The notes under the pieces were generated by a model that saw only the letters and a list, made by a program, of their open reading frames with translations, ran no database searches and was not told the origin of the DNA. From positions 4,899,501-4,963,500 of the forward strand of contig NZ_JALJWP010000001.1 in the NCBI RefSeq assembly GCF_024169245.1: 64,000 bases of DNA. The letters run 5' to 3'. The first letter of the stretch is position 1. Each line of letters starts with the position of its first letter. Position numbers and translations under genes: made by a program. Source of the DNA: Pseudomonas koreensis (GTDB lineage: Bacteria > Pseudomonadota > Gammaproteobacteria > Pseudomonadales > Pseudomonadaceae). Below, one piece after another: positions 1 to 64,000 of the stretch.

Positions 1-1300
1 CGCCGAGCAGCCCGCCGAGGTTGTTGCAGATCCCGAACAGCACGGAAAAACTCACCAGGTTGCGCGGATTGGTCAGCACGTTGCGCGTCCCGAAGACCAT
101 GGTCGGGCCGAGAAAAAACGTACTGCCGAACGCCAGCAGGAACTGGCTGACGTAGAGATTTTGCGGGCGGGTCAGGTTGTTGGAAAAACTGTCCATCACC
201 GAACCGGTGGCCATCAGCGCCAGCGAGATGATCAACGGCATCAGCAGGTGTTTGGGGTCGATGGTCAGCGCGCTGGTGGCAAGCCCGGCGATACTGCCGA
301 TCAGCATCACCACGTACAGACTGTGCAACTGCTCATAGCCCATGTTGAGGTTCTGCATGAAACCGACCGCGCCGGTGGATTGCTCCGAGGTGACCATGCG
401 AATCAGGGTCACCGCCAGCGCCAGACGAATCATCGTGCCGCTGCCCAGCCAACGCGTCATCAACATGGGGTTGCTGCGATTGTGCTCAATGGCCAGGCCC
501 ATAATGATCAGCGCGATCGAACAGGCCAGCGCCACGCCGATCCAGTCGGCCTCCAGCCACCAGTCGATGCGTCCCAGCGACAGCACCGCGCACAACAAGG
601 CCACACCGGTGGCGAGGATGGCGAAGGTCAGGAAGTCGAGTTTTTCAAAAGTCTTGAAGCGGTCACCGGGCGGCAACTTCAGCAGCAATACACAGCCGAG
701 TGACAACAGCGCCATGCCCAATTCGAATAGGTAGAGGCCGCGCCACTCGGCGATCTGCAACAGATCCTCGGAAAACAGCCGCGCCAGCGGTAACGCCAGT
801 TGTGACGTGCCAAGACCGAGTACCAGCGCCTTCAGCCGCCACTTCGCCGGGAACGCCTGGACCATGTAATACAACCCCAGCGAACTCAGCGCCGCGCCGA
901 CCATGCCGTGCGCGGCACGCACCGCCACTGCCGAATTCAAGTCGTTGACGAACAAATGGCCGAAGGTCACCAGCGCGTACAGCACAAGGAACACTTCAGT
1001 GAACGCGCGCAAGCCGAACTGCTGGCGAAACTTAACCAGCAGCAGGTTCATCGATACGTTGGTCATCACATACGCCGCCGGCAACCAGGCCATTTCCGCC
1101 GTAGTCGCGCCGAGCGAGCCTTGCAGATAAGGCAGGTTGGCGACCACCAGCGAATTCCCCAGCCCACCGGTCACCGCCACCAGCACACCGACCGCCGCAT
1201 ACGCCAGACGCTTGGGCGTGGAGTGCAATGGTGTCGACGGTGAACCGGGCAGGCTGGGCTTTTCGTGAGGTTGCCAGTTGCGCGGGGCGTATTTATCCAT
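1..1300 (-). CDS. MFS transporter, DHA2-like, 3' end outside the window
   Basis: The reading frame is open from an ATG at 1300 to the window edge (433 codons), so the C-terminus is missing. After a roughly 30-residue polar N-terminus (Pro/Ser rich) come many hydrophobic segments of membrane-helix length, with loops typical of the drug:proton antiporter-2 branch (for example LPYLQGSLGAT and WLPAAYVM after the first helix). It would act in the inner membrane as a proton-driven exporter. Its substrate cannot be read from sequence. It is transcribed away from the porin gene at 1609 and the 308-bp gap between them holds a REP-type palindrome. Family assignment is solid; efflux direction is inferred. 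Confidence 0.8.
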   Translation of the reverse strand, partial: MDKYAPRNWQPHEKPSLPGSPSTPLHSTPKRLAYAAVGVLVAVTGGLGNSLVVANLPYLQGSLGATTAEMAWLPAAYVMTNVSMNLLLVKFRQQFGLRAFTEVFLVLYALVTFGHLFVNDLNSAVAVRAAHGMVGAALSSLGLYYMVQAFPAKWRLKALVLGLGTSQLALPLARLFSEDLLQIAEWRGLYLFELGMALLSLGCVLLLKLPPGDRFKTFEKLDFLTFAILATGVALLCAVLSLGRIDWWLEADWIGVALACSIALIIMGLAIEHNRSNPMLMTRWLGSGTMIRLALAVTLIRMVTSEQSTGAVGFMQNLNMGYEQLHSLYVVMLIGSIAGLATSALTIDPKHLLMPLIISLALMATGSVMDSFSNNLTRPQNLYVSQFLLAFGSTFFLGPTMVFGTRNVLTNPRNLVSFSVLFGICNNLGGLLG

Positions 1301-1380
1301 GGATCGGCCTGGTGCTGGGGGTGAGGGAAGTTTGCCGCATATTTCTTTGCAGCACACTTTTCCATGGACAACAAAAAACC

Positions 1381-1470
1381 CTGTAGGAGCTGTCGAGTGA
1401 AACGAGGCTGCGATCTTTTGATTTTTCAAAAGCAAGATCAATAGATCGCAGCGTGCCGCAGCTCCTACAA
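1381..1470. repeat. REP-type inverted pair (CTGTAGGAGCTG family)
   Basis: Two arms, CTGTAGGAGCTG...GCTGCGATC and its inverse ending in CAGCTCCTACA, flank a short AT-rich centre. The same arms recur at about 7.9, 21.8, 30.6, 43.8 and 45.8 kb. It lies between the divergent MFS and porin genes. The rest of the 1301-1608 gap shows only the candidate operator at 1551-1570. Confidence 0.85.
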
Positions 1471-1550
1471 GGAGTGCGGCGTAGCACCGGCGGTGATCGT
1501 ATAACTTCCAGTTGACAATCCCCGAAAATCTGGGAAATATCCGCAACGAT

Positions 1551-1570
1551 GTTGTACGACGACGTATGAC
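1551..1570. promoter_or_regulatory. candidate operator for a GntR/FadR-type regulator, site 1
   Basis: The minus-strand reading is GTCATACGTCGTCGTACAAC. The core is an interrupted palindrome of the form TTGT-n3-ACG-n-CGT-n3-ACAA. It ends 38 bp before the porin start codon and matches a site before udh (3137-3156) at 16 of 20 positions. A regulator of hexuronate genes, encoded outside this window, is the obvious candidate; that link is inferred. Confidence 0.5.
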
Positions 1571-1608
1571 AAATAATAAAAACAACAAACGATTCAGGGA
1601 GCGTCACA

Positions 1609-2904
1609 GTGAGCACACTCGCCCGCAATTCCGTCCGCCCTCCACGTTTTGCCGTTACCCGCCCACGTTCGACCCTCAGCCTGCTCGGCTGCAGCAGCCT
1701 CGCCCTCGCCCTGCCAATGAGCGCCGATGCCGAAGGCTTTCTCGAAGACAGCAAAGCCACGCTGAACCTGCGCAACGCCTACTTCAACCGCAACTTCGTC
1801 AACCCGGCCTATCCCCAGGGCAAGGCTGAAGAGTGGACGCAGAACTTCATCCTCGACGCCAAGTCCGGTTTCACCCAAGGCACCGTCGGCTTCGGTCTCG
1901 ACATCCTGGGTATGTACTCGCAGAAGCTCGATGGCGGCAAAGGTACCGGCGGCACACAGCTGTTGCCGATCCACGATGACGGGCGCCCGGCGGACAACTT
2001 CGGCCGGCTCGGCGTGGCGTTGAAAGCCAAGGTGTCGAAAACTGAATTGAAGGTCGGTGAATGGATGCCGGTGCTGCCGATCCTGCGCTCCGACGATGGC
2101 CGCTCCCTGCCGCAGACCTTTCGCGGCGGCCAGATCACCTCCACCGAAATCAACGGCCTGACCGTGTACGGCGGCCAGTTCCGCGGCAACAGCCCGCGCA
2201 ACGACGCGAGCATGGAAGACATGTCGATGAACGGCCGCGGTGCGTTCACCTCTGATCGCTTCAACTTCGGTGGCGGCGAATACACCTTCAACGAGAAGCG
2301 CACGATGGTCGGCGTGTGGTACGCCGAACTCACCGATATCTATCAGCAGCAGTATTTCAACCTCAGCCACAGCCAGCCGATGGGCGACTGGACCCTTGGC
2401 GCCAACCTCGGTTTCTTCACCGGCAAGGAAGACGGCAGCGCCCAGGCCGGCGATCTCGACAACAAGACCGCGTTCGCCCTGCTCTCGGCCAAGTACGGCG
2501 GCCACACTTTCTACGTCGGCCTGCAGAAACTCACCGGCGACGATGCCTGGATGCGCGTCAACGGCACCAGTGGTGGCACCCTGGCCAACGACAGTTACAA
2601 CGCCAGTTATGACAACGCCAAAGAGCGCTCCTGGCAGCTGCGTCACGACTACAACTTCGTTGCGCTGGGCGTGCCTGGTCTGACCCTGATGAACCGCTAC
2701 ATCAGCGGCGATAACGTGCACACCGCCACCACCAATGACGGCAAGGAATGGGGCCGCGAATCGGAACTGGCCTACACCGTGCAGAGCGGCCCGCTGAAGA
2801 ATCTCAACGTGAAATGGCGCAATGCGACCATCCGCCGGGACTTCAGCACCAACGAATTTGACGAGAACCGGATCTTTATCAGCTATCCGATTTCGTTGTT
2901 GTAA
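1609..2904 (+). CDS. OprD-family outer-membrane porin
   Basis: This 431-residue protein starts at a GTG with a GGGAG ribosome site just upstream. A long signal sequence ends near residues 38-42 (ALPMSADAEG), followed by the OprD hallmark opening (GFLEDSKATLNLRNAYFNR), many alternating aromatic beta-strand segments and a C-terminus of the form FISYPISLL. OprD porins are specific channels for small acids and amino acids. The position in front of udh, a lactonase and a TRAP transporter suggests that it admits hexuronates or aldarates. A shared operator-like site lies upstream. Porin identity is secure; substrate is inferred from context. Confidence 0.93.
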   Translation: MSTLARNSVRPPRFAVTRPRSTLSLLGCSSLALALPMSADAEGFLEDSKATLNLRNAYFNRNFVNPAYPQGKAEEWTQNFILDAKSGFTQGTVGFGLDILGMYSQKLDGGKGTGGTQLLPIHDDGRPADNFGRLGVALKAKVSKTELKVGEWMPVLPILRSDDGRSLPQTFRGGQITSTEINGLTVYGGQFRGNSPRNDASMEDMSMNGRGAFTSDRFNFGGGEYTFNEKRTMVGVWYAELTDIYQQQYFNLSHSQPMGDWTLGANLGFFTGKEDGSAQAGDLDNKTAFALLSAKYGGHTFYVGLQKLTGDDAWMRVNGTSGGTLANDSYNASYDNAKERSWQLRHDYNFVALGVPGLTLMNRYISGDNVHTATTNDGKEWGRESELAYTVQSGPLKNLNVKWRNATIRRDFSTNEFDENRIFISYPISLL

Positions 2905-2927
2905 AGCCAGTCTCCACACCGATATTC

Positions 2928-3022
2928 CCTGTGGGAGCGAGCTTGCTCGCGAATGCGTCGGGTCAGTCAATTCATCTTTCAATGACACACCGCTTTCGCG
3001 AGCAAGCTCGCTCCCACAGGGG
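2928..3022. repeat. REPIN (GTGGGAGCGAGCTTGCTCGCGA family)
   Basis: Two inverted copies of the GTGGGAGCGAGC/GCTCGCGA palindrome flank a spacer of about 45 bp. It lies between the porin stop and udh, 24 bp after the stop, and could form a hairpin in the porin transcript. Confidence 0.9.
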
Positions 3023-3136
3023 AGTTGCATTGCCAAACAGGCATTTGTGGTTATTGAAGACTGGACTGGGCCTTCCGTCATCTACACCAAAAGTCGCGTT
3101 GACAAGATCCGGAAACCCTACCGATACTTCAGCGCA

Positions 3137-3156
3137 GTCATACGACAACCTACAAC
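3137..3156. promoter_or_regulatory. candidate operator for a GntR/FadR-type regulator, site 2
   Basis: GTCATACGACAACCTACAAC agrees at 16 of 20 positions with the reverse strand of the site before the porin (1551-1570): the first 8 and last 6 bases are identical. It lies 31 bp before the udh start. Confidence 0.5.
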
Positions 3157-3187
3157 AAACCTAATAACAATGTGTCCAGGGATTGCC

Positions 3188-4012
3188 ATGACGTCTACTT
3201 CTACCCCCCGCGTGCCTTTCAATCGCCTGCTGCTGACCGGTGCCGCCGGAGGCCTGGGCAAAGTGCTGCGCGAACGCCTGCGCCCTTACGCCAACGTGCT
3301 GCGCCTGTCCGACATCGCCGCCCTCGCCCCGGCCGTCGATGAACACGAAGAAGTCGTGCTCTGCGACCTCGCCGATAAACAAGCCGTGCATCAACTGGTC
3401 GAAGGCGTCGATGCGATCCTGCATTTCGGCGGCGTTTCGGTCGAGCGGCCGTTCGAAGAAATTCTCGGCGCCAACATCTGCGGTGTTTTTCACATTTACG
3501 AAGCGGCGCGCAAGCACGGCGTGAAGCGGGTGATCTTTGCCAGTTCGAACCACGTGATCGGCTTCTACAAGCAGGACGAAAAACTCGACGCCACCTCCCC
3601 GCGCCGTCCTGACGGTTACTACGGCCTCTCCAAGTCCTACGGCGAAGACATGGCCAGTTTCTACTTCGACCGCTACGGCATCGAAACCGTCAGCATCCGC
3701 ATCGGCTCCTCATTCCCCGAGCCGCAGAACCGCCGGATGATGCACACCTGGCTGAGCTTCGACGACCTCACGCAACTGCTCGAACGCTCGCTGTACACGC
3801 CGAACGTCGGTCACACCGTGGTCTACGGCATGTCCGCCAACAAAGACGTCTGGTGGGACAACCGCTACGCCAGCCATCTCGGTTTCGAAGCCAAGGACAC
3901 CTCCGAAATATTCCGCGACAAGGTCGAAGCGCAGCCAATGCCGGCCGACGATGATCCGGCGCGGATCTATCAGGGCGGCGCCTTCGTCGCAGCAGGCCCG
4001 TTCGGCGACTGA
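3188..4012 (+). CDS. udh: uronate dehydrogenase (NAD-dependent)
   Basis: This 274-residue short-chain dehydrogenase-like enzyme oxidises D-galacturonate or D-glucuronate to the aldaro-lactone with NAD (EC 1.1.1.203). The Rossmann glycine motif TGAAGGLGK is at residues 17-25, and the YxxxK catalytic pair is Y145/K149 (YYGLSK). The length is that of the characterised Pseudomonas enzymes. The start is the ATG at 3188 after CCAGGGATTGCC; the frame is open far upstream, but that part is repeat DNA. The SMP-30 lactonase that would open its lactone product follows about 40 bp downstream, and a TRAP importer after that, so the genes form a hexuronate catabolic operon. Confidence 0.92.
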   Translation: MTSTSTPRVPFNRLLLTGAAGGLGKVLRERLRPYANVLRLSDIAALAPAVDEHEEVVLCDLADKQAVHQLVEGVDAILHFGGVSVERPFEEILGANICGVFHIYEAARKHGVKRVIFASSNHVIGFYKQDEKLDATSPRRPDGYYGLSKSYGEDMASFYFDRYGIETVSIRIGSSFPEPQNRRMMHTWLSFDDLTQLLERSLYTPNVGHTVVYGMSANKDVWWDNRYASHLGFEAKDTSEIFRDKVEAQPMPADDDPARIYQGGAFVAAGPFGD

Positions 4013-4056
4013 TCGCTCGACTTGATCCCCCTCCAATAAAAACCAAGGGAATGAGT

Positions 4057-4950
4057 ATGCAAGCCGAATTGATCGTCGACGCCCGCAACGCGGTCGGTGA
4101 AAGCCCGGTCTGGGTGGCGCAGGAAAACGCGCTGTACTGGGTGGATATTCCCAACGGCGGGCTGCAACGCTGGAGTGCCGACACTGGCCATGTTGCCTCG
4201 TGGACAACCCCGGAAATGCTCGCCTGCATCACCCGCCACCGCAGCGGTGGCTGGGTGGCCGGTATGGAAAGCGGTTTCTTTCGCCTGCACCCACACAGCG
4301 ACGGCAGCCTCGACAGCGAATTGCTCGCCACCGTCGAGCACAGCCGCCCGGACATGCGCCTCAACGACGGTCGCTGCGACCGCCAAGGGCGTTTCTGGGC
4401 CGGCAGCATGGTGTTGAACATGGGCCTGAATGCGCCTGAAGGCCGGCTCTATCGCTTCGGCGCCGGGCAGTCCGGCGTGGTCGAAGCGCAGCTGGACGGC
4501 TTCATCGTGCCCAACGGCCTCGGTTTCAGCCCTGACGGCAAAACCATGTACCTGTCGGATTCGCACCCCAACGTGCAACTGATCTGGGCGTTCGATTACG
4601 ACACCGAGACCGGTACGCCGTCGAATCGCCGAATCTTCGTCGACATGAATCACTTCCCCGGCCGCCCCGACGGCGCCGCCGTGGATGCCGAAGGTTGCTA
4701 CTGGATCTGTGCCAACGACGCCGGCCTGATTCACCGTTTCGCCCCGGACGGTCGCCTCGATTTCTCGCTGGAAGTACCGGTGAAAAAACCGACCATGTGC
4801 GCTTTCGGCGGCAGCAACCTGGACACCTTGTTCGTCGCCTCGATTCGCCCCGGCGATGACCTCGACCCGCAATCCCTGGCCGGCGGCTTATTCGCTTTGA
4901 AGCCGGGCGTCAAAGGCCTCGCCGAACCTGAATTCAACGATTTGCTTTAG
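4057..4950 (+). CDS. SMP-30/gluconolactonase-family sugar lactonase (UxuL-like)
   Basis: A six-bladed propeller lactonase of 297 residues. Visible family motifs are GESPVW near residue 14 (first metal-ligand Glu), RLNDGRCDRQGRFW, a VPNGLGFSPDGKTMYLSDS strand and GRPDGAAVDAEGCYW. Such metal-dependent enzymes hydrolyse aldonic and aldaric lactones. Placed directly after udh, it should open the galactaro- or glucaro-lactone made by Udh. An in-frame ATG at 4051 directly abuts AAGGGA, whereas the ATG at 4057 lies 6 bp after it, so 4057 is preferred. Role is inferred from family plus operon context; exact stereospecificity is unknown. Confidence 0.85.
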   Translation: MQAELIVDARNAVGESPVWVAQENALYWVDIPNGGLQRWSADTGHVASWTTPEMLACITRHRSGGWVAGMESGFFRLHPHSDGSLDSELLATVEHSRPDMRLNDGRCDRQGRFWAGSMVLNMGLNAPEGRLYRFGAGQSGVVEAQLDGFIVPNGLGFSPDGKTMYLSDSHPNVQLIWAFDYDTETGTPSNRRIFVDMNHFPGRPDGAAVDAEGCYWICANDAGLIHRFAPDGRLDFSLEVPVKKPTMCAFGGSNLDTLFVASIRPGDDLDPQSLAGGLFALKPGVKGLAEPEFNDLL

Positions 4951-5010
4951 CCCCTCTGCTGCACCGCTGCGCCTTGAACAAAAAAATAACAAGACTGGAG
5001 ACTCACCCCC

Positions 5011-5985
5011 ATGAACTTCAAACGCACCTTGCTCGCCGCTGCACTTCCGCTGATGTTCACCTTCGCCGGTGCCGCTCAGGCAGAAATCAAACTCAAATTC
5101 GCTGACATCCACCCCGCCGGTTATCCAACCGTGGTGGCCGAAGAAAACATGGGCAAGACCCTGACCAAGGAAACCAACGGCGAACTGACCTTCCAATATT
5201 TCCCGGGCGGTGTGCTGGGTTCGGAAAAGGAAGTCATCGAGCAGATGCAGGTCGGCGCGGTGCAGCTGTCGCGCGTCAGCCTGGGTATCGTCGGCCCCGT
5301 GGTGCCGGACGTGAACGTGTTCAACATGCCGTTCATTTTCCGCGACCATCAGCACATGCGTAACGTCATCGATGGCGCGGTGGGCGATGAGATTCTCGAC
5401 AAGATCACCAACTCCGAATTCGGCCTGGTAGCGCTGGCGTGGATGGACGGCGGCACGCGCAACATCTACACCAAGAAACCGGTGCGCAAGCTCGAAGACC
5501 TCAAGGGCATGAAGATCCGCGTGCAAGGCAACCCGATGTTCATCGACATGATGAATGCCATGGGCGGTAACGGCATCGCCATGGATACCGGCGAGATCTT
5601 CAGCGCCCTGCAGACCGGCGTGATCGACGGCGCGGAAAACAACCCGCCGACCCTGCTCGAACACAACCACTTCCAGAACGCCAAGTTCTACAGCCTGACC
5701 GGTCACCTGATCCTGCCAGAGCCGATCGTGATGTCGAAAATCACCTGGGAGAAACTCACTCCGGATCAACAGGAACTGGTGAAGAAAGCCGCCAAGGCTG
5801 CTCAGGCTGAAGAACGCGTGCTGTGGGACAAGAAGTCCGCTGCCAGTGAAGAAAAACTCAAGGCCGCCGGCGTCGAGTTCATCGAAGTCGACAAGAAACC
5901 CTTCTACGACGCCACCGCTTCGGTACGGGAAAAGTACGGCGCGAAGTACGCCGACCTGATCAAGAAAATCGAAGCCGTTCAGTAA
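5011..5985 (+). CDS. TRAP transporter solute-binding protein (DctP family)
   Basis: A periplasmic binding protein of 324 residues with a clear signal peptide (hydrophobic core LLAAALPLMFTFAGAAQA, cleavage near residue 24). It carries DctP motifs GGVLGSEKEVIEQMQVGAVQ, a conserved region with KIRVQGNP, and GEIFSALQTGVIDGAENN. The Arg in RVQGN is the usual carboxylate-binding residue of the family. It delivers an organic acid to the membrane subunits encoded next. Position after udh and the lactonase makes galacturonate or glucuronate the likely ligand. Some family members bind aldonates instead, so the ligand is inferred. Confidence 0.92.
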   Translation: MNFKRTLLAAALPLMFTFAGAAQAEIKLKFADIHPAGYPTVVAEENMGKTLTKETNGELTFQYFPGGVLGSEKEVIEQMQVGAVQLSRVSLGIVGPVVPDVNVFNMPFIFRDHQHMRNVIDGAVGDEILDKITNSEFGLVALAWMDGGTRNIYTKKPVRKLEDLKGMKIRVQGNPMFIDMMNAMGGNGIAMDTGEIFSALQTGVIDGAENNPPTLLEHNHFQNAKFYSLTGHLILPEPIVMSKITWEKLTPDQQELVKKAAKAAQAEERVLWDKKSAASEEKLKAAGVEFIEVDKKPFYDATASVREKYGAKYADLIKKIEAVQ

Positions 5986-6061
5986 CGCCTCCCGCTCCGT
6001 ACTCATGAACTAGGCCCGGCGTGCCTGATGAATCAGGCGCGCCCGGTTACGGTGGAACCCG

Positions 6062-6589
6062 ATGAAGAATCTGCTGCTACGTATCAACGACAAGATCTAC
6101 ATGACATGCATCTGGGTCGCCGGCCTTTCCGTCCTGGCGATTTCCCTGATGATTCCCTGGGGCGTATTCGCCCGCTACGTACTTGGCACCGGCTCCAGCT
6201 GGCCAGAGCCGACGGCGATCCTGCTGATGATGGTGTTCACCTTCATCGGCGCCGCCGCCAGCTACCGCGCCGGCGCGCACATGGCCGTGGCCATGCTCAC
6301 CGATCGCATGTCACCGCAGCTGAGATCAGCGGCGGCGATTTTTTCGCAACTGCTGATGGCGGCGATCTGCATCTTCATGACCATCTGGGGCGCCAAGCTG
6401 TGCATGTCGACATGGAACCAGTTCATGGCCGCCCTGCCCGATCTGCGCGTTGGCGTGACCTACCTGCCGATTCCGGTGGGCGGCTTGCTGACGCTGATTT
6501 TTGTCCTGGAAAAACTCTTGCTCGGTGACCAGAGCAAACGGCGGGTCGTGCAGTTCGACCTGGTGGAAGAAAGTGAAGGTGCCGCTTAA
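6062..6589 (+). CDS. TRAP transporter small permease (DctQ family)
   Basis: A 175-residue membrane protein with four predicted helices, the usual DctQ architecture: a short cytoplasmic N-terminus, the helix with IPWGVFARYVLG, then SSWPEPTAILLMMVFTFIGAA and two further helices. It pairs with the large subunit to form the sodium-driven TRAP importer. The stop codon overlaps the start of the next gene (TAATG), indicating translational coupling. Start chosen at the ATG at 6062; the gap after the binding-protein gene is 76 bp. Confidence 0.9.
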   Translation: MKNLLLRINDKIYMTCIWVAGLSVLAISLMIPWGVFARYVLGTGSSWPEPTAILLMMVFTFIGAAASYRAGAHMAVAMLTDRMSPQLRSAAAIFSQLLMAAICIFMTIWGAKLCMSTWNQFMAALPDLRVGVTYLPIPVGGLLTLIFVLEKLLLGDQSKRRVVQFDLVEESEGAA

Positions 6590-7869
6590 TGGACGCTCTG
6601 ATACTGCTGGGCAGTTTTATCGCTTTGATCCTGATCGGCATGCCGGTCGCCTACGCGCTGGGCGCCGCCGCGCTGATCGGCGCATGGTGGATCGACATTC
6701 CGTTCCAGGCGGTGATGATCCAGGTCGCCTCGGGCGTGAACAAATTCTCGCTGCTGGCCATTCCGTTCTTTGTGCTCGCCGGTGCGATCATGGCCGAGGG
6801 CGGCATGTCCCGGCGATTGGTGGCGTGTGCCGGCGTGCTGGTGGGTTTCGTGCGCGGTGGCCTGTCACTGGTCAACATCGTCGCTTCGACCTTCTTCGGC
6901 GCGATCTCCGGCTCGTCGGTAGCGGACACCGCCTCGGTGGGTTCGGTGCTGATTCCGGAAATGGAACGCAAGGGCTATCCACGGGACTTCTCCACCGCCG
7001 TCACCGTCAGCGGTTCGGTGCAGGCCCTGCTGACCCCGCCAAGCCATAACTCGGTGCTCTACTCGCTGGCCGCCGGTGGTACGGTCTCGATTGCCTCGCT
7101 GTTCATGGCCGGCATCGTTCCGGGCCTGCTGATGAGCGCCTGCCTGATGGTGCTGTGTCTGATCTTCGCGAAAAAGCGCAACTACCCGAAGGGCGAAGTC
7201 ATCCCGATGCGCCAGGCGCTGAAAATCGTCGGCGAAGCCCTCTGGGGACTGATGGCGATGGTGATCATCCTCGGCGGCATCCTCTCGGGGATTTTCACCG
7301 CGACGGAATCGGCGGCGATCGCAGTGCTGTGGTCGTTTTTCGTGACCATGTTCATCTATCGCGACTACAAGTGGCGTGAACTGCCCAAGCTGATGCACCG
7401 CACCGTGCGGACGATCTCGATTGTGATGATTCTGATCGGCTTCGCCGCGAGCTTCGGCTACATCATGACGCTGATGCAGATCCCGGCGAAGATCACCACG
7501 ATGTTCCTGACGCTGTCGGACAACCGTTACGTGATCCTGATGTGCATCAACGTCATGTTGCTGCTGTTGGGCACGGTGATGGACATGGCGCCGCTGATCC
7601 TGATCCTCACGCCGATCCTGATGCCGGTGATTCTCGGTATCGGTGTCGATCCGGTGCAGTTCGGCATGATCATGCTGGTCAACCTGGGGATCGGATTGAT
7701 AACACCGCCGGTGGGCGCCGTGCTCTTCGTGGGCTCGGCGGTGGGCAAGGTCAGTATCGAAAGCACCGTGAAAGCCCTGCTGCCGTTCTATGCAGTGCTG
7801 TTCCTGGTGCTGATGCTGGTCACCTATATTCCGGCTCTGTCGCTGTGGCTGCCGCACCTGGTGTTGTAA
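6589..7869 (+). CDS. TRAP transporter large permease (DctM family)
   Basis: A 426-residue polytopic inner-membrane protein with 12 or so hydrophobic segments and DctM hallmarks: GMPVAYALG near the N-terminus, the SVADTASVGSVLIPEM segment, and a C-terminal LVNLGIGLITPPVG motif. It forms the transport channel with the DctQ subunit and takes substrate from DctP. It shares one base with the preceding gene. It is the last gene of the hexuronate block; a REP-type palindrome follows within about 15 bp. Confidence 0.93.
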   Translation: MDALILLGSFIALILIGMPVAYALGAAALIGAWWIDIPFQAVMIQVASGVNKFSLLAIPFFVLAGAIMAEGGMSRRLVACAGVLVGFVRGGLSLVNIVASTFFGAISGSSVADTASVGSVLIPEMERKGYPRDFSTAVTVSGSVQALLTPPSHNSVLYSLAAGGTVSIASLFMAGIVPGLLMSACLMVLCLIFAKKRNYPKGEVIPMRQALKIVGEALWGLMAMVIILGGILSGIFTATESAAIAVLWSFFVTMFIYRDYKWRELPKLMHRTVRTISIVMILIGFAASFGYIMTLMQIPAKITTMFLTLSDNRYVILMCINVMLLLLGTVMDMAPLILILTPILMPVILGIGVDPVQFGMIMLVNLGIGLITPPVGAVLFVGSAVGKVSIESTVKALLPFYAVLFLVLMLVTYIPALSLWLPHLVL

Positions 7870-7880
7870 CCCGCTAAAAA

Positions 7881-7952
7881 ATCGCAGCTCCTACAGGAAT
7901 CGCATTCCCCCTGTAGGAGCTGTCGGGTGCAACGAGGCTGCGATCTTTTGAT
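7881..7952. repeat. REP-type palindrome pair (CTGTAGGAGCTG family)
   Basis: A short ATCGCAGCTCCTACA arm faces a longer CTGTAGGAGCTG...GCTGCGATC arm across a 15-bp spacer. It sits between the convergent TRAP permease and TauE genes and may serve as the transcript boundary. Confidence 0.8.
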
Positions 7953-7954
7953 CC

Positions 7955-8755
7955 TCAAGCCCGCAACAACATGTACCCCGCCACCACCAGACACACACTG
8001 GCAAACCCCACCTGCAACGCCCGCGCCGGCACCTGCGCGCAAACCCTGCGGCCGATGATCATGCCGACGATGCTCGCGACAATGAACGCCGCGCCCTGGC
8101 TATCGATGCGTACGCCCGCATGAAACGAACCGATCACCCCGATCACTGAAATCAGACTGATCACCATCAACGACGTCGCAACAATGCCGCGCATCTGCAC
8201 ATCGGTCAGCTGCTTGAACGCCGGCACAATCAGGAACCCGCCTCCGACGCCGAGCAACCCGGAGACCACACCGGTAATCGCCCCCAGTGCGGCCAGGGTG
8301 GCGGTGCATTTGGCGGTCCAGTCGAAGCGCCCGGTCTGCTCGTTGAGCATGCAATTCTTCTGGCCCCAACTGGCGTGCCCGTGATCGCTCGGCCCGGCTG
8401 GCTGACGCTCCTTTCTGAACATTCGCCAGGCGACCAAGACCATCAGCAGGCTGAACAGAATCATCAGAATCTTTTCCGGCAACTGATGCGCGAAGTAGAT
8501 CCCCAGCGGCGAAAATACCGCGCCCAATGCTGCGATCAACAGCGCAGCGCGATAACGCACCAGGCCATGGCGCAAACCATCGATAGCCCCGACCGCTGCC
8601 GCGCTGCCGACCGCAAACAAGGCCACCGGCGCCGCTTGCGTCATCGTCCAGCCGAGCCCCAGCACCAGCGCCGGTACCGCAAGAATCCCGCCGCCCGCGC
8701 CGGTCAGGCCGAGCACCAACCCCATCACCACGCCAAACAGACTTGCCAGCAACAT
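7955..8755 (-). CDS. sulfite exporter TauE/SafE family membrane protein
   Basis: A 266-residue protein with about eight membrane helices and the TauE/SafE duplicated glycine-rich helix starts: LGLTGAGGGILAVPAL near residue 20 and GVVSGLLGVGGGFLIVPAF near residue 160. Family members move small sulfur or carboxylate anions across the inner membrane. Directly downstream of a sulfide:quinone oxidoreductase and near a BigR-type repressor, this copy probably exports sulfite or thiosulfate made during sulfide detoxification. It starts 9 bp after the oxidoreductase stop, so it is co-transcribed. Family is clear; the anion is inferred. Confidence 0.88.
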   Translation of the reverse strand: MLLASLFGVVMGLVLGLTGAGGGILAVPALVLGLGWTMTQAAPVALFAVGSAAAVGAIDGLRHGLVRYRAALLIAALGAVFSPLGIYFAHQLPEKILMILFSLLMVLVAWRMFRKERQPAGPSDHGHASWGQKNCMLNEQTGRFDWTAKCTATLAALGAITGVVSGLLGVGGGFLIVPAFKQLTDVQMRGIVATSLMVISLISVIGVIGSFHAGVRIDSQGAAFIVASIVGMIIGRRVCAQVPARALQVGFASVCLVVAGYMLLRA

Positions 8756-8764
8756 AGGGTTTTC

Positions 8765-10009
8765 TCAGTCGACCTTGGACAGACGCGTCAGCCACTCGCG
8801 GCCCTTGAGCATGCCGTGCCAGTAGAACCACGGCAGCAGCGTCGCTTTCAGCCACCACGCCGACCGCCGCGGCACGGTCGGGTCGAGCGGGAAGGTCGGC
8901 AGCAGTTTGCCGCCATAGCCGAACTCGGCAAGGATCACCTTGCCCTTCTCCACCGTCAGCGGGCACGAGCCGTAGCCGTCGTACTTCAGCGGCAGCGGCT
9001 GTTGTTTGCGCGCGGCCAGGAGGTTTTGCGCAACGACGACAATCTGCTTGCGCACCGCCGCTGCAGTTTTCGCGTTGCTGGTGCCGCATATATCGCCCAG
9101 TGCAAACACTTCGGGAAAACGCGGGTGCTGCAGGCTGTGCGGATCGACTTCGCACCAGCCGGCGGCGTCGGCCAGCGGACTTTCTGCGATGAAATCCGGC
9201 GAGACTTGCGGCGGAACGACGTGGAGCAGATCGAAGGTTTTCGCTAGGAGGCTGACGTTGCCATCGGCGTCTTTGACCTCAAACCACGCGGTTTTCGCTG
9301 GGCCGTCGACTTTGACCAGATTCGAATTGAAGGCCAGTTGCGCGTCGTACTGTTCGATGTATTTCATCAACGGTGGCACGAAGGTCGCCACGCCAAACAG
9401 CGCAGCGCCGGCCAGATTGAATTCAACGTTGATGTTGTGCAGCACGGCGGTTTTGCGCCAGTGGTCGCAGGACAGATACAGGGCTTTTTGCGGCGCGCCG
9501 GCACATTTGATCGGCATCGCCGGCTGGGTGAACAGCGCCTGGCCATCGCGCAGTTTCTGCACTTGATCCCAAGTGTACTGGGCGTGTTGATAGCTGTAGT
9601 TGGAGGTGACACCGTGCTGGCCGAGGCTTTCCCGCAAACCTTCGATTTTCTCCCAGGCCAGGCGCAGGCCGGGGCAGACGACCAGGTTCTGGTAGCTGAC
9701 AGTGCGCTGGTCGTCGAGGGTGAGTTGGCGGTTTTGTGGGTCGATGGCGCTTACACTGGCCTGAACCCACGTCGCCTGACGCGGCATGACTTTGCTCATC
9801 GGCCTGACGGTATCTTTCACGTCAAACGCGCCACCGCCAACCAGCGTCCACGCCGGTTGGTAGTAGTGCTGTGAACTCGGCTCGATCACGGTGACGTTGA
9901 GGTGCGGGTCACGCTTGAGCAGGCTGGCGACAAAACCGATGCCAGCCGTCCCGCCGCCGATGACCACGATGTCCGCACTGATGGATGAGCCCCAGTGTTG
10001 ATCGTTCAT
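8765..10009 (-). CDS. sulfide:quinone oxidoreductase-like flavoprotein
   Basis: A 414-residue FAD enzyme with the dinucleotide motif VVIGGGTAGIGF at residues 15-26. Three Cys positions match sulfide:quinone oxidoreductases: VVCPGLRL near residue 110, KCAGAPQ near 168 and GSCPL near 347. A C-terminal amphipathic segment fits membrane attachment. These enzymes oxidise sulfide to persulfide or polysulfide and pass electrons to ubiquinone. The gene precedes TauE with a 9-bp gap. Its regulator (10174) lies just upstream behind a REPIN. A generic NAD(P)/FAD oxidoreductase is the alternative, but the Cys triad and neighbours favour sulfide oxidation. Confidence 0.88.
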   Translation of the reverse strand: MNDQHWGSSISADIVVIGGGTAGIGFVASLLKRDPHLNVTVIEPSSQHYYQPAWTLVGGGAFDVKDTVRPMSKVMPRQATWVQASVSAIDPQNRQLTLDDQRTVSYQNLVVCPGLRLAWEKIEGLRESLGQHGVTSNYSYQHAQYTWDQVQKLRDGQALFTQPAMPIKCAGAPQKALYLSCDHWRKTAVLHNINVEFNLAGAALFGVATFVPPLMKYIEQYDAQLAFNSNLVKVDGPAKTAWFEVKDADGNVSLLAKTFDLLHVVPPQVSPDFIAESPLADAAGWCEVDPHSLQHPRFPEVFALGDICGTSNAKTAAAVRKQIVVVAQNLLAARKQQPLPLKYDGYGSCPLTVEKGKVILAEFGYGGKLLPTFPLDPTVPRRSAWWLKATLLPWFYWHGMLKGREWLTRLSKVD

Positions 10010-10057
10010 TGCTGGTTCCTTTTACTGCACGCAAGGATTTCTCAGCCTTCACGCACC

Positions 10058-10156
10058 CCCCCTGTAGGAGTGAGCCTGCTCGCGAAGCGGTGTACCAGCC
10101 GACATCTTCATTGACTGTTTCACCGCTATCGCGAGCAGGCTCACTCCTACAAGGGG
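10058..10156. repeat. REPIN (TGTAGGAGTGAGCCTGCTCGCGA family)
   Basis: Inverted arms CCTGTAGGAGTGAGC and GCTCACTCCTACA with a central spacer of about 50 bp. It lies between the ArsR-type regulator and the oxidoreductase gene, both on the minus strand, and could uncouple their expression. Confidence 0.9.
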
Positions 10157-10173
10157 CGTGTGAAGGCTGACAT

Positions 10174-10521
10174 TTATGGCTGTTCCCAGCTCTTGAGCAC
10201 CGCTCCGCAATAGAGCCCCGAGAGGGTTTTCATTACCTGAATCACTTCGTGACTGGCCAGGCCGTAGAAAATGTATTTGCCTTCACGGCGGGTCGCGACC
10301 AGCCCTTCGTCACGCAAGATGCCCAGTTGCTGGGACAGCGTCGGCTGGCGCACGCCGGTCATGGTTTCCAGTTCGCCGACGTTGCGTTCACCCTGGGTCA
10401 GTTGACAGAGGATCAACAGACGATCCTCATTGGCCAAGGCTTTGAGCAAGGCGCAGGCCTTGGACGCCGAGGCGCGCAGTTGGGCGACTTCACATTCGGT
10501 CAGACTGGATTGCATTTGCAC
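10174..10521 (-). CDS. BigR/SqrR-like ArsR-family repressor
   Basis: A 115-residue winged-helix regulator. The recognition-helix region is TGVRQPTLSQQLGILRDEGL (residues 55-74), with the wing RREGKYIFYGL after it. It lacks the metal-binding ELCVCDL motif of ArsR/SmtB but has Cys at 39 and 105. These correspond to the pair that forms a di- or tetrasulfide link in BigR and SqrR, so it should sense reactive sulfur rather than metals. It is divergent from a persulfide dioxygenase-like gene with a palindromic site between them, and it lies upstream of SQR and TauE. Repression relieved by sulfide is the expected mode, inferred from the family. Confidence 0.87.
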   Translation of the reverse strand: MQMQSSLTECEVAQLRASASKACALLKALANEDRLLILCQLTQGERNVGELETMTGVRQPTLSQQLGILRDEGLVATRREGKYIFYGLASHEVIQVMKTLSGLYCGAVLKSWEQP

Positions 10522-10552
10522 GAGGCCTTGAAGGTCACTTAAGCTGCGAACA

Positions 10553-10568
10553 TTATGTTTTTACATAA
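10553..10568. promoter_or_regulatory. palindromic operator, probably for the BigR-like repressor
   Basis: TTATGT-TTTT-ACATAA is a perfect 6+4+6 inverted repeat in the 86-bp gap between the divergent regulator and hydrolase genes. AT-rich palindromes are the known targets of BigR-type repressors. Its position, 40 bp before the hydrolase start and 32 bp before the regulator start, suits repression of both. Confidence 0.65.
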
Positions 10569-10607
10569 AGTGTTGCAACTCTGAATTCCCCAGCACAGGT
10601 TTTAGCC

Positions 10608-11471
10608 ATGCCCGCCCTGATTGAAGCGTTCCTCGACCCCGCCTCCTCGACCTACAGCTACGTGGTCTATGAAGCCGACGGCGGCGAGTGCGCGATCGTC
10701 GACCCGGTGCTCGATTATGATGGCGCCGCCGGGCGCACCGGCACCGTGCAGGCGGACAAGATCATCGCCTTCGTCCGTGCGCATCGCTTGCAAGTGCAAT
10801 GGCTGCTGGAAACCCACGCCCACGCCGATCACCTCTCCGCAGCGCCATATCTGCGCCGTGAACTGGGCGGCAAGATCGCCATCGGCGAATCAATCAGCAA
10901 AGTGCAGAACGTGTTCAAGGCCCTGTTCAATCTGGAGCCGGAATTTCGCGTCGACGGCTCGCAGTTCGATCACCTGTTCGCGCCGAACGAGTCATTCATG
11001 ATCGGCAATCTCAAAGCCACCGCCCTGCACGTTCCCGGCCATACGCCGGCGGACATGGCCTACCTGGTCGACGGCGAACAGATCCTGGTCGGCGACACGC
11101 TGTTCATGCCGGATGTAGGCACGGCGCGCTGCGATTTCCCGGGGGGCAATGCACAGCAACTGTTCAGATCGATCCAGAAGCTGCTGGCCTTCCCGGCCAG
11201 TGTGAAGCTTTACGTCTGCCACGATTACCCGCCCGAAGGGCGTGCCCCACAGTGCCAGACCACTGTCGGCGAACAGCGCAAAAGCAATATTCATGTGCAT
11301 GACGGGATTGATGAGGCCGCGTTCGTCGACATGCGTACTCAGCGTGACGCAGGATTGGGCATGCCGACGTTGTTGCTGCCGGCGATTCAGGTGAACGTGC
11401 GGGCGGGGAATATGCCGTCGGCGGAAGACAATGGTGTGGTTTATCTGAAGATTCCGCTGGATTCCCTATAG
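10608..11471 (+). CDS. persulfide dioxygenase-type metallo-beta-lactamase-fold hydrolase (Blh/ETHE1-like)
   Basis: A 287-residue enzyme with the metal motif THAHADH at residues 69-75, a second His in HVPGHTPADM, and an Asp in VGDTLFMPDVGTARCDFPGG. The iron site and the length match bacterial ETHE1-like persulfide dioxygenases such as the Blh protein of BigR operons. It would oxidise glutathione persulfide to sulfite in the cytoplasm, complementing SQR and TauE on the other side. It is divergent from the BigR-like gene and controlled through the palindrome at 10553-10568. A glyoxalase II function is less likely, given the context. Confidence 0.9.
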   Translation: MPALIEAFLDPASSTYSYVVYEADGGECAIVDPVLDYDGAAGRTGTVQADKIIAFVRAHRLQVQWLLETHAHADHLSAAPYLRRELGGKIAIGESISKVQNVFKALFNLEPEFRVDGSQFDHLFAPNESFMIGNLKATALHVPGHTPADMAYLVDGEQILVGDTLFMPDVGTARCDFPGGNAQQLFRSIQKLLAFPASVKLYVCHDYPPEGRAPQCQTTVGEQRKSNIHVHDGIDEAAFVDMRTQRDAGLGMPTLLLPAIQVNVRAGNMPSAEDNGVVYLKIPLDSL

Positions 11472-11595
11472 GAAAAATCGCTAGATCCGTCACCAGATTA
11501 TTTTTCCTACGAACGCTGGCGACAATGATGAACTGGTGAAAATCCTCGCAGCGATCAGACTCCATCAGGCAAACATTCAATGGAGTTTTCGCAAT

Positions 11596-12453
11596 ATGGA
11601 TATTCGTCGTAATCACCGTGACCTGACCACGCAACAAAAATCGGCATTCATCGATGCCATCCTGCTACTCAAAAACAATGTCGATAGCGTACTCCGGCCC
11701 GGAGAGCAAAGCCGCTACGATGACTTTGTCCAGATTCACAAGAATTCGATGGGACGAGGCAACCCGCTGACGCCTAACCCGCATCGCAGTCCCTTGTTCT
11801 ATCCATGGCACCGAATCCTGATCCGCCAATTTGAACTTGCCCTGCAATCCGCTGCCAACAACGCGACCATCACGCTCCCCTACTGGAACTGGCAACTGAC
11901 CGGCGCCGACAATCCGTTCACCTCGGACTTTATGGGCTCGAACGGAGATAACCTGCAAGACCAACGCGTCACCAGTGGCCCGTTCTCCAGGGAGCACTCG
12001 CAATTCGAAGTCCGGGTATGGGATGAGGGCATTGGAAACGCGGGCGTTCGGCGAAATTTCGCGGCGCAAGGCACGTTGCCCACAGCCGAGACCGTCATAT
12101 CCGCATTGAACAGAACGCCTTACTGGCTGGCCGAAAGTGGCTGGGAGAATGTTTCGGAAGTCGAATTGCACAATCCGGTACACGCATGGATCGGAGGGAA
12201 CATGGCGGAAGCAGCCTCACCCAATGATCCGATATTTTTCCTGCATCACTGCTATCTCGATCTGCTATGGGAGCGCTGGAAGCACCAACACGCCGGTACC
12301 CCGGGTTTCACCGATGTGGCCGGCTCGCCGGATGCAACCGAAACCGTTCTGGTTTTTCATCCCGACAGTGAACCGGCACCCTGGCCGCAAACCTATACCG
12401 TGCAACAAACGCTTTACACTGGTGAACTGGATTACCGCTACGACAACATCTGA
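11596..12453 (+). CDS. tyrosinase-family copper oxidase
   Basis: A 285-residue protein with the type-3 copper signature. CuA ligands are H48, H63 and H72 (IHKNSM and NPHRSPLFYPWHR). CuB has H192 and H196 (ELHNPVHAWIGG) plus H217/H218 in NDPIFFLHHCYLDLLWERW. It should oxidise phenols to quinones with O2. There is no signal peptide and no caddie/activator gene next to it. The start is the ATG at 11596, with AATGGAG 10 bp upstream; an in-frame GTG at 11536 would add 20 residues that lack family likeness. Neighbours on both sides belong to other pathways, so it is probably a single-gene unit. Substrate is unknown. Confidence 0.9.
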   Translation: MDIRRNHRDLTTQQKSAFIDAILLLKNNVDSVLRPGEQSRYDDFVQIHKNSMGRGNPLTPNPHRSPLFYPWHRILIRQFELALQSAANNATITLPYWNWQLTGADNPFTSDFMGSNGDNLQDQRVTSGPFSREHSQFEVRVWDEGIGNAGVRRNFAAQGTLPTAETVISALNRTPYWLAESGWENVSEVELHNPVHAWIGGNMAEAASPNDPIFFLHHCYLDLLWERWKHQHAGTPGFTDVAGSPDATETVLVFHPDSEPAPWPQTYTVQQTLYTGELDYRYDNI

Positions 12454-12456
12454 CGC

Positions 12457-12945
12457 TTAGCTACTCAGAGTCAGTCCATTCGCAGGCAACGGCAACGCGG
12501 TCTTGTAGCGCACCTGCTTGAGCGCAAAGCTTGAGCGAATGTTCGCCACTCCCGGCACTTTGGTCAGAAAATCCATCATGAAGCGTTCCAGCGACTGGAT
12601 GCTCGGCACCAGCACCCGGATCAGGTAGTCCGGGTCACCGGCCATCAAATAGCATTCCATCACCTCGGGGCGATCGGAGATCGCTTCCTCGAAATGCTGC
12701 AGCGCTTCCTCCACCTGCTTCTCCAGGCTCACGTGAATGAACACGTTCACGTGCAGCCCCAGCAGGTCGGCATCCAACAGCGTGACCTGCTCGCGAATCA
12801 GGCCCAGTTCTTCCATCGCCTTGACCCGGTTAAAGCATGGCGTTGGCGACAGATTTACCGAGCGGGCAAGGTCGGCGTTGGTGATGCGGGCGTTCTCCTG
12901 AAGGCTGTTGAGAATGCCGATGTCGGTACGGTCCAGTTTGCGCAT
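12457..12945 (-). CDS. bkdR: Lrp/AsnC-family activator BkdR
   Basis: A 162-residue protein with the Lrp layout: an N-terminal HTH ([24 protein letters not shown], then [18 protein letters not shown]) and a C-terminal RAM ligand-binding domain with the [11 protein letters not shown] motif. In P. putida BkdR activates the adjacent operon in response to branched-chain amino acids and represses its own gene. The same divergent arrangement is seen here, with a 185-bp control region. The stop codon is within 4 bp of the end of the convergent tyrosinase gene. Confidence 0.95.
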
Positions 12946-14366
<1,421 letters not shown>

Positions 14367-14367
14367 C

Positions 14368-15426
14368 ATGAACGATCACAACAACAATATTCAGTTGGAA
14401 ACCGCCATGACCACGACCACCATGACCATGATCCAGGCCCTGCGCTCGGCCATGGATGTGATGCTTGAGCGCGATGACAACGTCGTCGTCTTCGGTCAGG
14501 ACGTCGGCTACTTCGGCGGCGTGTTCCGTTGCACCGAAGGCCTGCAGACCAAATACGGCACTTCGCGCGTGTTCGATGCGCCGATCTCGGAAAGCGGCAT
14601 CGTCGGCGTGGCCGTCGGCATGGGCGCCTACGGCCTGCGCCCGGTCGCCGAGATTCAGTTCGCCGACTACGTCTACCCGGCTTCCGACCAGATCATTTCC
14701 GAAGCGGCGCGCCTGCGTTATCGCTCGGCCGGCGAGTTCACCGCACCGATGACCCTGCGCATGCCTTGCGGCGGCGGCATCTACGGCGGCCAGACCCACA
14801 GCCAGAGCATCGAGGCGATGTTCACTCAGGTCTGCGGCCTGCGCACGGTCATGCCATCCAATCCGTACGACGCCAAAGGCCTGTTGATCGCCTCCATCGA
14901 AAACGATGACCCGGTGATCTTCCTTGAGCCAAAACGCCTGTACAACGGCCCGTTCGACGGCCACCACGACCGCCCGGTAACGCCGTGGTCGAAACACCCG
15001 CAAGCCCAGGTGCCAGACGGTTACTACACCGTGCCGCTGGACGTTGCCGCGATCACTCGTCCGGGCAAGGATGTGACGGTGCTGACCTATGGCACCACCG
15101 TTTATGTCTCGCAAGTCGCGGCCGAAGAATCCGGCGTCGATGCCGAGGTCATCGACCTGCGCAGCCTGTGGCCGCTGGATCTGGAAACCATCGTCAAGTC
15201 GGTGAAGAAAACCGGTCGCTGCGTGGTGGTTCACGAAGCCACGCGCACCTGCGGTTTCGGCGCCGAGCTGGTGTCGCTGGTGCAAGAGCATTGCTTCCAT
15301 CACCTGGAAGCGCCGATCGAACGCGTCACTGGTTGGGACACGCCCTACCCGCACGCGCAAGAGTGGGCGTATTTCCCAGGGCCGTCCCGCGTGGGCGCGG
15401 CGTTGAAACGGGTCATGGAGGTCTGA
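14368..15426 (+). CDS. bkdA2: branched-chain 2-oxo acid dehydrogenase E1 beta subunit
   Basis: A 352-residue transketolase-type beta chain that completes the E1 heterotetramer with BkdA1. Visible are the VVVFGQDVGYFGGVFRCTEGL opening with the ThDP-contacting acidic segment, the central MPCGGGIYGGQTHSQS loop, and a C-terminal domain with TYGTTVYV and TRTCGFGAELVSL. It begins one base after the bkdA1 stop. An in-frame ATG at 14407 (MTTTT) is a possible alternative start, but the longer N-terminus matches the P. putida protein. Confidence 0.97.
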   Translation: MNDHNNNIQLETAMTTTTMTMIQALRSAMDVMLERDDNVVVFGQDVGYFGGVFRCTEGLQTKYGTSRVFDAPISESGIVGVAVGMGAYGLRPVAEIQFADYVYPASDQIISEAARLRYRSAGEFTAPMTLRMPCGGGIYGGQTHSQSIEAMFTQVCGLRTVMPSNPYDAKGLLIASIENDDPVIFLEPKRLYNGPFDGHHDRPVTPWSKHPQAQVPDGYYTVPLDVAAITRPGKDVTVLTYGTTVYVSQVAAEESGVDAEVIDLRSLWPLDLETIVKSVKKTGRCVVVHEATRTCGFGAELVSLVQEHCFHHLEAPIERVTGWDTPYPHAQEWAYFPGPSRVGAALKRVMEV

Positions 15427-16695
15427 ATGGGCACGCACGTTATCAAGATGCCGGACATCGGCGAAGGCATCGCAGAAGTAGAACTGTCGCAATGGCACGT
15501 CAAGGTCGGCGACCTGGTGGTTGAAGATCAGGTGCTGGCGGACGTGATGACCGACAAGGCGATGGTCGATATTCCTTCGCCGGTGCATGGGAAAGTGATT
15601 GCGCTCGGTGGTCAGCCGGGCGAAGTGATGGCGGTTGGCAGTGTGCTGATCAGCATCGAAGTCGAAGGTGCTGGCAACCTTAAAGAGTCCGCCGTGCCAG
15701 TTGTCACCAAAGAGCCTGTTGCGCCGAAAGTTGAAGCCGTTGTTGAGAGCACACCTGCTGCAGCCGCGCCGCGCCCCGCTCCTGCTTGCCAAGGCCCGAT
15801 GGTTGCTCGCGAAGCAGACGAACGCCCCCTCGCCTCGCCGGCCGTGCGCAAACACGCGCTGGATCTGGGTATTCAATTGCGTCTGGTGCGCGGCACAGGA
15901 CCGGCCGGTCGTGTGCTGCACGAAGACCTTGAAGCTTATCTGGCGCATGGTCAGTCGAACGCTTCGGCACCCGTTGCCGCCGCGTACGCTCAACGTAATG
16001 ACGAAGAACAGATTCAAGTCATAGGCATGCGCCGCAAGATTGCTCAGCGCATGCAGGACGCCACGCAACGTGCCGCGCATTTCAGCTACGTCGAGGAAAT
16101 CGACGTTACTGCGATCGAAGAACTGCGTACGCATCTGAATGAAAAGCACGGCGCCAGCCGTGGCAAGTTGACCTTGCTGCCGTTCCTCGTCCGCGCGCTG
16201 GTCGTCGCTCTGCGCGACTTCCCGCAGATGAACGCCCGTTATGACGACGAAGCCCAGGTCATCACTCGCCTCGGCGCGGTGCATGTCGGTGTCGCCACGC
16301 AAAGCGATGTCGGCCTGATGGTGCCCGTAGTGCGTCACGCCGAAGCACGTAGTTTGTGGGACAGCGCCGCAGAAATTTCGCGCCTGGCCAACGCCGCGCG
16401 CAACGGCAAGGCCAGTCGCGATGAGCTGTCCGGCTCGACCATCACCCTGACCAGCCTCGGCGCATTGGGCGGCATCGTCAGCACGCCGGTGCTGAATTTG
16501 CCGGAAGTGGCCATTGTCGGCGTGAACAAAATCGTCGAGCGGCCGATGGTGGTCAAAGGCCAAGTGGTGATCCGCAAGATGATGAACCTCTCCAGCTCGT
16601 TCGATCATCGCGTGATCGATGGCATGGACGCGGCACTCTTCATCCAGGCCATCCGTGGCTTGCTCGAACAACCTGCCACTCTGTTTGTGGAGTAA
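15427..16695 (+). CDS. bkdB: branched-chain 2-oxo acid dehydrogenase E2 (dihydrolipoyl acyltransferase)
   Basis: A 422-residue E2 core. The lipoyl domain spans residues 1-80 with lipoylated K44 in [13 protein letters not shown]. An Ala/Pro/Val-rich linker follows, then a peripheral-subunit-binding domain near 136-172 ([28 protein letters not shown]). The C-terminal acyltransferase domain ends with SFDHRVIDG, where H394 and D398 are catalytic. It transfers the branched acyl group to CoA. The gene starts immediately after the bkdA2 stop codon. Confidence 0.97.
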
Positions 16696-16699
16696 TGGA

Positions 16700-18073
16700 A
16701 TGCAAGCTTTGAACACTACGCTGCTGATTATCGGCGGCGGCCCTGGTGGTTACGTCACGGCGATCCGCGCCGGGCAACTGGGCATTCCGACCATTCTGGT
16801 GGAGGGCCAATCGTTGGGCGGGACCTGCCTGAACATTGGCTGCATTCCGTCGAAGGCGCTGATTCATGTGGCGGAGCAGTTTCACCAGACGCAGCATCAC
16901 AGCCAGCATTCAGCGTTGGGCATCAATGTTTCCGCGCCGACCCTCGACATCAGCAGAAGCGTCGAGTGGAAGGACGGTATCGTTGATCGCCTGACTACTG
17001 GCGTCGCTGCGTTGCTGAAGAAGAACAAGGTTCAGGTCATCAACGGCTGGGCGAAAATCATCGACGGCAAAACCGTGGAAGTCGGCGATACGCGCATCCA
17101 GTGTGAGCATCTGGTGCTGGCCACCGGTTCGACCAGCGTCAACCTGCCGATCCTGCCGATTGGCGGGCCGATCATCTCCTCCACCGAAGCGCTGGCGCCG
17201 ACATCCGTGCCGAAACGCCTGATCGTGGTCGGCGGCGGTTACATCGGTCTGGAGCTGGGCATCGCTTATCGCAAGCTCGGCGCCGAGGTCAGCGTAGTCG
17301 AAGCACAGGACCGCATCCTGCCGGCCTATGACGCGGAACTTACGCAACCGGTGCACGACGCCTTGAAGCAGCTCGGCGTGAAGTTGTACCTCAAGCACAG
17401 CGTGCTGGGTTTCGACGGTAGGTTGCAGGTGCGTGATCCTGAAGGCGAAACCTTGAATCTGGAAACCGATCAGGTGCTGGTCGCGGTCGGTCGCAAACCC
17501 AACACCCAAGGCTTCAATCTCGAAGCGCTGAATCTGGACATGAACGGTTCGGCGATCAAGATCGACAGCCGCTGCCAGACCAGCATGCGCAACGTCTACG
17601 CGATCGGCGACCTGAGTGGCGAACCGATGCTCGCCCATCGCGCCATGGCCCAGGGCGAGATGGTTGCCGAGCTGATCAGTGGCAAGAGCCGAGAATTCAA
17701 CCCGACCGCCATCGCCGCCGTGTGCTTTACCGACCCGGAACTGGTGGTGGTCGGCAAGACCCCCGACGAGGCCACGGCGGCCGGGCTGGACTGCATTGTT
17801 TCCAGCTTCCCGTTCGCTGCCAATGGCCGGGCGATGACCCTGGAATCGAAAAGCGGCTTCGTGCGCGTGGTTGCGCGTCGTGACAATCATGTGATTGTCG
17901 GCTGGCAAGCGGTGGGCGTTGGCGTGTCGGAATTGTCGACGGCATTTGCGCAAAGCGTGGAAATGGGCGCGCGGCTGGAAGACATCGGCGGCACCATCCA
18001 TGCGCACCCGACCTTGGGCGAAGCGGTGCAGGAAGCGGCGTTGCGTGCCCTTGGGCATGCGCTGCACCTTTGA
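16700..18073 (+). CDS. lpdV: lipoamide dehydrogenase E3 of the branched-chain complex (LPD-Val)
   Basis: A 457-residue FAD disulfide oxidoreductase. FAD motif IIGGGPGG at residues 10-17, redox pair C43/C48 in [14 protein letters not shown], a central NAD motif [12 protein letters not shown], and the catalytic dyad H436/E441 in HPTLGE at the dimer interface. It reoxidises the BkdB lipoyl group with NAD. The start is the ATG at 16700, four bases after the bkdB stop; upstream frame extension overlaps bkdB. This is the last gene of the operon. A palindromic repeat follows directly. Confidence 0.97.
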
Positions 18074-18080
18074 AAATTGA

Positions 18081-18187
18081 TCGTTCCCACGCTCCGCGTG
18101 GGAATGCAGCCGGGGACGCTCTGCGTCCCAAAAGCCGAACGCGGAGCGTCCGATGAGGCATTCCCACGCAGAGCGTAGGAACGATCG
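18081..18187. repeat. large palindromic repeat (CGTTCCCACGCTCCGCGTGGGAA family)
   Basis: The unit starts with a hairpin (TTCCCACGC TCC GCGTGGGAA), has a GGGACGCTCTGCGTCCC hairpin, then closes with the inverse CATTCCCACGCAGAGCGTAGGAACG. This element type is common between Pseudomonas genes. It separates lpdV from ilvE. Confidence 0.85.
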
Positions 18188-18194
18188 ATGCGCT

Positions 18195-18222
18195 CCCCTG
18201 TGGGAGCGAGCCTGCTCGCGAA
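18195..18222. repeat. single REP half (GTGGGAGCGAGCCTGCTCGCGAA)
   Basis: A lone arm of the REPIN family, with no inverse partner nearby. It adjoins the larger palindromic repeat. Confidence 0.75.
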
Positions 18223-18367
18223 TTCCTGAGGGCAACACGATTTATCTGTGTGCCATCCGATAGTCCGGGCTGCGAAACCGCTCAAGAATGAAGTATTGTT
18301 GTGCCCATCCAAAAAAACGTCAGAAGCCTTGAACCGTTTCGGCGGTTGTTCAGTGATAGAGGGTGTC

Positions 18368-19387
18368 ATGGGTAACGAAAGCATCAATTGGGACAAGCTG
18401 GGTTTTGACTACATCAAGACCGACAAACGCTATCTGTCGTACTTTCGCGATGGCGAGTGGGACAAAGGCACCCTGACCGAAGATAACGTCCTGCACATCA
18501 GCGAAGGCTCCACGGCCCTTCACTATGGCCAGCAGTGCTTCGAAGGCATGAAGGCCTATCGCTGCAAGGACGGTTCGATCAACCTGTTCCGTCCGGACCA
18601 GAACGCCCTGCGCATGCAACGCAGCTGCGCGCGTCTGCTGATGCCGACGGTCGACACCGAGCAGTTCATCGAAGCCTGCAAAGCCGTGGTTCGCGCCAAC
18701 GAGCGTTTCATCCCGCCGTACGGCACCGGCGGCGCGCTGTACCTGCGCCCGTTCGTGATCGGCGTGGGTGACAACATCGGCGTACGCACCGCGCCCGAGT
18801 TCATTTTCTCGATTTTCTGCATCCCGGTCGGCGCCTACTTCAAGGGCGGCCTGACCCCGCACAACTTCCAGATCTCCAGCTACGACCGCGCAGCCCCACA
18901 AGGCACCGGCGCGGCCAAGGTCGGTGGCAACTACGCCGCCAGCCTGATGCCGGGCTCGAAAGCCAAGAAAGCCAACTTCGCCGATGCGATCTACCTCGAT
19001 CCAATGACCCACACCAAGATCGAGGAAGTCGGTTCGGCCAACTTCTTCGGGATCACCCACGACAACAAGTTCGTCACCCCGAACTCGCCATCGGTTCTGC
19101 CAGGCATCACCCGCCTGTCGCTGATCGAACTGGCCAAATCGCGTCTGGGCCTGGAAGTGGTTGAAGGCGATGTGCTGATCGACAAACTGGCGGACTTCAA
19201 GGAAGCCGGTGCCTGCGGTACCGCTGCCGTGATCACCCCGATTGGCGGCATCAGCTACAACGATCACCTGCATGTGTTCCACAGCGAAACCGAGGTGGGC
19301 CCGGTGACTCAGAAGCTCTACAAGGAGCTGACTGGCGTGCAGACCGGCGACATCGAAGCGCCGGCGGGCTGGATCGTCAAGGTTTGA
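18368..19387 (+). CDS. ilvE: branched-chain amino acid aminotransferase
   Basis: A 339-residue PLP-dependent fold-type IV aminotransferase of the longer BCAT-II type. It moves the amino group between Val/Leu/Ile and 2-oxoglutarate. PLP lysine is K184 in AAKVGGNYAAS. Also seen are HYGQQCFEGMKAYR, RPFVIGVG and the EVGSANFFG segment. The start is the ATG at 18368 with AGAGGG upstream; the frame runs open further upstream but reads through non-coding DNA. A small hairpin (18331-18347) sits before the ribosome site. It follows the bkd operon and feeds it with 2-oxo acids. It has its own terminator. Confidence 0.95.
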   Translation: MGNESINWDKLGFDYIKTDKRYLSYFRDGEWDKGTLTEDNVLHISEGSTALHYGQQCFEGMKAYRCKDGSINLFRPDQNALRMQRSCARLLMPTVDTEQFIEACKAVVRANERFIPPYGTGGALYLRPFVIGVGDNIGVRTAPEFIFSIFCIPVGAYFKGGLTPHNFQISSYDRAAPQGTGAAKVGGNYAASLMPGSKAKKANFADAIYLDPMTHTKIEEVGSANFFGITHDNKFVTPNSPSVLPGITRLSLIELAKSRLGLEVVEGDVLIDKLADFKEAGACGTAAVITPIGGISYNDHLHVFHSETEVGPVTQKLYKELTGVQTGDIEAPAGWIVKV

Positions 19388-19407
19388 TCTGACGACTGCG
19401 GATGCTC

Positions 19408-19445
19408 AAAAGCCCTCCACCGAGTGATTGGTGGGGGGCTTTTTT
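19408..19445 (+). terminator. rho-independent terminator of ilvE
   Basis: AAAAGCCCTCCACC and GGTGGGGGGCTTTTTT form a stem with an 8-base loop followed by a T run, 21 bp after the ilvE stop. Confidence 0.9.
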
Positions 19446-19489
19446 GATGGTGGTTGTTGGTTCTTTTTGTGTAAGGCTGGAGATCTTTT

Positions 19490-19650
19490 CCCCCTCACCC
19501 CAGCCCTCTCCCCCAAGGGGGCGAGGGGGAAAGGGAGCCGATTTTTGTGCTCTTCAAAACCCGAGTTCGACGCGAACTTTCAGGTCGGTGTAGTACGGGA
19601 GAAAACTTGGGTCGGCTCCCTCTCCCTCCGGGAGAGGGCTGGGGTGAGGG
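19490..19650. repeat. inverted pair of CCCTCACCC..CCCTCTCCC repeats
   Basis: One arm reads CCCCTCACCCCAGCCCTCTC, the inverse CTCCCTCCGGGAGAGGG..TGGGGTGAGGG lies at 19617-19650. A related pair lies at 56231-56406. The inner arm runs into the end of the gene at 19580, whose last residues it encodes. Confidence 0.8.
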
Positions 19651-20482
19651 TTTGCTTTTGTTTTTTGGAGGCAATGCGCTTGCCCGTCCGATCCGAAATC
19701 CCACTCGCCTGTCCATTCTGCTGCTTGCCCATCCGCGCCTGGGTGATCAGTCCTGGGATCAACTCACCCTCCGGCAGATTCTTCCAGAACCGCACCGGCA
19801 GATGCCCTTGCATGACCTTCGGGTTCAACCGCGCCGGATTGAAGATGTGGCTGTAGTAGGTCAACCACAAATCGCCGTGCGGATCGTCGACGTTCTGCGC
19901 CAGTTGCTGCCATTCGATCGGGCACTGCCGCTCGTGAATCAATTGCTCGCCGTCGTAATACACACCGTCGCGCGGCGTGGCGATCAACCAGCGATGCTGG
20001 CCCATCCGCCCGATGAAGTGCTCGCTGGCGCTGTGCAAAATGTCATGCGCCGGTTCGTGCCACGCCACGTATTGCGGGCCGGGCAGATCCTTTGGGCGCT
20101 CGATGAATCGCACAAAGGCATGCAGATGATGGGCCTCGCGGCTGACCTGCTTGATGCGTCGCTGCAACTCACTGCCAAGCTTGTCGCCAGCCATCATCGC
20201 CGTGCGGTCGCCATGGCTGACGCGCCATAGCACTTCATACAACAGGCTCCAGCGTTGCTCGCCGCGATAGCGCGCCGCTTGTTCGAGGGTGTCGAGCAGC
20301 GCACGGGGAATACGCGCCTGAAACGGCCCCTGCCCTTCGGGCACGTGTTCATCACTGGCAAACAGATCACCCACCCCTTCCGCCGCCCAGCTCACCAGAC
20401 TCGGATCGATTTCATGACTGAGCAACCAGCGTGCCTGCTGACGCCAGGTGTCGAACAGGTCATCACAATCGAGACTGATCAT
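19580..20482 (-). CDS. TIGR03915-type putative DNA-repair partner protein
   Basis: About 300 residues, resembling the protein regularly encoded next to TIGR03916 radical SAM proteins and linked to DNA metabolism (uracil-DNA-glycosylase-associated). Family features are a C-terminal half with AWHEPAHDILHSASEHFIGRMG, RDGVYYDG and the SHIFNPARLNPKVMQ segment. The ATG at 20482 overlaps the stop of the radical SAM gene (ATGA); a GTG at 20488 is an alternative. The last 28 or so residues (from KKQKQTLTPALSRRERE) are encoded by a dispersed repeat, so the original stop seems to have been lost. Biochemical role is not established. Confidence 0.82.
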   Translation of the reverse strand: MISLDCDDLFDTWRQQARWLLSHEIDPSLVSWAAEGVGDLFASDEHVPEGQGPFQARIPRALLDTLEQAARYRGEQRWSLLYEVLWRVSHGDRTAMMAGDKLGSELQRRIKQVSREAHHLHAFVRFIERPKDLPGPQYVAWHEPAHDILHSASEHFIGRMGQHRWLIATPRDGVYYDGEQLIHERQCPIEWQQLAQNVDDPHGDLWLTYYSHIFNPARLNPKVMQGHLPVRFWKNLPEGELIPGLITQARMGKQQNGQASGISDRTGKRIASKKQKQTLTPALSRREREPTQVFSRTTPT

Positions 20483-21699
20483 CCCCACAACCCCATCTGC
20501 TGCGGCATCGGCCGATCGCGCAATTGCTGATAGAGCATGTGGCTGGTGACCTCCGCCTGCTGCGGGTGATAGTCGCTGGTGATGATGAACGGCTTGGCCT
20601 TGGCCAGCACACAGCGCATCCGCGCCACGTCTTCGTAACGGATGCGGCGCTGACGGCGCAGCTCGACCAGGCGCTCGGTGGTGCGCAAGCCAATGCCGGG
20701 AATACGTGCGATCAGAGACGCGTCGGCACGGTTCAGGTCCAGCGGAAACACCTCGCGATTCTCCAGCGCCCAGGCCAATTTCGGGTCAATATCAAGCGCC
20801 AGATTGCCCGGACCTTTAAGCAATTCGTCTGCGCGGTAGCCGTAGCTGCGCAGGAGGAAATCGGCCTGATACAAACGGTGCTCGCGCATCAGCGGCGGCG
20901 CCGCGAGGGGCACGCTTTTCGGGCTGTCTGGGATCGGGCTGAACGCCGAATAATAGACCCGGCGCAGACTGAAGTTGCCATACAGCGATTGGGCGCTGTG
21001 CAGGATAGTGCTGTCATCGGTGTCATCGGCACCGACGATCAGCTGTGTACTTTGTCCGGCCGGGGCGAACTTCGCTGAGCGCGGCTCGTTCAACACGGTC
21101 TGCACACCCGTGTAGATGGTGTTCATCGCTTGCTTGATGGATGTGATGCCCTTCTCCGGCGCGAGCGTCTGCAGGCTGGCGTCCGTAGGCAATTCGATGT
21201 TGACGCTTAGACGATCAGCATAACGCCCCGCTTCCTCGATCAAGGCAGGATCGGCTTCCGGGATGGTCTTCAGATGGATATAGCCGCGAAATTCATGCTC
21301 TTCACGGAGCAACTTCGCCACCCGCACCAGTTGTTCCATGGTGTAGTCCGCCGAGCGGATGATCCCGGAGCTGAGAAACAGGCCGCTGACACAGTTGCGT
21401 CGGTAGAAATCCATGGTCAGCGTGACGACTTCTTCCGGGGTGAAGCGCGCACGCGGCACATCACTGGAACGGCGGTTGACGCAATACTGGCAATCGTAAA
21501 GGCAGAAGTTGGTCAGCAAAATCTTCAACAACGACACACAGCGCCCGTCCGGCGTGTAGCTGTGGCAAATGCCCATGCCGTCCGACGAACCGAGCCCGCT
21601 CTTGCCTTCGGAGCTGCGCTTGGGCGCACCGCTGCTGGCGCAGGAAGCGTCGTACTTGGCGGCGTCGGCGAGGATGCTGAGCTTGTCGATGATTTGCAT
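20479..21699 (-). CDS. TIGR03916-type radical SAM protein, putative DNA modification/repair
   Basis: A 406-residue radical SAM enzyme. The 4Fe-4S cysteines are C66, C70 and C73 (CLYDCQYC), and a Cys-rich N-terminus precedes them (CASSG, GICHSYTPDGRC). A helix-hairpin-helix DNA-binding motif is near residues 345-375 (ADASLIARIPGIGLRTTERL). The combination points to chemistry on DNA. The start is the ATG at 21699; the longer frame is not conserved-looking and would run through the LexA-type box 17 bp upstream. It is translationally coupled to the next gene. The reaction is unknown. Confidence 0.88.
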   Translation of the reverse strand: MQIIDKLSILADAAKYDASCASSGAPKRSSEGKSGLGSSDGMGICHSYTPDGRCVSLLKILLTNFCLYDCQYCVNRRSSDVPRARFTPEEVVTLTMDFYRRNCVSGLFLSSGIIRSADYTMEQLVRVAKLLREEHEFRGYIHLKTIPEADPALIEEAGRYADRLSVNIELPTDASLQTLAPEKGITSIKQAMNTIYTGVQTVLNEPRSAKFAPAGQSTQLIVGADDTDDSTILHSAQSLYGNFSLRRVYYSAFSPIPDSPKSVPLAAPPLMREHRLYQADFLLRSYGYRADELLKGPGNLALDIDPKLAWALENREVFPLDLNRADASLIARIPGIGLRTTERLVELRRQRRIRYEDVARMRCVLAKAKPFIITSDYHPQQAEVTSHMLYQQLRDRPMPQQMGLWG

Positions 21700-21715
21700 G
21701 GGTGCGGGCTCTTTA

Positions 21716-21731
21716 CTGTGTGCATATACAG
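21716..21731 (-). promoter_or_regulatory. LexA (SOS) box
   Basis: On the minus strand CTGTATATGCACACAG matches the consensus CTGTATATATATACAG at 13 of 16 positions with the exact CTG-N10-CAG spacing. It overlaps a TATACT -10-like hexamer and lies 17 bp before the radical SAM start. SOS control of the pair is inferred. Confidence 0.72.
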
Positions 21732-21790
21732 TATAGGGTCGGACGCGCGTGCACAAGATCGGCAACGACCCCTCGTCGGCGCAAGGCATG

Positions 21791-21899
21791 GATCAAAAGA
21801 TCGCAGCCTTCGGCAGCTCCTACAAATGGGGTAGGGTCGAGATTTATCGGGTGTACGCAACTCCGGTAGGAGCTGCCGAAGGCTGCGATCCTTTGATCT
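21791..21899. repeat. REP-type inverted pair (CTGCCGAAGGCTGCGATC family)
   Basis: GATCAAAAGATCGCAGCCTTCGGCAGCTCCTAC faces its inverse across about 40 bp (arm extents 21791-21824 and 21865-21899). The distal arm lies inside the 3' end of the regulator gene at 21844 and encodes its C-terminus. Confidence 0.88.
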
Positions 21900-22602
21900 T
21901 CCCGTCTACCGGCCACTCAACACCAAACCGTGCACTGATCTCCTTGCGCCCCACCGCCGTCAACGCCAGCGCCCGACTGTCCAGATCCTGCGTCACCCAT
22001 TTGCGCTTCAGCGCCGTTTCCAGCAATGCCGCACCCAGCGAGCCACCGAGATGCGGCCGACGCATGCTCCAGTCGAGGCACGGGCAGGCAAACTTGCGGC
22101 GCAGAGTCGTCAGGTCCCGCACATCGATACCCAGCCCGAGAAACAACGCCTCGCCACTGTCGCTCAGGCGATACGCCTGCTCGTCGGTTTGCACCAGCCA
22201 ACCGCCTGCGATCAAGCGATCATGCAGCAACACCGCCAGGGTTCCGGCCATGTGGTCATAGCAGGTGCGGGCGAACCGCAGGCGATCCGGCGTCTGCGGC
22301 TTGAAGGTCGGCGCGGTGTTCTGGCCGATCACCATCAGCGCTTCCATTGCCTGGGCAACGCGCCGATCGGCGAGGCTGTAATAGCGATGGCGGCCCTGCA
22401 CATGCAGGCGCACCAAAGCCAGCTCCTTGAGTTTGCTCAGGTGCGCGCTGGCGGTGGAGGCGCTGACGTCGGCAACGGCGGCCAGTTCGGTGCTGGTGCG
22501 GGCGTGGCCGTCCATCAACGAGCAGAGCATTTTCGTCCGCGCCGGTTCGGCGATAGCGGCGGCCACTTGCGAGACGCCGATGTCTTGCTGCTCTGCGTGC
22601 AT
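21844..22602 (-). CDS. ArsR-type helix-turn-helix transcriptional regulator
   Basis: A 252-residue protein with an N-terminal winged helix (EPARTKMLCSLMDGHARTSTELAAVADVSASTASAHLSKLKELGL-type segment at residues 20-65, wing GRHRYYSLAD). A longer C-terminal half contains a Cys-rich CPCLDWSMRRPHLGG stretch. ArsR-like regulators with such extensions are known in Pseudomonas; the effector is unknown. It is divergent from a cytochrome P450 gene with an 80-bp shared promoter, so it probably controls that gene. The ATG at 22602 gives the usual N-terminus. The last dozen residues (KIKGSQPSAAPT) derive from a REP-type repeat. Confidence 0.85.
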   Translation of the reverse strand: MHAEQQDIGVSQVAAAIAEPARTKMLCSLMDGHARTSTELAAVADVSASTASAHLSKLKELALVRLHVQGRHRYYSLADRRVAQAMEALMVIGQNTAPTFKPQTPDRLRFARTCYDHMAGTLAVLLHDRLIAGGWLVQTDEQAYRLSDSGEALFLGLGIDVRDLTTLRRKFACPCLDWSMRRPHLGGSLGAALLETALKRKWVTQDLDSRALALTAVGRKEISARFGVEWPVDGKIKGSQPSAAPTGVAYTR

Positions 22603-22681
22603 ATTTCGCTCTCGAACGAATCGTCGCCTGCAAGGAGTGGAGATAGTAGCAACACTTTCTCCGCTGACAAGGCCGCCAACC

Positions 22682-23791
22682 ATGGACCCGCTTCGCGCTG
22701 CGACTCACGCCGATCCCTATCCTTACTACACAGCGCTGCGCGTTGGCGGCGGACTGGCCTTTCACCACGATTTGAAACTGTGGGTCGCCAGCAGCGCACG
22801 GGCGGTGTGTGCGGTGCTGGCGCACGCCGATTGCCGCGTGCGCCCGGCGCAGGAACCGGTGCCTCAAACCGTCGCACAAGGCCCGGCGGGCGAGGTGTTT
22901 GGCCGACTGATGCGCATGAATGACGGCGAGCGCCAGCGCTGCCCACGCTCGGCCATCGAACCGGCGCTGGGGCTGATCAATCAGAATGAGGTACGTGAGC
23001 TGGTTGCTGCCCGACTGTTCACAGCAGATGCCGACGGTTTGTACAACGCAATGTTCCGCGGCCCGGTCGCCGTGGTCGCAACGTTGCTCGGGTTCCCGCC
23101 GGCGCAGAGTCGGACGATCAGCGAGCTGACCGCGGATTTCGTCGCGTGCCTGTCACCTTTGAGCAATGACCTGCAACTCGCCGCCGCTCATGCTGCGGCA
23201 ACGCAGTTGCGCGGTTATTTCATCGAATTGTTGGCCGATTCCGACATGAACAGCGCGCTATTGCAGGGGATCACACAACGTTTCGAAGGCGATCAAGACA
23301 CATTGATCGCCAACCTCATCGGCCTGTGCTCGCAGACATTCGAAGCCTGCGCCGGCCTGATCGGCAATGCGTTGGTAACGCTGCAGCGCCAGTCTGAATT
23401 ACATGCAACACCGATAGAGAATCTATTGGCGGAAGTTCAGCGCTTCGACCCGCCCGTACAGAACACCCGCCGCTTTGTTGCAGCGCCATGCGAAATCGAT
23501 GGCGTGCGGCTTGCAGCGGGTGATGTAGTTCTGCTGCTGTTGGCCGCGGCCAATCGCGATCCGGCGCTCAACGAACGGCCGGAGGAGTTCGTGCCCCAGC
23601 GCGCCAACCGCCGAAGTTTCAGTTTTGGCAGTGGTCGGCATCAGTGTCCGGGGCAAGCGTTGGCGATGAGTATTGCCGGGGCGACTTTGAATCAAATCCT
23701 TGCCAGCGGCCTTGGTCTGAATAGCCTGGGCTGGGATTACAGGCCATCGCTCAATGGCCGGGTTCCACTGTTCAACATTAGCGGCGGCTGA
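22682..23791 (+). CDS. cytochrome P450
   Basis: A 369-residue soluble P450, on the short side for the family. The heme-binding loop is FSFGSGRHQCPGQALA with axial C322, and the ExxR pair is E251/R254 (EVQR). In the I-helix, where most P450s have an acid-Thr pair, the sequence reads QTFEACAG: E221 is kept but the Thr position is A222. That Thr normally protonates the iron-bound oxygen, so O2 activation may be altered or peroxide used. No ferredoxin or reductase gene is adjacent. The regulator divergent to it is ArsR-like. Substrate is unknown. Confidence 0.9.
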   Translation: MDPLRAATHADPYPYYTALRVGGGLAFHHDLKLWVASSARAVCAVLAHADCRVRPAQEPVPQTVAQGPAGEVFGRLMRMNDGERQRCPRSAIEPALGLINQNEVRELVAARLFTADADGLYNAMFRGPVAVVATLLGFPPAQSRTISELTADFVACLSPLSNDLQLAAAHAAATQLRGYFIELLADSDMNSALLQGITQRFEGDQDTLIANLIGLCSQTFEACAGLIGNALVTLQRQSELHATPIENLLAEVQRFDPPVQNTRRFVAAPCEIDGVRLAAGDVVLLLLAAANRDPALNERPEEFVPQRANRRSFSFGSGRHQCPGQALAMSIAGATLNQILASGLGLNSLGWDYRPSLNGRVPLFNISGG

Positions 23792-23799
23792 TGATCAGT

Positions 23800-23874
23800 C
23801 TTCGCGAGCAGGCTCGCTCCCACATTGGCCCAGTGATGAACTCAACATTGTGGGAGCGAGCCTGCTCGCGAAGA
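23800..23874. repeat. REPIN (TTCGCGAGCAGGCTCGCTCCCAC family)
   Basis: Two inverse arms with a spacer of about 27 bp between the convergent P450 and Nramp genes. Confidence 0.9.
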
Positions 23875-23902
23875 GGCCAAAACATCCACCGCAACTCAAC
23901 AA

Positions 23903-25240
23903 TCAAACCGCCCACTGCAAGATCAACCAGCTGTTCGCCCCGCTGATCAACACGAACAACCCCCACGCCAGCACACGGGTCGGCCAGCGATTGACGAACG
24001 GGCCCATCAGGTGCCGGTCATTGGTCATGCGGATCAACGGGTACAGGGCAAACGGCAGTTGCAGGCTGAGCACCACCTGGCTCAACACCAGCAATTTGCC
24101 GATGGCGTTATCGCCCATCAGCCACACGCCGATAAAAGCCGGAATCAGCGCCAGCCCGCGAGTGATCAAACGTCGCTGCCAGCATGGGATGCGCAGGTTC
24201 AGATAGCCCTCCATGATCACCTGCCCGGCGATGGTCCCGGTGAAGGTCGAACTCTGCCCGGACGCCAACAACGCCACGCCAAACAACACGCTCGCCAGCG
24301 CACCGCCGACCAGCGGATCAAGCAAATGATAGGCGTCCTGAATGTCGACCACATCGGTGTGCCCGGACTGGTGAAACGCCGCCGCGGCGAGAATCAGAAT
24401 CGCCGCGTTGACCAGCAGCGCTAAGGCCAGCGAACCGATGGTGTCGATGCGCGCCAGTTTCACCGCATCCTGCTTGCTCGCCAGATCCTTGCCGATCATT
24501 CGCGTCTGCACGATCGAGGTGTGCAGATACAGGTTATGCGGCATAACCGTGGCGCCGAGGATGCCGATGGCCAGATACAGCGGTGCGGCATCGCCGATGG
24601 CCGCCAGCGACGGTTTGAAGCCCTGCGCCACGTCCGGCCAGTACGGTTTGATCAGCAACAGCTCAACGAAAAAACACACGCCGATGGTCGCGACCAGCAC
24701 CAGCATGATCGCTTCGAGCCGGCGGAAACCACGGTTCTGCAGGGCCAGCACCAGCAGTGTGTCGAACGCGGTCAGGGCGATGCCGAAAGTCAGCGAACAG
24801 CCGAGCAGCAAATGAAACGCGAGGGCGCAGCCAAGCACTTCGGCGAGGTCGGTGGCGATGATCGAGATTTCCGCCAGCCCCCATTGCAGGCGGGCGGTTG
24901 GCGTGCTGTAGCGTTCGCGGGACAGTTGCGCCAGATCGCGCCCGGTGGCGATGCCCAGCCGCGAGCACAGGCACTGCACCACCATGCCAGCCAGACTCGC
25001 CAACAGCACCACGAACAAAAGACTGTAACCAAAACGCGAACCGGCCTCGATCGCGGTGGCCCAGTTGCCCGGATCCATGTAGCCGATCGACACCAGCAAA
25101 CCGGGGCCGGCGAAACGCAGCACGCGCTTGAAGAACGAAGCAGTCGGATCGACCGCGACACTGCCGGCCACTTCCGGTGGGCAAAACGGCGCAGTGGCGA
25201 TTTTGGGCAAACTGAATTTCACGCACACATCCAGAAACAA
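23903..25240 (-). CDS. mntH: Nramp-family divalent metal (Mn2+/Fe2+) transporter
   Basis: A 445-residue inner-membrane protein with about 11 helices. Nramp metal-site motifs are MDPGNWATAIEAG in the first helix and VMPHNLYLHTSIVQTR in the sixth; GQSSTFTGTIAGQVIMEG is the family's conserved transport loop. It imports Mn2+ and related ions with protons. The N-terminal 20 residues are polar and a GTG or ATG further in could be used. The gene stands alone between a P450 and a chalcone-isomerase-like gene. No MntR-type palindrome was recognised in the 60-bp gap upstream. Confidence 0.93.
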   Translation of the reverse strand: MFLDVCVKFSLPKIATAPFCPPEVAGSVAVDPTASFFKRVLRFAGPGLLVSIGYMDPGNWATAIEAGSRFGYSLLFVVLLASLAGMVVQCLCSRLGIATGRDLAQLSRERYSTPTARLQWGLAEISIIATDLAEVLGCALAFHLLLGCSLTFGIALTAFDTLLVLALQNRGFRRLEAIMLVLVATIGVCFFVELLLIKPYWPDVAQGFKPSLAAIGDAAPLYLAIGILGATVMPHNLYLHTSIVQTRMIGKDLASKQDAVKLARIDTIGSLALALLVNAAILILAAAAFHQSGHTDVVDIQDAYHLLDPLVGGALASVLFGVALLASGQSSTFTGTIAGQVIMEGYLNLRIPCWQRRLITRGLALIPAFIGVWLMGDNAIGKLLVLSQVVLSLQLPFALYPLIRMTNDRHLMGPFVNRWPTRVLAWGLFVLISGANSWLILQWAV

Positions 25241-25302
25241 ACACGGGAGCCCGGCAGCTTAGTCGTTTCGTCTGATGCCTTGAAGCGCAAAGATTGTTGC
25301 TC

Positions 25303-25839
25303 CTATGGGTTCACGCCCAACAACTGCTCGCGCAGCTCCGGACTGCGCGTACGCGGATCCAGCCAGATAGCAAAAAAAGCCTTGGCAAATTGCGGATCCT
25401 CGATTTCGTGCTGAAGCTTCTGACCGATAAAAAATCGCGCACCCTGCCCCGGCAGATACACGCCGGTAATGCGCGTGCCGGCCTGCACGTCGACGAACGA
25501 TTGCTGCATCTGCACCTGCCAGTCGGCCAGTTGCGCCGGACTGACGCGGGGGCCGCCGAGGCGTTTGATTTCGTCGACGCTGGTGCTGACCAGATCGTCG
25601 CGCGAGATCGCCCGGCGGTAGATCAGCTCCAGCGCAAAGGGTTGGCCATCGACCAAGGGCCGCGCGGCACTCCACAAACGTGCGCTGTAAACATCGAAGC
25701 CAAACACACTGAAATCGCCGCTGCCGATGATCTGCGCACCGGGCACGGCGTCTTGCCAGTTGGCCCATGTCGGTGTCAGCAGTAGCGCCCACAAGCCAAT
25801 GCCACAGCAGCCACGTACGAGCTTCGGTGTTCTGTTCAT
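25303..25839 (-). CDS. chalcone isomerase-like exported protein
   Basis: A 178-residue protein with a signal peptide (hydrophobic GIGLWALLLTPTWA, cleavage near residue 26). The mature part resembles bacterial chalcone-isomerase-fold proteins: the FSVFGFDVYSARLW strand, ELIYRRAISRDDLV, and a C-terminal FFAIWLDPRTRSPELREQLLG, the last being a strong family mark. These proteins probably bind fatty acids or other small hydrophobics in the periplasm rather than isomerise flavonoids. It is a single gene, divergent from a small membrane protein. Confidence 0.82.
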   Translation of the reverse strand: MNRTPKLVRGCCGIGLWALLLTPTWANWQDAVPGAQIIGSGDFSVFGFDVYSARLWSAARPLVDGQPFALELIYRRAISRDDLVSTSVDEIKRLGGPRVSPAQLADWQVQMQQSFVDVQAGTRITGVYLPGQGARFFIGQKLQHEIEDPQFAKAFFAIWLDPRTRSPELREQLLGVNP

Positions 25840-25985
25840 CGCCGTATCGTCTCCGCTGGATTCTGATGCTCAAAGCATAGCCGGATTCAAGCCTGGAATT
25901 TTGTATACAAACTTTGCACACATAGGCAGCAATCTTGTCAGCGCAATGCTAACGTGGCTCACCCTGACCCGACGGAGACACCCGC

Positions 25986-26759
25986 GTGCTGATCCTCAAA
26001 CTGCTGCTGATTCCCGGTTTCCTGCTGCTGATTTCTCTGGCGGGCAAACGCTGGGGACCGAGCGTGGCCGGGTGGCTGTCGGGATTGCCAGTGGTGGTCG
26101 GGCCGATTCTGTTTTTCCTCGCCATCGAACAAGGCCCGCAGTTTGCCGCGCAATCAGCGGTCGCGGCGCTGTCGGCAATGTTCGCGATGATCGCGTTCTG
26201 CATCACCTATGCGCAGGTCGCGCAACGGGCCAATTGGCCGTGGGCACTTACGATTTCACTGGCGGTTTGGGGCGTGCTGGCGGCGGTGTTATCGGTGATC
26301 CCGGGCTCGTTGCCGTTCTCGGTGATGGCTGCGGCGGTGGCACTGCTCGCGTCGCCTTATCTGTTCCCCGTGGTGCAGCCGGTGCTGAACGGGCCAGCGC
26401 CGAAGTCGGACAAACTGATCTGGCGAATGATTGCCGGCGCGGCGCTGACGCTGGTGGTGACGATGCTCGCCAGCACCGTTGGCGAACGCTGGAGCGGCCT
26501 GCTCGCGGTATTCCCGGTGCTCGGCAGCGTCATGGCGGTGTTCTCGCATCAGACCCGCGGCCCAGCGTTTACCGCTGCGTTGTTGCGCGCAACGGCGACC
26601 GGCATGTATTCGTTTTCGGCATTCTGCCTGGTGTCGGCATTGACCCTGCCGAGCATGGGACTCAGCGGTTTTGCCGTAGGCGTGGCGGTTTCGATCGCGA
26701 TGCTGGGGGTGACCCGGCGTCTGCTGGCGCGGCCAATGGCCAAGGCGCAAGCGCAATAA
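25986..26759 (+). CDS. uncharacterised polytopic membrane protein
   Basis: A 257-residue protein made of eight or nine hydrophobic segments, starting with a GTG at 25986 behind ACGGAGA. Visible loops include GKRWGPSVAGWLSGLPVVVGP, where helices 1 and 2 are joined by a Pro/Gly-rich turn, and a repeat of this pattern in the second half (SLTLVVTML, GERWSGLLAVFPVLGSV). That suggests an internal duplication of two four-helix halves, with KRWGPSVAGWLSGLPVV mirrored by ERWSGLLAVFPVL. I do not recognise a transport family with confidence. It is a single gene. Confidence 0.75.
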   Translation: MLILKLLLIPGFLLLISLAGKRWGPSVAGWLSGLPVVVGPILFFLAIEQGPQFAAQSAVAALSAMFAMIAFCITYAQVAQRANWPWALTISLAVWGVLAAVLSVIPGSLPFSVMAAAVALLASPYLFPVVQPVLNGPAPKSDKLIWRMIAGAALTLVVTMLASTVGERWSGLLAVFPVLGSVMAVFSHQTRGPAFTAALLRATATGMYSFSAFCLVSALTLPSMGLSGFAVGVAVSIAMLGVTRRLLARPMAKAQAQ

Positions 26760-26843
26760 CCGTCCGGACGAATCGCGCTGGAACCCCCGGCACGCTCCGT
26801 GGGATGATCGCCCGCCTCGCGCGACCAATTCCCGGAGATTCAG

Positions 26844-27401
26844 ATGTCATTGTTGAGCAAAAAAGCCGTCGTCCTGATGTTGGCGGCCTTCGCCGGCTTC
26901 GCCGCGATCAACGCGCACGCCGCCAAGGAAAAAGTCAAAACCGAGAAGGTCTCGCTGCTCGACGGCAAGTTTGCCTTCGTCCTGCCCAAAGGCTTTGTTG
27001 CCGACCCGCTGCCCGCCAGCCCGAGCGGGGCCAAAGGCACGATGTACACCAATCAGGCGACCAAAACCGTGGTCATCGCCGCCGAAAATCAGATCCCCGC
27101 AGGGCAGAACGTCAAGGATAACGACGGCGAGTTTCTCGACGGCAGCGTGTCGAGTTTCATCGACGATCAGCGCAAGGCGCTGCCGGACTTCAACAAGCTC
27201 AGCGAAAAAAGCCTGACCCAGAAAGGCACAGGCCTCGGCCTGCGCCAGGTTGACAGCACCGCCACCCAGGGCGGTGGCCAGACGCTGAACACCACGCTGC
27301 TGGCCGGCTCGGGGACGAAGATGGCGCTGGTGCAGGTGATTTCCCGCGCCAGCGACAAGAAGACTCACGATGCCTTGATCAAAGCCATCGTCAAGGATTG
27401 A
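26844..27401 (+). CDS. DcrB-like exported protein
   Basis: A 185-residue protein with a signal peptide ending AAINAHA-AK near residue 27. The mature start (VSLLDGKFAFVLPKGF) and the tail with LLAGSGTKMALVQVIS resemble the E. coli DcrB family (also 185 residues, with NLLDGKLSFSLP at the same place). DcrB is an inner-membrane-associated periplasmic protein needed for some phage entry and lipoprotein maturation. There is no lipobox Cys here, so it is more likely soluble. The last 11 bp overlap the 3' end of the convergent esterase gene. Family link is from memory and moderate. Confidence 0.7.
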   Translation: MSLLSKKAVVLMLAAFAGFAAINAHAAKEKVKTEKVSLLDGKFAFVLPKGFVADPLPASPSGAKGTMYTNQATKTVVIAAENQIPAGQNVKDNDGEFLDGSVSSFIDDQRKALPDFNKLSEKSLTQKGTGLGLRQVDSTATQGGGQTLNTTLLAGSGTKMALVQVISRASDKKTHDALIKAIVKD

Positions 27402-28107
27402 GCCGCTGCAACCAGGCATTCAGATCGCGCAACTCGGCCGCGCTGATGCTGTGGCCGACGCCCGGATACGCGTGAAACTCGGGCTTGTAATCGAGTTTTT
27501 GCAACAGCGCGTTGGCTTCGGTGCCGTGGCGGTAAGGCACCGGATCATCGGCGGTGCCGTGGCCGATAAAAATGCTCAGCGGCAGCGGCGGTTGCCCGGG
27601 CTCGATCTCGGTTTTCAGCACGGGCAACAAGCGCCCGCTCAACGCGGCAAAGCCACCCACGGCCGCTGGCGCGCGCAGGCCCACTTCGTAGCTCATCATC
27701 GCGCCCTGGCTGAAGCCGATCAGGTACACCTTGTCCGGCGTGGCGTGATATTTCTTCGCCGCCTGGGCGATAAAGTCGCGCAGTTTCTGGGCGCTGACCT
27801 TCAGATCATCGGTCTCGCCGTTGTAGGCACCGTCGCCCTTCTTGCGAAACCACTGGTAACGTCCTTCGCCCAACGTCATCGGTGCGCGAACGGATAGGTA
27901 GTTGTAACGCGCCGGCAACTGAAATTTCATACCGATCAGATCAGCCTCGTTGCTGCCGTAACCGTGCAGAAAAATCACCAGCGGACGTGGCTCGGTATCG
28001 GCGTGGACCTGTTCGAGGTATTTGAGCGGCAGGTCGGATTGCACGGTGGTTTGGGCGTGGACGGCGGGGGATGCGAGCAGCGTTAGCAGGGCGAATATTT
28101 TCAGCAT
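27391..28107 (-). CDS. exported alpha/beta-hydrolase (carboxylesterase/phospholipase type)
   Basis: A 238-residue serine hydrolase with a signal peptide (MLKIFALLTLLASPAVHAQ). Oxyanion region LHGYGSNEADL, nucleophile elbow GFSQGAMMSYE, acidic residue in GTADDPVPY and the catalytic His in YPGVGHSISAAEL are all in place. It resembles the YpfH/EstB carboxylesterase branch but is secreted to the periplasm. The ATG at 28107 has GAAGGAA 6 bp upstream and is preferred over the in-frame start 5 codons earlier. Substrate is not predictable. Confidence 0.87.
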   Translation of the reverse strand: MLKIFALLTLLASPAVHAQTTVQSDLPLKYLEQVHADTEPRPLVIFLHGYGSNEADLIGMKFQLPARYNYLSVRAPMTLGEGRYQWFRKKGDGAYNGETDDLKVSAQKLRDFIAQAAKKYHATPDKVYLIGFSQGAMMSYEVGLRAPAAVGGFAALSGRLLPVLKTEIEPGQPPLPLSIFIGHGTADDPVPYRHGTEANALLQKLDYKPEFHAYPGVGHSISAAELRDLNAWLQRLNP

Positions 28108-28194
28108 GGCGCGTTCCTTCACAGAGTGTCGGGTTCGCGGGTGAGCCTAACATCCTGGGGTGAAGATCCAAATTTTGTGCTGTGGCTGATGCCG

Positions 28195-28265
28195 CCATCG
28201 CGAGCAGGCTCACTCCTACATTTGGAATGCGTTCCCCCTGTAGGAGTGAGCCTGCTCGCGATGAG
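28195..28265. repeat. REPIN (TGTAGGAGTGAGCCTGCTCGCGAT family)
   Basis: Inverse arms CATCGCGAGCAGGCTCACTCC and its complement with a short spacer, between the deacylase stop and the esterase start, both on the minus strand. Confidence 0.9.
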
Positions 28266-28287
28266 GCCATTGAACCCGACGAAAATC

Positions 28288-29400
28288 CTAATCGTTGGTC
28301 AGCTTGCCGGTACGAAACGGCACCCGCCCCGCCACTTTCGCCTGCCAGATCCCCGGTTCGGTATAACGCCCGCGATCAAGCGCGAACAGCACCCCGCTGG
28401 TGCCGGCGCGCACGGTGGTCACGCGATCCTGCAATGGATCAACCACCTCGAACAGCGCATCGCCCTGCTCTACCCATTCACCGGCATTGCGCAGGAAACT
28501 GACCACGCCGTGGTGCGGGGCGAACAGGTATTCAGTGCCTTCGAACGGCAGACCTTCACAACATTCGCTCGGCGCCGCCGGCCAGTCGCCGCTGATGAAA
28601 CCCTGCTCGGCGAGAAAGCCCAGAATCGCTTCGCAATTGGCCTGAGCCTGATCGACGCGGGTGTCGCCCATGCTGCCCAGTTCCAGCGTGGTTGCCAGGT
28701 TCGCCGCCGGAATCGCTGCGTCCGGGAATGCTTTAGCCAGACGCAACCAAGGCGTCGAGCAGGACTCATCGAACGAGCTGCCGCCGGAATCTTCGCAAAG
28801 CAATGCCACACCCGCCTTCAGCCGCGCCGCCAGCGATTGCCACTGCGGCCAGTGTTGCGGCAGCGCGTACAAATGAATCGCAGCGTCGAAGTCGCAATGC
28901 AGATCGAGGGTGATGTCGGCGTCGCAGGCGTGGCGCAGCAACAAGCGGTGCAAGGCTTCCAGTTGAGATTTGGCTGCCGGCAACTCGTCAAAGACCTGAG
29001 CCATGGCCTCGCGGATCAGCATGACATTCGCCTCGGCATCCGCACCCAGCCGCTCGCCTGCCAGCGCTGCCACCGGGGCGCTGAGTTCGACGAATGCGCG
29101 ATTGAAATTCTTGCCGCTGCCCAGTTCGAAGCGGCCCATGTGATTGCCTTGCAGATGCTGATCCAAGCCAATCGGATTGGCCACCGGCACCAGTTCGATG
29201 ACGCCCTGCAAGCGGCCCTGCTGTTCCAGCTCGTTCAGGCGCAGCTTGAGCTCCCATGCGGTGCGCATGCCCGGCAGCTCGTCGGCATGCAGGCTGGCCT
29301 GGATGTACACCTTGCGGCTGCCGGCGCCGTAGCGGAACACGCTGAGAGAGCGCTCGCTACCCAAGTGGCTCCAGGGCAGAACGTGGTCGATGCGTTGCAT
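28288..29400 (-). CDS. succinylglutamate desuccinylase/aspartoacylase-family deacylase (AotO-like)
   Basis: A 370-residue zinc carboxypeptidase-fold protein. Zinc ligands H38 and E41 in SLHADELPG, and His in the DLHCDFDAA segment near residue 167; the catalytic Glu would be the TLELGSMGD segment near 240. The C-terminal domain is a beta-barrel (FLRNAGEWVEQGDALFEVVDP), as in AstE relatives. Length and type match AotO of the P. aeruginosa arginine/ornithine uptake operon. Next upstream is a cationic amino-acid binding protein, also as in aot, but the permease and ATPase genes are absent here. Substrate is unknown. Confidence 0.82.
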   Translation of the reverse strand: MQRIDHVLPWSHLGSERSLSVFRYGAGSRKVYIQASLHADELPGMRTAWELKLRLNELEQQGRLQGVIELVPVANPIGLDQHLQGNHMGRFELGSGKNFNRAFVELSAPVAALAGERLGADAEANVMLIREAMAQVFDELPAAKSQLEALHRLLLRHACDADITLDLHCDFDAAIHLYALPQHWPQWQSLAARLKAGVALLCEDSGGSSFDESCSTPWLRLAKAFPDAAIPAANLATTLELGSMGDTRVDQAQANCEAILGFLAEQGFISGDWPAAPSECCEGLPFEGTEYLFAPHHGVVSFLRNAGEWVEQGDALFEVVDPLQDRVTTVRAGTSGVLFALDRGRYTEPGIWQAKVAGRVPFRTGKLTND

Positions 29401-29432
29401 GGGAAATTCCTCGATATCTGGATCACACAGAT

Positions 29433-29532
29433 CCCCTGTAGGAGTGAGCCTGCTCGCGATAGCGGTGTGTCATTCAATGATTATGTCGGCTGACACACCG
29501 CTATCGCGAGCAGGCTCACTCCTACAGGGGGC
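29433..29532. repeat. REPIN (TGTAGGAGTGAGCCTGCTCGCGATAGCGGTGTG family)
   Basis: Two long inverse arms (each about 35 bp including ATAGCGGTGTGTCA) with a short centre. It separates the binding-protein gene from the deacylase gene. Confidence 0.92.
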
Positions 29533-29551
29533 TGGGTAGATTTAGAGTGCA

Positions 29552-29589
29552 AAAAAAATGGCCACCGCGCAAACGGGGCCACTTTTTCT
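29552..29589 (-). terminator. terminator of the amino-acid binding protein gene
   Basis: On the minus strand AAAGTGGCC and GGCCATTTT pair around a 13-base loop, followed by an uninterrupted T run. It begins 10 bp after the stop codon at 29599. Confidence 0.75.
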
Positions 29590-29598
29590 TACGCCGTA

Positions 29599-30378
29599 TT
29601 AATGGCCGTATACATCAAAGTCGAAGTACTTGTCCTGGACTTTTTTGTACTCGCCATTGGCGCGGATTTCGGTGATGGCCTTGTTGAACTGCTCAGCCAG
29701 TGCGGTATCGCCCTTGCGCACGGCAATGCCGGCACCGCCGCCGAAGTACTTGGCGTCTTCGTAGGTCGGGCCGACGAATTCGAAGCCTTTGCCGGCGTCG
29801 GTTTTGAGGAAACCGTCGCTGAGGTTGACCGAGTCGGCGAGCATCGCGTCAATACGCCCGGACACCATGTCGAGGTTGGCTTCCTGCTGCGAGCCGTAGC
29901 GCACCAGTTCAATACCGGCCGGAACGAGCACTTCGGTGGCGTAGCGGTCATGGGTACTGGCGCGCAGCACGCCGACTTTCTTGCCCTTGAGTTCGGTCAG
30001 CGGGTCTTTGACGCCGGAGCCTTCCTTCATCACGAAGCGTGCCGGGGTGTGGTAGTACTTGATGGTGAAGTCGACGTTCTTTTTGCGATCGTCAGTGATG
30101 GTCATCGACGACAGAATCGCGTCGATCTTCTTCACTTTGAGTGCCGGGATCAGGCCATCGAACTCTTGCTCGACCCACGTGCATTTAACCTTCATCTGCG
30201 CACACAGCGCATCGCCGATGTCGACGTCAAAACCGGTGAGTTTGCCGTCAGGGGTTTTCATCGAGAATGGCGGGTAACCGGCTTCGATGCCGATGCGGAT
30301 CGGCTTGGCGTCTTCGGCCACAGCGGTCAGGGACAACATCGACAGTGCCAGGGCACCGAACATCACTAGCTTTTTCAT
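29599..30378 (-). CDS. cationic amino-acid ABC transporter substrate-binding protein (ArgT/HisJ/AotJ type)
   Basis: A 259-residue periplasmic binding protein with a signal peptide ([14 protein letters not shown], cleavage near residue 22). The SBP_bac_3 fold is clear: [74 protein letters not shown], and Cys pairs typical of lysine/arginine/ornithine binders (CAQMKVKC). GGGAG precedes the ATG by 7 bp. No permease or ATPase gene adjoins, so it would have to dock with a transporter encoded elsewhere. A strong hairpin lies 150 bp upstream. Confidence 0.9.
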
Positions 30379-30527
30379 TTATTACTCCCGTGCGGAGGCT
30401 TTTATTGGCAGCTTTCGATTCAGCATTCGGTCATGGCGTTCTAACGGCAAAAACCGAAGTGGCCGGCAGTCTATGGCGGCGCGCACGGGGGCAATTGTTT
30501 TTAAGCGACAAATACTTACAGAACATC

Positions 30528-30561
30528 GGCGCACGCATTGACGAGAGTCAACGCGTGCGCC
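30528..30561. other. 15-bp hairpin with GAGA loop
   Basis: Arms GGCGCACGCATTGAC and GTCAACGCGTGCGCC pair at 14 of 15 positions around GAGA (plus strand). No T run follows on either strand, so it is not an ordinary terminator. It lies in the 335-bp gap upstream of the binding-protein gene and differs from the REP families here. Function unknown; nothing else stands out in this gap besides the repeat at 30616. Confidence 0.7.
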
Positions 30562-30615
30562 GTGGTGGTGCGGAGGCTGTAGGACAAGCCTGCTTTCAGA
30601 GCAAAAAACACTGAT

Positions 30616-30713
30616 TCCCCCTGTAGGAGCTGCCGAAGGCTGCGATCTTTTGATCTTGTATTTTTGAGATCAAGATCAAAAGATCGCAGCCTCCGGCAGC
30701 TCCTACACAGGGA
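30616..30713. repeat. REP-type inverted pair (CTGTAGGAGCTGCCGAAGGCTGCGATC family)
   Basis: Nearly perfect inverse arms of about 40 bp each, ending one base before the rhodanese stop codon. Confidence 0.92.
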
Positions 30714-31142
30714 TCAGCATTCGCAGGCGACAGGTGTATTGGCGACTGACGCCGCGCTCAGTTCGAAGCCTTCATCCAGCCATCCGGTGACGCCACCGAT
30801 CATCTCCTTGACCGGATAACCCAGCGCCGCCAGTTTCACCGCCGCCTTGTTCGCGCCGTTGCAATGTGGCCCGGCGCAATAGACCACGAACAAAGTGTTT
30901 TTCGGGTAATCGGCCAAGCGATCCGCCGTGAGCAAGCGTGTCGGGATATTGATCGCGCCGGGTACATGGCCGCGCTCGAACGCCAATGGGCCGCGCACGT
31001 CCACCAGAACAAAATCGACCTCGCCGGCCTCGTGGCTGCTGAATACGTCGGAACAATCGGTTTCGAAGGTCAGACGATTGCTGAAATGCATCAGGGCAAT
31101 GGCCGATGGGGCAGCGGGAATTTCGCGAACCAGGCTGATCAT
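30714..31142 (-). CDS. rhodanese-like domain protein
   Basis: A 142-residue single-domain rhodanese. The CH2A segment FVLVDVRGPLAFERGHVPGAINIP and the active-site loop VYCAGPHCNGANKAA, with persulfide-forming Cys in CAGPHC, are recognisable, followed by GYPVKEMIGGVTGWLDEGF. It would bind or transfer sulfane sulfur in the cytoplasm. The C-terminus ends CEC, an additional Cys pair. The start at 31142 (MISLVREI) fits the domain; the longer frame is not needed. It is divergent from the FtrA/GlxA-type regulator, a pairing that recurs in proteobacteria. Confidence 0.9.
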   Translation of the reverse strand: MISLVREIPAAPSAIALMHFSNRLTFETDCSDVFSSHEAGEVDFVLVDVRGPLAFERGHVPGAINIPTRLLTADRLADYPKNTLFVVYCAGPHCNGANKAAVKLAALGYPVKEMIGGVTGWLDEGFELSAASVANTPVACEC

Positions 31143-31240
31143 GTTGTGTTCCTGTGTCTGTGGGGTATGAACAGACTTTATCGAGACGGTGCTTGCCGCT
31201 ACAGTGGCGCGCAAGACACCGACCGGGAGTTTTCCGCCAA

Positions 31241-32215
31241 ATGCTCACTCAGCCCAATCTGGTTGCCATTCTGGCCTACGATGGCCTCTGCACGTTCGAG
31301 TTCGGCATTGCCGTGGAGATCTTCGGCCTGGCCCGGCCGGAGTTTGATTTCCCTTGGTACGCGCATGCGATTGCCGCAGTCGATCAAGGCCCGATGCGCG
31401 CCATGGGTGGAATTCAGGTACTGGCCGATGGCGGCCTGGAACTGCTCGCCGAAGCGCGCACCATCGTCATTCCCGGCTGGCGCGACCGCAACGCCCCGGT
31501 GCCGCCAGCACTGATCGACGCATTACGTCAGGCCCACGGCCGCGGGGCGCGGTTGCTGTCGATCTGCTCTGGCGTGTTCGTCCTTGCAGCCACCGGCCTG
31601 CTCGACGGCCACCGCGCCACCACGCACTGGCGCTACACCAGCGAACTGGCCCAACGTTTTCCGGCCATCGAGGTCGATCCGGGCGTGCTGTATGTCGATG
31701 CAGGCCAACTGATCACCTCCGCCGGCAGCGCGGCCGGCATTGACGCCTGCCTGCATCTGGTGACACGTGACTTCGGCACGCAGGTCGCCAACGCCGTCGC
31801 GCGGCGCCTGGTCATGTCGCCGCAACGCACCGGCGGCCAGGCCCAATTTATCCCCACCCCGGTCAGCCCGACACCACGCAGCGATTTATCGCGAGTCATG
31901 CAATGGGCCCGCGAACGCCTGCACGAACCGCTGGAAGTCCGCGATCTGGCCAGCGAAGCAGCAATGAGCGAGCGCACGTTCCTGCGGCGCTTCACTGAAG
32001 CCAACGGCCAATCGCCGAAAGCCTGGCTGCAACATGAACGCCTGGCGCGAGCGCGGGAGTTGCTGGAAAGCACCCACCAACACACCGAGCAGATCGCCCA
32101 GCGCTGCGGCTATCGATCGGTGGAGAGTTTTCGCGTGGCGTTTCGCAGCGTGGTGGGCGTGCCGCCGTCGGTTTATCGGGAGCGGTTTGGGCGGGAGGGT
32201 AAGGCGATCTGTTGA
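31241..32215 (+). CDS. ftrA: GlxA/FtrA-type AraC-family regulator with DJ-1/PfpI domain
   Basis: A 324-residue regulator. Residues 5-190 form a DJ-1/PfpI-type domain with the nucleophile-elbow Cys in LLSICSGVFVLAATGLLDGHRATTHW. Residues 215-315 form a double-HTH AraC domain (EPLEVRDLASEAAMSERTFLRRFTEANGQSP, then IAQRCGYRSVESFRVAFRSVVGVPPSVYR). It acts as an activator in the cytoplasm. The rhodanese gene divergent to it is the natural target. The ATG at 31241 is chosen since the domain starts at once (NLVAILAYDGL). FtrA naming is based on the rhodanese neighbour. Confidence 0.87.
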   Translation: MLTQPNLVAILAYDGLCTFEFGIAVEIFGLARPEFDFPWYAHAIAAVDQGPMRAMGGIQVLADGGLELLAEARTIVIPGWRDRNAPVPPALIDALRQAHGRGARLLSICSGVFVLAATGLLDGHRATTHWRYTSELAQRFPAIEVDPGVLYVDAGQLITSAGSAAGIDACLHLVTRDFGTQVANAVARRLVMSPQRTGGQAQFIPTPVSPTPRSDLSRVMQWARERLHEPLEVRDLASEAAMSERTFLRRFTEANGQSPKAWLQHERLARARELLESTHQHTEQIAQRCGYRSVESFRVAFRSVVGVPPSVYRERFGREGKAIC

Positions 32216-32344
32216 CCTGTCTGGCAATGGATTTGATCTTTTTATAGTCCTAACAACTGCAACACTTTCAGACGTGTCCTACATCCATCACTCCGTCGTT
32301 GCTTTAGCGTCCGCTTCGTTTTTTAACAGCGGACAAGGACGCTC

Positions 32345-33565
32345 ATGGCTCGCAAGAAAGACATCCCCCGGGTCCAAAACCTGCCAGAGGGAGACGGACA
32401 CCACATCACCACCCGCTACATGACTGCCAGCGAACTTGCTGAGCGCGAGGCCGCGCATGGCGCTTATGAAGACATGCTGGCGCGGCAGCAGGCCCATGAA
32501 GACCGACTTCGCAACCAGGTCATACAGCAACAGCAAAGTATAAGCGGCTGTGTGTTTGTGAAAAGTTGCAAGCTGCCGGAAGGTGTTATCAATGATGCCA
32601 ATCCATCCGGATTTATACCGGTTGGGAAAATTTCGGATTATGGAACGCTGTCCTTGCTAGCGGGGCGTGAGCGTGACTCGGCCGGGAATATCTCACTAAA
32701 GGCTGTTGGCGCCACCAATCTCCATGCATCCATCGGAGCTTTTGCTCTCGGCAGCTCTGGCAGTCTGAGCGCCAGTACTGCGGCCTCAAGTAGCACAAGC
32801 CTGGCTACCGGCGGTGTCGTCGCAGGCGGGTTGCTCGGATTGGTTGCGCTGCTGTGGCCATCGACGCTCGCCGATAGCGCTCTATATACAGAGGAGCAGC
32901 TACAGTCGCTTGAGACGGCTCGGACTCGGGTTCGATTGCATGTGGAACAGCAGCCCGACGGCACGGTGAAAGGATACGGATACAACACTCAAACGCGCAG
33001 CGATTGGGAAATGATTCCTGTCGTCCAGTTCGTCAAGCAAGGCGCCTCGTACGTCGCAGATTTTGGCAATGGGTCGACCCTACTCTGGACTCCCTCAGTA
33101 GACTCGTCACGCGGATCGGCAATTCCGCCGCTGGAAAGTGCGCCGCAGGTTCCCCATATCTGGGTATACCCGCCGACCGAGCAGGCGGACAAAATCATTG
33201 TCAATCCGGTTTACCCGCCTGAATACCAAGACTTTATTCTGGTCTTTCCGGCTGACTCCGGAGTACAGCCTCTATACGTTGTGCTTTCAAGACCTGCTCT
33301 TGGCGGTGATATCAAATATCACCGGCCTCCCGTTTCTCTCCCAGCATACCCGGATACCTATCCCGTCAAATCCAAAAGCAGTGTTCAAGGTGGTGGCGGC
33401 AAGCGCAGCAGATGGAAAGACAAGAAAGGTCGAATCTATGAATGGGATAGCAAAACAGGCGCTATAGAACTCTATAACAAGCAAGGCAAACATTTAGGTG
33501 AGTTCAATCATGAAACGGGCGAGCAAATTGATCCTGCCGATCCTGAGCGATGGACTCCAAAGTGA
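32345..33565 (+). CDS. S-type bacteriocin with colicin E3-like rRNase domain
   Basis: A 406-residue toxin. The N-terminus is polar and helical (residues 25-70), then a Ser/Ala/Gly-rich hydrophobic patch (125-175), a pyocin-S-type translocation region (about 190-335, with WVYPPTEQADKIIVNP and FILVFPADSGVQPLYVVLSRP), a Gly linker (GGGGKRSRW), and a C-terminal colicin E3-type 16S-rRNA nuclease (348-406). Of the E3 catalytic set, D368, E375 and R402 are kept; the position of E3 His513 is T371. It is much shorter than common S-pyocins, with no obvious receptor-binding domain. The gene is visibly GC-poorer than its neighbours, suggesting transfer. Immunity genes follow. Confidence 0.9.
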   Translation: MARKKDIPRVQNLPEGDGHHITTRYMTASELAEREAAHGAYEDMLARQQAHEDRLRNQVIQQQQSISGCVFVKSCKLPEGVINDANPSGFIPVGKISDYGTLSLLAGRERDSAGNISLKAVGATNLHASIGAFALGSSGSLSASTAASSSTSLATGGVVAGGLLGLVALLWPSTLADSALYTEEQLQSLETARTRVRLHVEQQPDGTVKGYGYNTQTRSDWEMIPVVQFVKQGASYVADFGNGSTLLWTPSVDSSRGSAIPPLESAPQVPHIWVYPPTEQADKIIVNPVYPPEYQDFILVFPADSGVQPLYVVLSRPALGGDIKYHRPPVSLPAYPDTYPVKSKSSVQGGGGKRSRWKDKKGRIYEWDSKTGAIELYNKQGKHLGEFNHETGEQIDPADPERWTPK

Positions 33566-33579
33566 AGAGGAACCAAGAT

Positions 33580-33819
33580 ATGTTTTTATGGATTAGTGGC
33601 TTTTTACCAGACGATAGCGAAGACGATACGCTGAAATTCGATCTGACAGTCGACTCGGAATTTGAACTTCCGATATTGACTGTAATGGGTTGGCCAGAAC
33701 TTAGCCTAAGCCCGGACGGAGAATGGCTGATGACTGCGGATCAAGCTAACCAAATCAGCGAAATAGTAGGAGAGCAATTGCCTAAGGAGCTGGATTTGTA
33801 CATCGGCGTTAGGGGCTAA
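33580..33819 (+). CDS. immunity protein for the E3-type bacteriocin (pyocin S6-type)
   Basis: A 79-residue acidic protein (MFLWISGFLPDDSEDDTLKF start, ending ELDLYIGVRG). Size, charge and position straight after the toxin identify it as the immunity protein that covers the ribonuclease domain. It looks like the pyocin S6-type immunity family rather than classical colicin Im3. The ATG at 33580 has AAGAGGAA 7 bp upstream; an in-frame ATG at 33550, overlapping the toxin gene, has no such site. It must be made by producer cells to protect their ribosomes. Confidence 0.82.
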   Translation: MFLWISGFLPDDSEDDTLKFDLTVDSEFELPILTVMGWPELSLSPDGEWLMTADQANQISEIVGEQLPKELDLYIGVRG

Positions 33820-33827
33820 CGCAGACG

Positions 33828-34190
33828 ATGAACCTTATCTACCAAGATTTATGCATTTCCCACGACGCGGCGATGGCACACCTTGCAAGTGGCGTCGCCG
33901 AAAATGTGGTAACGGGCTTAGTGTCGATTGGTATGAGCGAAGAAGATCCAGTGTGGGCGCAGGCGATCTGCCTCCAATACCTCTCCAGCAAAACCGAGGC
34001 GATTGCTGCATCTGCCATCACCGCCTTGGGCCATATCGCTCGTCGCCATGGAAGACTGGATACCGAAACCGTTTTGCCGGCGCTCGAAAACGTAAGGCGT
34101 CGGATACCCTCGTTGCGGGGCATCATTGAGGACACGATTGACGATATAGAGATGTTCACTGAGCATCCGAAGTTGCAAGCGTTTGGATGA
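33828..34190 (+). CDS. HEAT-like small protein in the bacteriocin operon
   Basis: A 120-residue, mostly helical protein with HEAT-type helix pairs: DPVWAQAICLQYLSSKTEAIAASAITALGHIARRHG and ETVLPALENVRRRIPSLRGIIEDTIDDIEMF. It starts 8 bp after the immunity gene, so it is in the same operon, and it shares the low GC of that block. HEAT-like proteins are recurrent immunity proteins of polymorphic toxins, so a second immunity or accessory role is possible. I do not recognise a named family; function is unknown. Confidence 0.75.
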   Translation: MNLIYQDLCISHDAAMAHLASGVAENVVTGLVSIGMSEEDPVWAQAICLQYLSSKTEAIAASAITALGHIARRHGRLDTETVLPALENVRRRIPSLRGIIEDTIDDIEMFTEHPKLQAFG

Positions 34191-34224
34191 GGGTAGCTTC
34201 ATCCAGACGCACGCTCCTCAGACC

Positions 34225-34563
34225 TCAATCCTCCCGCGTCAAAACCTCCAGCAACTCAATTTCAAACACCAGATTCGAATTCGGCGGAATCTTGCCCATG
34301 GTTCGCTCGCCGTACCCCAGGTGCGCCGGCACCCGCAATTTACGTTTGCCGCCGACCTGCATGCCCATCAGGCCCTGATCCCAGCCTTTGATCACGCGGC
34401 CAGTGCCGATCACGCACTGAAACGCTTTGCCTCGGCTCCAGGAGGAGTCGAACTCAGTGCCGTCTTCCAGCCAGCCGGTGTATTGGGTAGTAATCAGTGC
34501 GCCTTTCACCGCGGCTTTGCCCTCGCCCGGTTGCAGGTCGATGATTTGCAGTTCGTCTGTCAT
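34225..34563 (-). CDS. FKBP-type peptidyl-prolyl isomerase
   Basis: A 112-residue single-domain FKBP without a signal peptide, so cytoplasmic. Active-site residues are seen in YTGWLEDGTEFDSSW, VIGTGRVIKGWDQGLMGMQVGGKRKLRVPAHLGYGER and NLVFEIELLEV. It catalyses cis-trans isomerisation of X-Pro bonds. The start is the ATG at 34563 (MTDELQIIDLQPG). It is divergent from the M4 protease gene with a 133-bp gap. Confidence 0.94.
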   Translation of the reverse strand: MTDELQIIDLQPGEGKAAVKGALITTQYTGWLEDGTEFDSSWSRGKAFQCVIGTGRVIKGWDQGLMGMQVGGKRKLRVPAHLGYGERTMGKIPPNSNLVFEIELLEVLTRED

Positions 34564-34696
34564 GTCGTTGGCTCTGTTGAGATTTTTCGCAGGCGGCGTT
34601 TTCGCAGAATCCGGCGTCGATGGCAATCCATGGAACCGAAAACACGCGTCGCCGCTCACATGTGTATCGACATCGTATGACGACAAGGATGCTTTG

Positions 34697-35743
34697 ATGA
34701 CCGACTCTCGATTGCTGCGCAGCTTTATTCCGCCCTACATCCTCAACCGCATCATTGCCCACGGTTCGGAGCCGCAGCGTAGCGCCGCGATGCAGACGCT
34801 CAACCATGTACGCAGCTTGCTACCCAACCCCGGCCGCCCTTCGCAGCCGCCGGCGCGGGCGATTCTGCCGGAGGCGACCAAGCCAGGCCTGGCCCGACGC
34901 AGCGTGCATGATGCGCAGAACAAAATGCTCTTGCCGGGGATGCCGGTGCGCCTCGAGGGCCAGCCGGCGTCGGGCGATCCGGCGGTCGATGAGGCCTACG
35001 ATGCGCTGGGCGCCAGCTATGATTTCTTCTGGAAAGTGCTCGGTCGCGACTCGATCGACAATCAGGGATTCGCCCTGATCGGCAGCGTGCATTACGGCCA
35101 GGGCTACGAAAACGCATTCTGGAACGGCGCGCAGATGGTCTTTGGGGACGGCGATGGCGAAATTTTCCAGCGCTTCACCCGCTCGCTCGACGTCATCGGC
35201 CATGAACTGGCCCACGGCGTCACCGAAAGCGAGGCCGGGCTGATTTATGCCAACCAGTCCGGCGCGCTGAACGAGTCGCTCTCGGACGTGTTCGGTGTGC
35301 TGACCAAGCAATACACCCTCGGGCAAACCGCCGAGCAGGCCGACTGGTTGATCGGCGCCGACCTGCTGATGCCGAAGATCCAGGGCAAGGGCCTGCGCTC
35401 GATGTCGCACCCGGGCACGGCGTATGACGACCCATTGCTGGGCAAGGACCCGCAACCGGATCACATGCGCAAGTTCGTCATCACCAGCGAAGACAATGGT
35501 GGCGTGCACATCAATTCCGGCATTCCCAACCGTGCGTTTTATCTGGCAGCCCGGGCGTTTGGTGGCTTTGCCTGGGAAAAGGCCGGGAAGATCTGGTATG
35601 ACACACTGTGCGATGACCGCTTGAGCCAAGAGGCAACGTTCGACGCGTTCGCAAAATTGACCATCGACCACGCCGCCCAGCGCTTTGGCACCGAAGCAGC
35701 CGACGCAGTGCAGCGAGCCTGGGCACAGGTCGGCATCGAATAA
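34697..35743 (+). CDS. M4 (thermolysin-family) metalloprotease, protealysin-like
   Basis: A 348-residue zinc protease. Zinc site HELAH (H169, E170, H173), third ligand E193 in NESLSD, catalytic His in GGVHINSGIPN near residue 275. It lacks a signal peptide and has the short propeptide of protealysin-type enzymes, including the FIPPYIL motif at residues 10-16. Protealysins are made inside the cell and activated by removal of this propeptide. The next gene, 14 bp on, is probably its inhibitor. Substrates are unknown; roles in interaction with host cells have been proposed for relatives. Confidence 0.93.
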   Translation: MTDSRLLRSFIPPYILNRIIAHGSEPQRSAAMQTLNHVRSLLPNPGRPSQPPARAILPEATKPGLARRSVHDAQNKMLLPGMPVRLEGQPASGDPAVDEAYDALGASYDFFWKVLGRDSIDNQGFALIGSVHYGQGYENAFWNGAQMVFGDGDGEIFQRFTRSLDVIGHELAHGVTESEAGLIYANQSGALNESLSDVFGVLTKQYTLGQTAEQADWLIGADLLMPKIQGKGLRSMSHPGTAYDDPLLGKDPQPDHMRKFVITSEDNGGVHINSGIPNRAFYLAARAFGGFAWEKAGKIWYDTLCDDRLSQEATFDAFAKLTIDHAAQRFGTEAADAVQRAWAQVGIE

Positions 35744-35757
35744 TCCGAGGAGGCTGT

Positions 35758-36069
35758 ATGAAAACGCTACCCGAGCTGGATGACGACTCCGTTTTGCGCG
35801 TATCTCGCCAGGGTGGCGTTGCAGCGACTCACAGCCTGAGCCGCCCACGGGAAATCGAATTCGCGCAATGTGATATCAGTCAGCGCTCAAGGATCTGCTC
35901 AGTGCTCGAGGGCTGCCTGCCTTTGGACAGCAGCGAATCGGGCCGTGGGGATCAGCGCTTCTATCAGATTGAAGTGCGCTATCAGTCCGGGGAAATGGTG
36001 TTGAAGGTGCCGGAGGACCGGGCGCCTGGGGAGTTGGTGAGTCTGTGGGACACGGGAGAGCTGCTCTGA
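35758..36069 (+). CDS. emfourin-like inhibitor of the M4 protease
   Basis: A 103-residue protein without a signal peptide. A strand-rich middle (VLRVSRQGGVAATHS near residues 12-26, then RFYQIEVRYQSGEMVLKVPED) and the C-terminal ELVSLWDTGELL resemble emfourin, the inhibitor co-encoded with protealysins. The 14-bp gap and GAGGAGGCTGT ribosome site show one operon with the protease. The assignment depends on context plus a partial sequence resemblance remembered for the family. Confidence 0.78.
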   Translation: MKTLPELDDDSVLRVSRQGGVAATHSLSRPREIEFAQCDISQRSRICSVLEGCLPLDSSESGRGDQRFYQIEVRYQSGEMVLKVPEDRAPGELVSLWDTGELL

Positions 36070-36070
36070 T

Positions 36071-36598
36071 TCATGCTGGCGGGTCTTCTGCGTCGACAAC
36101 TGACGATGTGCGTGGGCCAAATCCTGCGGTTTGTCCAAAGACCACACCGTTGAATGTGTGCGTACAGCACTCGCAATGCGGCGTCATGTCCTGCGCCGTC
36201 AGTTTCGGATCAACCATTTGCAGTCGATTTTGCTCATCGACATACAGCCCGCTGAAATAGCTGGATTCACCTAGTCGCACGATGTCCTGGCGATCTTCTT
36301 CATGGATGGCAACCATCCAGAACACTGGGGCGGATTGATCAAGTCGCGCGACAGCCTCCCCGAAAATGGAATCCCAAGGGCCGCCAACGCGAGACAACAG
36401 GAAGCGAAAAAGCGGGGTGTAGTCTCTTCCGTATTGTTTGCCTGGATGCATCGAACTTCGCATGGCTTCGTGACGGCTTGCGGCTTTGCTGTTGCGCTGA
36501 TCGCGGTAATGCGCAACTGATTCGTTGCGACGAACACCCCACGTACGAGTATTCACTTTGCGGTAAAGAAGTTTCTTGTCCAATCCCTTGTTCCTCAT
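36071..36598 (-). CDS. unrecognised protein with CECC-type cysteine cluster
   Basis: A 175-residue protein. The N-terminus is strongly basic (MRNKGLDKKLLYRKVNTRT, R/K-rich to residue 60), followed by a more ordinary region (YTPLFRFLLSRVGGPWDSIFGEAVARLD; FWMVAIHEEDRQDIVRLGESSYFSGLYVDEQNRLQMVDP). It ends with HCECCTHTFNGVVFG, which may bind metal. I remember similar proteins as widespread hypotheticals of unknown role. It converges on the emfourin-like gene with a one-base gap. Gene reality is well supported by the ordered sequence; function is unknown. Confidence 0.75.
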   Translation of the reverse strand: MRNKGLDKKLLYRKVNTRTWGVRRNESVAHYRDQRNSKAASRHEAMRSSMHPGKQYGRDYTPLFRFLLSRVGGPWDSIFGEAVARLDQSAPVFWMVAIHEEDRQDIVRLGESSYFSGLYVDEQNRLQMVDPKLTAQDMTPHCECCTHTFNGVVFGQTAGFGPRTSSVVDAEDPPA

Positions 36599-36671
36599 TC
36601 AAACGCCCGCTGTTTTACCGGAACGCCGTTCGAATACAATCAGCCATCCATGGCCAATTGTAAAACCGGGC

Positions 36672-36980
36672 CTATCGCTCGACCGGCTGCATCTCGACAA
36701 TCGTGCCGTTGGTGATCATCACCATCACGTACTTGTCATTGATCTGCACCCACTGAGCCTGTTCGATCGGTGCTTTCAGACCTTTGGCTTTCCAGTTCTT
36801 CAAAGCCTTGTCCTCGCGCTGGTACATTTCCGGCGCGCGGTCGTTGACCTTCAGCTGGCGGTCGCTGGTCGGCGATTGCACGGCGGGTTCGCTGGAGGTT
36901 TGCGCCGCTTGAACAATGGGCGTGATACCGGCAATACCGGCAACGAGGGCCAGACTGGCGATTAGGGTTTTGCTGTTCAT
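36672..36980 (-). CDS. RcnB-like exported protein
   Basis: A 102-residue protein with a signal peptide (TLIASLALVAGIAGITPIVQAA, cleavage near residue 26). The mature part contains DRAPEMYQREDKALKNWKAKGLKAPIEQAQWVQINDKYVMVMITNGTIVEM, arranged like the RcnB family domain (nickel/cobalt-homeostasis periplasmic proteins), including the W/V-x-I-N-D-K-Y-hydrophobic strand. No metal exporter gene is nearby. The ATG at 36980 directly precedes the signal peptide and has AGAGG upstream. Confidence 0.8.
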   Translation of the reverse strand: MNSKTLIASLALVAGIAGITPIVQAAQTSSEPAVQSPTSDRQLKVNDRAPEMYQREDKALKNWKAKGLKAPIEQAQWVQINDKYVMVMITNGTIVEMQPVER

Positions 36981-37180
36981 CGGTGAACCTCTTTCAGATG
37001 AGTAGTACCTGAACTCCGACTGCGCGGCGCGGGAAACATTCCTTGTTTTTGTGCTCAGGCAGGCTGAGAAATTGACGCTGCCGATCTGGCCCGCAGCGAA
37101 AAGTGGCCCGCTGCCACACACCCGTCGGATTTGCGCTAAGATGCCGCGCCCCTTTCTGCCGCGTGAATAAGGACATCACC

Positions 37181-37777
37181 GTGAACAGCACTCTCATCAT
37201 CCTTTTGGTCGTTGCCGGCCTCCTCGCCCTCTACGCCATCCAGCTCTTCAACCGCCTCGTTGCCCGCCGCAATCAAATCAACAATGCGTTTGCGCAACTC
37301 GAGGTGCAGCTCAAACGTCGCTACGACCTGATCCCCAATCTGGTGGCAACCGCCAAGGGCTATATGGCTCATGAGCGTGAGACGTTGGAAGCAGTGATCG
37401 CAGCGCGCAACCACGCGGTTGCAGGCCTGCAGGCAGCTCAGGCGCAGCCGGGCAATGCCCAGAACATCGTCCAGCTCGGGCAGGCGGACAGCGCACTGAG
37501 CAGTGCGATGGGCCGGTTGAACGTGACGGTCGAAGCCTATCCGGATCTCAAGGCTTCGCAAAACATGCAGCAATTGAGCGAAGAGCTGAGCAGCACCGAG
37601 AACAAAGTCAGCTTTGCTCGCCAGGCTTACAACGATGCGGTGATGAGCTACAACACCCTCAAACAGAGCTTTCCGGCTGTCGTGTTCGCCCCGCTGTTCG
37701 GCCATGCTGCCGACGCGTCGCTGCTGACATTCGCCGACAGCGCGGCGATTCAGCTAGCGCCACAGGTTTCGTTCTGA
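37181..37777 (+). CDS. LemA-family membrane-anchored protein
   Basis: A 198-residue protein with one N-terminal helix (TLIILLVVAGLLALYAIQLFNRLV) and a coiled-coil domain. LemA motifs are RRNQINNAFAQLEVQLKRRYDLIPNLVATAKGYMAHE and a long helix with VEAYPDLKASQNMQQLSEELSSTENKVSFARQAYNDAVMSYN. The GTG start at 37181 has AAGGA 7 bp upstream. Family members usually sit next to membrane-linked proteases, as here. Its molecular role is unsettled. Confidence 0.92.
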   Translation: MNSTLIILLVVAGLLALYAIQLFNRLVARRNQINNAFAQLEVQLKRRYDLIPNLVATAKGYMAHERETLEAVIAARNHAVAGLQAAQAQPGNAQNIVQLGQADSALSSAMGRLNVTVEAYPDLKASQNMQQLSEELSSTENKVSFARQAYNDAVMSYNTLKQSFPAVVFAPLFGHAADASLLTFADSAAIQLAPQVSF

Positions 37778-37798
37778 CCCCAGCCAACGGATGGCACC

Positions 37799-39760
37799 AT
37801 GAATTTTTTCCAACAACAGCGCCAGGCCAAGCGCCGCACTCTGCTGCTCATCGTTCTGATGGGATTGGCCGTTCTGAGCCTGATTGCCGCGTCCTGCTTG
37901 ATGATGATCATTCCGGTGGAAGACGGCGACGGCAATGTCCTCTTCGATCTCGAAATGAGCTGGGAGCTGGTCGGAACCGTATCCGCGGTAGTTATCAGCG
38001 TCGTGCTGCTGGGCAGTACGGCGAAGCATTCGGAGTTGTCCGCCGGCGGCAAAGTCATTGCGCGTAGCCTCAATGGCCGGCTGATCAACCATAACGCGCA
38101 GACTCTTGAAGAGCAGCGCCTGCTCAACGTGGTGGAAGAAATGGCCATCGCCTCAGGCACGGCCGTCCCGCCGGTGTATTTGCTGCCGGAGCTGGGCATC
38201 AACGCCTTCGCCGCAGGCATGACGCCGCAAAACGCGGTGATCGGCGTGACTCAGGGCGCGATCAATCTGCTGACTCGCGAAGAGTTGCAAGGTGTCATCG
38301 CCCATGAGTTCAGCCACATCTACAACGGTGACATGCGCCTGAATACCCGGTTGATCGCTATCGTTCACGGCATCCTCGTGCTCGGCCTGACCGGAAGCTA
38401 CATCCTGCGTGGCACCGAAACGGTGGGCAAAGAAGCCGCGCGTCGCAGCAAGTTTGTCGCGTTCACCGCGCTGGTGGGTTTTGTCCTGTGCGTTGCAGGA
38501 TTTGCGGGGTCGTATTTCGGCAACCTGATCAAGGCAGCGATCGGGCGCCAGCGCGAGTTCCTCGCTGACGCGACGGCTGTGCAATACACGCGCAACCCGC
38601 AAAGCATTGCCGGTGCACTGAAAAAAATCGGTGGTTATGAATTGGGCGCCACGCTCAATGCCGCGCGTGCTGCCGAGTTCAGCCATCTGTATTTCGGCTC
38701 GGGCACTTCTTCGTTCGACCTGATGGCCTTGCATCCGGATTTGAGCGAGCGGATCCGCCGGGTCGATGCGCAATGGGATGGCAGCTTCGTCAAGATCGCC
38801 GCGCCGAGCGTAGAGCTGCCGGCCAAACCCGACCTGCCGATGGCGGATGCATTTGGCGGCGTCCCGGCTGCCGCCACGGCGGTGCTTTACGACTTCAGTG
38901 CGGCGCAAGCCTCAGTCGCAGCGATCGGCGCGCCGCAGGCAGAACATTTGCTTGAGGCGCGCCGTTTGCTCGACGATATTCCGCAGGTACTCAGAGACGC
39001 TGCGCGCAGCGTCGATGGCGCTCAAGCCATCGTTTACGGGTTGTTGCTGTCGCGCTCGGCGCCCGTGCTGGGCATGCAGTTCGACATACTGAGGGGATCC
39101 GTCGACGACGCGGTGTTCGAGCATTTGGAACAGCTGCAAAATCCACTGTTGTCACTACAGCCGGGCCTGCGTTTGCCACTGCTCGATCTGGCGACACCAA
39201 GCCTGCAACAGCTCGGCAAAAGTTTCCCCAGGGTCGATGCCAACCTGATCGCGCTGATTGAAGCCGACAACCAGACCGAACTGCTTGAGTGGACGCTGTT
39301 GCGCATCGTCGAACGCAATGTGCTGGGCGCGGCGCCGGTGCAGTTCAAATTCGGTCTGTTCCAGTGCGCCGAAGAACTCTTGGCACTGCTCAGCGCGCTG
39401 GCCCGCGCCGGTCAAAATGATCAAGCGACGGTGGCGCAGGCGCTGGAATCTGCGTGGCAAGGGCTCGCATTCGAGCGACCACCAGAGATTCGCGCCGATC
39501 TGGAAGAACTAATCGGGCTGGAAACCGCGCTCAGCCGTCTGCGCCATCTCATGCCGGAGGAGCGCCCCGCCCTGCTCGATGCGATGACCCGCTGCGTGAT
39601 GCACGACGGCGTGATCACCGTGGCCGAAGCGGAGTTGTTCCGGGCCGTCGCCGACTTGCTCGATTGCCCGCTTCCGCCGTTTCTGAGCATGCCTGTGCAG
39701 GTTGGGAACGGCGCGACTGAGGTAGCTCGCGAACCAAGTGCAATGGCGGCTACGGCGTAG
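37799..39760 (+). CDS. M48-family membrane metalloprotease (HtpX-like domain)
   Basis: A 653-residue protein. Two N-terminal helices (LLLIVLMGLAVLSLIAASCLMMI, then LVGTVSAVVISVVLLGS) precede an M48 catalytic domain with HEFSH (H169, E170, H173) and the third ligand in GRQREFLADATAVQYTRNP. Two more helices lie between these, as in HtpX. The C-terminal half (residues 310-650) is soluble and helical and includes a tellurite-resistance-like segment (RPALLDAMTRCVMHDGVITVAEAELFRAVADLLDCPLPP). It follows lemA by 21 bp and probably works with it in membrane protein quality control; that role is inferred. Confidence 0.9.
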   Translation: MNFFQQQRQAKRRTLLLIVLMGLAVLSLIAASCLMMIIPVEDGDGNVLFDLEMSWELVGTVSAVVISVVLLGSTAKHSELSAGGKVIARSLNGRLINHNAQTLEEQRLLNVVEEMAIASGTAVPPVYLLPELGINAFAAGMTPQNAVIGVTQGAINLLTREELQGVIAHEFSHIYNGDMRLNTRLIAIVHGILVLGLTGSYILRGTETVGKEAARRSKFVAFTALVGFVLCVAGFAGSYFGNLIKAAIGRQREFLADATAVQYTRNPQSIAGALKKIGGYELGATLNAARAAEFSHLYFGSGTSSFDLMALHPDLSERIRRVDAQWDGSFVKIAAPSVELPAKPDLPMADAFGGVPAAATAVLYDFSAAQASVAAIGAPQAEHLLEARRLLDDIPQVLRDAARSVDGAQAIVYGLLLSRSAPVLGMQFDILRGSVDDAVFEHLEQLQNPLLSLQPGLRLPLLDLATPSLQQLGKSFPRVDANLIALIEADNQTELLEWTLLRIVERNVLGAAPVQFKFGLFQCAEELLALLSALARAGQNDQATVAQALESAWQGLAFERPPEIRADLEELIGLETALSRLRHLMPEERPALLDAMTRCVMHDGVITVAEAELFRAVADLLDCPLPPFLSMPVQVGNGATEVAREPSAMAATA

Positions 39761-39776
39761 GCAGAGTGGTAACCCG

Positions 39777-39870
39777 CCCCTGTAGGAGTGAGCTTGCTCG
39801 CGATGGCATTCGACCGGCCAACATCGGTTTCGCCTGACATATCGCTATCGCGAGCAGGCTCACTCCTACA
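39777..39870. repeat. REPIN 1 in the 39.8-40.7 kb gap
   Basis: Arms TGTAGGAGTGAGCTTGCTCGCGAT and ATCGCGAGCAGGCTCACTCCTACA enclose a centre with CGGTTTCGCCTGACATA. The next repeat is a close copy. Confidence 0.92.
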
Positions 39871-39909
39871 AAGGCCTTGGCGGATTCTGATTCTTTAGTC
39901 ACCGCCGAT

Positions 39910-40002
39910 CCCCTGTGGAGTGAGCTTGCTCGCGATGGCATTCGATCGGCCAATATCGGTTTCGCCTGACATACCGCTATCGCGAGCAGGCTCACTCCTA
40001 CA
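39910..40002. repeat. REPIN 2 in the 39.8-40.7 kb gap
   Basis: A near-duplicate of the preceding repeat in the same orientation, including the centre, so it may have arisen by tandem duplication of REPIN plus flank. Confidence 0.92.
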
Positions 40003-40024
40003 AAAAGCAGGAGCAAGAGCAAAA

Positions 40025-40132
40025 GCAAGATCAAAAGATCGCAGCCTTCGGCAGCTCATACAGTTGGATTGGGCACAACCTCAAGATCAGGTCGGCTGTC
40101 AGGCCGCCTTCGCGAGCAGGCTCGCTCCCACA
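40025..40132. repeat. two REP halves of different families
   Basis: AAGATCAAAAGATCGCAGCCTTCGGCAGCTC (40025-40057) belongs to the CTGCCGAAGG family and CTTCGCGAGCAGGCTCGCTCCCAC (40108-40131) to the GTGGGAGCGAGC family. Neither has a partner arm here; a third lone arm lies at 40519-40541. Confidence 0.8.
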
Positions 40133-40179
40133 GAAAAGCAAGGCAGCCGCAGCTGCCCGCGGCGAAGCCGCCCCACTCA

Positions 40180-40460
40180 ACAATGAGCGTTAGCTCGTGT
40201 GCTTTTGATCCACGGGCGACGTCGGAAGGCTGAGTGGAGGGATTGATCCGGGCGTGGGAGCGCAGCGACCGTTCGACGAAGTCGAACACAGCGGGAGGAG
40301 GTGCAGCGAAGCAAACCGGAGACGCTGCGCCCGGATCGATCCTGTAGCGAAGGAACCCGAGCTTGCGAGGGCCGAACGCAGGAGCAAGCCTTTTCGGTTA
40401 CCTTTTTGGCGTTTGAAAAAGGTGACTCGCCGTAAGGGCGAAACCTTAAGCAGCCGTTAC
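40180..40460. repeat. dispersed non-coding element of about 280 bp
   Basis: The sequence from CAATGAGCGTTAGCTCG through GGCGACGTCGGAAGG, a CGACGAAGTCGAACACAGCGG stretch and ACCTTTTTGGCGTTTGAAAAAGG to CGCCGTAAGGGCGAAACC contains several small palindromes and no credible gene. I recall very similar segments from many Pseudomonas intergenic regions, where they give rise to spurious ORF calls. No transposase is linked. Around it, from 39761 to 40700, I see only repeats and, at the end, the promoter region of the MFS gene. Confidence 0.55.
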
Positions 40461-40700
40461 CGCAGCAACGGATATGTACCCGGTCGACCTGAACAAATCA
40501 CCGCCTGACCAGATGCCTTCGCGAGCAGGCTCGCTCCCACATTGACAGCGCTCCACGTCACGGATTGATCCGCCCCACGCATCAATCCATGCCAACAATG
40601 CAATTAACAGATTGTTACATCTGCGCCACCATCCACCTCAATAAAAACCGTGCGCCGCTTCTCCGTAGCGCACGTCATAAAAGCGGTGGAGTACTTTTCT

Positions 40701-41993
40701 ATGACAGCCTCAATCCCAACCAACGGCTCGCGGGCCGGTGCCATCTTCCGGGTGACCTCGGGCAACTTCCTCGAACAGTTCGACTTCTTTCTGTTCGGCT
40801 TCTACGCCACGCAGATCGCAGCGGTGTTCTTCCCGGCGAGCAGCGAGTTCGCCTCCCTGATGATGACTTTCGCGGTGTTCGGCGCGGGCTTCCTGATGCG
40901 TCCGCTGGGTGCCATCGTGCTCGGCGCGTACATCGATGATGTCGGGCGTCGCAAAGGTCTGATCGTCACCCTGTCGATCATGGCCAGCGGCACGATCCTG
41001 ATTGTGCTGGTGCCCGGATACGAAACCATAGGCTTGTTCGCACCGGCGCTGGTGCTGATCGGCCGGCTGCTGCAAGGCTTCTCGGCCGGTGCGGAACTCG
41101 GCGGCGTCTCGGTGTACCTGTCCGAGATCGCCACCCCGGGTCGCAAAGGCTTTTTCACCGCTTGGCAGTCGGCGAGTCAGCAAGTGGCGATCATCGTCGC
41201 GGCCGCGCTGGGCTACGGTCTGAACCAGTGGATGGAGCCGCAAGCAGTGGCTGCCTGGGGCTGGCGCATTCCGTTTTTCGTCGGTTGCATGATTGTCCCG
41301 TTCATCTTCTTCCTGCGCCGCAACCTGGCGGAAACCGAAGAGTTCGCTGCGCGCAAACATCGTCCGAGCATGCGCGAAGTATTCCGCACGCTGGGTCAGA
41401 ACTGGGGCGTAGTACTCGGCGGAATGTTGATGGTCGCGCTGACCACCACCGCGTTCTACCTGATCACCGTGTACGCGCCGACTTTCGGTAAAACCGTGCT
41501 GCACCTGAGCACTTCCGACGCGCTGCTGGTGACGCTGCTGGTGGGTGTGTCGAACTTCTTCTGGCTGCCGATTGGCGGCGCGTTGTCCGACCGTATCGGC
41601 CGTCGCCCGGTGCTGATCGGCATGGCCCTGCTGGCCTTGGCCACTACCTACCCGGCGCTGTCGTTCCTGGTGCAGGCGCCGAGTTTTACCAACATGCTGC
41701 TGTCGCTGTTGTGGCTGTCGTTTATCTACGGTCTGTACAACGGCGCGATGATTCCGGCACTGACCGAAATCATGCCGGTGGAGGTGCGCGTCGCCGGTTT
41801 CTCCCTGGCTTACAGCCTGGCCACGGCGATTTTCGGCGGTTTCACCCCCGCGATGTCGACCTTCCTGATCCAGTACACCGGCGACAAAGCCGCGCCAGGT
41901 TACTGGATGAGCATCGGTGCGCTGTGCGCGCTGTGCGCCACGCGTTATCTGTACCGCCGTGCCGGTGGTCGTCTGCAACCTGTCGCGGCCTGA
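40701..41993 (+). CDS. MFS transporter, metabolite:H+ symporter type (citrate/tricarballylate-like)
   Basis: A 430-residue inner-membrane protein with 12 helices. MFS metabolite:proton symporter signatures are [19 protein letters not shown] in the first helix, DDVGRRKGL between helices 2 and 3, [14 protein letters not shown] in helix 4 and DRIGRRPVL in the second half. It resembles CitA/TcuC-type carriers for di- and tricarboxylates. The ATG at 40701 is preferred over an upstream in-frame start. A binding-protein gene follows after 13 bp and a LysR gene is convergent. Substrate is inferred only at class level. Confidence 0.88.
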
Positions 41994-42006
41994 GGAAATA
42001 CTCGCC

Positions 42007-42777
42007 ATGAAAAAACTCTTTACTGTTACCGCCCTGCTCGCCGGTCTCGCCTTCAACTTCGCGGCCCAGGCCGAGGAATTGAGCGTGATGACCTCCGGTG
42101 GCTTCACTGCCGCTTACAAGATTCTCGGGCCGAAATTCGCCGCTGCCACTGGCAACACCCTGACCACCAGCCTCGGCCCGTCGATGGGAAAGGCGCCGGA
42201 AGCGATCCCCAATCGTCTGGCGCGCGGTGAGCACGCCGACGTGGTGATCATGGTCGGCTACGCCCTCGATGAGCTGATCAAACAAGGCAAGGTCGACCCG
42301 GCGTCCCGCGTTGAACTGGCGGATTCGCGAATCGGCATGGTAGTGCGTGAAGGCGCGACGAAACCGGACATCAGCAGCGTCGACGGCCTGAAGAAAACCC
42401 TGCTCGACGCGCAGTCGGTGGCGTACTCCGACAGCGCCAGCGGCGTGTATATCGAGCAGCAGTTGTTCAAGAAACTCGGCATCGAAGATCAGCTGAACCC
42501 GAAAGCCAAGATGATCGCCAAGATCCCGGTCGGTTCGGTGGTTGCCACGGGCGACTATCAATTGGGCTTCCAGCAAGTCAGTGAATTGCTGCCGGTACCG
42601 GGCGTGAGCTTCGTCGCGAAGATTCCGGAATCGGTGCAGTCGGTGACGCGTTTTGCCGCGGGTATTCCGGTCAAGGCCGAGCATCCGGAAGAGGCCAAAG
42701 CCCTGCTCGCCTACCTCGCTGCACCGGCCGCTCAGGCTGACGTGCAGGCCACTGGACTGGATTCGGTCAAGCGTTGA
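42007..42777 (+). CDS. ModA-like extracytoplasmic binding protein
   Basis: A 256-residue periplasmic protein with a signal peptide ending AAQA-EE near residue 22. It has the ModA/AccA-type fold (SVMTSGGFTAAYKILGPKFAAATGNTLTTSLGPSMG; VIMVGYALDELIKQGKV; YSDSASGVYIEQQLFKKLGI; HPEEAKALLAYLAAP). No ABC permease or ATPase genes adjoin; instead it is paired with the MFS carrier 13 bp upstream. Relatives annotated as molybdate binders are common, but this context argues for an organic acid or a sensor/scavenger role. Its last 11 bp overlap the 3' end of the LysR gene. Confidence 0.83.
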   Translation: MKKLFTVTALLAGLAFNFAAQAEELSVMTSGGFTAAYKILGPKFAAATGNTLTTSLGPSMGKAPEAIPNRLARGEHADVVIMVGYALDELIKQGKVDPASRVELADSRIGMVVREGATKPDISSVDGLKKTLLDAQSVAYSDSASGVYIEQQLFKKLGIEDQLNPKAKMIAKIPVGSVVATGDYQLGFQQVSELLPVPGVSFVAKIPESVQSVTRFAAGIPVKAEHPEEAKALLAYLAAPAAQADVQATGLDSVKR

Positions 42778-43681
42778 TCGTTGGCGGCTGGACGCGCATC
42801 TCCACGACCAGCCGCTCCAGTTCCAGTGCCGCCGGGGTCAACGTGCGATCCCGGCGCTTGATGATGCCGACACTGCGCATCACTTGCGGCTCGATCAGCG
42901 GCACCCGCGTCAGGATCGGATGATCCGGCCCGGGCATCGCCATCAACGGCACCGCCGCCACACCCAACCCCGCCTCCACCAGGCCGATCATCGTTGTCAC
43001 GTGCCGCGTCTCGCAAATGCTCTGACGCTGCGGCACCACCCCGCCCAAGGCCTGATCAAGCAGAAAGCGATTGCCCGAAGTCTTGTCCAGCGCGATGTAA
43101 TCTTGCTGATAGAACTCGTCCCAACTGACGCTGCTGCGCCCCGCCAGCGGATGATCGCGGCGACAGGCGACGACATAGCACTCCTGCACAAGCGGTTCGA
43201 ACTCGACTTTGGCATCCTGCGTGCCGAGAAAACTCAAGCCGAAATCCGCCTCGCCATTGACCACCGCACTCAACACGTCGTGAGCGCTGGAATCGAGGAC
43301 TTTGACCTTGATCCGTGGAAACTGCTGGTGATAACGCGCGACCACGCGGGGCATGAAGTAATACGCCGCCGAGGGCACGCAGGCGACGGTGACATGGCCC
43401 AAGCGGGTCGAGGCGACTTCGCTGATGCCGAGCAAAGCGATGTCGAGATCATCCAGCAAGCGTTCGACACTGGGCATGAAACCGCGCCCGGCCTGGGTCA
43501 GGCTGACCTTGCGCGTGGTGCGCTCGAACAGTTTCACGCCGAGGGCGTCTTCGAGCTTTTCGATGCGCCGACTCAGCGCCGGTTGCGACAGCCGCACGGT
43601 GTCGGCAGCCTTGCGAAAACTGCCCTGCTCGACCACCGCACGAAAGGCTTGCAGGTCGTTGAGGTCGAAGTTGATGGCCAT
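42767..43681 (-). CDS. LysR-family transcriptional regulator
   Basis: A 304-residue LTTR. N-terminal HTH: residues 1-60, LNDLQAFRAVVEQGSFRKAADTVRLSQPALSRRIEKLEDALGVKLFERTTRKVSLTQAG-type. The effector domain begins with VTVACVPSAAYYFMPRVVARYHQQFPRI. It is convergent with the MFS/binding-protein pair and is the best candidate for their regulator, although LysR targets are more often divergent. The effector is unknown. Confidence 0.92.
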   Translation of the reverse strand: MAINFDLNDLQAFRAVVEQGSFRKAADTVRLSQPALSRRIEKLEDALGVKLFERTTRKVSLTQAGRGFMPSVERLLDDLDIALLGISEVASTRLGHVTVACVPSAAYYFMPRVVARYHQQFPRIKVKVLDSSAHDVLSAVVNGEADFGLSFLGTQDAKVEFEPLVQECYVVACRRDHPLAGRSSVSWDEFYQQDYIALDKTSGNRFLLDQALGGVVPQRQSICETRHVTTMIGLVEAGLGVAAVPLMAMPGPDHPILTRVPLIEPQVMRSVGIIKRRDRTLTPAALELERLVVEMRVQPPTINA

Positions 43682-43756
43682 GGCGTTTCCGGAAATTGAT
43701 GCGCAGGGGTTATAAATGTAACGAGTTGATGCAAATTATTACAGCGACACCGGAAA

Positions 43757-43865
43757 TCCCCTGTAGGAGCTGCCGCAGGCTGCGATCTTTTGATTTTGAT
43801 TCTCTGAAGGTAAAAGCAAGATCAAAAGATCGCAGCCTCGTTGCACTCGGCAGCTCCTACAAGGG
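43757..43865. repeat. REP-type inverted pair (CTGTAGGAGCTGCCGCAGGCTGCGATC family)
   Basis: Long inverse arms with an AT-rich centre between the LysR start and the antiporter gene; the second arm carries an insertion-like variation (CCTCGTTGCACTCGGCAG) also seen in the copies at 1.4 and 7.9 kb. Confidence 0.88.
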
Positions 43866-43941
43866 ATCTTTGGTGGATCTGAAATTAGGTCAACCCTTAT
43901 CCTTGTCGCCCCCCGCCGTACCGTAGTCAGGAGTCATTTCA

Positions 43942-45750
43942 ATGCCCCATGAAGGCAATCTGTTGCAAGCCGCTGTCGTGTTTCTGTTCGCGGCGGTGCT
44001 CACCGTGCCTTTGGCCAAACGTCTGCAACTGGGCGCGGTGCTCGGTTATCTGTTTGCCGGGGTGATCATCGGCCCGTCGGTGCTGGGCCTGATTGGCAAC
44101 CCGCAGAGCGTTGCGCATATTTCCGAGCTGGGCGTGGTGTTGCTGCTGTTCATCATCGGCCTCGAACTGTCGCCGCGGCGCTTGTGGGTGATGCGCAAAT
44201 CGGTGTTTGGCGTCGGTCTGGCGCAGGTGCTGTTGACTGCGTCGGTGATCGGCGTGCTGGCACTGGCGGTGTTCGGCCAGCCGCTGAACAGCGCGATTGT
44301 GCTGGGCCTCGGTCTGGCACTGTCGTCCACGGCGTTCGGCCTGCAAAGCCTCGCTGAGCGCAAGGAGCTGACCAGTCCCCACGGGCGGCTGGCGTTTGCG
44401 ATTCTGCTGTTCCAGGACATCGCCGCGATTCCGTTGATCGCGCTGGTGCCGATGCTCGCTGGCGTCGATCACCACACCAGCACCGCCGACGACATCCGCC
44501 ACAGCTTGCAGGTGCTCGGCGGTATTGCCGTGGTGGTGATCGGCGGGCGTTATCTGCTGCGGCCGGTGTTCCGCGTGGTGGCGAAAACCGGTCTGCCGGA
44601 AGTGTCCACCGCCACCGCGTTGCTGGTGGTGATCGGCACGGCATGGCTGATGGATCTGGTCGGTGTGTCGATGGCGCTGGGGGCGTTTCTCGCCGGTCTG
44701 CTGCTGGCGGATTCGGAATACCGGCATGAGCTGGAAGCGCAGATCGAACCGTTCAAAGGCCTGCTGCTCGGGCTGTTTTTCATCAGCGTCGGCATGGGCG
44801 CCAATCTCAGCCTGTTGTTGAGCGCGCCGATCGCCGTATTGGGTCTGACCCTGCTGTTGATCGGTCTCAAATTGCCGTTGCTGTTCGTGGTTGGGCGCTT
44901 GGCAGGAGGATTGAACAAGATCAGCGCAATTCGCCTCGGTATCGTCCTCGCTGCCGGCGGTGAGTTTGCGTTTGTGGTGTTCAAGATCGGCCGCGATCAG
45001 GGCCTGTTCGAACCGCGTCTGTACGACTTGCTGGTGCTGACCATCACCCTGTCGATGGCGCTGACGCCGTTGCTGCTGTTGATCTGCGCGCGTCTGGTCA
45101 GCCCGAAAGTGCAGCCGGTGGAAGTGCCGGAGAAATTCCGCGAAATCGATACCGAAGCGCCGCGCGTGGTGATTGCCGGCATGGGCCGGATGGGGCAGAT
45201 CGTGGCGCGGATTCTGCGCGCGCAGAACATCAAGTTCGTCGCGCTGGACACCTCGGTGGAAACCATCGAACTGTCGCGCAGCTTCGGCGGTGTGCCGGTG
45301 TTCTACGGCGACCCGATGCGCCCGGAAATCCTCCACGCGGCGAAGGTTGGCGAGGCGGAATATTTCGTCATCGCCACGGATGATCCGGAAACCAACATCA
45401 AGACTGCCGAAGTGGTGCACAAGCTGTATCCGCACATGAAAATCATCGCTCGCGCGCGTAACCGTCAGCACGTGCATCGCCTGGTCGATGTGGGCGCGGA
45501 GGCGATCCGTGAGACCTATTATTCGAGTCTGGAAATGAGCCGACGCACGCTGGTCGGCCTCGGTCTGACCCAGGCCCAGGCCGATGCGCGGATCAAGCGT
45601 TTCAAGCATCACGACGAACAGGTACTGGAGGCGCAACACGCCGTCTACGACGACGCCGCCAAAGTCCTGCAGACCGCCCAGGAAGCCCGGGCGGAACTGG
45701 CCAAACTGTTCGAATCGGATCAGCTCGAAGAAGAAGCCCGCAAATCCTGA
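43942..45750 (+). CDS. CPA2 monovalent cation:proton antiporter (KefB/KefC-like)
   Basis: A 602-residue protein with about 12 helices (residues 5-385), including the Na+/H+ exchanger domain with LFIIGLELSPRRLW and FLAGLLLADSEYRHELEAQIEPFKGLLLGLFFISVGM. A cytoplasmic RCK_N NAD-binding domain follows (RVVIAGMGRMGQIVARILRAQNIKFVALD, residues 410-530), then a coiled tail. It exports K+ in exchange for H+, gated by ligand at the RCK domain; Kef proteins answer to glutathione adducts. No KefF/KefG-type oxidoreductase gene adjoins. AGGAG precedes the ATG at 43942. Confidence 0.92.
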   Translation: MPHEGNLLQAAVVFLFAAVLTVPLAKRLQLGAVLGYLFAGVIIGPSVLGLIGNPQSVAHISELGVVLLLFIIGLELSPRRLWVMRKSVFGVGLAQVLLTASVIGVLALAVFGQPLNSAIVLGLGLALSSTAFGLQSLAERKELTSPHGRLAFAILLFQDIAAIPLIALVPMLAGVDHHTSTADDIRHSLQVLGGIAVVVIGGRYLLRPVFRVVAKTGLPEVSTATALLVVIGTAWLMDLVGVSMALGAFLAGLLLADSEYRHELEAQIEPFKGLLLGLFFISVGMGANLSLLLSAPIAVLGLTLLLIGLKLPLLFVVGRLAGGLNKISAIRLGIVLAAGGEFAFVVFKIGRDQGLFEPRLYDLLVLTITLSMALTPLLLLICARLVSPKVQPVEVPEKFREIDTEAPRVVIAGMGRMGQIVARILRAQNIKFVALDTSVETIELSRSFGGVPVFYGDPMRPEILHAAKVGEAEYFVIATDDPETNIKTAEVVHKLYPHMKIIARARNRQHVHRLVDVGAEAIRETYYSSLEMSRRTLVGLGLTQAQADARIKRFKHHDEQVLEAQHAVYDDAAKVLQTAQEARAELAKLFESDQLEEEARKS

Positions 45751-45761
45751 GCCCTGCGAAT

Positions 45762-45855
45762 CCCCTGTAGGAGCTGCCGAAGGCTGCGATCTTTTGATTT
45801 TGCTCTTAAAAAACAAGATCAAAAGATCGCAGCCTTCGGCAGCTCCTACAGGGGG
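45762..45855. repeat. REP-type inverted pair (CTGTAGGAGCTGCCGAAGGCTGCGATC family)
   Basis: A near-perfect inverse pair with an AT-rich centre, filling most of the gap between the convergent antiporter and hcnC genes. Confidence 0.92.
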
Positions 45856-45861
45856 ATCGGG

Positions 45862-47121
45862 TCAGGCCAGTTCCAGCACGGGCGCTGGCTCAACGGCTGC
45901 CACTTCAAACCGATCCGCCAGAAACGGCGTGATATCCAGCGGCAGCGGTTCGTCATTCACCAGTTTATCCAGCAACACCCCGGTAATCGCCGAGGTCAGA
46001 ATCCCGGTGCGGAAGTGCCCGCAAGCATTCAGATACCCTTCCACCCCATGCATCGGCCCGAGGATCGGCAACTCATCCGGCGACCCCGGACGCAGCCCTG
46101 CCCAGGTACGTTTCAGATTGACGTCCGCCAGCTCCGGCAGACAGCGCACCGCGCCCTGCACCAGCCCGGCGATTTCCGGGAAGGTGGTGGTGACGTCGAA
46201 GCCTTTGTCTTCGGTGGTGCTGCCGATGAGGATTTCGCCGTTGTCCTTTTGCGCCACGTAGCAATCGCTGGTGGTCAGGCAGCCGTTGAGGATTTTCGGC
46301 ATGCGTTCGGTCAGCAGAATCTGGCCTTTCACCGGTTTCACCGGAATGCGAATCCCCGTCGCCCACTCGCTCAAATCCGCCGCCCACGCGCCGGCAGCGT
46401 TGATCAGCGTCTTGCAGTGAAACACCCCCGCCTCCGCTGTCTGCACACCGGTGACGCGAGTGCCGTGATGCAGCACGCCGGTGACGTTGGTATTGACGAA
46501 GATGTCGACGCCGTTCTGCCGCGCGCCTTCCAGATAGGCATCAGCGAGGCGGAACGGACTGACCTGATGATCGCAGAGAAACTCCAGCGCCCCGCGCGCT
46601 TCATGGCTGACGCTCGGCTCCGCCGCGCGCAACGCCGCCTGATCGAGCCAGCGCACCTGATCGGCCAGATGCGGAATGCAGCCGACGATGTGCTCGGCAT
46701 AGAGCCGGTCTTCGTCGTCATAGATCACGAACTTCAGCCCGGTCTTTTCGAACTTGCAATCCATGCCGTGATTGTCTTTCAGCTCGCGGTGCAGCGCCGG
46801 GTAAAGCGCGTTGGACTGCAAGGCAAAATCGAAAAACGACGCCGGCAAAATATGCGGCGTACTGGCGTCCACCGCCACCGCTGCGCCTTGGGTTGCGCGC
46901 TTGCGATTGGCCGACATCATGCGAAAGAAGATCACCCCGCAACCGAGGCCGACCGACTCGCCAATCGCCCACAAACCGCCAGCCGAAGCGCGGGTCGCAT
47001 TGCCGGGACGCTTGGCGTCGATCAGCGCAACTTTCAGATTTTTGCGCTTGGACAATTGGTAGGCGCAGGACGCGCCGATCACGCCGCCACCGGCAATGAC
47101 CACGTCGTAGAACTTACTCAT
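45862..47121 (-). CDS. hcnC: hydrogen cyanide synthase subunit HcnC
   Basis: A 419-residue FAD protein of the glycine/D-amino-acid oxidase fold. Dinucleotide motif VVIAGGGVIGASCAYQLSKR at residues 6-25, the segment RASAGGLWAIGESVGLGCGVIFFRMM, and the C-terminal FAD contact GHFRTGILTSAITG. With HcnA and HcnB it oxidises glycine to HCN and CO2 at the inner membrane. The sequence follows HcnC of P. protegens closely from memory. The ATG at 47121 overlaps the end of hcnB by 8 bp. A stand-alone glycine oxidase is excluded by the intact hcnAB upstream. Confidence 0.96.
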   Translation of the reverse strand: MSKFYDVVIAGGGVIGASCAYQLSKRKNLKVALIDAKRPGNATRASAGGLWAIGESVGLGCGVIFFRMMSANRKRATQGAAVAVDASTPHILPASFFDFALQSNALYPALHRELKDNHGMDCKFEKTGLKFVIYDDEDRLYAEHIVGCIPHLADQVRWLDQAALRAAEPSVSHEARGALEFLCDHQVSPFRLADAYLEGARQNGVDIFVNTNVTGVLHHGTRVTGVQTAEAGVFHCKTLINAAGAWAADLSEWATGIRIPVKPVKGQILLTERMPKILNGCLTTSDCYVAQKDNGEILIGSTTEDKGFDVTTTFPEIAGLVQGAVRCLPELADVNLKRTWAGLRPGSPDELPILGPMHGVEGYLNACGHFRTGILTSAITGVLLDKLVNDEPLPLDITPFLADRFEVAAVEPAPVLELA

Positions 47122-48523
47122 GGCCAGCGCCCTCCGCGCCAAAGGACTGGAACGCCGAAAACGGCACAGGATCAATCGGAAAGCGCGGGCGCAGCCAGCC
47201 GACATCCTGACGTCCAGTGGCTTGGCGCAGGCGATCGCTGCAATAGCCCACGCACATACGCCCCTGGCAATCGCCCATGCTCACGCGGGTACGCATTTTC
47301 AGGCTGGCGATGTCTTGCACGCCCTGCTCCAGCGCCAGATCGATGTCGGCGCGGGTTGCGTGTTCGCAGCGGCAAATCACCGTGTCGGCGGCGGGCAATG
47401 CAATCTGGCCGACGCCGCGTTCGGTGTAGCGATCCACCGCCGCACGAAAGCGCACGATGGCTCTGAGTTTGCTCGCGAAGCGATCGCGGCGCACGCGGGC
47501 CAGTTCGGCGTCGAGCACGCCGCGTTGCAGCAGGATGGAAGTGGCGGCAATCTTGCCGGCCAGCATCGCTGCTTCACCGCCGCGGATCCCGCCCATGTCG
47601 CCAGCCAGATGCACATGCGGCTCACTGCTTTGCTGCCAGACATCGGCATGAGCACGCAGATAGCCGTCATCGCTGAAGCCATGATCGAGGCCCATCTGCT
47701 GGCTCAATTGCGTGCGCGGGATAAAACCGTAACCGACCGCCAGCGTCTGCGCTTCGAAGCGCTCGACCCGCGACAGATCCGCCTCCCACGTCGACGAATA
47801 CGGCGCGACGCTGACGCTTTTCAATTCGCCGTCGCCATGGGCTTCCACCACGCCCCAGCCATAGTTCATCGCAATGCCGTGCAATTTCAGATAAGCGAGC
47901 ATGCTCAAGCCGTCGAGGAACAGTTGCGGCTTGTTCAACAGCGCCAGACTCTCGCGGGCGATCTTGCCGAACGCGCACGCCTCGTACACCCCGGTGACGC
48001 GCACGCCGCAGGCATGTAACTGAGTCGCGACCAATGGCAGCAACGGCCCGGTGCCGGCGATAATTACGGGCCCTTGCGGCTTGACCACGCCGCTCTTGAT
48101 CTGCAATTGCAGACCACCGAGCAGAATCACTCCCGGCAACGTCCAGCCGGGAAACGGCACGCTGCGTTCGTGACAACCGGCGGCCAGCAGCAGCTGCGGA
48201 TAAGCGATCTCATGCAACTGTTCGTCGGCGTCGAGTACCACCATTGCGCGGGTGCCTTCGGCGCCTACCACACGATGGTTGAGGCGCACGTCGATCAGGC
48301 CCGACTGCTGCTCAAATTCACCGTGCAGTTTGTCCAGCGCTTCCGAGTAACGCGGTCCGAGATAATCCAGTTGCACGCCATCGCGCAACGGCCCGCGATA
48401 CACCACCCCACCGAGGCGCGAGGCCTCTTCGAGCAAGGTGCAGCGCACCCCATGGCGCGCCAGCTCGATGGCTGCCGCCATCCCCGCCGGCCCGCCGCCG
48501 ACAATCAGCGGTTGCAGGCTCAT
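47114..48523 (-). CDS. hcnB: hydrogen cyanide synthase subunit HcnB
   Basis: A 469-residue NAD(P)/FAD pyridine nucleotide-disulfide oxidoreductase-fold subunit. The N-terminal motif is IVGGGPAGMAAAIELARHG and a second nucleotide motif IIAGTGPLL lies near residue 155. Near the C-terminus a BFD-like [2Fe-2S] module has four Cys (ICRCEHATRADID ... MGDCQGRMCVGYC). It carries electrons from glycine oxidation in the HcnABC complex. Its ATGA start overlaps the hcnA stop. Confidence 0.96.
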   Translation of the reverse strand: MSLQPLIVGGGPAGMAAAIELARHGVRCTLLEEASRLGGVVYRGPLRDGVQLDYLGPRYSEALDKLHGEFEQQSGLIDVRLNHRVVGAEGTRAMVVLDADEQLHEIAYPQLLLAAGCHERSVPFPGWTLPGVILLGGLQLQIKSGVVKPQGPVIIAGTGPLLPLVATQLHACGVRVTGVYEACAFGKIARESLALLNKPQLFLDGLSMLAYLKLHGIAMNYGWGVVEAHGDGELKSVSVAPYSSTWEADLSRVERFEAQTLAVGYGFIPRTQLSQQMGLDHGFSDDGYLRAHADVWQQSSEPHVHLAGDMGGIRGGEAAMLAGKIAATSILLQRGVLDAELARVRRDRFASKLRAIVRFRAAVDRYTERGVGQIALPAADTVICRCEHATRADIDLALEQGVQDIASLKMRTRVSMGDCQGRMCVGYCSDRLRQATGRQDVGWLRPRFPIDPVPFSAFQSFGAEGAGHE

Positions 48524-48834
48524 ACGACCTCCTGCGCGACGACGCGGTTGACCTGGGTTTCAATCAGCATGCCGTCACGCACCACGGTCTGACAGGCGCG
48601 GCGCTTGTGCCGGCCGTTGATTTTCACCAGACAGCACTGGCACACGCCCATGCCGCAATAGGCGCCGCTGATTTGATCGTGATCGTTGCGTGCGATCTGG
48701 CGCACGCCGAGGGACTGGATGACGCTGAGAACGGTTTCGCCGATGGCAGCGCTGACCGCTTGGCCGTTGATGTGCACGGTCATGTCCGCCTGCACCAAGG
48801 GCTGGATATCGAAGGTTCTTTCTAGGCAGTTCAT
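48520..48834 (-). CDS. hcnA: hydrogen cyanide synthase subunit HcnA
   Basis: A 104-residue [2Fe-2S] ferredoxin-like subunit with cluster cysteines in AYCGMGVCQCCLVKINGRHKRRACQ. It is the small electron-transfer subunit of HCN synthase. The ATG at 48834 (MNCLERTFDIQPLV) gives the usual length; an in-frame GTG at 48888 would put the known RsmA/E-type leader inside the gene. The ribosome site lies in an ACGGA motif typical of GacA/RsmA-controlled genes. First gene of hcnABC. HCN is a secondary metabolite important in root disease suppression. Confidence 0.95.
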   Translation of the reverse strand: MNCLERTFDIQPLVQADMTVHINGQAVSAAIGETVLSVIQSLGVRQIARNDHDQISGAYCGMGVCQCCLVKINGRHKRRACQTVVRDGMLIETQVNRVVAQEVV

Positions 48835-48840
48835 TACGGT

Positions 48841-48854
48841 GTTCGTCCGTGAAG
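48841..48854 (-). promoter_or_regulatory. RsmA/RsmE binding site at the hcnA ribosome site
   Basis: On the minus strand the leader reads CTTCACGGACGAAC, matching the well-studied hcnA site of P. protegens (UUCACGGAUGAA) except for one base. The GGA core is followed 11 nt later by the ATG. A second GGA (AAGGAG, 48876-48881) lies upstream. Translational control by the Gac/Rsm cascade is expected. Confidence 0.75.
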
Positions 48855-48992
48855 ATTCAGTTGAGGTTGTGTCAGCTCCTTGCTGCACTACGCCTCGTCG
48901 ACGCTTTTATTGCCGTGTTTTCAACGTCGACGCGGATACTTCGTCAGCGCAACAAGGTGCGCGACAAGCACTGTAGCTCATACCTCAGCAAA

Positions 48993-49046
48993 GGCCTGGA
49001 TCATTTACGGTAGGCGATATCGCCAGGCGAAATATTGATCCAGGCC
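48993..49046. promoter_or_regulatory. nested inverted repeats upstream of hcnA
   Basis: GGCCTGGATCA (48993-49003) and its exact inverse TGATCCAGGCC (49036-49046) flank 32 bp that contain a perfect 12-bp palindrome, GGCGATATCGCC (49013-49024). The outer right arm overlaps the ANR-like box. No T run follows, so a terminator for the upstream gene is unlikely. Confidence 0.7.
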
Positions 49047-49048
49047 AG
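49035..49048 (-). promoter_or_regulatory. ANR (FNR-type) box of hcnA
   Basis: On the minus strand CTGGC-CTGG-ATCAA is close to the FNR/ANR consensus TTGAT-N4-ATCAA and to the TTGGC-N4-ATCAA form I recall for hcnA. Low-oxygen activation of hcnABC through ANR is well established in fluorescent pseudomonads. Confidence 0.55.
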
Positions 49049-49072
49049 TGAAAATGGCGGGACGGACATCGA

Positions 49073-49612
49073 TCAATTGGTGAAGACGAACTGGCCTTTG
49101 ATCTTCTTTGCGCCGAAGAAACCAAGGTCGGGGAACAGCAGGTTTTTCAGCCAGGCCACGTAGAAAATCATCGCCAGGGTGATTGCCACGCCGATCACCG
49201 TACCGGTGGGGTCATCCCCGTATTCCTTGAACATGCGCGGAACCTGGCTGATCGAGAGCACCACGTACACCGTGTAAGCATGAGCCGCGTTGCGATAAAA
49301 ACCCCAGGCAAAGAGCAAAGGCACGCCACCGGCGAACAAACCAAGTCCGATGGCAAAACCGCTGCTGATGGTCAGCCCGAGGAGATAGCCACCCACCAGA
49401 CCGATCAGGGCCTGAACGTAAGTCAGTCCGAGGAGGACCTTGATCTTGCCGGCGTGGCGTTCGAGCAGATCCGGATCCGGGCGCGAACCGATCAGATAGG
49501 CCAGCGCCTTGTCTTTCAGCGCACCACCGGAGAAGGCCTTGAAAGTATCGGTTTTCGAGCGCCCGGCATCGAGCATTTCGGCGACCTGGCGTTTGATTTC
49601 CTTTTTGTCCAA
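49073..49612 (-). CDS. uncharacterised membrane protein
   Basis: A 179-residue protein. The first 60 residues are soluble and charged (MDKKEIKRQVAEMLDAGRSKTDTFKAFSGG), followed by four hydrophobic segments (VLLGLTYVQALIGLVGGYLLGL, FAIGLGLFAGGVPLLFAWGF, AYTVYVVLSISQV, GVAITLAMIFYVAWLKNLLFP) and a short tail. The N-terminal part looks like a helical cap. I do not recognise a family. It is upstream of hcnA on the same strand but 239 bp away, with its own start region. Confidence 0.78.
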   Translation of the reverse strand: MDKKEIKRQVAEMLDAGRSKTDTFKAFSGGALKDKALAYLIGSRPDPDLLERHAGKIKVLLGLTYVQALIGLVGGYLLGLTISSGFAIGLGLFAGGVPLLFAWGFYRNAAHAYTVYVVLSISQVPRMFKEYGDDPTGTVIGVAITLAMIFYVAWLKNLLFPDLGFFGAKKIKGQFVFTN

Positions 49613-49870
49613 CGTGTTCTTCCTTAATTAAAAAAATCGGGGGAGTGAAGCAAGGGCACTTCGGGAACCGATTGTCGCCTTGTTGAGTTGCCGAAAGCAA
49701 AAGGCTCAGGCATGCCGGCCCTTACGCAGTGGATAAACACAATTTGTCGATCATGTTTAAATCACACGCGCTGTTACCGCATCGGACTTACAACGCCTTG
49801 CGTCGCTGCCTACGGGTGCATCAGAATCCGCCGGCTTACACGGCTATCGGTAGGGCTATATCGTTTCCCT

Positions 49871-50103
49871 GTCACTGCAAAACAGTGATCGGGTTTGGTA
49901 GCCCGTTTCTTGATAGTTGTACGGCGTCCCTTTAAGCGGCCCCTCTTTTGAGGCTCAGCTCTTTATGGTGACCATGCGTGGGGCTCATTCGTGAGCGCCG
50001 GGGTTAACTATCTTGACCGGTCTACCAACCCGCGCGTGGCCGCCACCCTTCGTTTGGTAGCGATAGTGACGGCTCTTCATTCCTTCAAGATAGAGAGTCA
50101 ACC
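49871..50103 (+). ncRNA. structured leader with mutually exclusive pairings upstream of a DUF6124-like gene
   Basis: Segment B (50006-50032, AACTATCTTGA ... CTACCAACCCG) can pair in full with segment A upstream (GGGTTTGGTAG 49891-49901 plus GATAGTT 49912-49918) or with segment C downstream (TTTGGTAG 50053-50060 plus TCAAGATAG 50085-50093). C adjoins the AGAGAG ribosome site before the ATG at 50104. The A:B helix would enclose three local hairpins: CCTC-TTTT-GAGG (49942-49953), ATGGT-G-ACCAT (49965-49975) and GCTCA-TTCG-TGAGC (49983-49996). Another hairpin, TCACTG-CAAAA-CAGTGA (49872-49888), precedes A. This looks like a translational switch or riboswitch-type leader. The rest of the 49613-50103 gap has nothing I recognise. 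Confidence 0.6.
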
Positions 50104-50469
50104 ATGTTCAAAGTAACGCCAAACCCGCCAGAAGCCGATTCGATCCCGTACGACCCTGCTTTGGAGCCACAGCGAATAAAAGACGCGGCCGCTCGCGCCA
50201 TCAACTTTTATCTCGATCCTCAAACCTTGAAGACCACGATTCCCAATCGCCAACCGGGCAGGATCTTTATCGTAGACCCAACTGTGGACGACGAAACGCT
50301 GCTCGTCGAAGCCTGTGAATCGCTGGCTGCGGCGAACGACATGGCCCGCGAAATAAGCACTGTCATAGAGCCTGCACAGCGCCGTTCGCTGCTGATGTTG
50401 CAGCAGGTGATCATGCTGAGTGAGCTGATCGTCAATCGCGTGCTCGACAGCCGACGCGTGTCGAACTAG
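50104..50469 (+). CDS. DUF6124-like small protein, copy 1
   Basis: A 121-residue soluble protein. The N-terminal 60 residues are Pro-rich and variable (FKVTPNPPEADSIPYDPALE), then a strand RIFIVDP and a helical domain (DETLLVEACESLAAANDMAREISTVIEPAQRRSLLMLQQVIMLSELIVNRVLD). I recall this as the Pseudomonas-specific DUF6124 family, often found behind related leaders. Function is unknown. The second copy 104 bp downstream shares the helical domain. The start is the ATG at 50104 with AGAGAG 6-11 bp upstream, the site involved in the leader's alternative pairing. Confidence 0.85.
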   Translation: MFKVTPNPPEADSIPYDPALEPQRIKDAAARAINFYLDPQTLKTTIPNRQPGRIFIVDPTVDDETLLVEACESLAAANDMAREISTVIEPAQRRSLLMLQQVIMLSELIVNRVLDSRRVSN

Positions 50470-50572
50470 CCGCAACCGAGGCATGAGGGGGCGTGCTCCC
50501 TCACTGCCAGCGTGGACGTCACCTCGTGGCGTCCTCTCTCACACCAAGCTGCTCTCATCGGAGTTTCAGCTG

Positions 50573-50842
50573 ATGTCACAGACACCATCCAATCCGCCGG
50601 CCAGGATCAACGCCACGCCGTACAGCCCCAATACTCTGTTCATGGTCAACCCGCAATCCGACACCGAATCGTTGCTGGTCAACGCGTGCGAATCCCTGGC
50701 GTCCGCCACGGTGATGCTCGGTGATTTTGCCGGGATGCTCGAAGGCTCACGGCGCAATACCCTGTTGGGCATTGCGCAAGTGGTCATGTTGGGAGAATTG
50801 GCCGTGAACAAAGCGCTGGATAACGTCGTGCCGACCGAGTAA
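50573..50842 (+). CDS. DUF6124-like small protein, copy 2
   Basis: An 89-residue paralogue of the preceding protein with a shorter N-terminus. The shared block is FMVNPQSDTESLLVNACESLASATVMLGDFAGMLEGSRRNTLLGIAQVVMLGELAVNKALD. The ATG at 50573 has GGAG 9 bp upstream; the frame stays open to 50483 but without a good ribosome site. Together the two genes look like a tandem duplication served by one promoter. Function is unknown. Confidence 0.85.
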   Translation: MSQTPSNPPARINATPYSPNTLFMVNPQSDTESLLVNACESLASATVMLGDFAGMLEGSRRNTLLGIAQVVMLGELAVNKALDNVVPTE

Positions 50843-50874
50843 TTCGCCGCGCTTGCGTTTGCAGTTCCAAAAAG

Positions 50875-50909
50875 CAAAAAAGCCGCTTTCACCCGAAGAT
50901 GAAAGCGGC
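50875..50909 (-). terminator. terminator of the 51.0-51.95 kb minus-strand unit
   Basis: GCCGCTTTCA and TGAAAGCGGC form a perfect 10-bp stem with an 8-base loop. On the minus strand the stem is followed by a run of T's (A's at 50875-50881), so it terminates the leftward genes; it may also act, more weakly, on the rightward ones. Confidence 0.85.
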
Positions 50910-50932
50910 AGAGGCATCCTGCCTCAGAGGGA

Positions 50933-51007
50933 TCAGTGTACGAACAGGGCGATCAGGATGATGATCGGGATCGGTACGCCGAGGAAGAACAGCAGTAATG
51001 AGCGCAT
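50933..51007 (-). CDS. 24-residue hydrophobic peptide
   Basis: An ATG at 51007 behind AAGGAG (7-bp spacing) opens a 24-codon frame, MRSLLLFFLGVPIPIIILI then ALFVH, a single membrane-spanning segment with a Pro-Ile-Pro kink. The stop is followed about 24 bp later by a strong terminator. It starts 14 bp after the membrane-protein gene at 51022 and so is co-transcribed with it. The near-ideal ribosome site and position support a real small membrane protein; function is unknown. Confidence 0.7.
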   Translation of the reverse strand: MRSLLLFFLGVPIPIIILIALFVH

Positions 51008-51021
51008 GGTGACTCTCCTTT

Positions 51022-51951
51022 TTAACGAACCGGAGTGGTAGTGGTGTAGGTGTCGACTTCGACGTACTCGACCGCATCGCGACGACGACCGCCGAAGGTG
51101 GCTGCGAGGCTGGCGAAGAACGCACCGGCCAGCAGCGCTACGAACATCCACAGCGAGGTGTAGGCAGCGACTTTCGCGGCGGTATCGGCCGCTTGCTGAG
51201 CTTTCAGTTTCGCGTCAGCGATGGCTTTCTGGGTGTTGGCGTAGATCTCGTCAACGCGACGTTCGGCATCGGCCTGGCTCAGGTTGGTACGTTGCGACAC
51301 CAGTTGTGCGAGGTAGGTACGGTCTTCGGCGCTGAGCTGACCGTTGGCCAGGCTCTGGGCGAAGATGCGGGTCACGGTGCCGCGTGCGGCGTCATCGCTG
51401 ACGGCGGCAGGACGATCATCGCGGAACAGGCTGTCGACGAAGTAGCCGTACTGATCGCTGTCAGTGTTGGCAGCAGCGGAGCCGGCGGCCTGGCTCATCG
51501 CACCGGCAGCACCGCCGACGACATTGGCACCAGCCTGCACACCACCACTGACGACGCTACTCACCGAACCGACCACCAGCACAGCGGTGACCAGCGTAGC
51601 GACGCACCAGGCGAGGAAGCCGTGGGCGGTGTCGCGGAAGTAGACTTCGTCACCGTGCATGTTTGCCCACTTCACGCGCAGACGGCCGGCAATATAGCCG
51701 CCCATGCCGGAAGCAATGATCTGCGTCACAGCCAGCCAGACAATCGTCGAAATGCCCAGGCCCTTGGCGCTGACGCCCTCTCCGGCCCACGGTGAAACAG
51801 CCGAAAAGCCCAGGCCGAAACCGAGCAGTACCAGAATCATCGACAGTGCTGCGGCAGCCGCTGCACCCGCGAAGATCGCGCCCCAGGACACGCCTGAGAC
51901 ACTGCTCGACTCTTCCACGGCAGGATAATAGCCATCAGGGGATCTGTTCAT
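51022..51951 (-). CDS. uncharacterised membrane protein with helical periplasmic or cytoplasmic insert
   Basis: A 309-residue protein. After a short polar N-terminus come three or four helices (GAIFAGAAAAAALSMILVLLGFGLGF; TIVWLAVTQIIASGMGGYIAGRL; FLAWCVATLVTAVLVVGSVSSVVSGG). Then follows a soluble helical stretch of about 120 residues with a VDEIYANTQKAIADAKLKAQQAADTAAK region, a final helix (YTSLWMFVALLAGAFFASLAATFGG) and a basic tail. I recall similar proteins as common hypotheticals in Pseudomonas and Burkholderia; the role is unknown. It shares a transcript with the 24-residue peptide. Confidence 0.8.
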   Translation of the reverse strand: MNRSPDGYYPAVEESSSVSGVSWGAIFAGAAAAAALSMILVLLGFGLGFSAVSPWAGEGVSAKGLGISTIVWLAVTQIIASGMGGYIAGRLRVKWANMHGDEVYFRDTAHGFLAWCVATLVTAVLVVGSVSSVVSGGVQAGANVVGGAAGAMSQAAGSAAANTDSDQYGYFVDSLFRDDRPAAVSDDAARGTVTRIFAQSLANGQLSAEDRTYLAQLVSQRTNLSQADAERRVDEIYANTQKAIADAKLKAQQAADTAAKVAAYTSLWMFVALLAGAFFASLAATFGGRRRDAVEYVEVDTYTTTTPVR

Positions 51952-52141
51952 TGTTGTGCTGCTCCAGGCATGAAAAATGGTGTTACAACTCGTCGAGTGA
52001 GGAATTGCAGCGACCGTGCCAGATACAGCAACTAAATAAACCCTTGTTTTTCAATATCTTATAAAAGATGAACTTCTGGGGACGTTGCAAATTGCAACAC
52101 CTGCCCAATTACAGCGGGTTTTATGCATTGGCCCGGGTCGA

Positions 52142-52477
52142 TCATTTTCGCTTGTAGCTCTTTTTCCCGCTCGGCGTCAGGCAATACACCCCACCACGCG
52201 GCCCTGTGCAAAACGAACTGGTTCCACAGGCGCAGCCATCGTCGCTATTCAGAAAGTTTTGCGGGCGCACCTGTTCGCGCTCACCGAACATTGCCGCGCA
52301 GCTCTTCTTCGAACCGCTGATAGAGCCGTCATTGCACAGAAACAGATCGCCGTCGCAACGATCAATCCCGCCCTTTTTGCCTGAACAAGGTGTATTTGGA
52401 GCTTGAGCGAGAGCGCTGGTACACAGCAGCAAAAGCAGGACTATTGGCTTCCACCCACGGCTAATCAATGAAATCAC
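52142..52477 (-). CDS. small Cys-rich exported protein
   Basis: A 111-residue protein with a signal peptide (PIVLLLLLCTSALAQ, cleavage near residue 25). The mature part has eight Cys in a regular pattern (TPCSGKKGGIDRCDGDLFLCNDGSISGSKKSC, then DDGCACGTSSFCTGPRGGVYCLT) and a basic end (KKSYKRK), suggesting a disulfide-stabilised exported protein. I recall family relatives as YdcA-type hypotheticals. No partner gene is evident. The 190-bp gap before it (51952-52141) holds nothing I recognise. Confidence 0.75.
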   Translation of the reverse strand: MISLISRGWKPIVLLLLLCTSALAQAPNTPCSGKKGGIDRCDGDLFLCNDGSISGSKKSCAAMFGEREQVRPQNFLNSDDGCACGTSSFCTGPRGGVYCLTPSGKKSYKRK

Positions 52478-52643
52478 AGCGCCACTCCTGTTGGACTTTA
52501 TGGCCAGATGATATCAATCTTCCGACAATCACAGCGCCTGTCCCGGCGAATGGCAGCTACAACATGAAAGTTAATTTAAAGCGTCACGGCAAATTCTTGG
52601 CAAAATGCTGCCATTCCGTTTGAACCGATCAGCAGGCCTGCCT

Positions 52644-53327
52644 ATGACTCGTATCTTGACCATCGAAGACGACGCCGTGACCGCGCGGGAAATCGTTGCC
52701 GAACTGAGCAGCCACGGGCTGGACGTCGACTGGGTCGACAATGGCCGCGAAGGCCTCGACCGCGCCGTCAGCGGCAACTACGACCTGATCACCCTCGACC
52801 GCATGCTGCCCGAGCTCGATGGCCTGGCCATTGTCACCACGTTGCGCACCATGGGCGTGGCCACGCCGATTCTGATGATCAGCGCCCTCTCCGATGTCGA
52901 TGAGCGCGTGCGCGGTTTGCGCGCTGGCGGCGATGACTACCTGACCAAGCCGTTCGCCACCGATGAGATGGCCGCGCGGGTTGAAGTGTTGCTGCGCCGG
53001 CAGAACAGCGTCGCCACCCAGGCCACCACGCTAAAAGTCGCCGACCTCGAACTCGACCTGATCAGCCACGAAGCCCGCCGCGCCGGACAGGTGCTGACGC
53101 TGCTGCCGACCGAATACAAACTGCTCGAGTTTCTGATGCGCAATAGCGGCCAGATTCTTTCGCGGATGATGATTTTCGAAGAGGTCTGGGGCTATCACTT
53201 CGATCCGGGCACCAACCTGATCGACGTGCACATCGGCCGTCTGCGTAAAAAGATCGACGCCGCGGGCAATGTTCCGCTGATCCGCACGGTACGGGGCTCG
53301 GGCTATGTCATTGCCGAACCCGTCTGA
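52644..53327 (+). CDS. OmpR-family response regulator
   Basis: A 227-residue regulator. Receiver domain with acidic pocket E8/D9/D10, phosphorylated D52 in LITLDRMLPELDG and Lys in DDYLTKPF near residue 102. A winged-helix DNA-binding domain follows (LLPTEYKLLEFLMRNSGQILSRMMIFEEVWGYHFDPGTNLIDVHIGRLRKKID). It resembles CopR/IrlR-type regulators. It overlaps the kinase gene by 23 bp, so the pair is translationally linked. The signal is not predictable from sequence. The ATG at 52644 gives the canonical start. Confidence 0.93.
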   Translation: MTRILTIEDDAVTAREIVAELSSHGLDVDWVDNGREGLDRAVSGNYDLITLDRMLPELDGLAIVTTLRTMGVATPILMISALSDVDERVRGLRAGGDDYLTKPFATDEMAARVEVLLRRQNSVATQATTLKVADLELDLISHEARRAGQVLTLLPTEYKLLEFLMRNSGQILSRMMIFEEVWGYHFDPGTNLIDVHIGRLRKKIDAAGNVPLIRTVRGSGYVIAEPV

Positions 53328-54699
53328 CGGCTGGCGCTCCTCCAGCAGTCGCTTGCTGGCGCTGTACAGCTCGCTGTTCGTGGCGTGGAGCGCGATCCTC
53401 ATGGGGGTCATGTATTACGAGGTTTCCGGCTACCTCGACAAGCTCGCCAAGCATTCGCTGATGCAACGTCAGCACCTGTTCTCGCACTTTCGCGGCGAGC
53501 AACTGGAAGACGCCCTCGCCGCCAGCATGACCTTTGATATTCGCGGCATCGACGCCTACGGCCTGTTCGACGCGCAGGGCACTTATCTCGGCGGTGCGCT
53601 GCAGCAAATCCCCGAAGATCTGCCGCTGGATGGCAAGATCCACATGCTCGCCGAGTGTGTCGATTCCGACGATCCGACCCTGCCCAGCGACAGCTGCGAT
53701 GCCGTAGCGACGCAAACCCGTGACGGACGCTGGCTGGTGTTGCTGCGCGACAACGGCTCGTTGTTCGCCGTGACGCGGATCATTTTGCACGCGCTGTTCT
53801 GGGGCGTCTCGCTGACGATCATTCCCGGAATCGCCGGGTGGCATCTGCTGCGCCGCCGCCCGCTGCAGCGAATTCGCGCCATTCAGAACAGCGCCCAAGC
53901 CATCGTCGCCGGCGATCTGACGCGCCGTTTACCGCTGTCCAATCGCCGCGATGAACTGGACATGCTCGCCGCCATCGTCAACGCCATGCTCGAGCGCATC
54001 GAGCGCTTGATGAACGAGGTCAAAGGCGTCTGCGACAACATCGCCCACGACTTGCGCACCCCGCTGACCCGCTTGCGCGCGCAGTTGTATCGCATGCAGC
54101 AACAGGCCGGCGAAGGCTCGCAGGAAGCGGCGCAACTGGACTTGGTACTGGCTGAAGCGGATACGCTGATGGCGCGGTTTCGTGGTCTGTTGCGGATTTC
54201 CGAACTGGAAGATCGCCAGCGTCGCTCGGGCTTTGTTGAACTCGATCCGGCGCGTTTGCTGGAAGAGTTGCACGAATTCTATCTGCCGCTGGCCGAGGAA
54301 GGCGATCTGCGGTTCCAGTTGAACATGCCGGAAACGCTGCCGCCGCTCAATGGCGACCGCGCGTTGCTGTTCGAAGCGCTGGCGAATCTGCTGAGCAACT
54401 CGATCAAATTCACCCCGCCCGGCGGCACGGTGATGCTGCGCGGGGTCAATGCGAACGGGCAGACGCGGATCGAGGTTCACGATTCAGGGCCGGGGATTCC
54501 CGAGACCGAACGCGAGGCGGTGTTTCAGCGGTTCTATCGTACTGAAGGTGGCCAGCCGCAAAGTGGTTTTGGCCTGGGACTGTCGATCGTCGCGGCGATT
54601 GTCAGCCTGCACGGTTTCAGTCTTGAGGTCGGCAGCAGTGATCTGGGCGGGGCGAAACTGGTGCTGGATTGCCGGCAGAGTTTGATCAGCCAGGCCTGA
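53305..54699 (+). CDS. sensor histidine kinase
   Basis: A 464-residue membrane kinase. Helix 1 (residues 18-38) and helix 2 (about 155-178) flank a periplasmic sensor region with a CVDSDDPTLPSDSCD disulfide loop. HAMP near 180-235 (RRRPLQRIRAIQNSAQAI), phosphorylated H248 in NIAHDLRTPLTRLR, and an ATP domain with N box (LLSNSIKF), G1 (DSGPGIP) and G2 (GFGLGLSIV). It phosphorylates the regulator encoded just upstream. Stimulus is unknown. Confidence 0.94.
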   Translation: MSLPNPSDGWRSSSSRLLALYSSLFVAWSAILMGVMYYEVSGYLDKLAKHSLMQRQHLFSHFRGEQLEDALAASMTFDIRGIDAYGLFDAQGTYLGGALQQIPEDLPLDGKIHMLAECVDSDDPTLPSDSCDAVATQTRDGRWLVLLRDNGSLFAVTRIILHALFWGVSLTIIPGIAGWHLLRRRPLQRIRAIQNSAQAIVAGDLTRRLPLSNRRDELDMLAAIVNAMLERIERLMNEVKGVCDNIAHDLRTPLTRLRAQLYRMQQQAGEGSQEAAQLDLVLAEADTLMARFRGLLRISELEDRQRRSGFVELDPARLLEELHEFYLPLAEEGDLRFQLNMPETLPPLNGDRALLFEALANLLSNSIKFTPPGGTVMLRGVNANGQTRIEVHDSGPGIPETEREAVFQRFYRTEGGQPQSGFGLGLSIVAAIVSLHGFSLEVGSSDLGGAKLVLDCRQSLISQA

Positions 54700-54713
54700 G
54701 GGAATGCAATCCA

Positions 54714-54807
54714 CCCTGTGGGAGCGAGCCTGCTCGCGAATGCGGTGGTTCAGTCACAGCAATGTTAACTGACCTGACGCCTTCGCGAGCAGGCTCGCTC
54801 CCACAGG
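54714..54807. repeat. REPIN (GTGGGAGCGAGCCTGCTCGCGAA family)
   Basis: Inverse arms with a 35-bp centre between the convergent kinase and SRPBCC genes. Confidence 0.92.
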
Positions 54808-54841
54808 AAATCCCATGCCTCATAGGCGCTTTGTGAATCAA

Positions 54842-55252
54842 TCAGGTTGGGTAATTGGCCCGCAGGGCGTCGAGCCCGCCCTGATAGATGCCGTTGAACA
54901 ACGCCACCACTTCTTCATCGCTCACGCCGACCGCGTTGAAACGTCCCGACCACGTCACCCGCGCCCCTTCACCTTGGGCTTCAACCTTGATGGTCGCCAG
55001 GTAATCGCTGGCCGGGAACGGTGCCTGTTCGATCGAATAACTGTACGTTCTGGCGGCGTTGTCGAAGGTTTGCAGACGCTCGATCACCACGCCGCCGTCG
55101 GCGGTCTGCAGGGTGCGCACGCGCCCGCCTTCGCTCAATTCACTATTGGTAATCAGCGGCAGCCAGTCGGGCAGCGTGTTGAAGCCGCCGATCAATTGCC
55201 AGACCTGATCGGCCGAGGCCGGGATGTCGATGGTTGCGGATGCAGTTGGCAT
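54842..55252 (-). CDS. SRPBCC-superfamily protein (polyketide cyclase/START-like)
   Basis: A 136-residue helix-grip protein: SATIDIPASADQVWQLIGGFNTLPDWLPLI at the start, a strand series with GGVVIERLQTFDNAARTYSYSIEQAPFPASDYLATIKVEA, and GARVTWSGRFNAVGVSDEEVVALFNGIYQGGLDALRA as the final long helix. Such proteins bind hydrophobic ligands in a cavity. It lies 20 bp after the SDR gene on the same strand, so they form an operon. Ligand unknown. Confidence 0.88.
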   Translation of the reverse strand: MPTASATIDIPASADQVWQLIGGFNTLPDWLPLITNSELSEGGRVRTLQTADGGVVIERLQTFDNAARTYSYSIEQAPFPASDYLATIKVEAQGEGARVTWSGRFNAVGVSDEEVVALFNGIYQGGLDALRANYPT

Positions 55253-55272
55253 AAAACCTCTCTCTCAAGGAT

Positions 55273-56070
55273 TCAGATAGTCAGGCTGTCGACCACACCG
55301 CCATCGACGCGCAATGCGGCGCCGGTGGTGGCCGAGGACAGCGGCGAAGCGATGTAGGTGACCAGATGCGCAACCTCCGATACATCCGCCACGCGCTGGA
55401 TGATCGAGGTCGGACGGGCCTTGCGCACAAAGGCGTCGGCTTCCTCACGCAGGTTGCGCCCCGACTCGGCAGCGGCGTCTCTGAGCATGTCCTGCAGACC
55501 GTCGGTGAAAGTCGGCCCCGGCAGGATCGCATTGACCGTGACCCCGGTGCCAGCCAGACGTTTGGCCAAGCCGTGGGACACCGCGAGGTTGGCACTTTTG
55601 GTCACGCCATAATTGAGCATGTCCGCCGGCGTTGCGACCCCGGATTCCGAAGACAGGAAGATCACCCGGCCCCAGCCCTGCTCAACCATCGCCGGCACAT
55701 AATGCCGCGCCAGACGCACGCCGGAAATCACGTTGACCTCGTAGAAGCGCGTCCACTCGCTGTCGGGAGTCTCGAAGAAATCGACGTCGTTGAAAATGCC
55801 GAGGTTGTTCACCAGAATGTCAGCGCGCGGCTCGGCGGCGAAGAGTTTTTCCGCGCCCTCGGCGGTGCCCAGATCAGCGGTCAAACCGCGCAGCTGCGCG
55901 CCCGGCACAGCCTTGCGAATACTCGCCAGCGCCTGCTCGACCTTGGCCGTGTCGCGACCGATCACCACCACCGTGGCGCCCGCCTCGGCCAGCGACTGGC
56001 TGATGCCCAGCCCAATGCCGGCGGTACTGCCGCTGACGACGGCCAGTTTTCCACTCAGATCAATTTTCAT
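55273..56070 (-). CDS. short-chain dehydrogenase/reductase
   Basis: A 265-residue classical SDR. Cofactor motif SGSTAGIGLGIS at residues 14-25, NNLG near 88, catalytic Ser in SSESG and YxxxK in NYGVTKSANLAVSH. It prefers NADP or NAD depending on the R39-type residue (VVIGRDTAKVE). The co-transcribed SRPBCC protein may bind its product. Substrate is not recognisable. Confidence 0.92.
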   Translation of the reverse strand: MKIDLSGKLAVVSGSTAGIGLGISQSLAEAGATVVVIGRDTAKVEQALASIRKAVPGAQLRGLTADLGTAEGAEKLFAAEPRADILVNNLGIFNDVDFFETPDSEWTRFYEVNVISGVRLARHYVPAMVEQGWGRVIFLSSESGVATPADMLNYGVTKSANLAVSHGLAKRLAGTGVTVNAILPGPTFTDGLQDMLRDAAAESGRNLREEADAFVRKARPTSIIQRVADVSEVAHLVTYIASPLSSATTGAALRVDGGVVDSLTI

Positions 56071-56230
56071 GGGTTTACCTCATTGGCAAGGAGTTCCACC
56101 GCGCTCGACTTTGGCGACGATTTCAGAAGCATGGATCAGCGTAGTTGCGATAGTGCGCGCCCGGTTGAGCTGCCGACCGGTGACGGGGATGTCGTTTGAT
56201 CGAGGAATCCCTGCGTCTGGCAGACCGTAG

Positions 56231-56406
56231 CCCCTCACCCTGGCCCTCTCCCGAGGGAGAGGAAACCGACCGAGTTATGCTGAACTCAACGCCCACCTGA
56301 AAGAACATAGCGATTCCGGATTCAGGGAAGATCTTCCACGTCGGCGTATCACCTGAATATCCTCCGGTCAGTCCCCTCTCCCTCCGGGAGAGGGCTAGGG
56401 TGAGGG
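56231..56406. repeat. inverted pair of CCCTCACCC..CCCTCTCCC repeats
   Basis: CCCCTCACCCTGGCCCTCTC (56231 on) and its inverse CTCTCCCTCCGGGAGAGGGC..GGGTGAGGGG ending at 56406. The same family as at 19490-19650. Confidence 0.85.
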
Positions 56407-56421
56407 GCTTTTGGAAACTGA

Positions 56422-57090
56422 TCAGACTTGCGTCAAGCGAAGCAAACCCTCGTTATCGACCGTCACGCTGATCGCATCGTAACTGGCCAACGTAGCGTGA
56501 GCCGTTTCAATCGGATGCTGATGCGTAGCAGTGATGATCATCAACGCAGCGCCCGCCGCTTCCGCAGCCTGAATACCAACCGTCGCGTCTTCAAAAATCA
56601 GACAGTCAGCCGGCTTGACCCCCAGCTTTTTCGCCGCCAGCAGATACCCCGACGGATCAGGCTTCCCAGCCTTCACATCTTCCGCCGTGATCATCACCGC
56701 CGGCTCGGGAATCCCCGCCGCCGCCATCCGCCGCAGGGCCAGATCCCGTGGCGCGGACGTCACCATCGCCCAGCGCTCTTTTGGCAGACCGTTGAGAAAT
56801 GCCGCAGCAGCGGGAATTTCGACAATGCCTTCAACGTCTTCGATTTCCGCAGCGGTGATGAACGCCGCTTGTTCCTCGGCATCCACGCCCGGCAGATTCA
56901 GCCGAGTGATTGTGTCGATCGCCCGCGCGCCGTGAATGGTCGGCAAGAACGTCTCGACCTCAACGCCATGGCGCACCGCCCACGCTGACCAGATGCGCTC
57001 GGCGGCGGCGATGGAATTGAGGACGGTGCCGTCCATGTCGAACAGGAACGCGGCGAATGCGCGATCAAAAACCGATGCTTGTGCAGACAA
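56422..57090 (-). CDS. HAD-superfamily phosphatase (subfamily IA)
   Basis: A 222-residue hydrolase. Motif I FLFDMDGTVLNS near residues 14-25, motif II in VTSAPRD, motif III Lys and motif IV in KPDPSGYLLAAKKLGVKPADCLIFEDATVG. It resembles sugar-phosphate or glycerol-phosphate phosphatases of the YfbT/YniC type. No ATG fits the N-terminus; a TTG at 57090 (LSAQASVFDRAF) has AGAGGA 9 bp upstream and is preferred over the in-frame start at 57144. Substrate is unknown. It is downstream of the orphan response regulator gene on the same strand. Confidence 0.85.
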   Translation of the reverse strand: MSAQASVFDRAFAAFLFDMDGTVLNSIAAAERIWSAWAVRHGVEVETFLPTIHGARAIDTITRLNLPGVDAEEQAAFITAAEIEDVEGIVEIPAAAAFLNGLPKERWAMVTSAPRDLALRRMAAAGIPEPAVMITAEDVKAGKPDPSGYLLAAKKLGVKPADCLIFEDATVGIQAAEAAGAALMIITATHQHPIETAHATLASYDAISVTVDNEGLLRLTQV

Positions 57091-57147
57091 AAGAACAAAT
57101 CCTCTGACAGATGGCCGGGGCAGACAGGCCCGGCAATGTAGCACTTG

Positions 57148-57561
57148 TCAGTGCAACTGCGGGGCCTTGGATTTGAACGCACTTTCCACACAGTCGAGCA
57201 ACTGACCGATCGCCCACGGCTTCTTGATGAACGCCACCGAATGCTTGACCCCGGAGGTCTCCGGCGTTTCATAGCCGGACATCACCATCACCGGTTTTTC
57301 CGGCCAGCGATCGCCGACCAGATTCGCAAGGTCGGCGCCGTTAAGCGTGCCGGGCATGGTGATGTCGGTCAGCAATAACGCGACGTTCGCCGCGTGTTCT
57401 TCCAGATACAGTGAGGCGGCGTCAGCGCTGGTTTGCGGTTCGACCTTGAACCCTTCCTCCTGGAGAATTTCGCAGAGAAACTCCAGAATCAACGGATCGT
57501 CCTCGACAACCAGAATCAACCCGCCAGGAAGGTGCGCGCTCGACGTAGGTGTAGGGCACAT
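57148..57561 (-). CDS. orphan response regulator (receiver domain only)
   Basis: A 137-residue CheY-like protein. Acidic residues in LVVEDDPLI, phosphorylated D66 in LLLTDITMPG, Thr/Ser switch in VMSGYE and Lys in FIKKPW. No output domain and no adjacent kinase, so it would take phosphate from a kinase elsewhere, perhaps a hybrid one. The ATG at 57561 has GGGGGAG 8 bp upstream. Confidence 0.9.
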   Translation of the reverse strand: MCPTPTSSAHLPGGLILVVEDDPLILEFLCEILQEEGFKVEPQTSADAASLYLEEHAANVALLLTDITMPGTLNGADLANLVGDRWPEKPVMVMSGYETPETSGVKHSVAFIKKPWAIGQLLDCVESAFKSKAPQLH

Positions 57562-57761
57562 GAACAGCACTCCCCCGAATTACATTTTTTGAATAGCGGT
57601 TTTGAATCCGCTGCTTATCTGGTATGAGCAGCGCGTCTTGTAGAAATTCATTTTTGATACAGCAGATTTCGCCAAGGTGTTGTTTTTCGAAGCGCAGCGA
57701 CCGTGCGCAACACTCATTTGTGGTTAAAATGCCGGCCCTTTGAACGGCCGAACCGTAATCC

Positions 57762-58703
57762 ATGACCCCTGAAGCCCTCGCCACCCTCCACACCCATTTG
57801 CTGCCCGCACTGGCGGCGGCACCCAGCGAAACCCGCCGCTTGTTTCACGGCCGCGGGCGCTGCTGGCCGGGACTGGAACAGCTGACCGTGGACTGGCTGC
57901 AGGGCGTGGTGCTGGTGTCGCTGTTCAAGGAGCCGGCGCCTGAACAACTGCAAAATCTGAGAGATTCACTGTTGCAACTCGCCACCAAGCGCGAATGGCA
58001 GCAGTCCGGCGCGCACACCCTGCTGATCCAGCACCGTTACCTGCCGCAGAGTACGGCCGAATGGCTGATCGGCGAGGAAATCGAGGAAATGACCATCGTC
58101 GAAGGTGGCTTGCAGTACCGCGTCGACCTCGGCCGCAAGCAAAACACCGGTCTGTTTCTCGACATGCGTTACGGCCGCAACTGGGTGCGCGAACAGGCAG
58201 CGGGCAAGCGGGTATTGAACCTGTTCGCCTACACCTGCGGCTTTTCCGTAGCAGCAATCGAGGGCGGCGCCAGCCATGTGGTCAATCTGGATATGTCCCG
58301 GGCCGCCCTGAGCCGTGGTCGCGACAATCATCGTCTGAACGGCCACGACCTGAGCAAGGTCAGTTTCCTCGGTCACGACCTGTTCAAATCCTGGGGCAAG
58401 GTGATCAACAGCGGCCCCTACGATCTGGTGATCATCGACCCGCCGTCGTTCCAGAAGGGCAGTTTTCTGCTGACCAAGGACTATCAGCGCGTACTGCGCC
58501 GCTTGCCGGAACTGCTGACCGCGCAAGGCACAGTATTGGCGTGCATGAACGATCCGTCGTTCGGCTCGGACTTCCTGATTGATGGCGTCACCCTGGAAGC
58601 GCCAAGCCTGCGCTTCGAACAACGGCTGGCCAATCCGCCGGAGTTTCCGGATATCGACCCGGAAAGCGGCCTGAAAGCCCTGATTTTCCAGCACATCAGC
58701 TGA
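57762..58703 (+). CDS. class I SAM-dependent methyltransferase (RlmI/K-like)
   Basis: A 313-residue methyltransferase. Motif I region RVLNLFAYTCGFSVAAIEGGASHVVNLDMS, then DLVIIDPPSFQKGSF (motif IV, DPPSF) and the C-terminal ALIFQHIS. The DPPSF motif and the GLFLDMRYGRNWVRE segment (equivalent to GxFLDQRxxR) are those of the rRNA-m5C family RlmI/RlmK, but the PUA domain is missing and the N-terminus is different. An RNA target is plausible; the exact one is unknown. Confidence 0.87.
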   Translation: MTPEALATLHTHLLPALAAAPSETRRLFHGRGRCWPGLEQLTVDWLQGVVLVSLFKEPAPEQLQNLRDSLLQLATKREWQQSGAHTLLIQHRYLPQSTAEWLIGEEIEEMTIVEGGLQYRVDLGRKQNTGLFLDMRYGRNWVREQAAGKRVLNLFAYTCGFSVAAIEGGASHVVNLDMSRAALSRGRDNHRLNGHDLSKVSFLGHDLFKSWGKVINSGPYDLVIIDPPSFQKGSFLLTKDYQRVLRRLPELLTAQGTVLACMNDPSFGSDFLIDGVTLEAPSLRFEQRLANPPEFPDIDPESGLKALIFQHIS

Positions 58704-58716
58704 CGCACCACACATC

Positions 58717-58814
58717 CCCTTGTAGGAGTGAGCCTGCTCGCGATAGCGGTGTGTCAGTCAGCAAATGGTTAACTGACACACCGCTATCGCGAGCAGGCTC
58801 ACTCCTACAGGGGG
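58717..58814. repeat. REPIN (TGTAGGAGTGAGCCTGCTCGCGATAGCGGTGTGTCAG family)
   Basis: Long inverse arms, including the ATAGCGGTGTG extension, fill the gap between the convergent methyltransferase and TetR genes. Confidence 0.93.
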
Positions 58815-58823
58815 GCGTGTGAA

Positions 58824-59444
58824 TCAGCTTTCAGCGCGGATCGACCGCCATGCCGCCTGCGCAAGCATTTCGCGATAGGCCTTCGGGCTGCCTTTAACCC
58901 GCCCTGCCAGCCACGCCCGGCAATAGCTGTCCGCCTGGCCGATGATCAACGATGGCAGCAGTTCCGCAGGCAAGTCCTGAAGCTCGCCAGCGCGACCCGA
59001 TTCCGCCAGCCATTGGCGCAGACGCAGACTGCGCGTCTTGTTGCGCTCGGCCAGTTCGTCCTTGAACGGGCCTTTGGTCACGGCGAACCGGGCGTGGTAC
59101 TGGAATCGCGCCCACTGCGGCTGTTGCTCGACCCAGTCGACATAGCTGAAGACGAGCGCCTGCACGCCTTCTTCAGTGGTAGCGGCCACGTCCAGATACG
59201 CATCACGCAAACGCGCCTGATCCTCCAGCGCAGTGAAAAAAAGCGCCGCGACCAGCCCTTCCTTGTTGCCGAAATGGTGATAGATCGCGCCGACGCTGGT
59301 GTCGCATTCGGCGCGAATCATCTCGATGGTGGTCGCCTCGATCCCCTGTTCGTTGAACAGGCTCAAGGCCTTGCGAAAAATATCGCGTTTGAGTTCGGCG
59401 CGGCGACCGGGGTAGCTGCGTTCCAGTAGATCGGCGGTATCCAT
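58824..59444 (-). CDS. TetR-family transcriptional regulator
   Basis: A 206-residue repressor. HTH near residues 35-60 (GIEATTIEMIRAECDTSVGAIYHHFGNKEGLVAALF). The C-terminal ligand domain has RDAYLDVAATTEEGVQALVFSYVDWVEQQPQWARFQYHARF. It is divergent from a hotdog-fold thioesterase-like gene, with a three-fold repeated operator in the 160-bp gap. Ligand unknown; an acyl-CoA or fatty acid would fit the neighbour. Confidence 0.92.
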   Translation of the reverse strand: MDTADLLERSYPGRRAELKRDIFRKALSLFNEQGIEATTIEMIRAECDTSVGAIYHHFGNKEGLVAALFFTALEDQARLRDAYLDVAATTEEGVQALVFSYVDWVEQQPQWARFQYHARFAVTKGPFKDELAERNKTRSLRLRQWLAESGRAGELQDLPAELLPSLIIGQADSYCRAWLAGRVKGSPKAYREMLAQAAWRSIRAES

Positions 59445-59529
59445 GCTGCTTGAGGTCCGAAAACGGGTTTGAAGAAGGCGTTAAGTGCCCGTGAGCAAAT
59501 CGCGCCTAGGTTGACAGATTTGCCGCGAA

Positions 59530-59580
59530 CAGAATACCGTTCCGTTACAGAACATTATTCTGTAACAGAACATCATTCTG
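59530..59580. promoter_or_regulatory. tandem TetR-type operator, three repeats
   Basis: Three CAGAA-N5-TTCTG-type units begin at 59530, 59548 and 59566, exactly 18 bp apart. The middle unit extends to a perfect 9+5+9 palindrome (59544-59566); the third is a perfect 5+5+5; the first has one mismatch in the right arm. The spacing suits cooperative binding of TetR dimers over the promoter of the downstream gene. Confidence 0.7.
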
Positions 59581-59604
59581 CAAAACCACCCAGTGAGGCT
59601 TCCC

Positions 59605-60045
59605 ATGAGTCAATCTCTCAGCATGTTCAACAGCGTCGGCCCGGACGCTTTCAGCAAGATGGCCTGCCAGTTCGCCCCCTACTTCAGCAGCATCAATCCG
59701 CTGATCAGCGAATTGCGCCCGAATGCCGCCACGGTGCAGGTGCCGTTTCGCAAGGAAATCACCAATCACCTCGGCACGGTGCATGCGATCGCCATGTGCA
59801 ACGCGGCGGAACTGGCCGGTGGGATGATGACCGACGTATCGATCCCGGCCGGGGCACGCTGGATTCCCAAAGGAATGACCGTGGAATACCTGGCCAAGGC
59901 GAAAACCGACGTCACCGCCGTGGCCAGCGCCGAAGGTGTGGATTGGCAAAGCGATGGCGACAAGGTGGTCAACGTCGACATTCACGATGCCGAGGGCAAA
60001 AAGGTCTTTACCGCGCGGATCACCATGAACGTCAAGCTCGGTTGA
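59605..60045 (+). CDS. hotdog-fold thioesterase-like protein (DUF4442 type)
   Basis: A 146-residue protein. Features of hotdog thioesterases are the N-terminal helix (MFNSVGPDAFSKMACQFAPYFSSINPLISELRP), the central NHLGTVHAIAMCNAAELAGGMMTD, a long helix that carries the catalytic region, and final strands (AKAKTDVTAVASAEG; ARITMNVKLG). Such enzymes hydrolyse acyl-CoA. It is divergent from a TetR regulator and preceded by its operator repeats, so probably induced by an acyl compound. The ATG at 59605 has GAGG upstream. Confidence 0.85.
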   Translation: MSQSLSMFNSVGPDAFSKMACQFAPYFSSINPLISELRPNAATVQVPFRKEITNHLGTVHAIAMCNAAELAGGMMTDVSIPAGARWIPKGMTVEYLAKAKTDVTAVASAEGVDWQSDGDKVVNVDIHDAEGKKVFTARITMNVKLG

Positions 60046-60057
60046 GATTGCAGGCAC

Positions 60058-60097
60058 AAAAAAGCCCTTGCTACGGAACGCGCAGCAAGGGCTTTTT
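60058..60097. terminator. bidirectional terminator
   Basis: AAAGCCCTTGCT (60061-60072) and AGCAAGGGCTTT (60084-60095) form a 12-bp stem flanked by A and T runs. It serves the convergent thioesterase-like and GNAT genes. Confidence 0.92.
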
Positions 60098-60107
60098 ATT
60101 GGCCGGG

Positions 60108-60794
60108 TCAGTGCAGGGTCAGGCGCTGGCGGACAAATTCCTCTACGTGGCGACTGGTCTGGTCCAGATGCCGGTCGCGTTGTTTTTCCGCATCGAGCAT
60201 CGCGCGCTTGCCGTTCTTTTGCAGCAAGTAGGTATGAATCTGCTGCACTTCCAGTGAGCGGTAGATCGGCGTGGTGTCAATGAACCCACGCAAACCGTTG
60301 CTGCGGTAATGCCGCGTGCTCATCAGCACCTGCGTCTCGCGCTGGCCGATCACTTCAAAACCCAACGCCTCGAAGTACGGCACCTTGCCGATGCTGCAGG
60401 CCAGTTCCGCATGCGGATAGCGCCCGACCATGTCCGCGAGCAACGCCCGCGCCACACCCTGACGCCGATACCCTTCACGCACCGCCATGTACGCGACGCT
60501 GCACGCCTCCCAATCGCCTTGCACCGGCAGGTACAACAGAAAGCCGATGACCTGTTCCGGATCGTCATCACCGGTGGCAACCAGCAATTCCACCTCGGTG
60601 CCCTTCTGGCCATTCAGCGCCTCGAGGTAGAGATGCACCTCATAACCGATCGCGTATTGATAAACGTTGTACAGCAGGTTGCTCGGACCAAGTCCGACCG
60701 CACTGATGTCCGTAAAGTAATCGACGACCATTTGCAGAATCTGGCTGTTGACGCTTTCGGGGCATGGAGAGGTGTAGTGGGTGATGCGTGGCAT
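60108..60794 (-). CDS. GNAT-family N-acetyltransferase
   Basis: A 228-residue protein with the acetyl-CoA motif VAYMAVREGYRRQGVARALLADM near residues 102-125 (R/Q-x-x-G-x-A). An extended N-terminus (PCPESVNSQILQMVVDYFTDISAVGLGPSNLLYNVYQYAIGYEVHLYLEAL) precedes it and a helical, charged tail of 60 residues follows. Acceptor is unknown. The ATG at 60794 has GGAG 8 bp upstream; a TTG two codons earlier is less likely. Confidence 0.85.
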   Translation of the reverse strand: MPRITHYTSPCPESVNSQILQMVVDYFTDISAVGLGPSNLLYNVYQYAIGYEVHLYLEALNGQKGTEVELLVATGDDDPEQVIGFLLYLPVQGDWEACSVAYMAVREGYRRQGVARALLADMVGRYPHAELACSIGKVPYFEALGFEVIGQRETQVLMSTRHYRSNGLRGFIDTTPIYRSLEVQQIHTYLLQKNGKRAMLDAEKQRDRHLDQTSRHVEEFVRQRLTLH

Positions 60795-60883
60795 GGGCAA
60801 ACTCCGGCGGTAAAAAACGTTGCCGATGAGCTGAGCCGTCGACGAACCGCGACATCATACCGTGCCGGGCTCCATGGAACCCG

Positions 60884-61441
60884 TCACTGTTGCGGGGCCA
60901 CGACTCTGAATTTGATGTTGATGTCTTTGGACACCACGCTGTCTGCCCACTCGCCCGCACCGAGCCCGAACTCATCGCGTTCGAGCACCAGCTCACCGTC
61001 GAAAATGCCAACGGCGTTGTCCGGTTTCAATTCCACAGGTATCTCGACTTCGCGGGTGATGCCCTTGAGGGTCAATTGGCCGACGACGTGATAACGGTAC
61101 TCGTCCACTTTGGTGAAATGGCTGGATTCGAACACGGCGACCGGATATTTCTCTGTGTCGAACCAGGCCGGTTTCACCAGCTCGGTATTGGCGTCTTCAC
61201 TGCCTGCGTCGATGCTGCCCAGATCAATCTGCAGCGTGGTGCGGGCGTTGGCGAGGTTGTCGGTATTGAAGTCCAGGGTAGCCTCGAACTTGCCGAAGGT
61301 ACCGTACATTCGCGAGCCCAGCTGGTTGTAAGTGAAGCTGATCTGGCTGGCAGTGGTGTTGACCCTGGTGTATTCAGCGGCCTGCGCGACGGTCGCTGCG
61401 CACAGGCAAAACGCAGCAACCAGCAATAATCGCATCGACAT
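60884..61441 (-). CDS. YceI-family periplasmic protein
   Basis: A 185-residue protein with a signal peptide (MRLLLVAAFCLCAATVAQAAEY, cleavage near residue 21). The YceI lipocalin-like fold is seen in ASQISFTYNQLGSRMYGTFGKFEATLDFNTDNL, KYPVAVFESSHFTKV, VVGQLTLKGITREVEIPVEL and RDEFGLGAGEWADSVVSKDINIKFRVVA. Members bind isoprenoid lipids such as polyprenyl chains in the periplasm. It is followed by the GNAT gene and preceded by an acyltransferase gene. GGAGA is 5-6 bp before the ATG at 61441. Confidence 0.92.
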   Translation of the reverse strand: MSMRLLLVAAFCLCAATVAQAAEYTRVNTTASQISFTYNQLGSRMYGTFGKFEATLDFNTDNLANARTTLQIDLGSIDAGSEDANTELVKPAWFDTEKYPVAVFESSHFTKVDEYRYHVVGQLTLKGITREVEIPVELKPDNAVGIFDGELVLERDEFGLGAGEWADSVVSKDINIKFRVVAPQQ

Positions 61442-61503
61442 GGAGTTCTCCGGGCAGCGCGTGCCGTCGAGGGCCTTGGTTGACTTAAGCAAACAACCGA
61501 ACG

Positions 61504-62529
61504 TTATGCCACTCCACGCTCAGGCACTGGAGATTCAGTAATCCCGGCGCTGTGCGATTGACCCGAAACGTGCTTCACCCCCCTGCGCAGACGGTGGCGC
61601 AATGTCAGTGCAGGGCGCTCGACGCAGTAATAGGTCACGCCACTGCAGGCAAATGACAACACCAGCACCGCTCCAATAATGTAAGCGTCATACGCCACCG
61701 GCCAAAAACCGCGCAGTAAATACATGGCCACAAAGTGGTTGAGGAACACGCCGTAGCTGATATTGCCAAGGAACTCATCTACCCGATTGAACTTGAGTCT
61801 GGTGAAAACATAGACCAGTGGGATTCCCACGGTGATGCCGAGCGTGACCTCGGCATTGAACGGACGACGTTCGATCCACCCTGCCATGATCGCCACAAAC
61901 ATCAGCGCCGCCGCCACGGCAGTGCCCGCGACAATGGCCATTCCTTTGACGTTGCGCTGGTAGAGATAGCAGCCGCACAGGAAGATGAACAACACGCCTG
62001 GCAGCAAACGGTAGCCGTAGATGTCGGTATTGATGAAGCCAAGGCACGCCAGCAAAAAAATCCCGACCGAGACAGCAAAGGCGACACCCTGCGCCTTGAA
62101 AATCAACAGAAAGGGGATCAGCAGATAAAAACTCATTTCCAGCCCGAGCGACCAGCCGGGTGGCAGGATCTCGGTTCCGCCAACGCCGAACATGTAATAG
62201 CCGAGCGGCAGCATGAGTACGCTGGACGACAGGGTTTGCCATGTCAGCTCCGCCGCTTGGGGTGTGCCGGGCAACAGAAAATGGATCACCAGACAGGAAG
62301 CAACGAAGTACACCAGAAATTGCGGATACAGCCTCAGCGCCCTGTCGACATAGAACAGACCGATCTTCTTTGGCTCACTGTAGTTTCGCTCGATGAGCGA
62401 GGCCATCACGAATCCACTGATGATCAGGAAGGAAATAACGGCGATCACGCCAGGATTAAGTCCTGCGAACGTTTTGCCCATGTGAGATACAGCGACCAGC
62501 ACGGCCAACAGCAGTCGAAAAGCTCCCAC
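61504..62529 (-). CDS. OafA/YrhL-type membrane acyltransferase
   Basis: A 341-residue membrane protein with about ten helices. Acyltransferase-3 family marks are the first helix with LLLAVLVAVSHMG, the FLIISGFVMASLIERNYS segment, YVDRALRLYPQFLVYFV and PPGWSLGLEMSFYLLIPFLL. The usual catalytic His in the first helix is present (VSHMG). The family adds acetyl or other acyl groups to surface polysaccharides. A GTG at 62529 with GAGGG upstream is the start. It is probably a single-gene unit; target polysaccharide unknown. Confidence 0.9.
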   Translation of the reverse strand: MGAFRLLLAVLVAVSHMGKTFAGLNPGVIAVISFLIISGFVMASLIERNYSEPKKIGLFYVDRALRLYPQFLVYFVASCLVIHFLLPGTPQAAELTWQTLSSSVLMLPLGYYMFGVGGTEILPPGWSLGLEMSFYLLIPFLLIFKAQGVAFAVSVGIFLLACLGFINTDIYGYRLLPGVLFIFLCGCYLYQRNVKGMAIVAGTAVAAALMFVAIMAGWIERRPFNAEVTLGITVGIPLVYVFTRLKFNRVDEFLGNISYGVFLNHFVAMYLLRGFWPVAYDAYIIGAVLVLSFACSGVTYYCVERPALTLRHRLRRGVKHVSGQSHSAGITESPVPERGVA

Positions 62530-62623
62530 TTACACCCTCGTAATGTCCTTATAGTTGTGGGCGCATACGCTACGACGCTTTTGTGCGGGAGAACAGAAAA
62601 ATGTTCACCCGCAATAGCTGCGC

Positions 62624-63997
62624 CTAAAGCAATCGCTCGATCTTCTGATTCTTCCAGACGAGTTTGTAATACAGCGTCTGCAAAACCAGCATCCCCAGAT
62701 AGGCAACCGGAAACGCCATCCATACGCCCTGCAGGCCAAACTGCCCGTCCAGCCAATACGCTGCCGGCAATTGCACGCCGACCACGCAAATAATTGAAAT
62801 GATCACCGGCACCAGCACCGTGCCGCTGGCGCGCATGATCCCACCGATGATGGCCTGGAAGCCGAAGACCAACAGGCTCCAGAGCATGATGTGCAGCAGA
62901 TGCTCGGCCATCGCGCGAGTCGGGTCTTCGGTCAGGAACAGGCCCAGCAACCAGTGCGAGAGCAGATAACCCAGCACAATCAGGCCACCGGTCAGGCACA
63001 CATTGATCAACAGCCCGGTGCGCAGGATCGGCCCCATGCGTTGCAGATGTCCGGCGCCGATCGCCTGGGCACCGAGGATCGATGCCGTGATCGCAATCGA
63101 CAATGCAGGAAACTGCACATAGTTGACGATCTGGGTGACTGCGCCATACGCCGCTGTCGCTTGCGAGCCGTGCTGGTTGACCAGTGCCAGAATCACCAGC
63201 TCCGATAACGACAGCACGATCATCTGCACCCCGGTTGGCAGGCCGATGCGCAGAACCTTGCCGAGGATGACCCGGTCCAGCCGAAGCGCGGCGAAGAATT
63301 CTCGATCCGGTGCCAGCGGGTGGCCCTTGCGGATCAGCCGCCATGCCAGCCATGCCATCGCGGCCAGATTACCGGCGAGTCCGGCATATGCCGCGCTCTG
63401 AATGCCCAATGGCGGCAAGCCCAGCCAGCCGCGAATCAATGCCGGCGTCAGCGCCAGCCCCACGGCGGTGGATACGATCAGCGCCAGCAACGGCGACAGC
63501 GTATCGCTGACGCCGCGCAGCAACTGGGTGAACAGTACGAACACCAGCAGGGACGGCAGAATCCACAACATCACGTGGGCATAGGCCACCGCATCGTCGA
63601 GTACATCTGCCGGGGTGCCCAGGCCTGTGAGTGCCTGCCGCGCGAACACAGTGCCCAGCACCGCTGCGACCAGACCGATCAATACACCCAACAGCAACGT
63701 TGCCCCGGCGATCGCTTTGACCATGTGCGTTTCGCGTGCGCCCCACGCCTGACCGATCAACACACCCGCTCCAGCCCCGAGCCCGATGACCAGTGCAATG
63801 AAAAAGAACACGACGGGAAACATGCCGGACACTGCCGCCAACGCCTGGGTGCCGAGCATCTGGCCGATGTAAATACTGTTGACCGTGCCGGACATCGATT
63901 GCAGGAAATTGGACAACACCATCGGCGCAAGAAACAGCAGATAGGTTTGCCAAAGGGGTTTGGCGAAGGTGGTGCTTTGCATTGAATGGAGGTCCAT
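62624..63997 (-). CDS. MATE-family multidrug efflux transporter
   Basis: A 457-residue inner-membrane protein with 12 helices in two homologous halves: APMVLSNFLQSMSGTVNSIYIGQMLGTQALAAVSGMFPVV in the first and GLPTGVQMIVLSLSELVILALVNQHGSQATAAYGAVTQI in the second. It exports cationic drugs or metabolites with Na+ or H+. The start may be the ATG at 63997 or the one at 63982; the window ends three bases upstream, so the ribosome site of the first cannot be judged. It ends about 95 bp before the acyltransferase start. Confidence 0.92.
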   Translation of the reverse strand: MDLHSMQSTTFAKPLWQTYLLFLAPMVLSNFLQSMSGTVNSIYIGQMLGTQALAAVSGMFPVVFFFIALVIGLGAGAGVLIGQAWGARETHMVKAIAGATLLLGVLIGLVAAVLGTVFARQALTGLGTPADVLDDAVAYAHVMLWILPSLLVFVLFTQLLRGVSDTLSPLLALIVSTAVGLALTPALIRGWLGLPPLGIQSAAYAGLAGNLAAMAWLAWRLIRKGHPLAPDREFFAALRLDRVILGKVLRIGLPTGVQMIVLSLSELVILALVNQHGSQATAAYGAVTQIVNYVQFPALSIAITASILGAQAIGAGHLQRMGPILRTGLLINVCLTGGLIVLGYLLSHWLLGLFLTEDPTRAMAEHLLHIMLWSLLVFGFQAIIGGIMRASGTVLVPVIISIICVVGVQLPAAYWLDGQFGLQGVWMAFPVAYLGMLVLQTLYYKLVWKNQKIERLL

Positions 63998-64000
63998 CTC

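Follow-up and report, generated by a model that had tools for sequence, protein, structure and literature searches.

C4 is established as an immunity RNA of phages. In the annotated record of phage P1, two promoters are accompanied by a1 (48255-48261), b1 (48269-48276), c4 (48343-48419), a2 (48423-48429), and b2 (48452-48459), with icd running from 48470. Weinberg et al. 2010 described the c4 antisense RNA and c4-a1b1 motifs in Proteobacteria and phages, and the available text of that paper contains nothing on copy number, private codes, or DUF6124 (PMC2864571). The occurrence of many C4 copies per chromosome is already known from A. baumannii, with 21 similar C4-like group 1 sRNAs in one chromosome; they share with the RNAs considered here the high copy number, the variable a' loop, and the apparent processing at GG, whereas the accessible part of that study describes no cis-encoded target with a matching code and proposes the targets as open (PMC5320573). 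A comparable arrangement, according to the available text, is the Salmonella Gifsy-1 IsrK-orf45-anrP module, in which an upstream RNA pairs with the middle segment and frees the translation of the anti-repressor operon (PMC4825925). In the literature searched, with subscription journals mostly outside the search, no paper was found that joins C4 RNA with DUF6124 or DUF3077, nor was any mention of DUF6124, while DUF3077 turned up in one paper; matching cis-encoded targets, the DUF6124/DUF3077 link, and the insertion of the cassette were not found in print.

The leader and its RNA class

The window is the whole 64-kb stretch of DNA analysed, and the leader under study occupies 49871..50103. Direct reading of the window locates segment A (TTTGGTAG at 49894-49901 and GATAGTT at 49912-49918), segment B (AACTATCTTGA at 50006-50016 and CTACCAACCCG at 50022-50032), and segment C (TTTGGTAG at 50053-50060 and TCAAGATAG at 50085-50093), whose end lies 10 nt upstream of the ATG at 50104. 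These are the positions given by the sequence-only reading, and B pairs with A or with C as proposed there, the A:B and B:C pairings being both nested and mutually exclusive. By Rfam cmscan, 49961-50050 is a C4 antisense RNA (RF01695, 68.1 bits, cut-off 45) and 49858-49909 is a c4-a1b1 target motif (RF03163, 49.0 bits, cut-off 46.7). We assign the leader to the C4-type antisense RNAs, a class known from phage P1, and not to a new riboswitch; segment A corresponds to a1/b1, segment B to a'/b' of C4, and segment C to a2/b2 at the ribosome site and, as expected of a C4 RNA, a'/b' complement a2/b2 where the following gene has its ribosome site. The sequence-only reading, which recognised no known RNA class, does not hold on this point, both matches exceeding the curated Rfam cut-offs. 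The description of two exclusive pairings, one of them beside the start of the DUF6124 gene, with a multi-stem middle part and a likely role as a translation switch, is retained; the idea that this layout indicates a ligand- or protein-binding aptamer is wrong or unsupported.

Only C4 and c4-a1b1 stand above cut-off in the 64-kb window, with no riboswitch family among the Rfam matches, and a scan of 49600-50900 to E 1 returns no riboswitch match either; on these results, a ligand riboswitch was rejected as a candidate. The switch is most likely RNA-controlled rather than ligand-controlled. A weak match to isrK (RF01394) covers 49871-49948 over a1/b1 with 32.3 bits, below its cut-off of 50, so the leader is not an IsrK member; a further difference from IsrK is that the terminator-like site at 49890-49905 of the window is, by eye, absent from many other copies. 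As in P1/P7 immI (c4-icd-ant), the order is promoter, a1, b1, C4, a2, b2, and target gene, and the distances to the start codon are similar, with a2 starting 47 nt (P1) versus 50 nt (window) and b2 18 versus 19 nt away. Unlike immI, whose targets are icd and ant, the window cassette targets DUF6124, is chromosomal, and belongs to a set of 31 copies in the genome; the leader would work like immI but, given its target, is not classed as immI. As regards a type I toxin-antitoxin system, PADLOC gives no match for either DUF6124 protein of the window. The features of the cassette are as follows.

49694..49702, no strand: left copy of the 9-bp bounding repeat AAAGCAAAA, whose only two plus-strand copies in the 64 kb are this one and that at 50871
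49755..49761, plus strand: GTTTAAA motif, 43 nt 5' of the -35-like hexamer
49798..49827, plus strand: promoter-like TTGCGT-N18-CAGAAT, read from sequence only, with a similar pattern in 51 of the 136 elements of the wider set described below
49858..49909, plus strand: c4-a1b1 target motif
49895..49901, plus strand: a1 TTGGTAG, in segment A, complement of a'
49912..49918, plus strand: b1 GATAGTT, in segment A, complementary to b' in its 5' part
49961..50050, plus strand: C4 antisense RNA, with the expected RNase P cut before GG 49967
50006..50016, plus strand: b' AACTATCTTGA, in segment B (direct reading, fold, covariation)
50022..50028, plus strand: a' CTACCAA, in the CTACCAACCCG stretch of segment B (direct reading, fold, 7-mer comparison)
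50054..50060, plus strand: a2 TTGGTAG, in segment C (direct reading, 7-mer comparison, covariation)
50085..50093, plus strand: b2 TCAAGATAG, in segment C, in contact with the GAGAG ribosome site (direct reading, covariation)
50104..50469, plus strand: target gene, encoding a 121-aa DUF6124 protein (PF19619, E 2.1e-16)
50573..50842, plus strand: second DUF6124 gene, 89 aa (PF19619, E 6.5e-24), without a C4 of its own, the window having one C4
50871..50879, no strand: right copy of the bounding repeat AAAGCAAAA

The promoter-like element at 49798-49827 predicts an RNA start at about 49834, 5' of segment A; a consensus promoter scan found no promoters and did not report this element. The GTTTAAA motif occurs in 41 of the 136 elements and lies 42 or 43 nt before the -35-like hexamer in all 35 elements that have both, and is a possible candidate for a regulator binding site. 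The RNase P cut is expected before GG 49967 by analogy with P1 and A. baumannii, and the GG at the presumed cut is present in 31/31 C4 copies of the genome.

The nested A:B energy is not striking alone, since 266 of 3000 dinucleotide-shuffled versions of A match it; for the nested B:C energy, shuffling C gives 6 matches in 3000, and the two energies are jointly matched by none of 3000; among other stretches of the window, 53/1582 (A) and 9/1582 (C) match the pairing energies. The minimum-energy fold of 49871-50125 (z -2.39) is the C4 fold, in which neither A:B nor B:C is formed, b' lies inside a 15-nt hairpin loop, and a' inside a 7-nt unpaired stretch.

Proposed operation of the operon

The leader is very probably a C4-type antisense RNA operon in which C4 silences its own DUF6124 gene and a1/b1 competes. 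Specifically, a transcript from about 49834 would carry a1/b1, the C4 RNA, a2/b2, and the DUF6124 gene in this order, and RNase P would release C4 as an RNA of roughly 80 nt. The a'/b' segments of the freed C4 would bind a2/b2 and cover the ribosome site, so that the cassette would silence its own gene and any copy with the same code in the cell. Conversely, a1/b1, either uncut or as a freed 5' fragment, would hold C4 off a2/b2, comparable to the way in which the short IsrK RNA switches on its operon in Salmonella. We infer the transcription start, the RNase P cut, the repression in trans, and the decoy role of a1/b1; the steps after transcription are modelled on P1, A. baumannii (PMC5320573), IsrK (PMC4825925), and PMC12197685, within the available text of these papers. 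Direct support comes from the family match, the anatomy, the three-way complementarity with double changes, the many differing codes, and the insertion as a unit; the Bro-N anti-repressor-like proteins behind C4 in some other genus genomes also speak for the model. Points against it are the weak specificity under two looser pairing scores, the modest ranking of the own a1, the codes common to copies 2/3 and 9/10, the failure of the consensus scan to report the promoter, and a ribosome site that, in the window, only touches b2.

Copies in the genome and their pairing codes

The genome (5.97 Mb, single contig) contains at least 31 C4 matches, all above cut-off, among the 150 scored of 1649 first-look candidates, while C4 is found in 0/14 control genomes. 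A c4-a1b1 motif lies 25-64 nt upstream of 30 of the 31 C4s, and for 28 of them a DUF6124 match lies 161-215 nt downstream on the same strand, the chance expectation being 0.05 links. Copy 4 has a DUF3077 instead of a DUF6124 match downstream, copy 27 precedes a protein without a Pfam match, and copy 31 a small gene that is not among the 28 with DUF6124. For 3 of the 33 DUF6124 matches in the genome, the 600 nt upstream contain no C4. One DUF6124 match (1554943-1555125, minus strand) has a c4-a1b1 motif upstream (1555455-1555506) with no C4 match in between, where a C4 has perhaps decayed. The nearest named relatives of the window proteins are from Pseudomonas, e.g., P. atacamensis with 95% identity.

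A loss of A/B and B/C complementarity in homologous leaders, the first refuting outcome named by the sequence-only reading, was not observed: in 13 related leaders close to that of the window, which is included, both pairings are maintained, with changes on both sides. For B:C, 91.2% of the cells are paired, with 20 double-change cells against a shuffled mean of 6.9; for A:B, 85.5% are paired, with 15 double-change cells against 6.0. For both pairings, the cells paired, the double-change cells, and the covariation score, all measured on a reference structure taken from the window and biased toward it, are each reached by 0/500 shuffles, and slid controls pair at most 52.2% (B:C) and 42.9% (A:B) of the cells. 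Two weaker measures separate less: as many doubly changed pairs occur in 23/500 (B:C) and 12/500 (A:B) shuffles, and as many pair types in 178/500 and 69/500. The variation is confined to the b helices, where b', b1, and b2 change together, while the a helices are invariant; the outer two b1:b' pairs are broken in 9/13 leaders.

Most of the 31 copies appear, from their sequences, to pair best with their own target, i.e., to carry a private code. The score on which this call relies, the third tried, takes the best unbroken helix of a':a2 plus that of b':b2 within tighter windows, and a few start codons are misassigned in it (e.g., copy 21). With ties counted as first, the own a2+b2 target ranks first for 26/31 C4s and the own C4 for 26/31 targets; on single sites, the own ranks first for 19/31 (a2) and 20/31 (b2). 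The own mean is -26.8 kcal/mol versus -15.7 for the others and is reached in 0/10,000 permutations. The first scoring, by duplex energies with bulges, put the own a2/b2 first for 3/31 and the own a1/b1 for 14/31, and the second, by unbroken helices in loose windows, put the own first for 8 (a2), 10 (b2), 4 (a1), and 4 (b1) of 31. These two looser scorings indicate weak specificity, yet every permutation test run reached the own mean 0 times.

A wider set joins the genome's own elements with 105 from other genomes to give 136, of which 127 were parsed and 9 dropped by the parser. The own a2+b2 is among the best 1% for 75/127 and among the best 5% for 102/127 elements, and the own a1 among the best 5% for just 51/127. 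The parsed elements carry 103 distinct b' strings. An exact 7-nt match between a' and a2 is found in 122/127 elements, with the same 7-mer within a1 in 107; 29 distinct 7-mers occur.

It is unlikely that C4 regulation operates without private codes, with all copies cross-regulating as one network. In its favour, the frame sequences are alike and a' recurs between copies (CTACCAA in 26 of the 122 elements having a 7-mer); copies 2 and 3 have a common code, as do copies 9 and 10, and a foreign target outscores the own one for copies 2, 3, 21, 23, and 29. The gap between own and other energies and its permutation test argue against it, as does the rarity of exact a'/a2 7-mer matches in draws of elements with different codes (582/18,246 for a2; for a1, 124/18,246).

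Very improbable is a riboswitch or thermosensor acting in cis, in which a ligand, a protein, or heat would set A:B versus B:C with no freed RNA. The two exclusive pairings are indeed present in cis, and such a switch is part of the Salmonella IsrK model as presented in the available text (PMC4825925), but only C4-clan families exceed the Rfam cut-offs, and the leader varies most in its pairing segments, which is not what an aptamer core would show.

Spread, insertion, and phage association

C4 is widespread in Pseudomonas, being found in 110/119 genus genomes, in 109 of them above cut-off, and DUF6124 and DUF3077 in 95 and 93 of the 119, respectively. Up to 33 candidates were scored per genome, with a median C4 count of 13 and 16 genomes with at least 33. 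The C4 copy number follows that of DUF6124 plus DUF3077 (Spearman 0.94 over 119 genomes, a statistic that ignores relatedness); the 9 genomes without C4 also lack DUF6124 and DUF3077, and 14 genomes have C4 and neither family. In a phylum-wide draw with up to 10 candidates scored in each genome, C4 occurs in at least 62/398 genomes. It is hardly credible that the window copy is a decayed phage remnant with no present function, for, despite at least one DUF6124 gene of the genome being split over two matches (1334804-1334993) and no phage genes being recognised beside the window cassette (8 proteins scanned), C4 is present in nearly all genus genomes as counted above and the matching sites change together, which indicates selection for pairing.

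The longest-ORF rule used for the downstream proteins gave wrong frames at some loci (e.g., copies 1, 14, 16, and 18) and no ORF for 6/136 elements. In alignment A1 (n=68), 50 downstream proteins are DUF6124, 12 DUF3077, and 2 Bro-N, counts that are no survey of families because the 68 proteins were hand-picked, nearly all from the 130 ORFs; none of the 68 matches NCBIfam. At six loci (L080, L082, L083, L087, L090, and L122), the C4 leader precedes a 175-aa protein, which has a Bro-N domain in both cases scanned (L080, L122) and is named anti-repressor in PHROGs. At L073, L074, L075, L085, and similar loci of several genomes, a gene of about 53 aa lies behind a high-scoring C4; the protein of L073, the sole one tested, has no Pfam match, and some of these loci (e.g., in G034) have a DUF3077 match about 0.5-0.6 kb past C4. 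A second C4 match at L054 (element at 459, reverse; E 0.00085) is weak; its closing stem is very long and nearly perfect, and it is perhaps a divergent C4.

The window cassette is inserted as a unit. The gene on its left flank was searched in 59 genomes, including its own, and was found in 13 others. In 10 of these relatives, the two DNA flanks lie next to each other, separated by 50-221 nt that contain no C4 match; as for the remaining three, G033 has the cassette, G016 (L198) has one flank aligned, and G021 neither. G034 carries a cassette that is 87-90% identical in two pieces; it sits some 36 kb away from the flank gene, in a different neighbourhood. AAAGCAAAA stands on both sides of the window cassette (49694 and 50871) and, by eye, once in 9 of the 10 printed empty sites, L204 having a variant; at this one locus, an insertion with target duplication is suggested as the simple reading. 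The same comparison for copy 6 encounters relatives that are rearranged at that site. The empty-site gaps of 149 nt (L200) and 221 nt (L204) contain inverted-repeat DNA, which we take to resemble REP elements, so the site receives other insertions too.

DUF6124 is encoded in one phage record (EU982300) and at 23 IMG/VR loci, with C4 just upstream in 24/24 cases, and no relative was found in plasmid records. In EU982300, the DUF6124 gene and prtR, the prophage repressor gene, are divergently oriented. Neighbours were read at 5 of the 23 IMG/VR loci, with proteins of 2 to 5 of those scanned; a gene of 839-895 aa is downstream in 5/5, and PHROGs marks it as tape-measure-like, with tail genes next to it, at L239 and L251. 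Other neighbours include a Dsr1-like SIR2 protein (L239), a PDC-S31 match with an AbiJ/Abi_C protein (L243), a CHAT-domain protein (L251), and a weak LmuA/MBL match (L257); two proteins scanned at L246 gave no match. These results suggest a tie between DUF6124 and the cargo of prophages, with defence-like genes close by at some loci. Some codes are common to IMG/VR and genome loci (L246, L249, and L251 with L061; L255 with L057; L237 and L240 with L050), and for several IMG/VR targets a foreign genome C4 outscores the own one, which leaves the phage link through shared codes only suggestive.

The model of the window DUF6124 protein (mean 72.6, pTM 0.46) has helices at 22-37, 63-87, and 90-120, with pLDDT mostly near 90 in the last two and a weak N-terminal part. 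A fold search with this model gave no PDB match with E < 1, and no fold-based function is therefore claimed. As a first guess, held tentatively, DUF6124 may be a phage-type effector such as an antirepressor.

More conjecturally, and with doubt about the scheme as a whole, Pseudomonas may harbour genus-wide, mobile, self-silencing one-gene cassettes, each with a two-part RNA code of its own: a resident C4 would silence whatever cassette or prophage enters with a matching code, a new code would be expressed on entry, the dispersed chromosomal copies would constitute a heritable record, in RNA, of heteroimmunity groups, and DUF6124/DUF3077 would be the effectors kept off. With 31 copies, the genome provides a natural array of antisense regulators in parallel, most of which appear to pair best with their own target, and it makes testable how several matching sites change together while keeping their pairing. 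Moreover, the link to C4 provides a regulatory handle on DUF6124 and DUF3077.

Lastly, at four loci of the genome (L172-L175, at about 2.93, 3.04, 4.15, and 4.42 Mb), C4-DUF6124 copies are separated or flanked by genes of about 1066-1445 aa, which look as though they had been duplicated together with the copies, and one of these large genes contains a Big_3_5 Ig-like stretch, below its cut-off.
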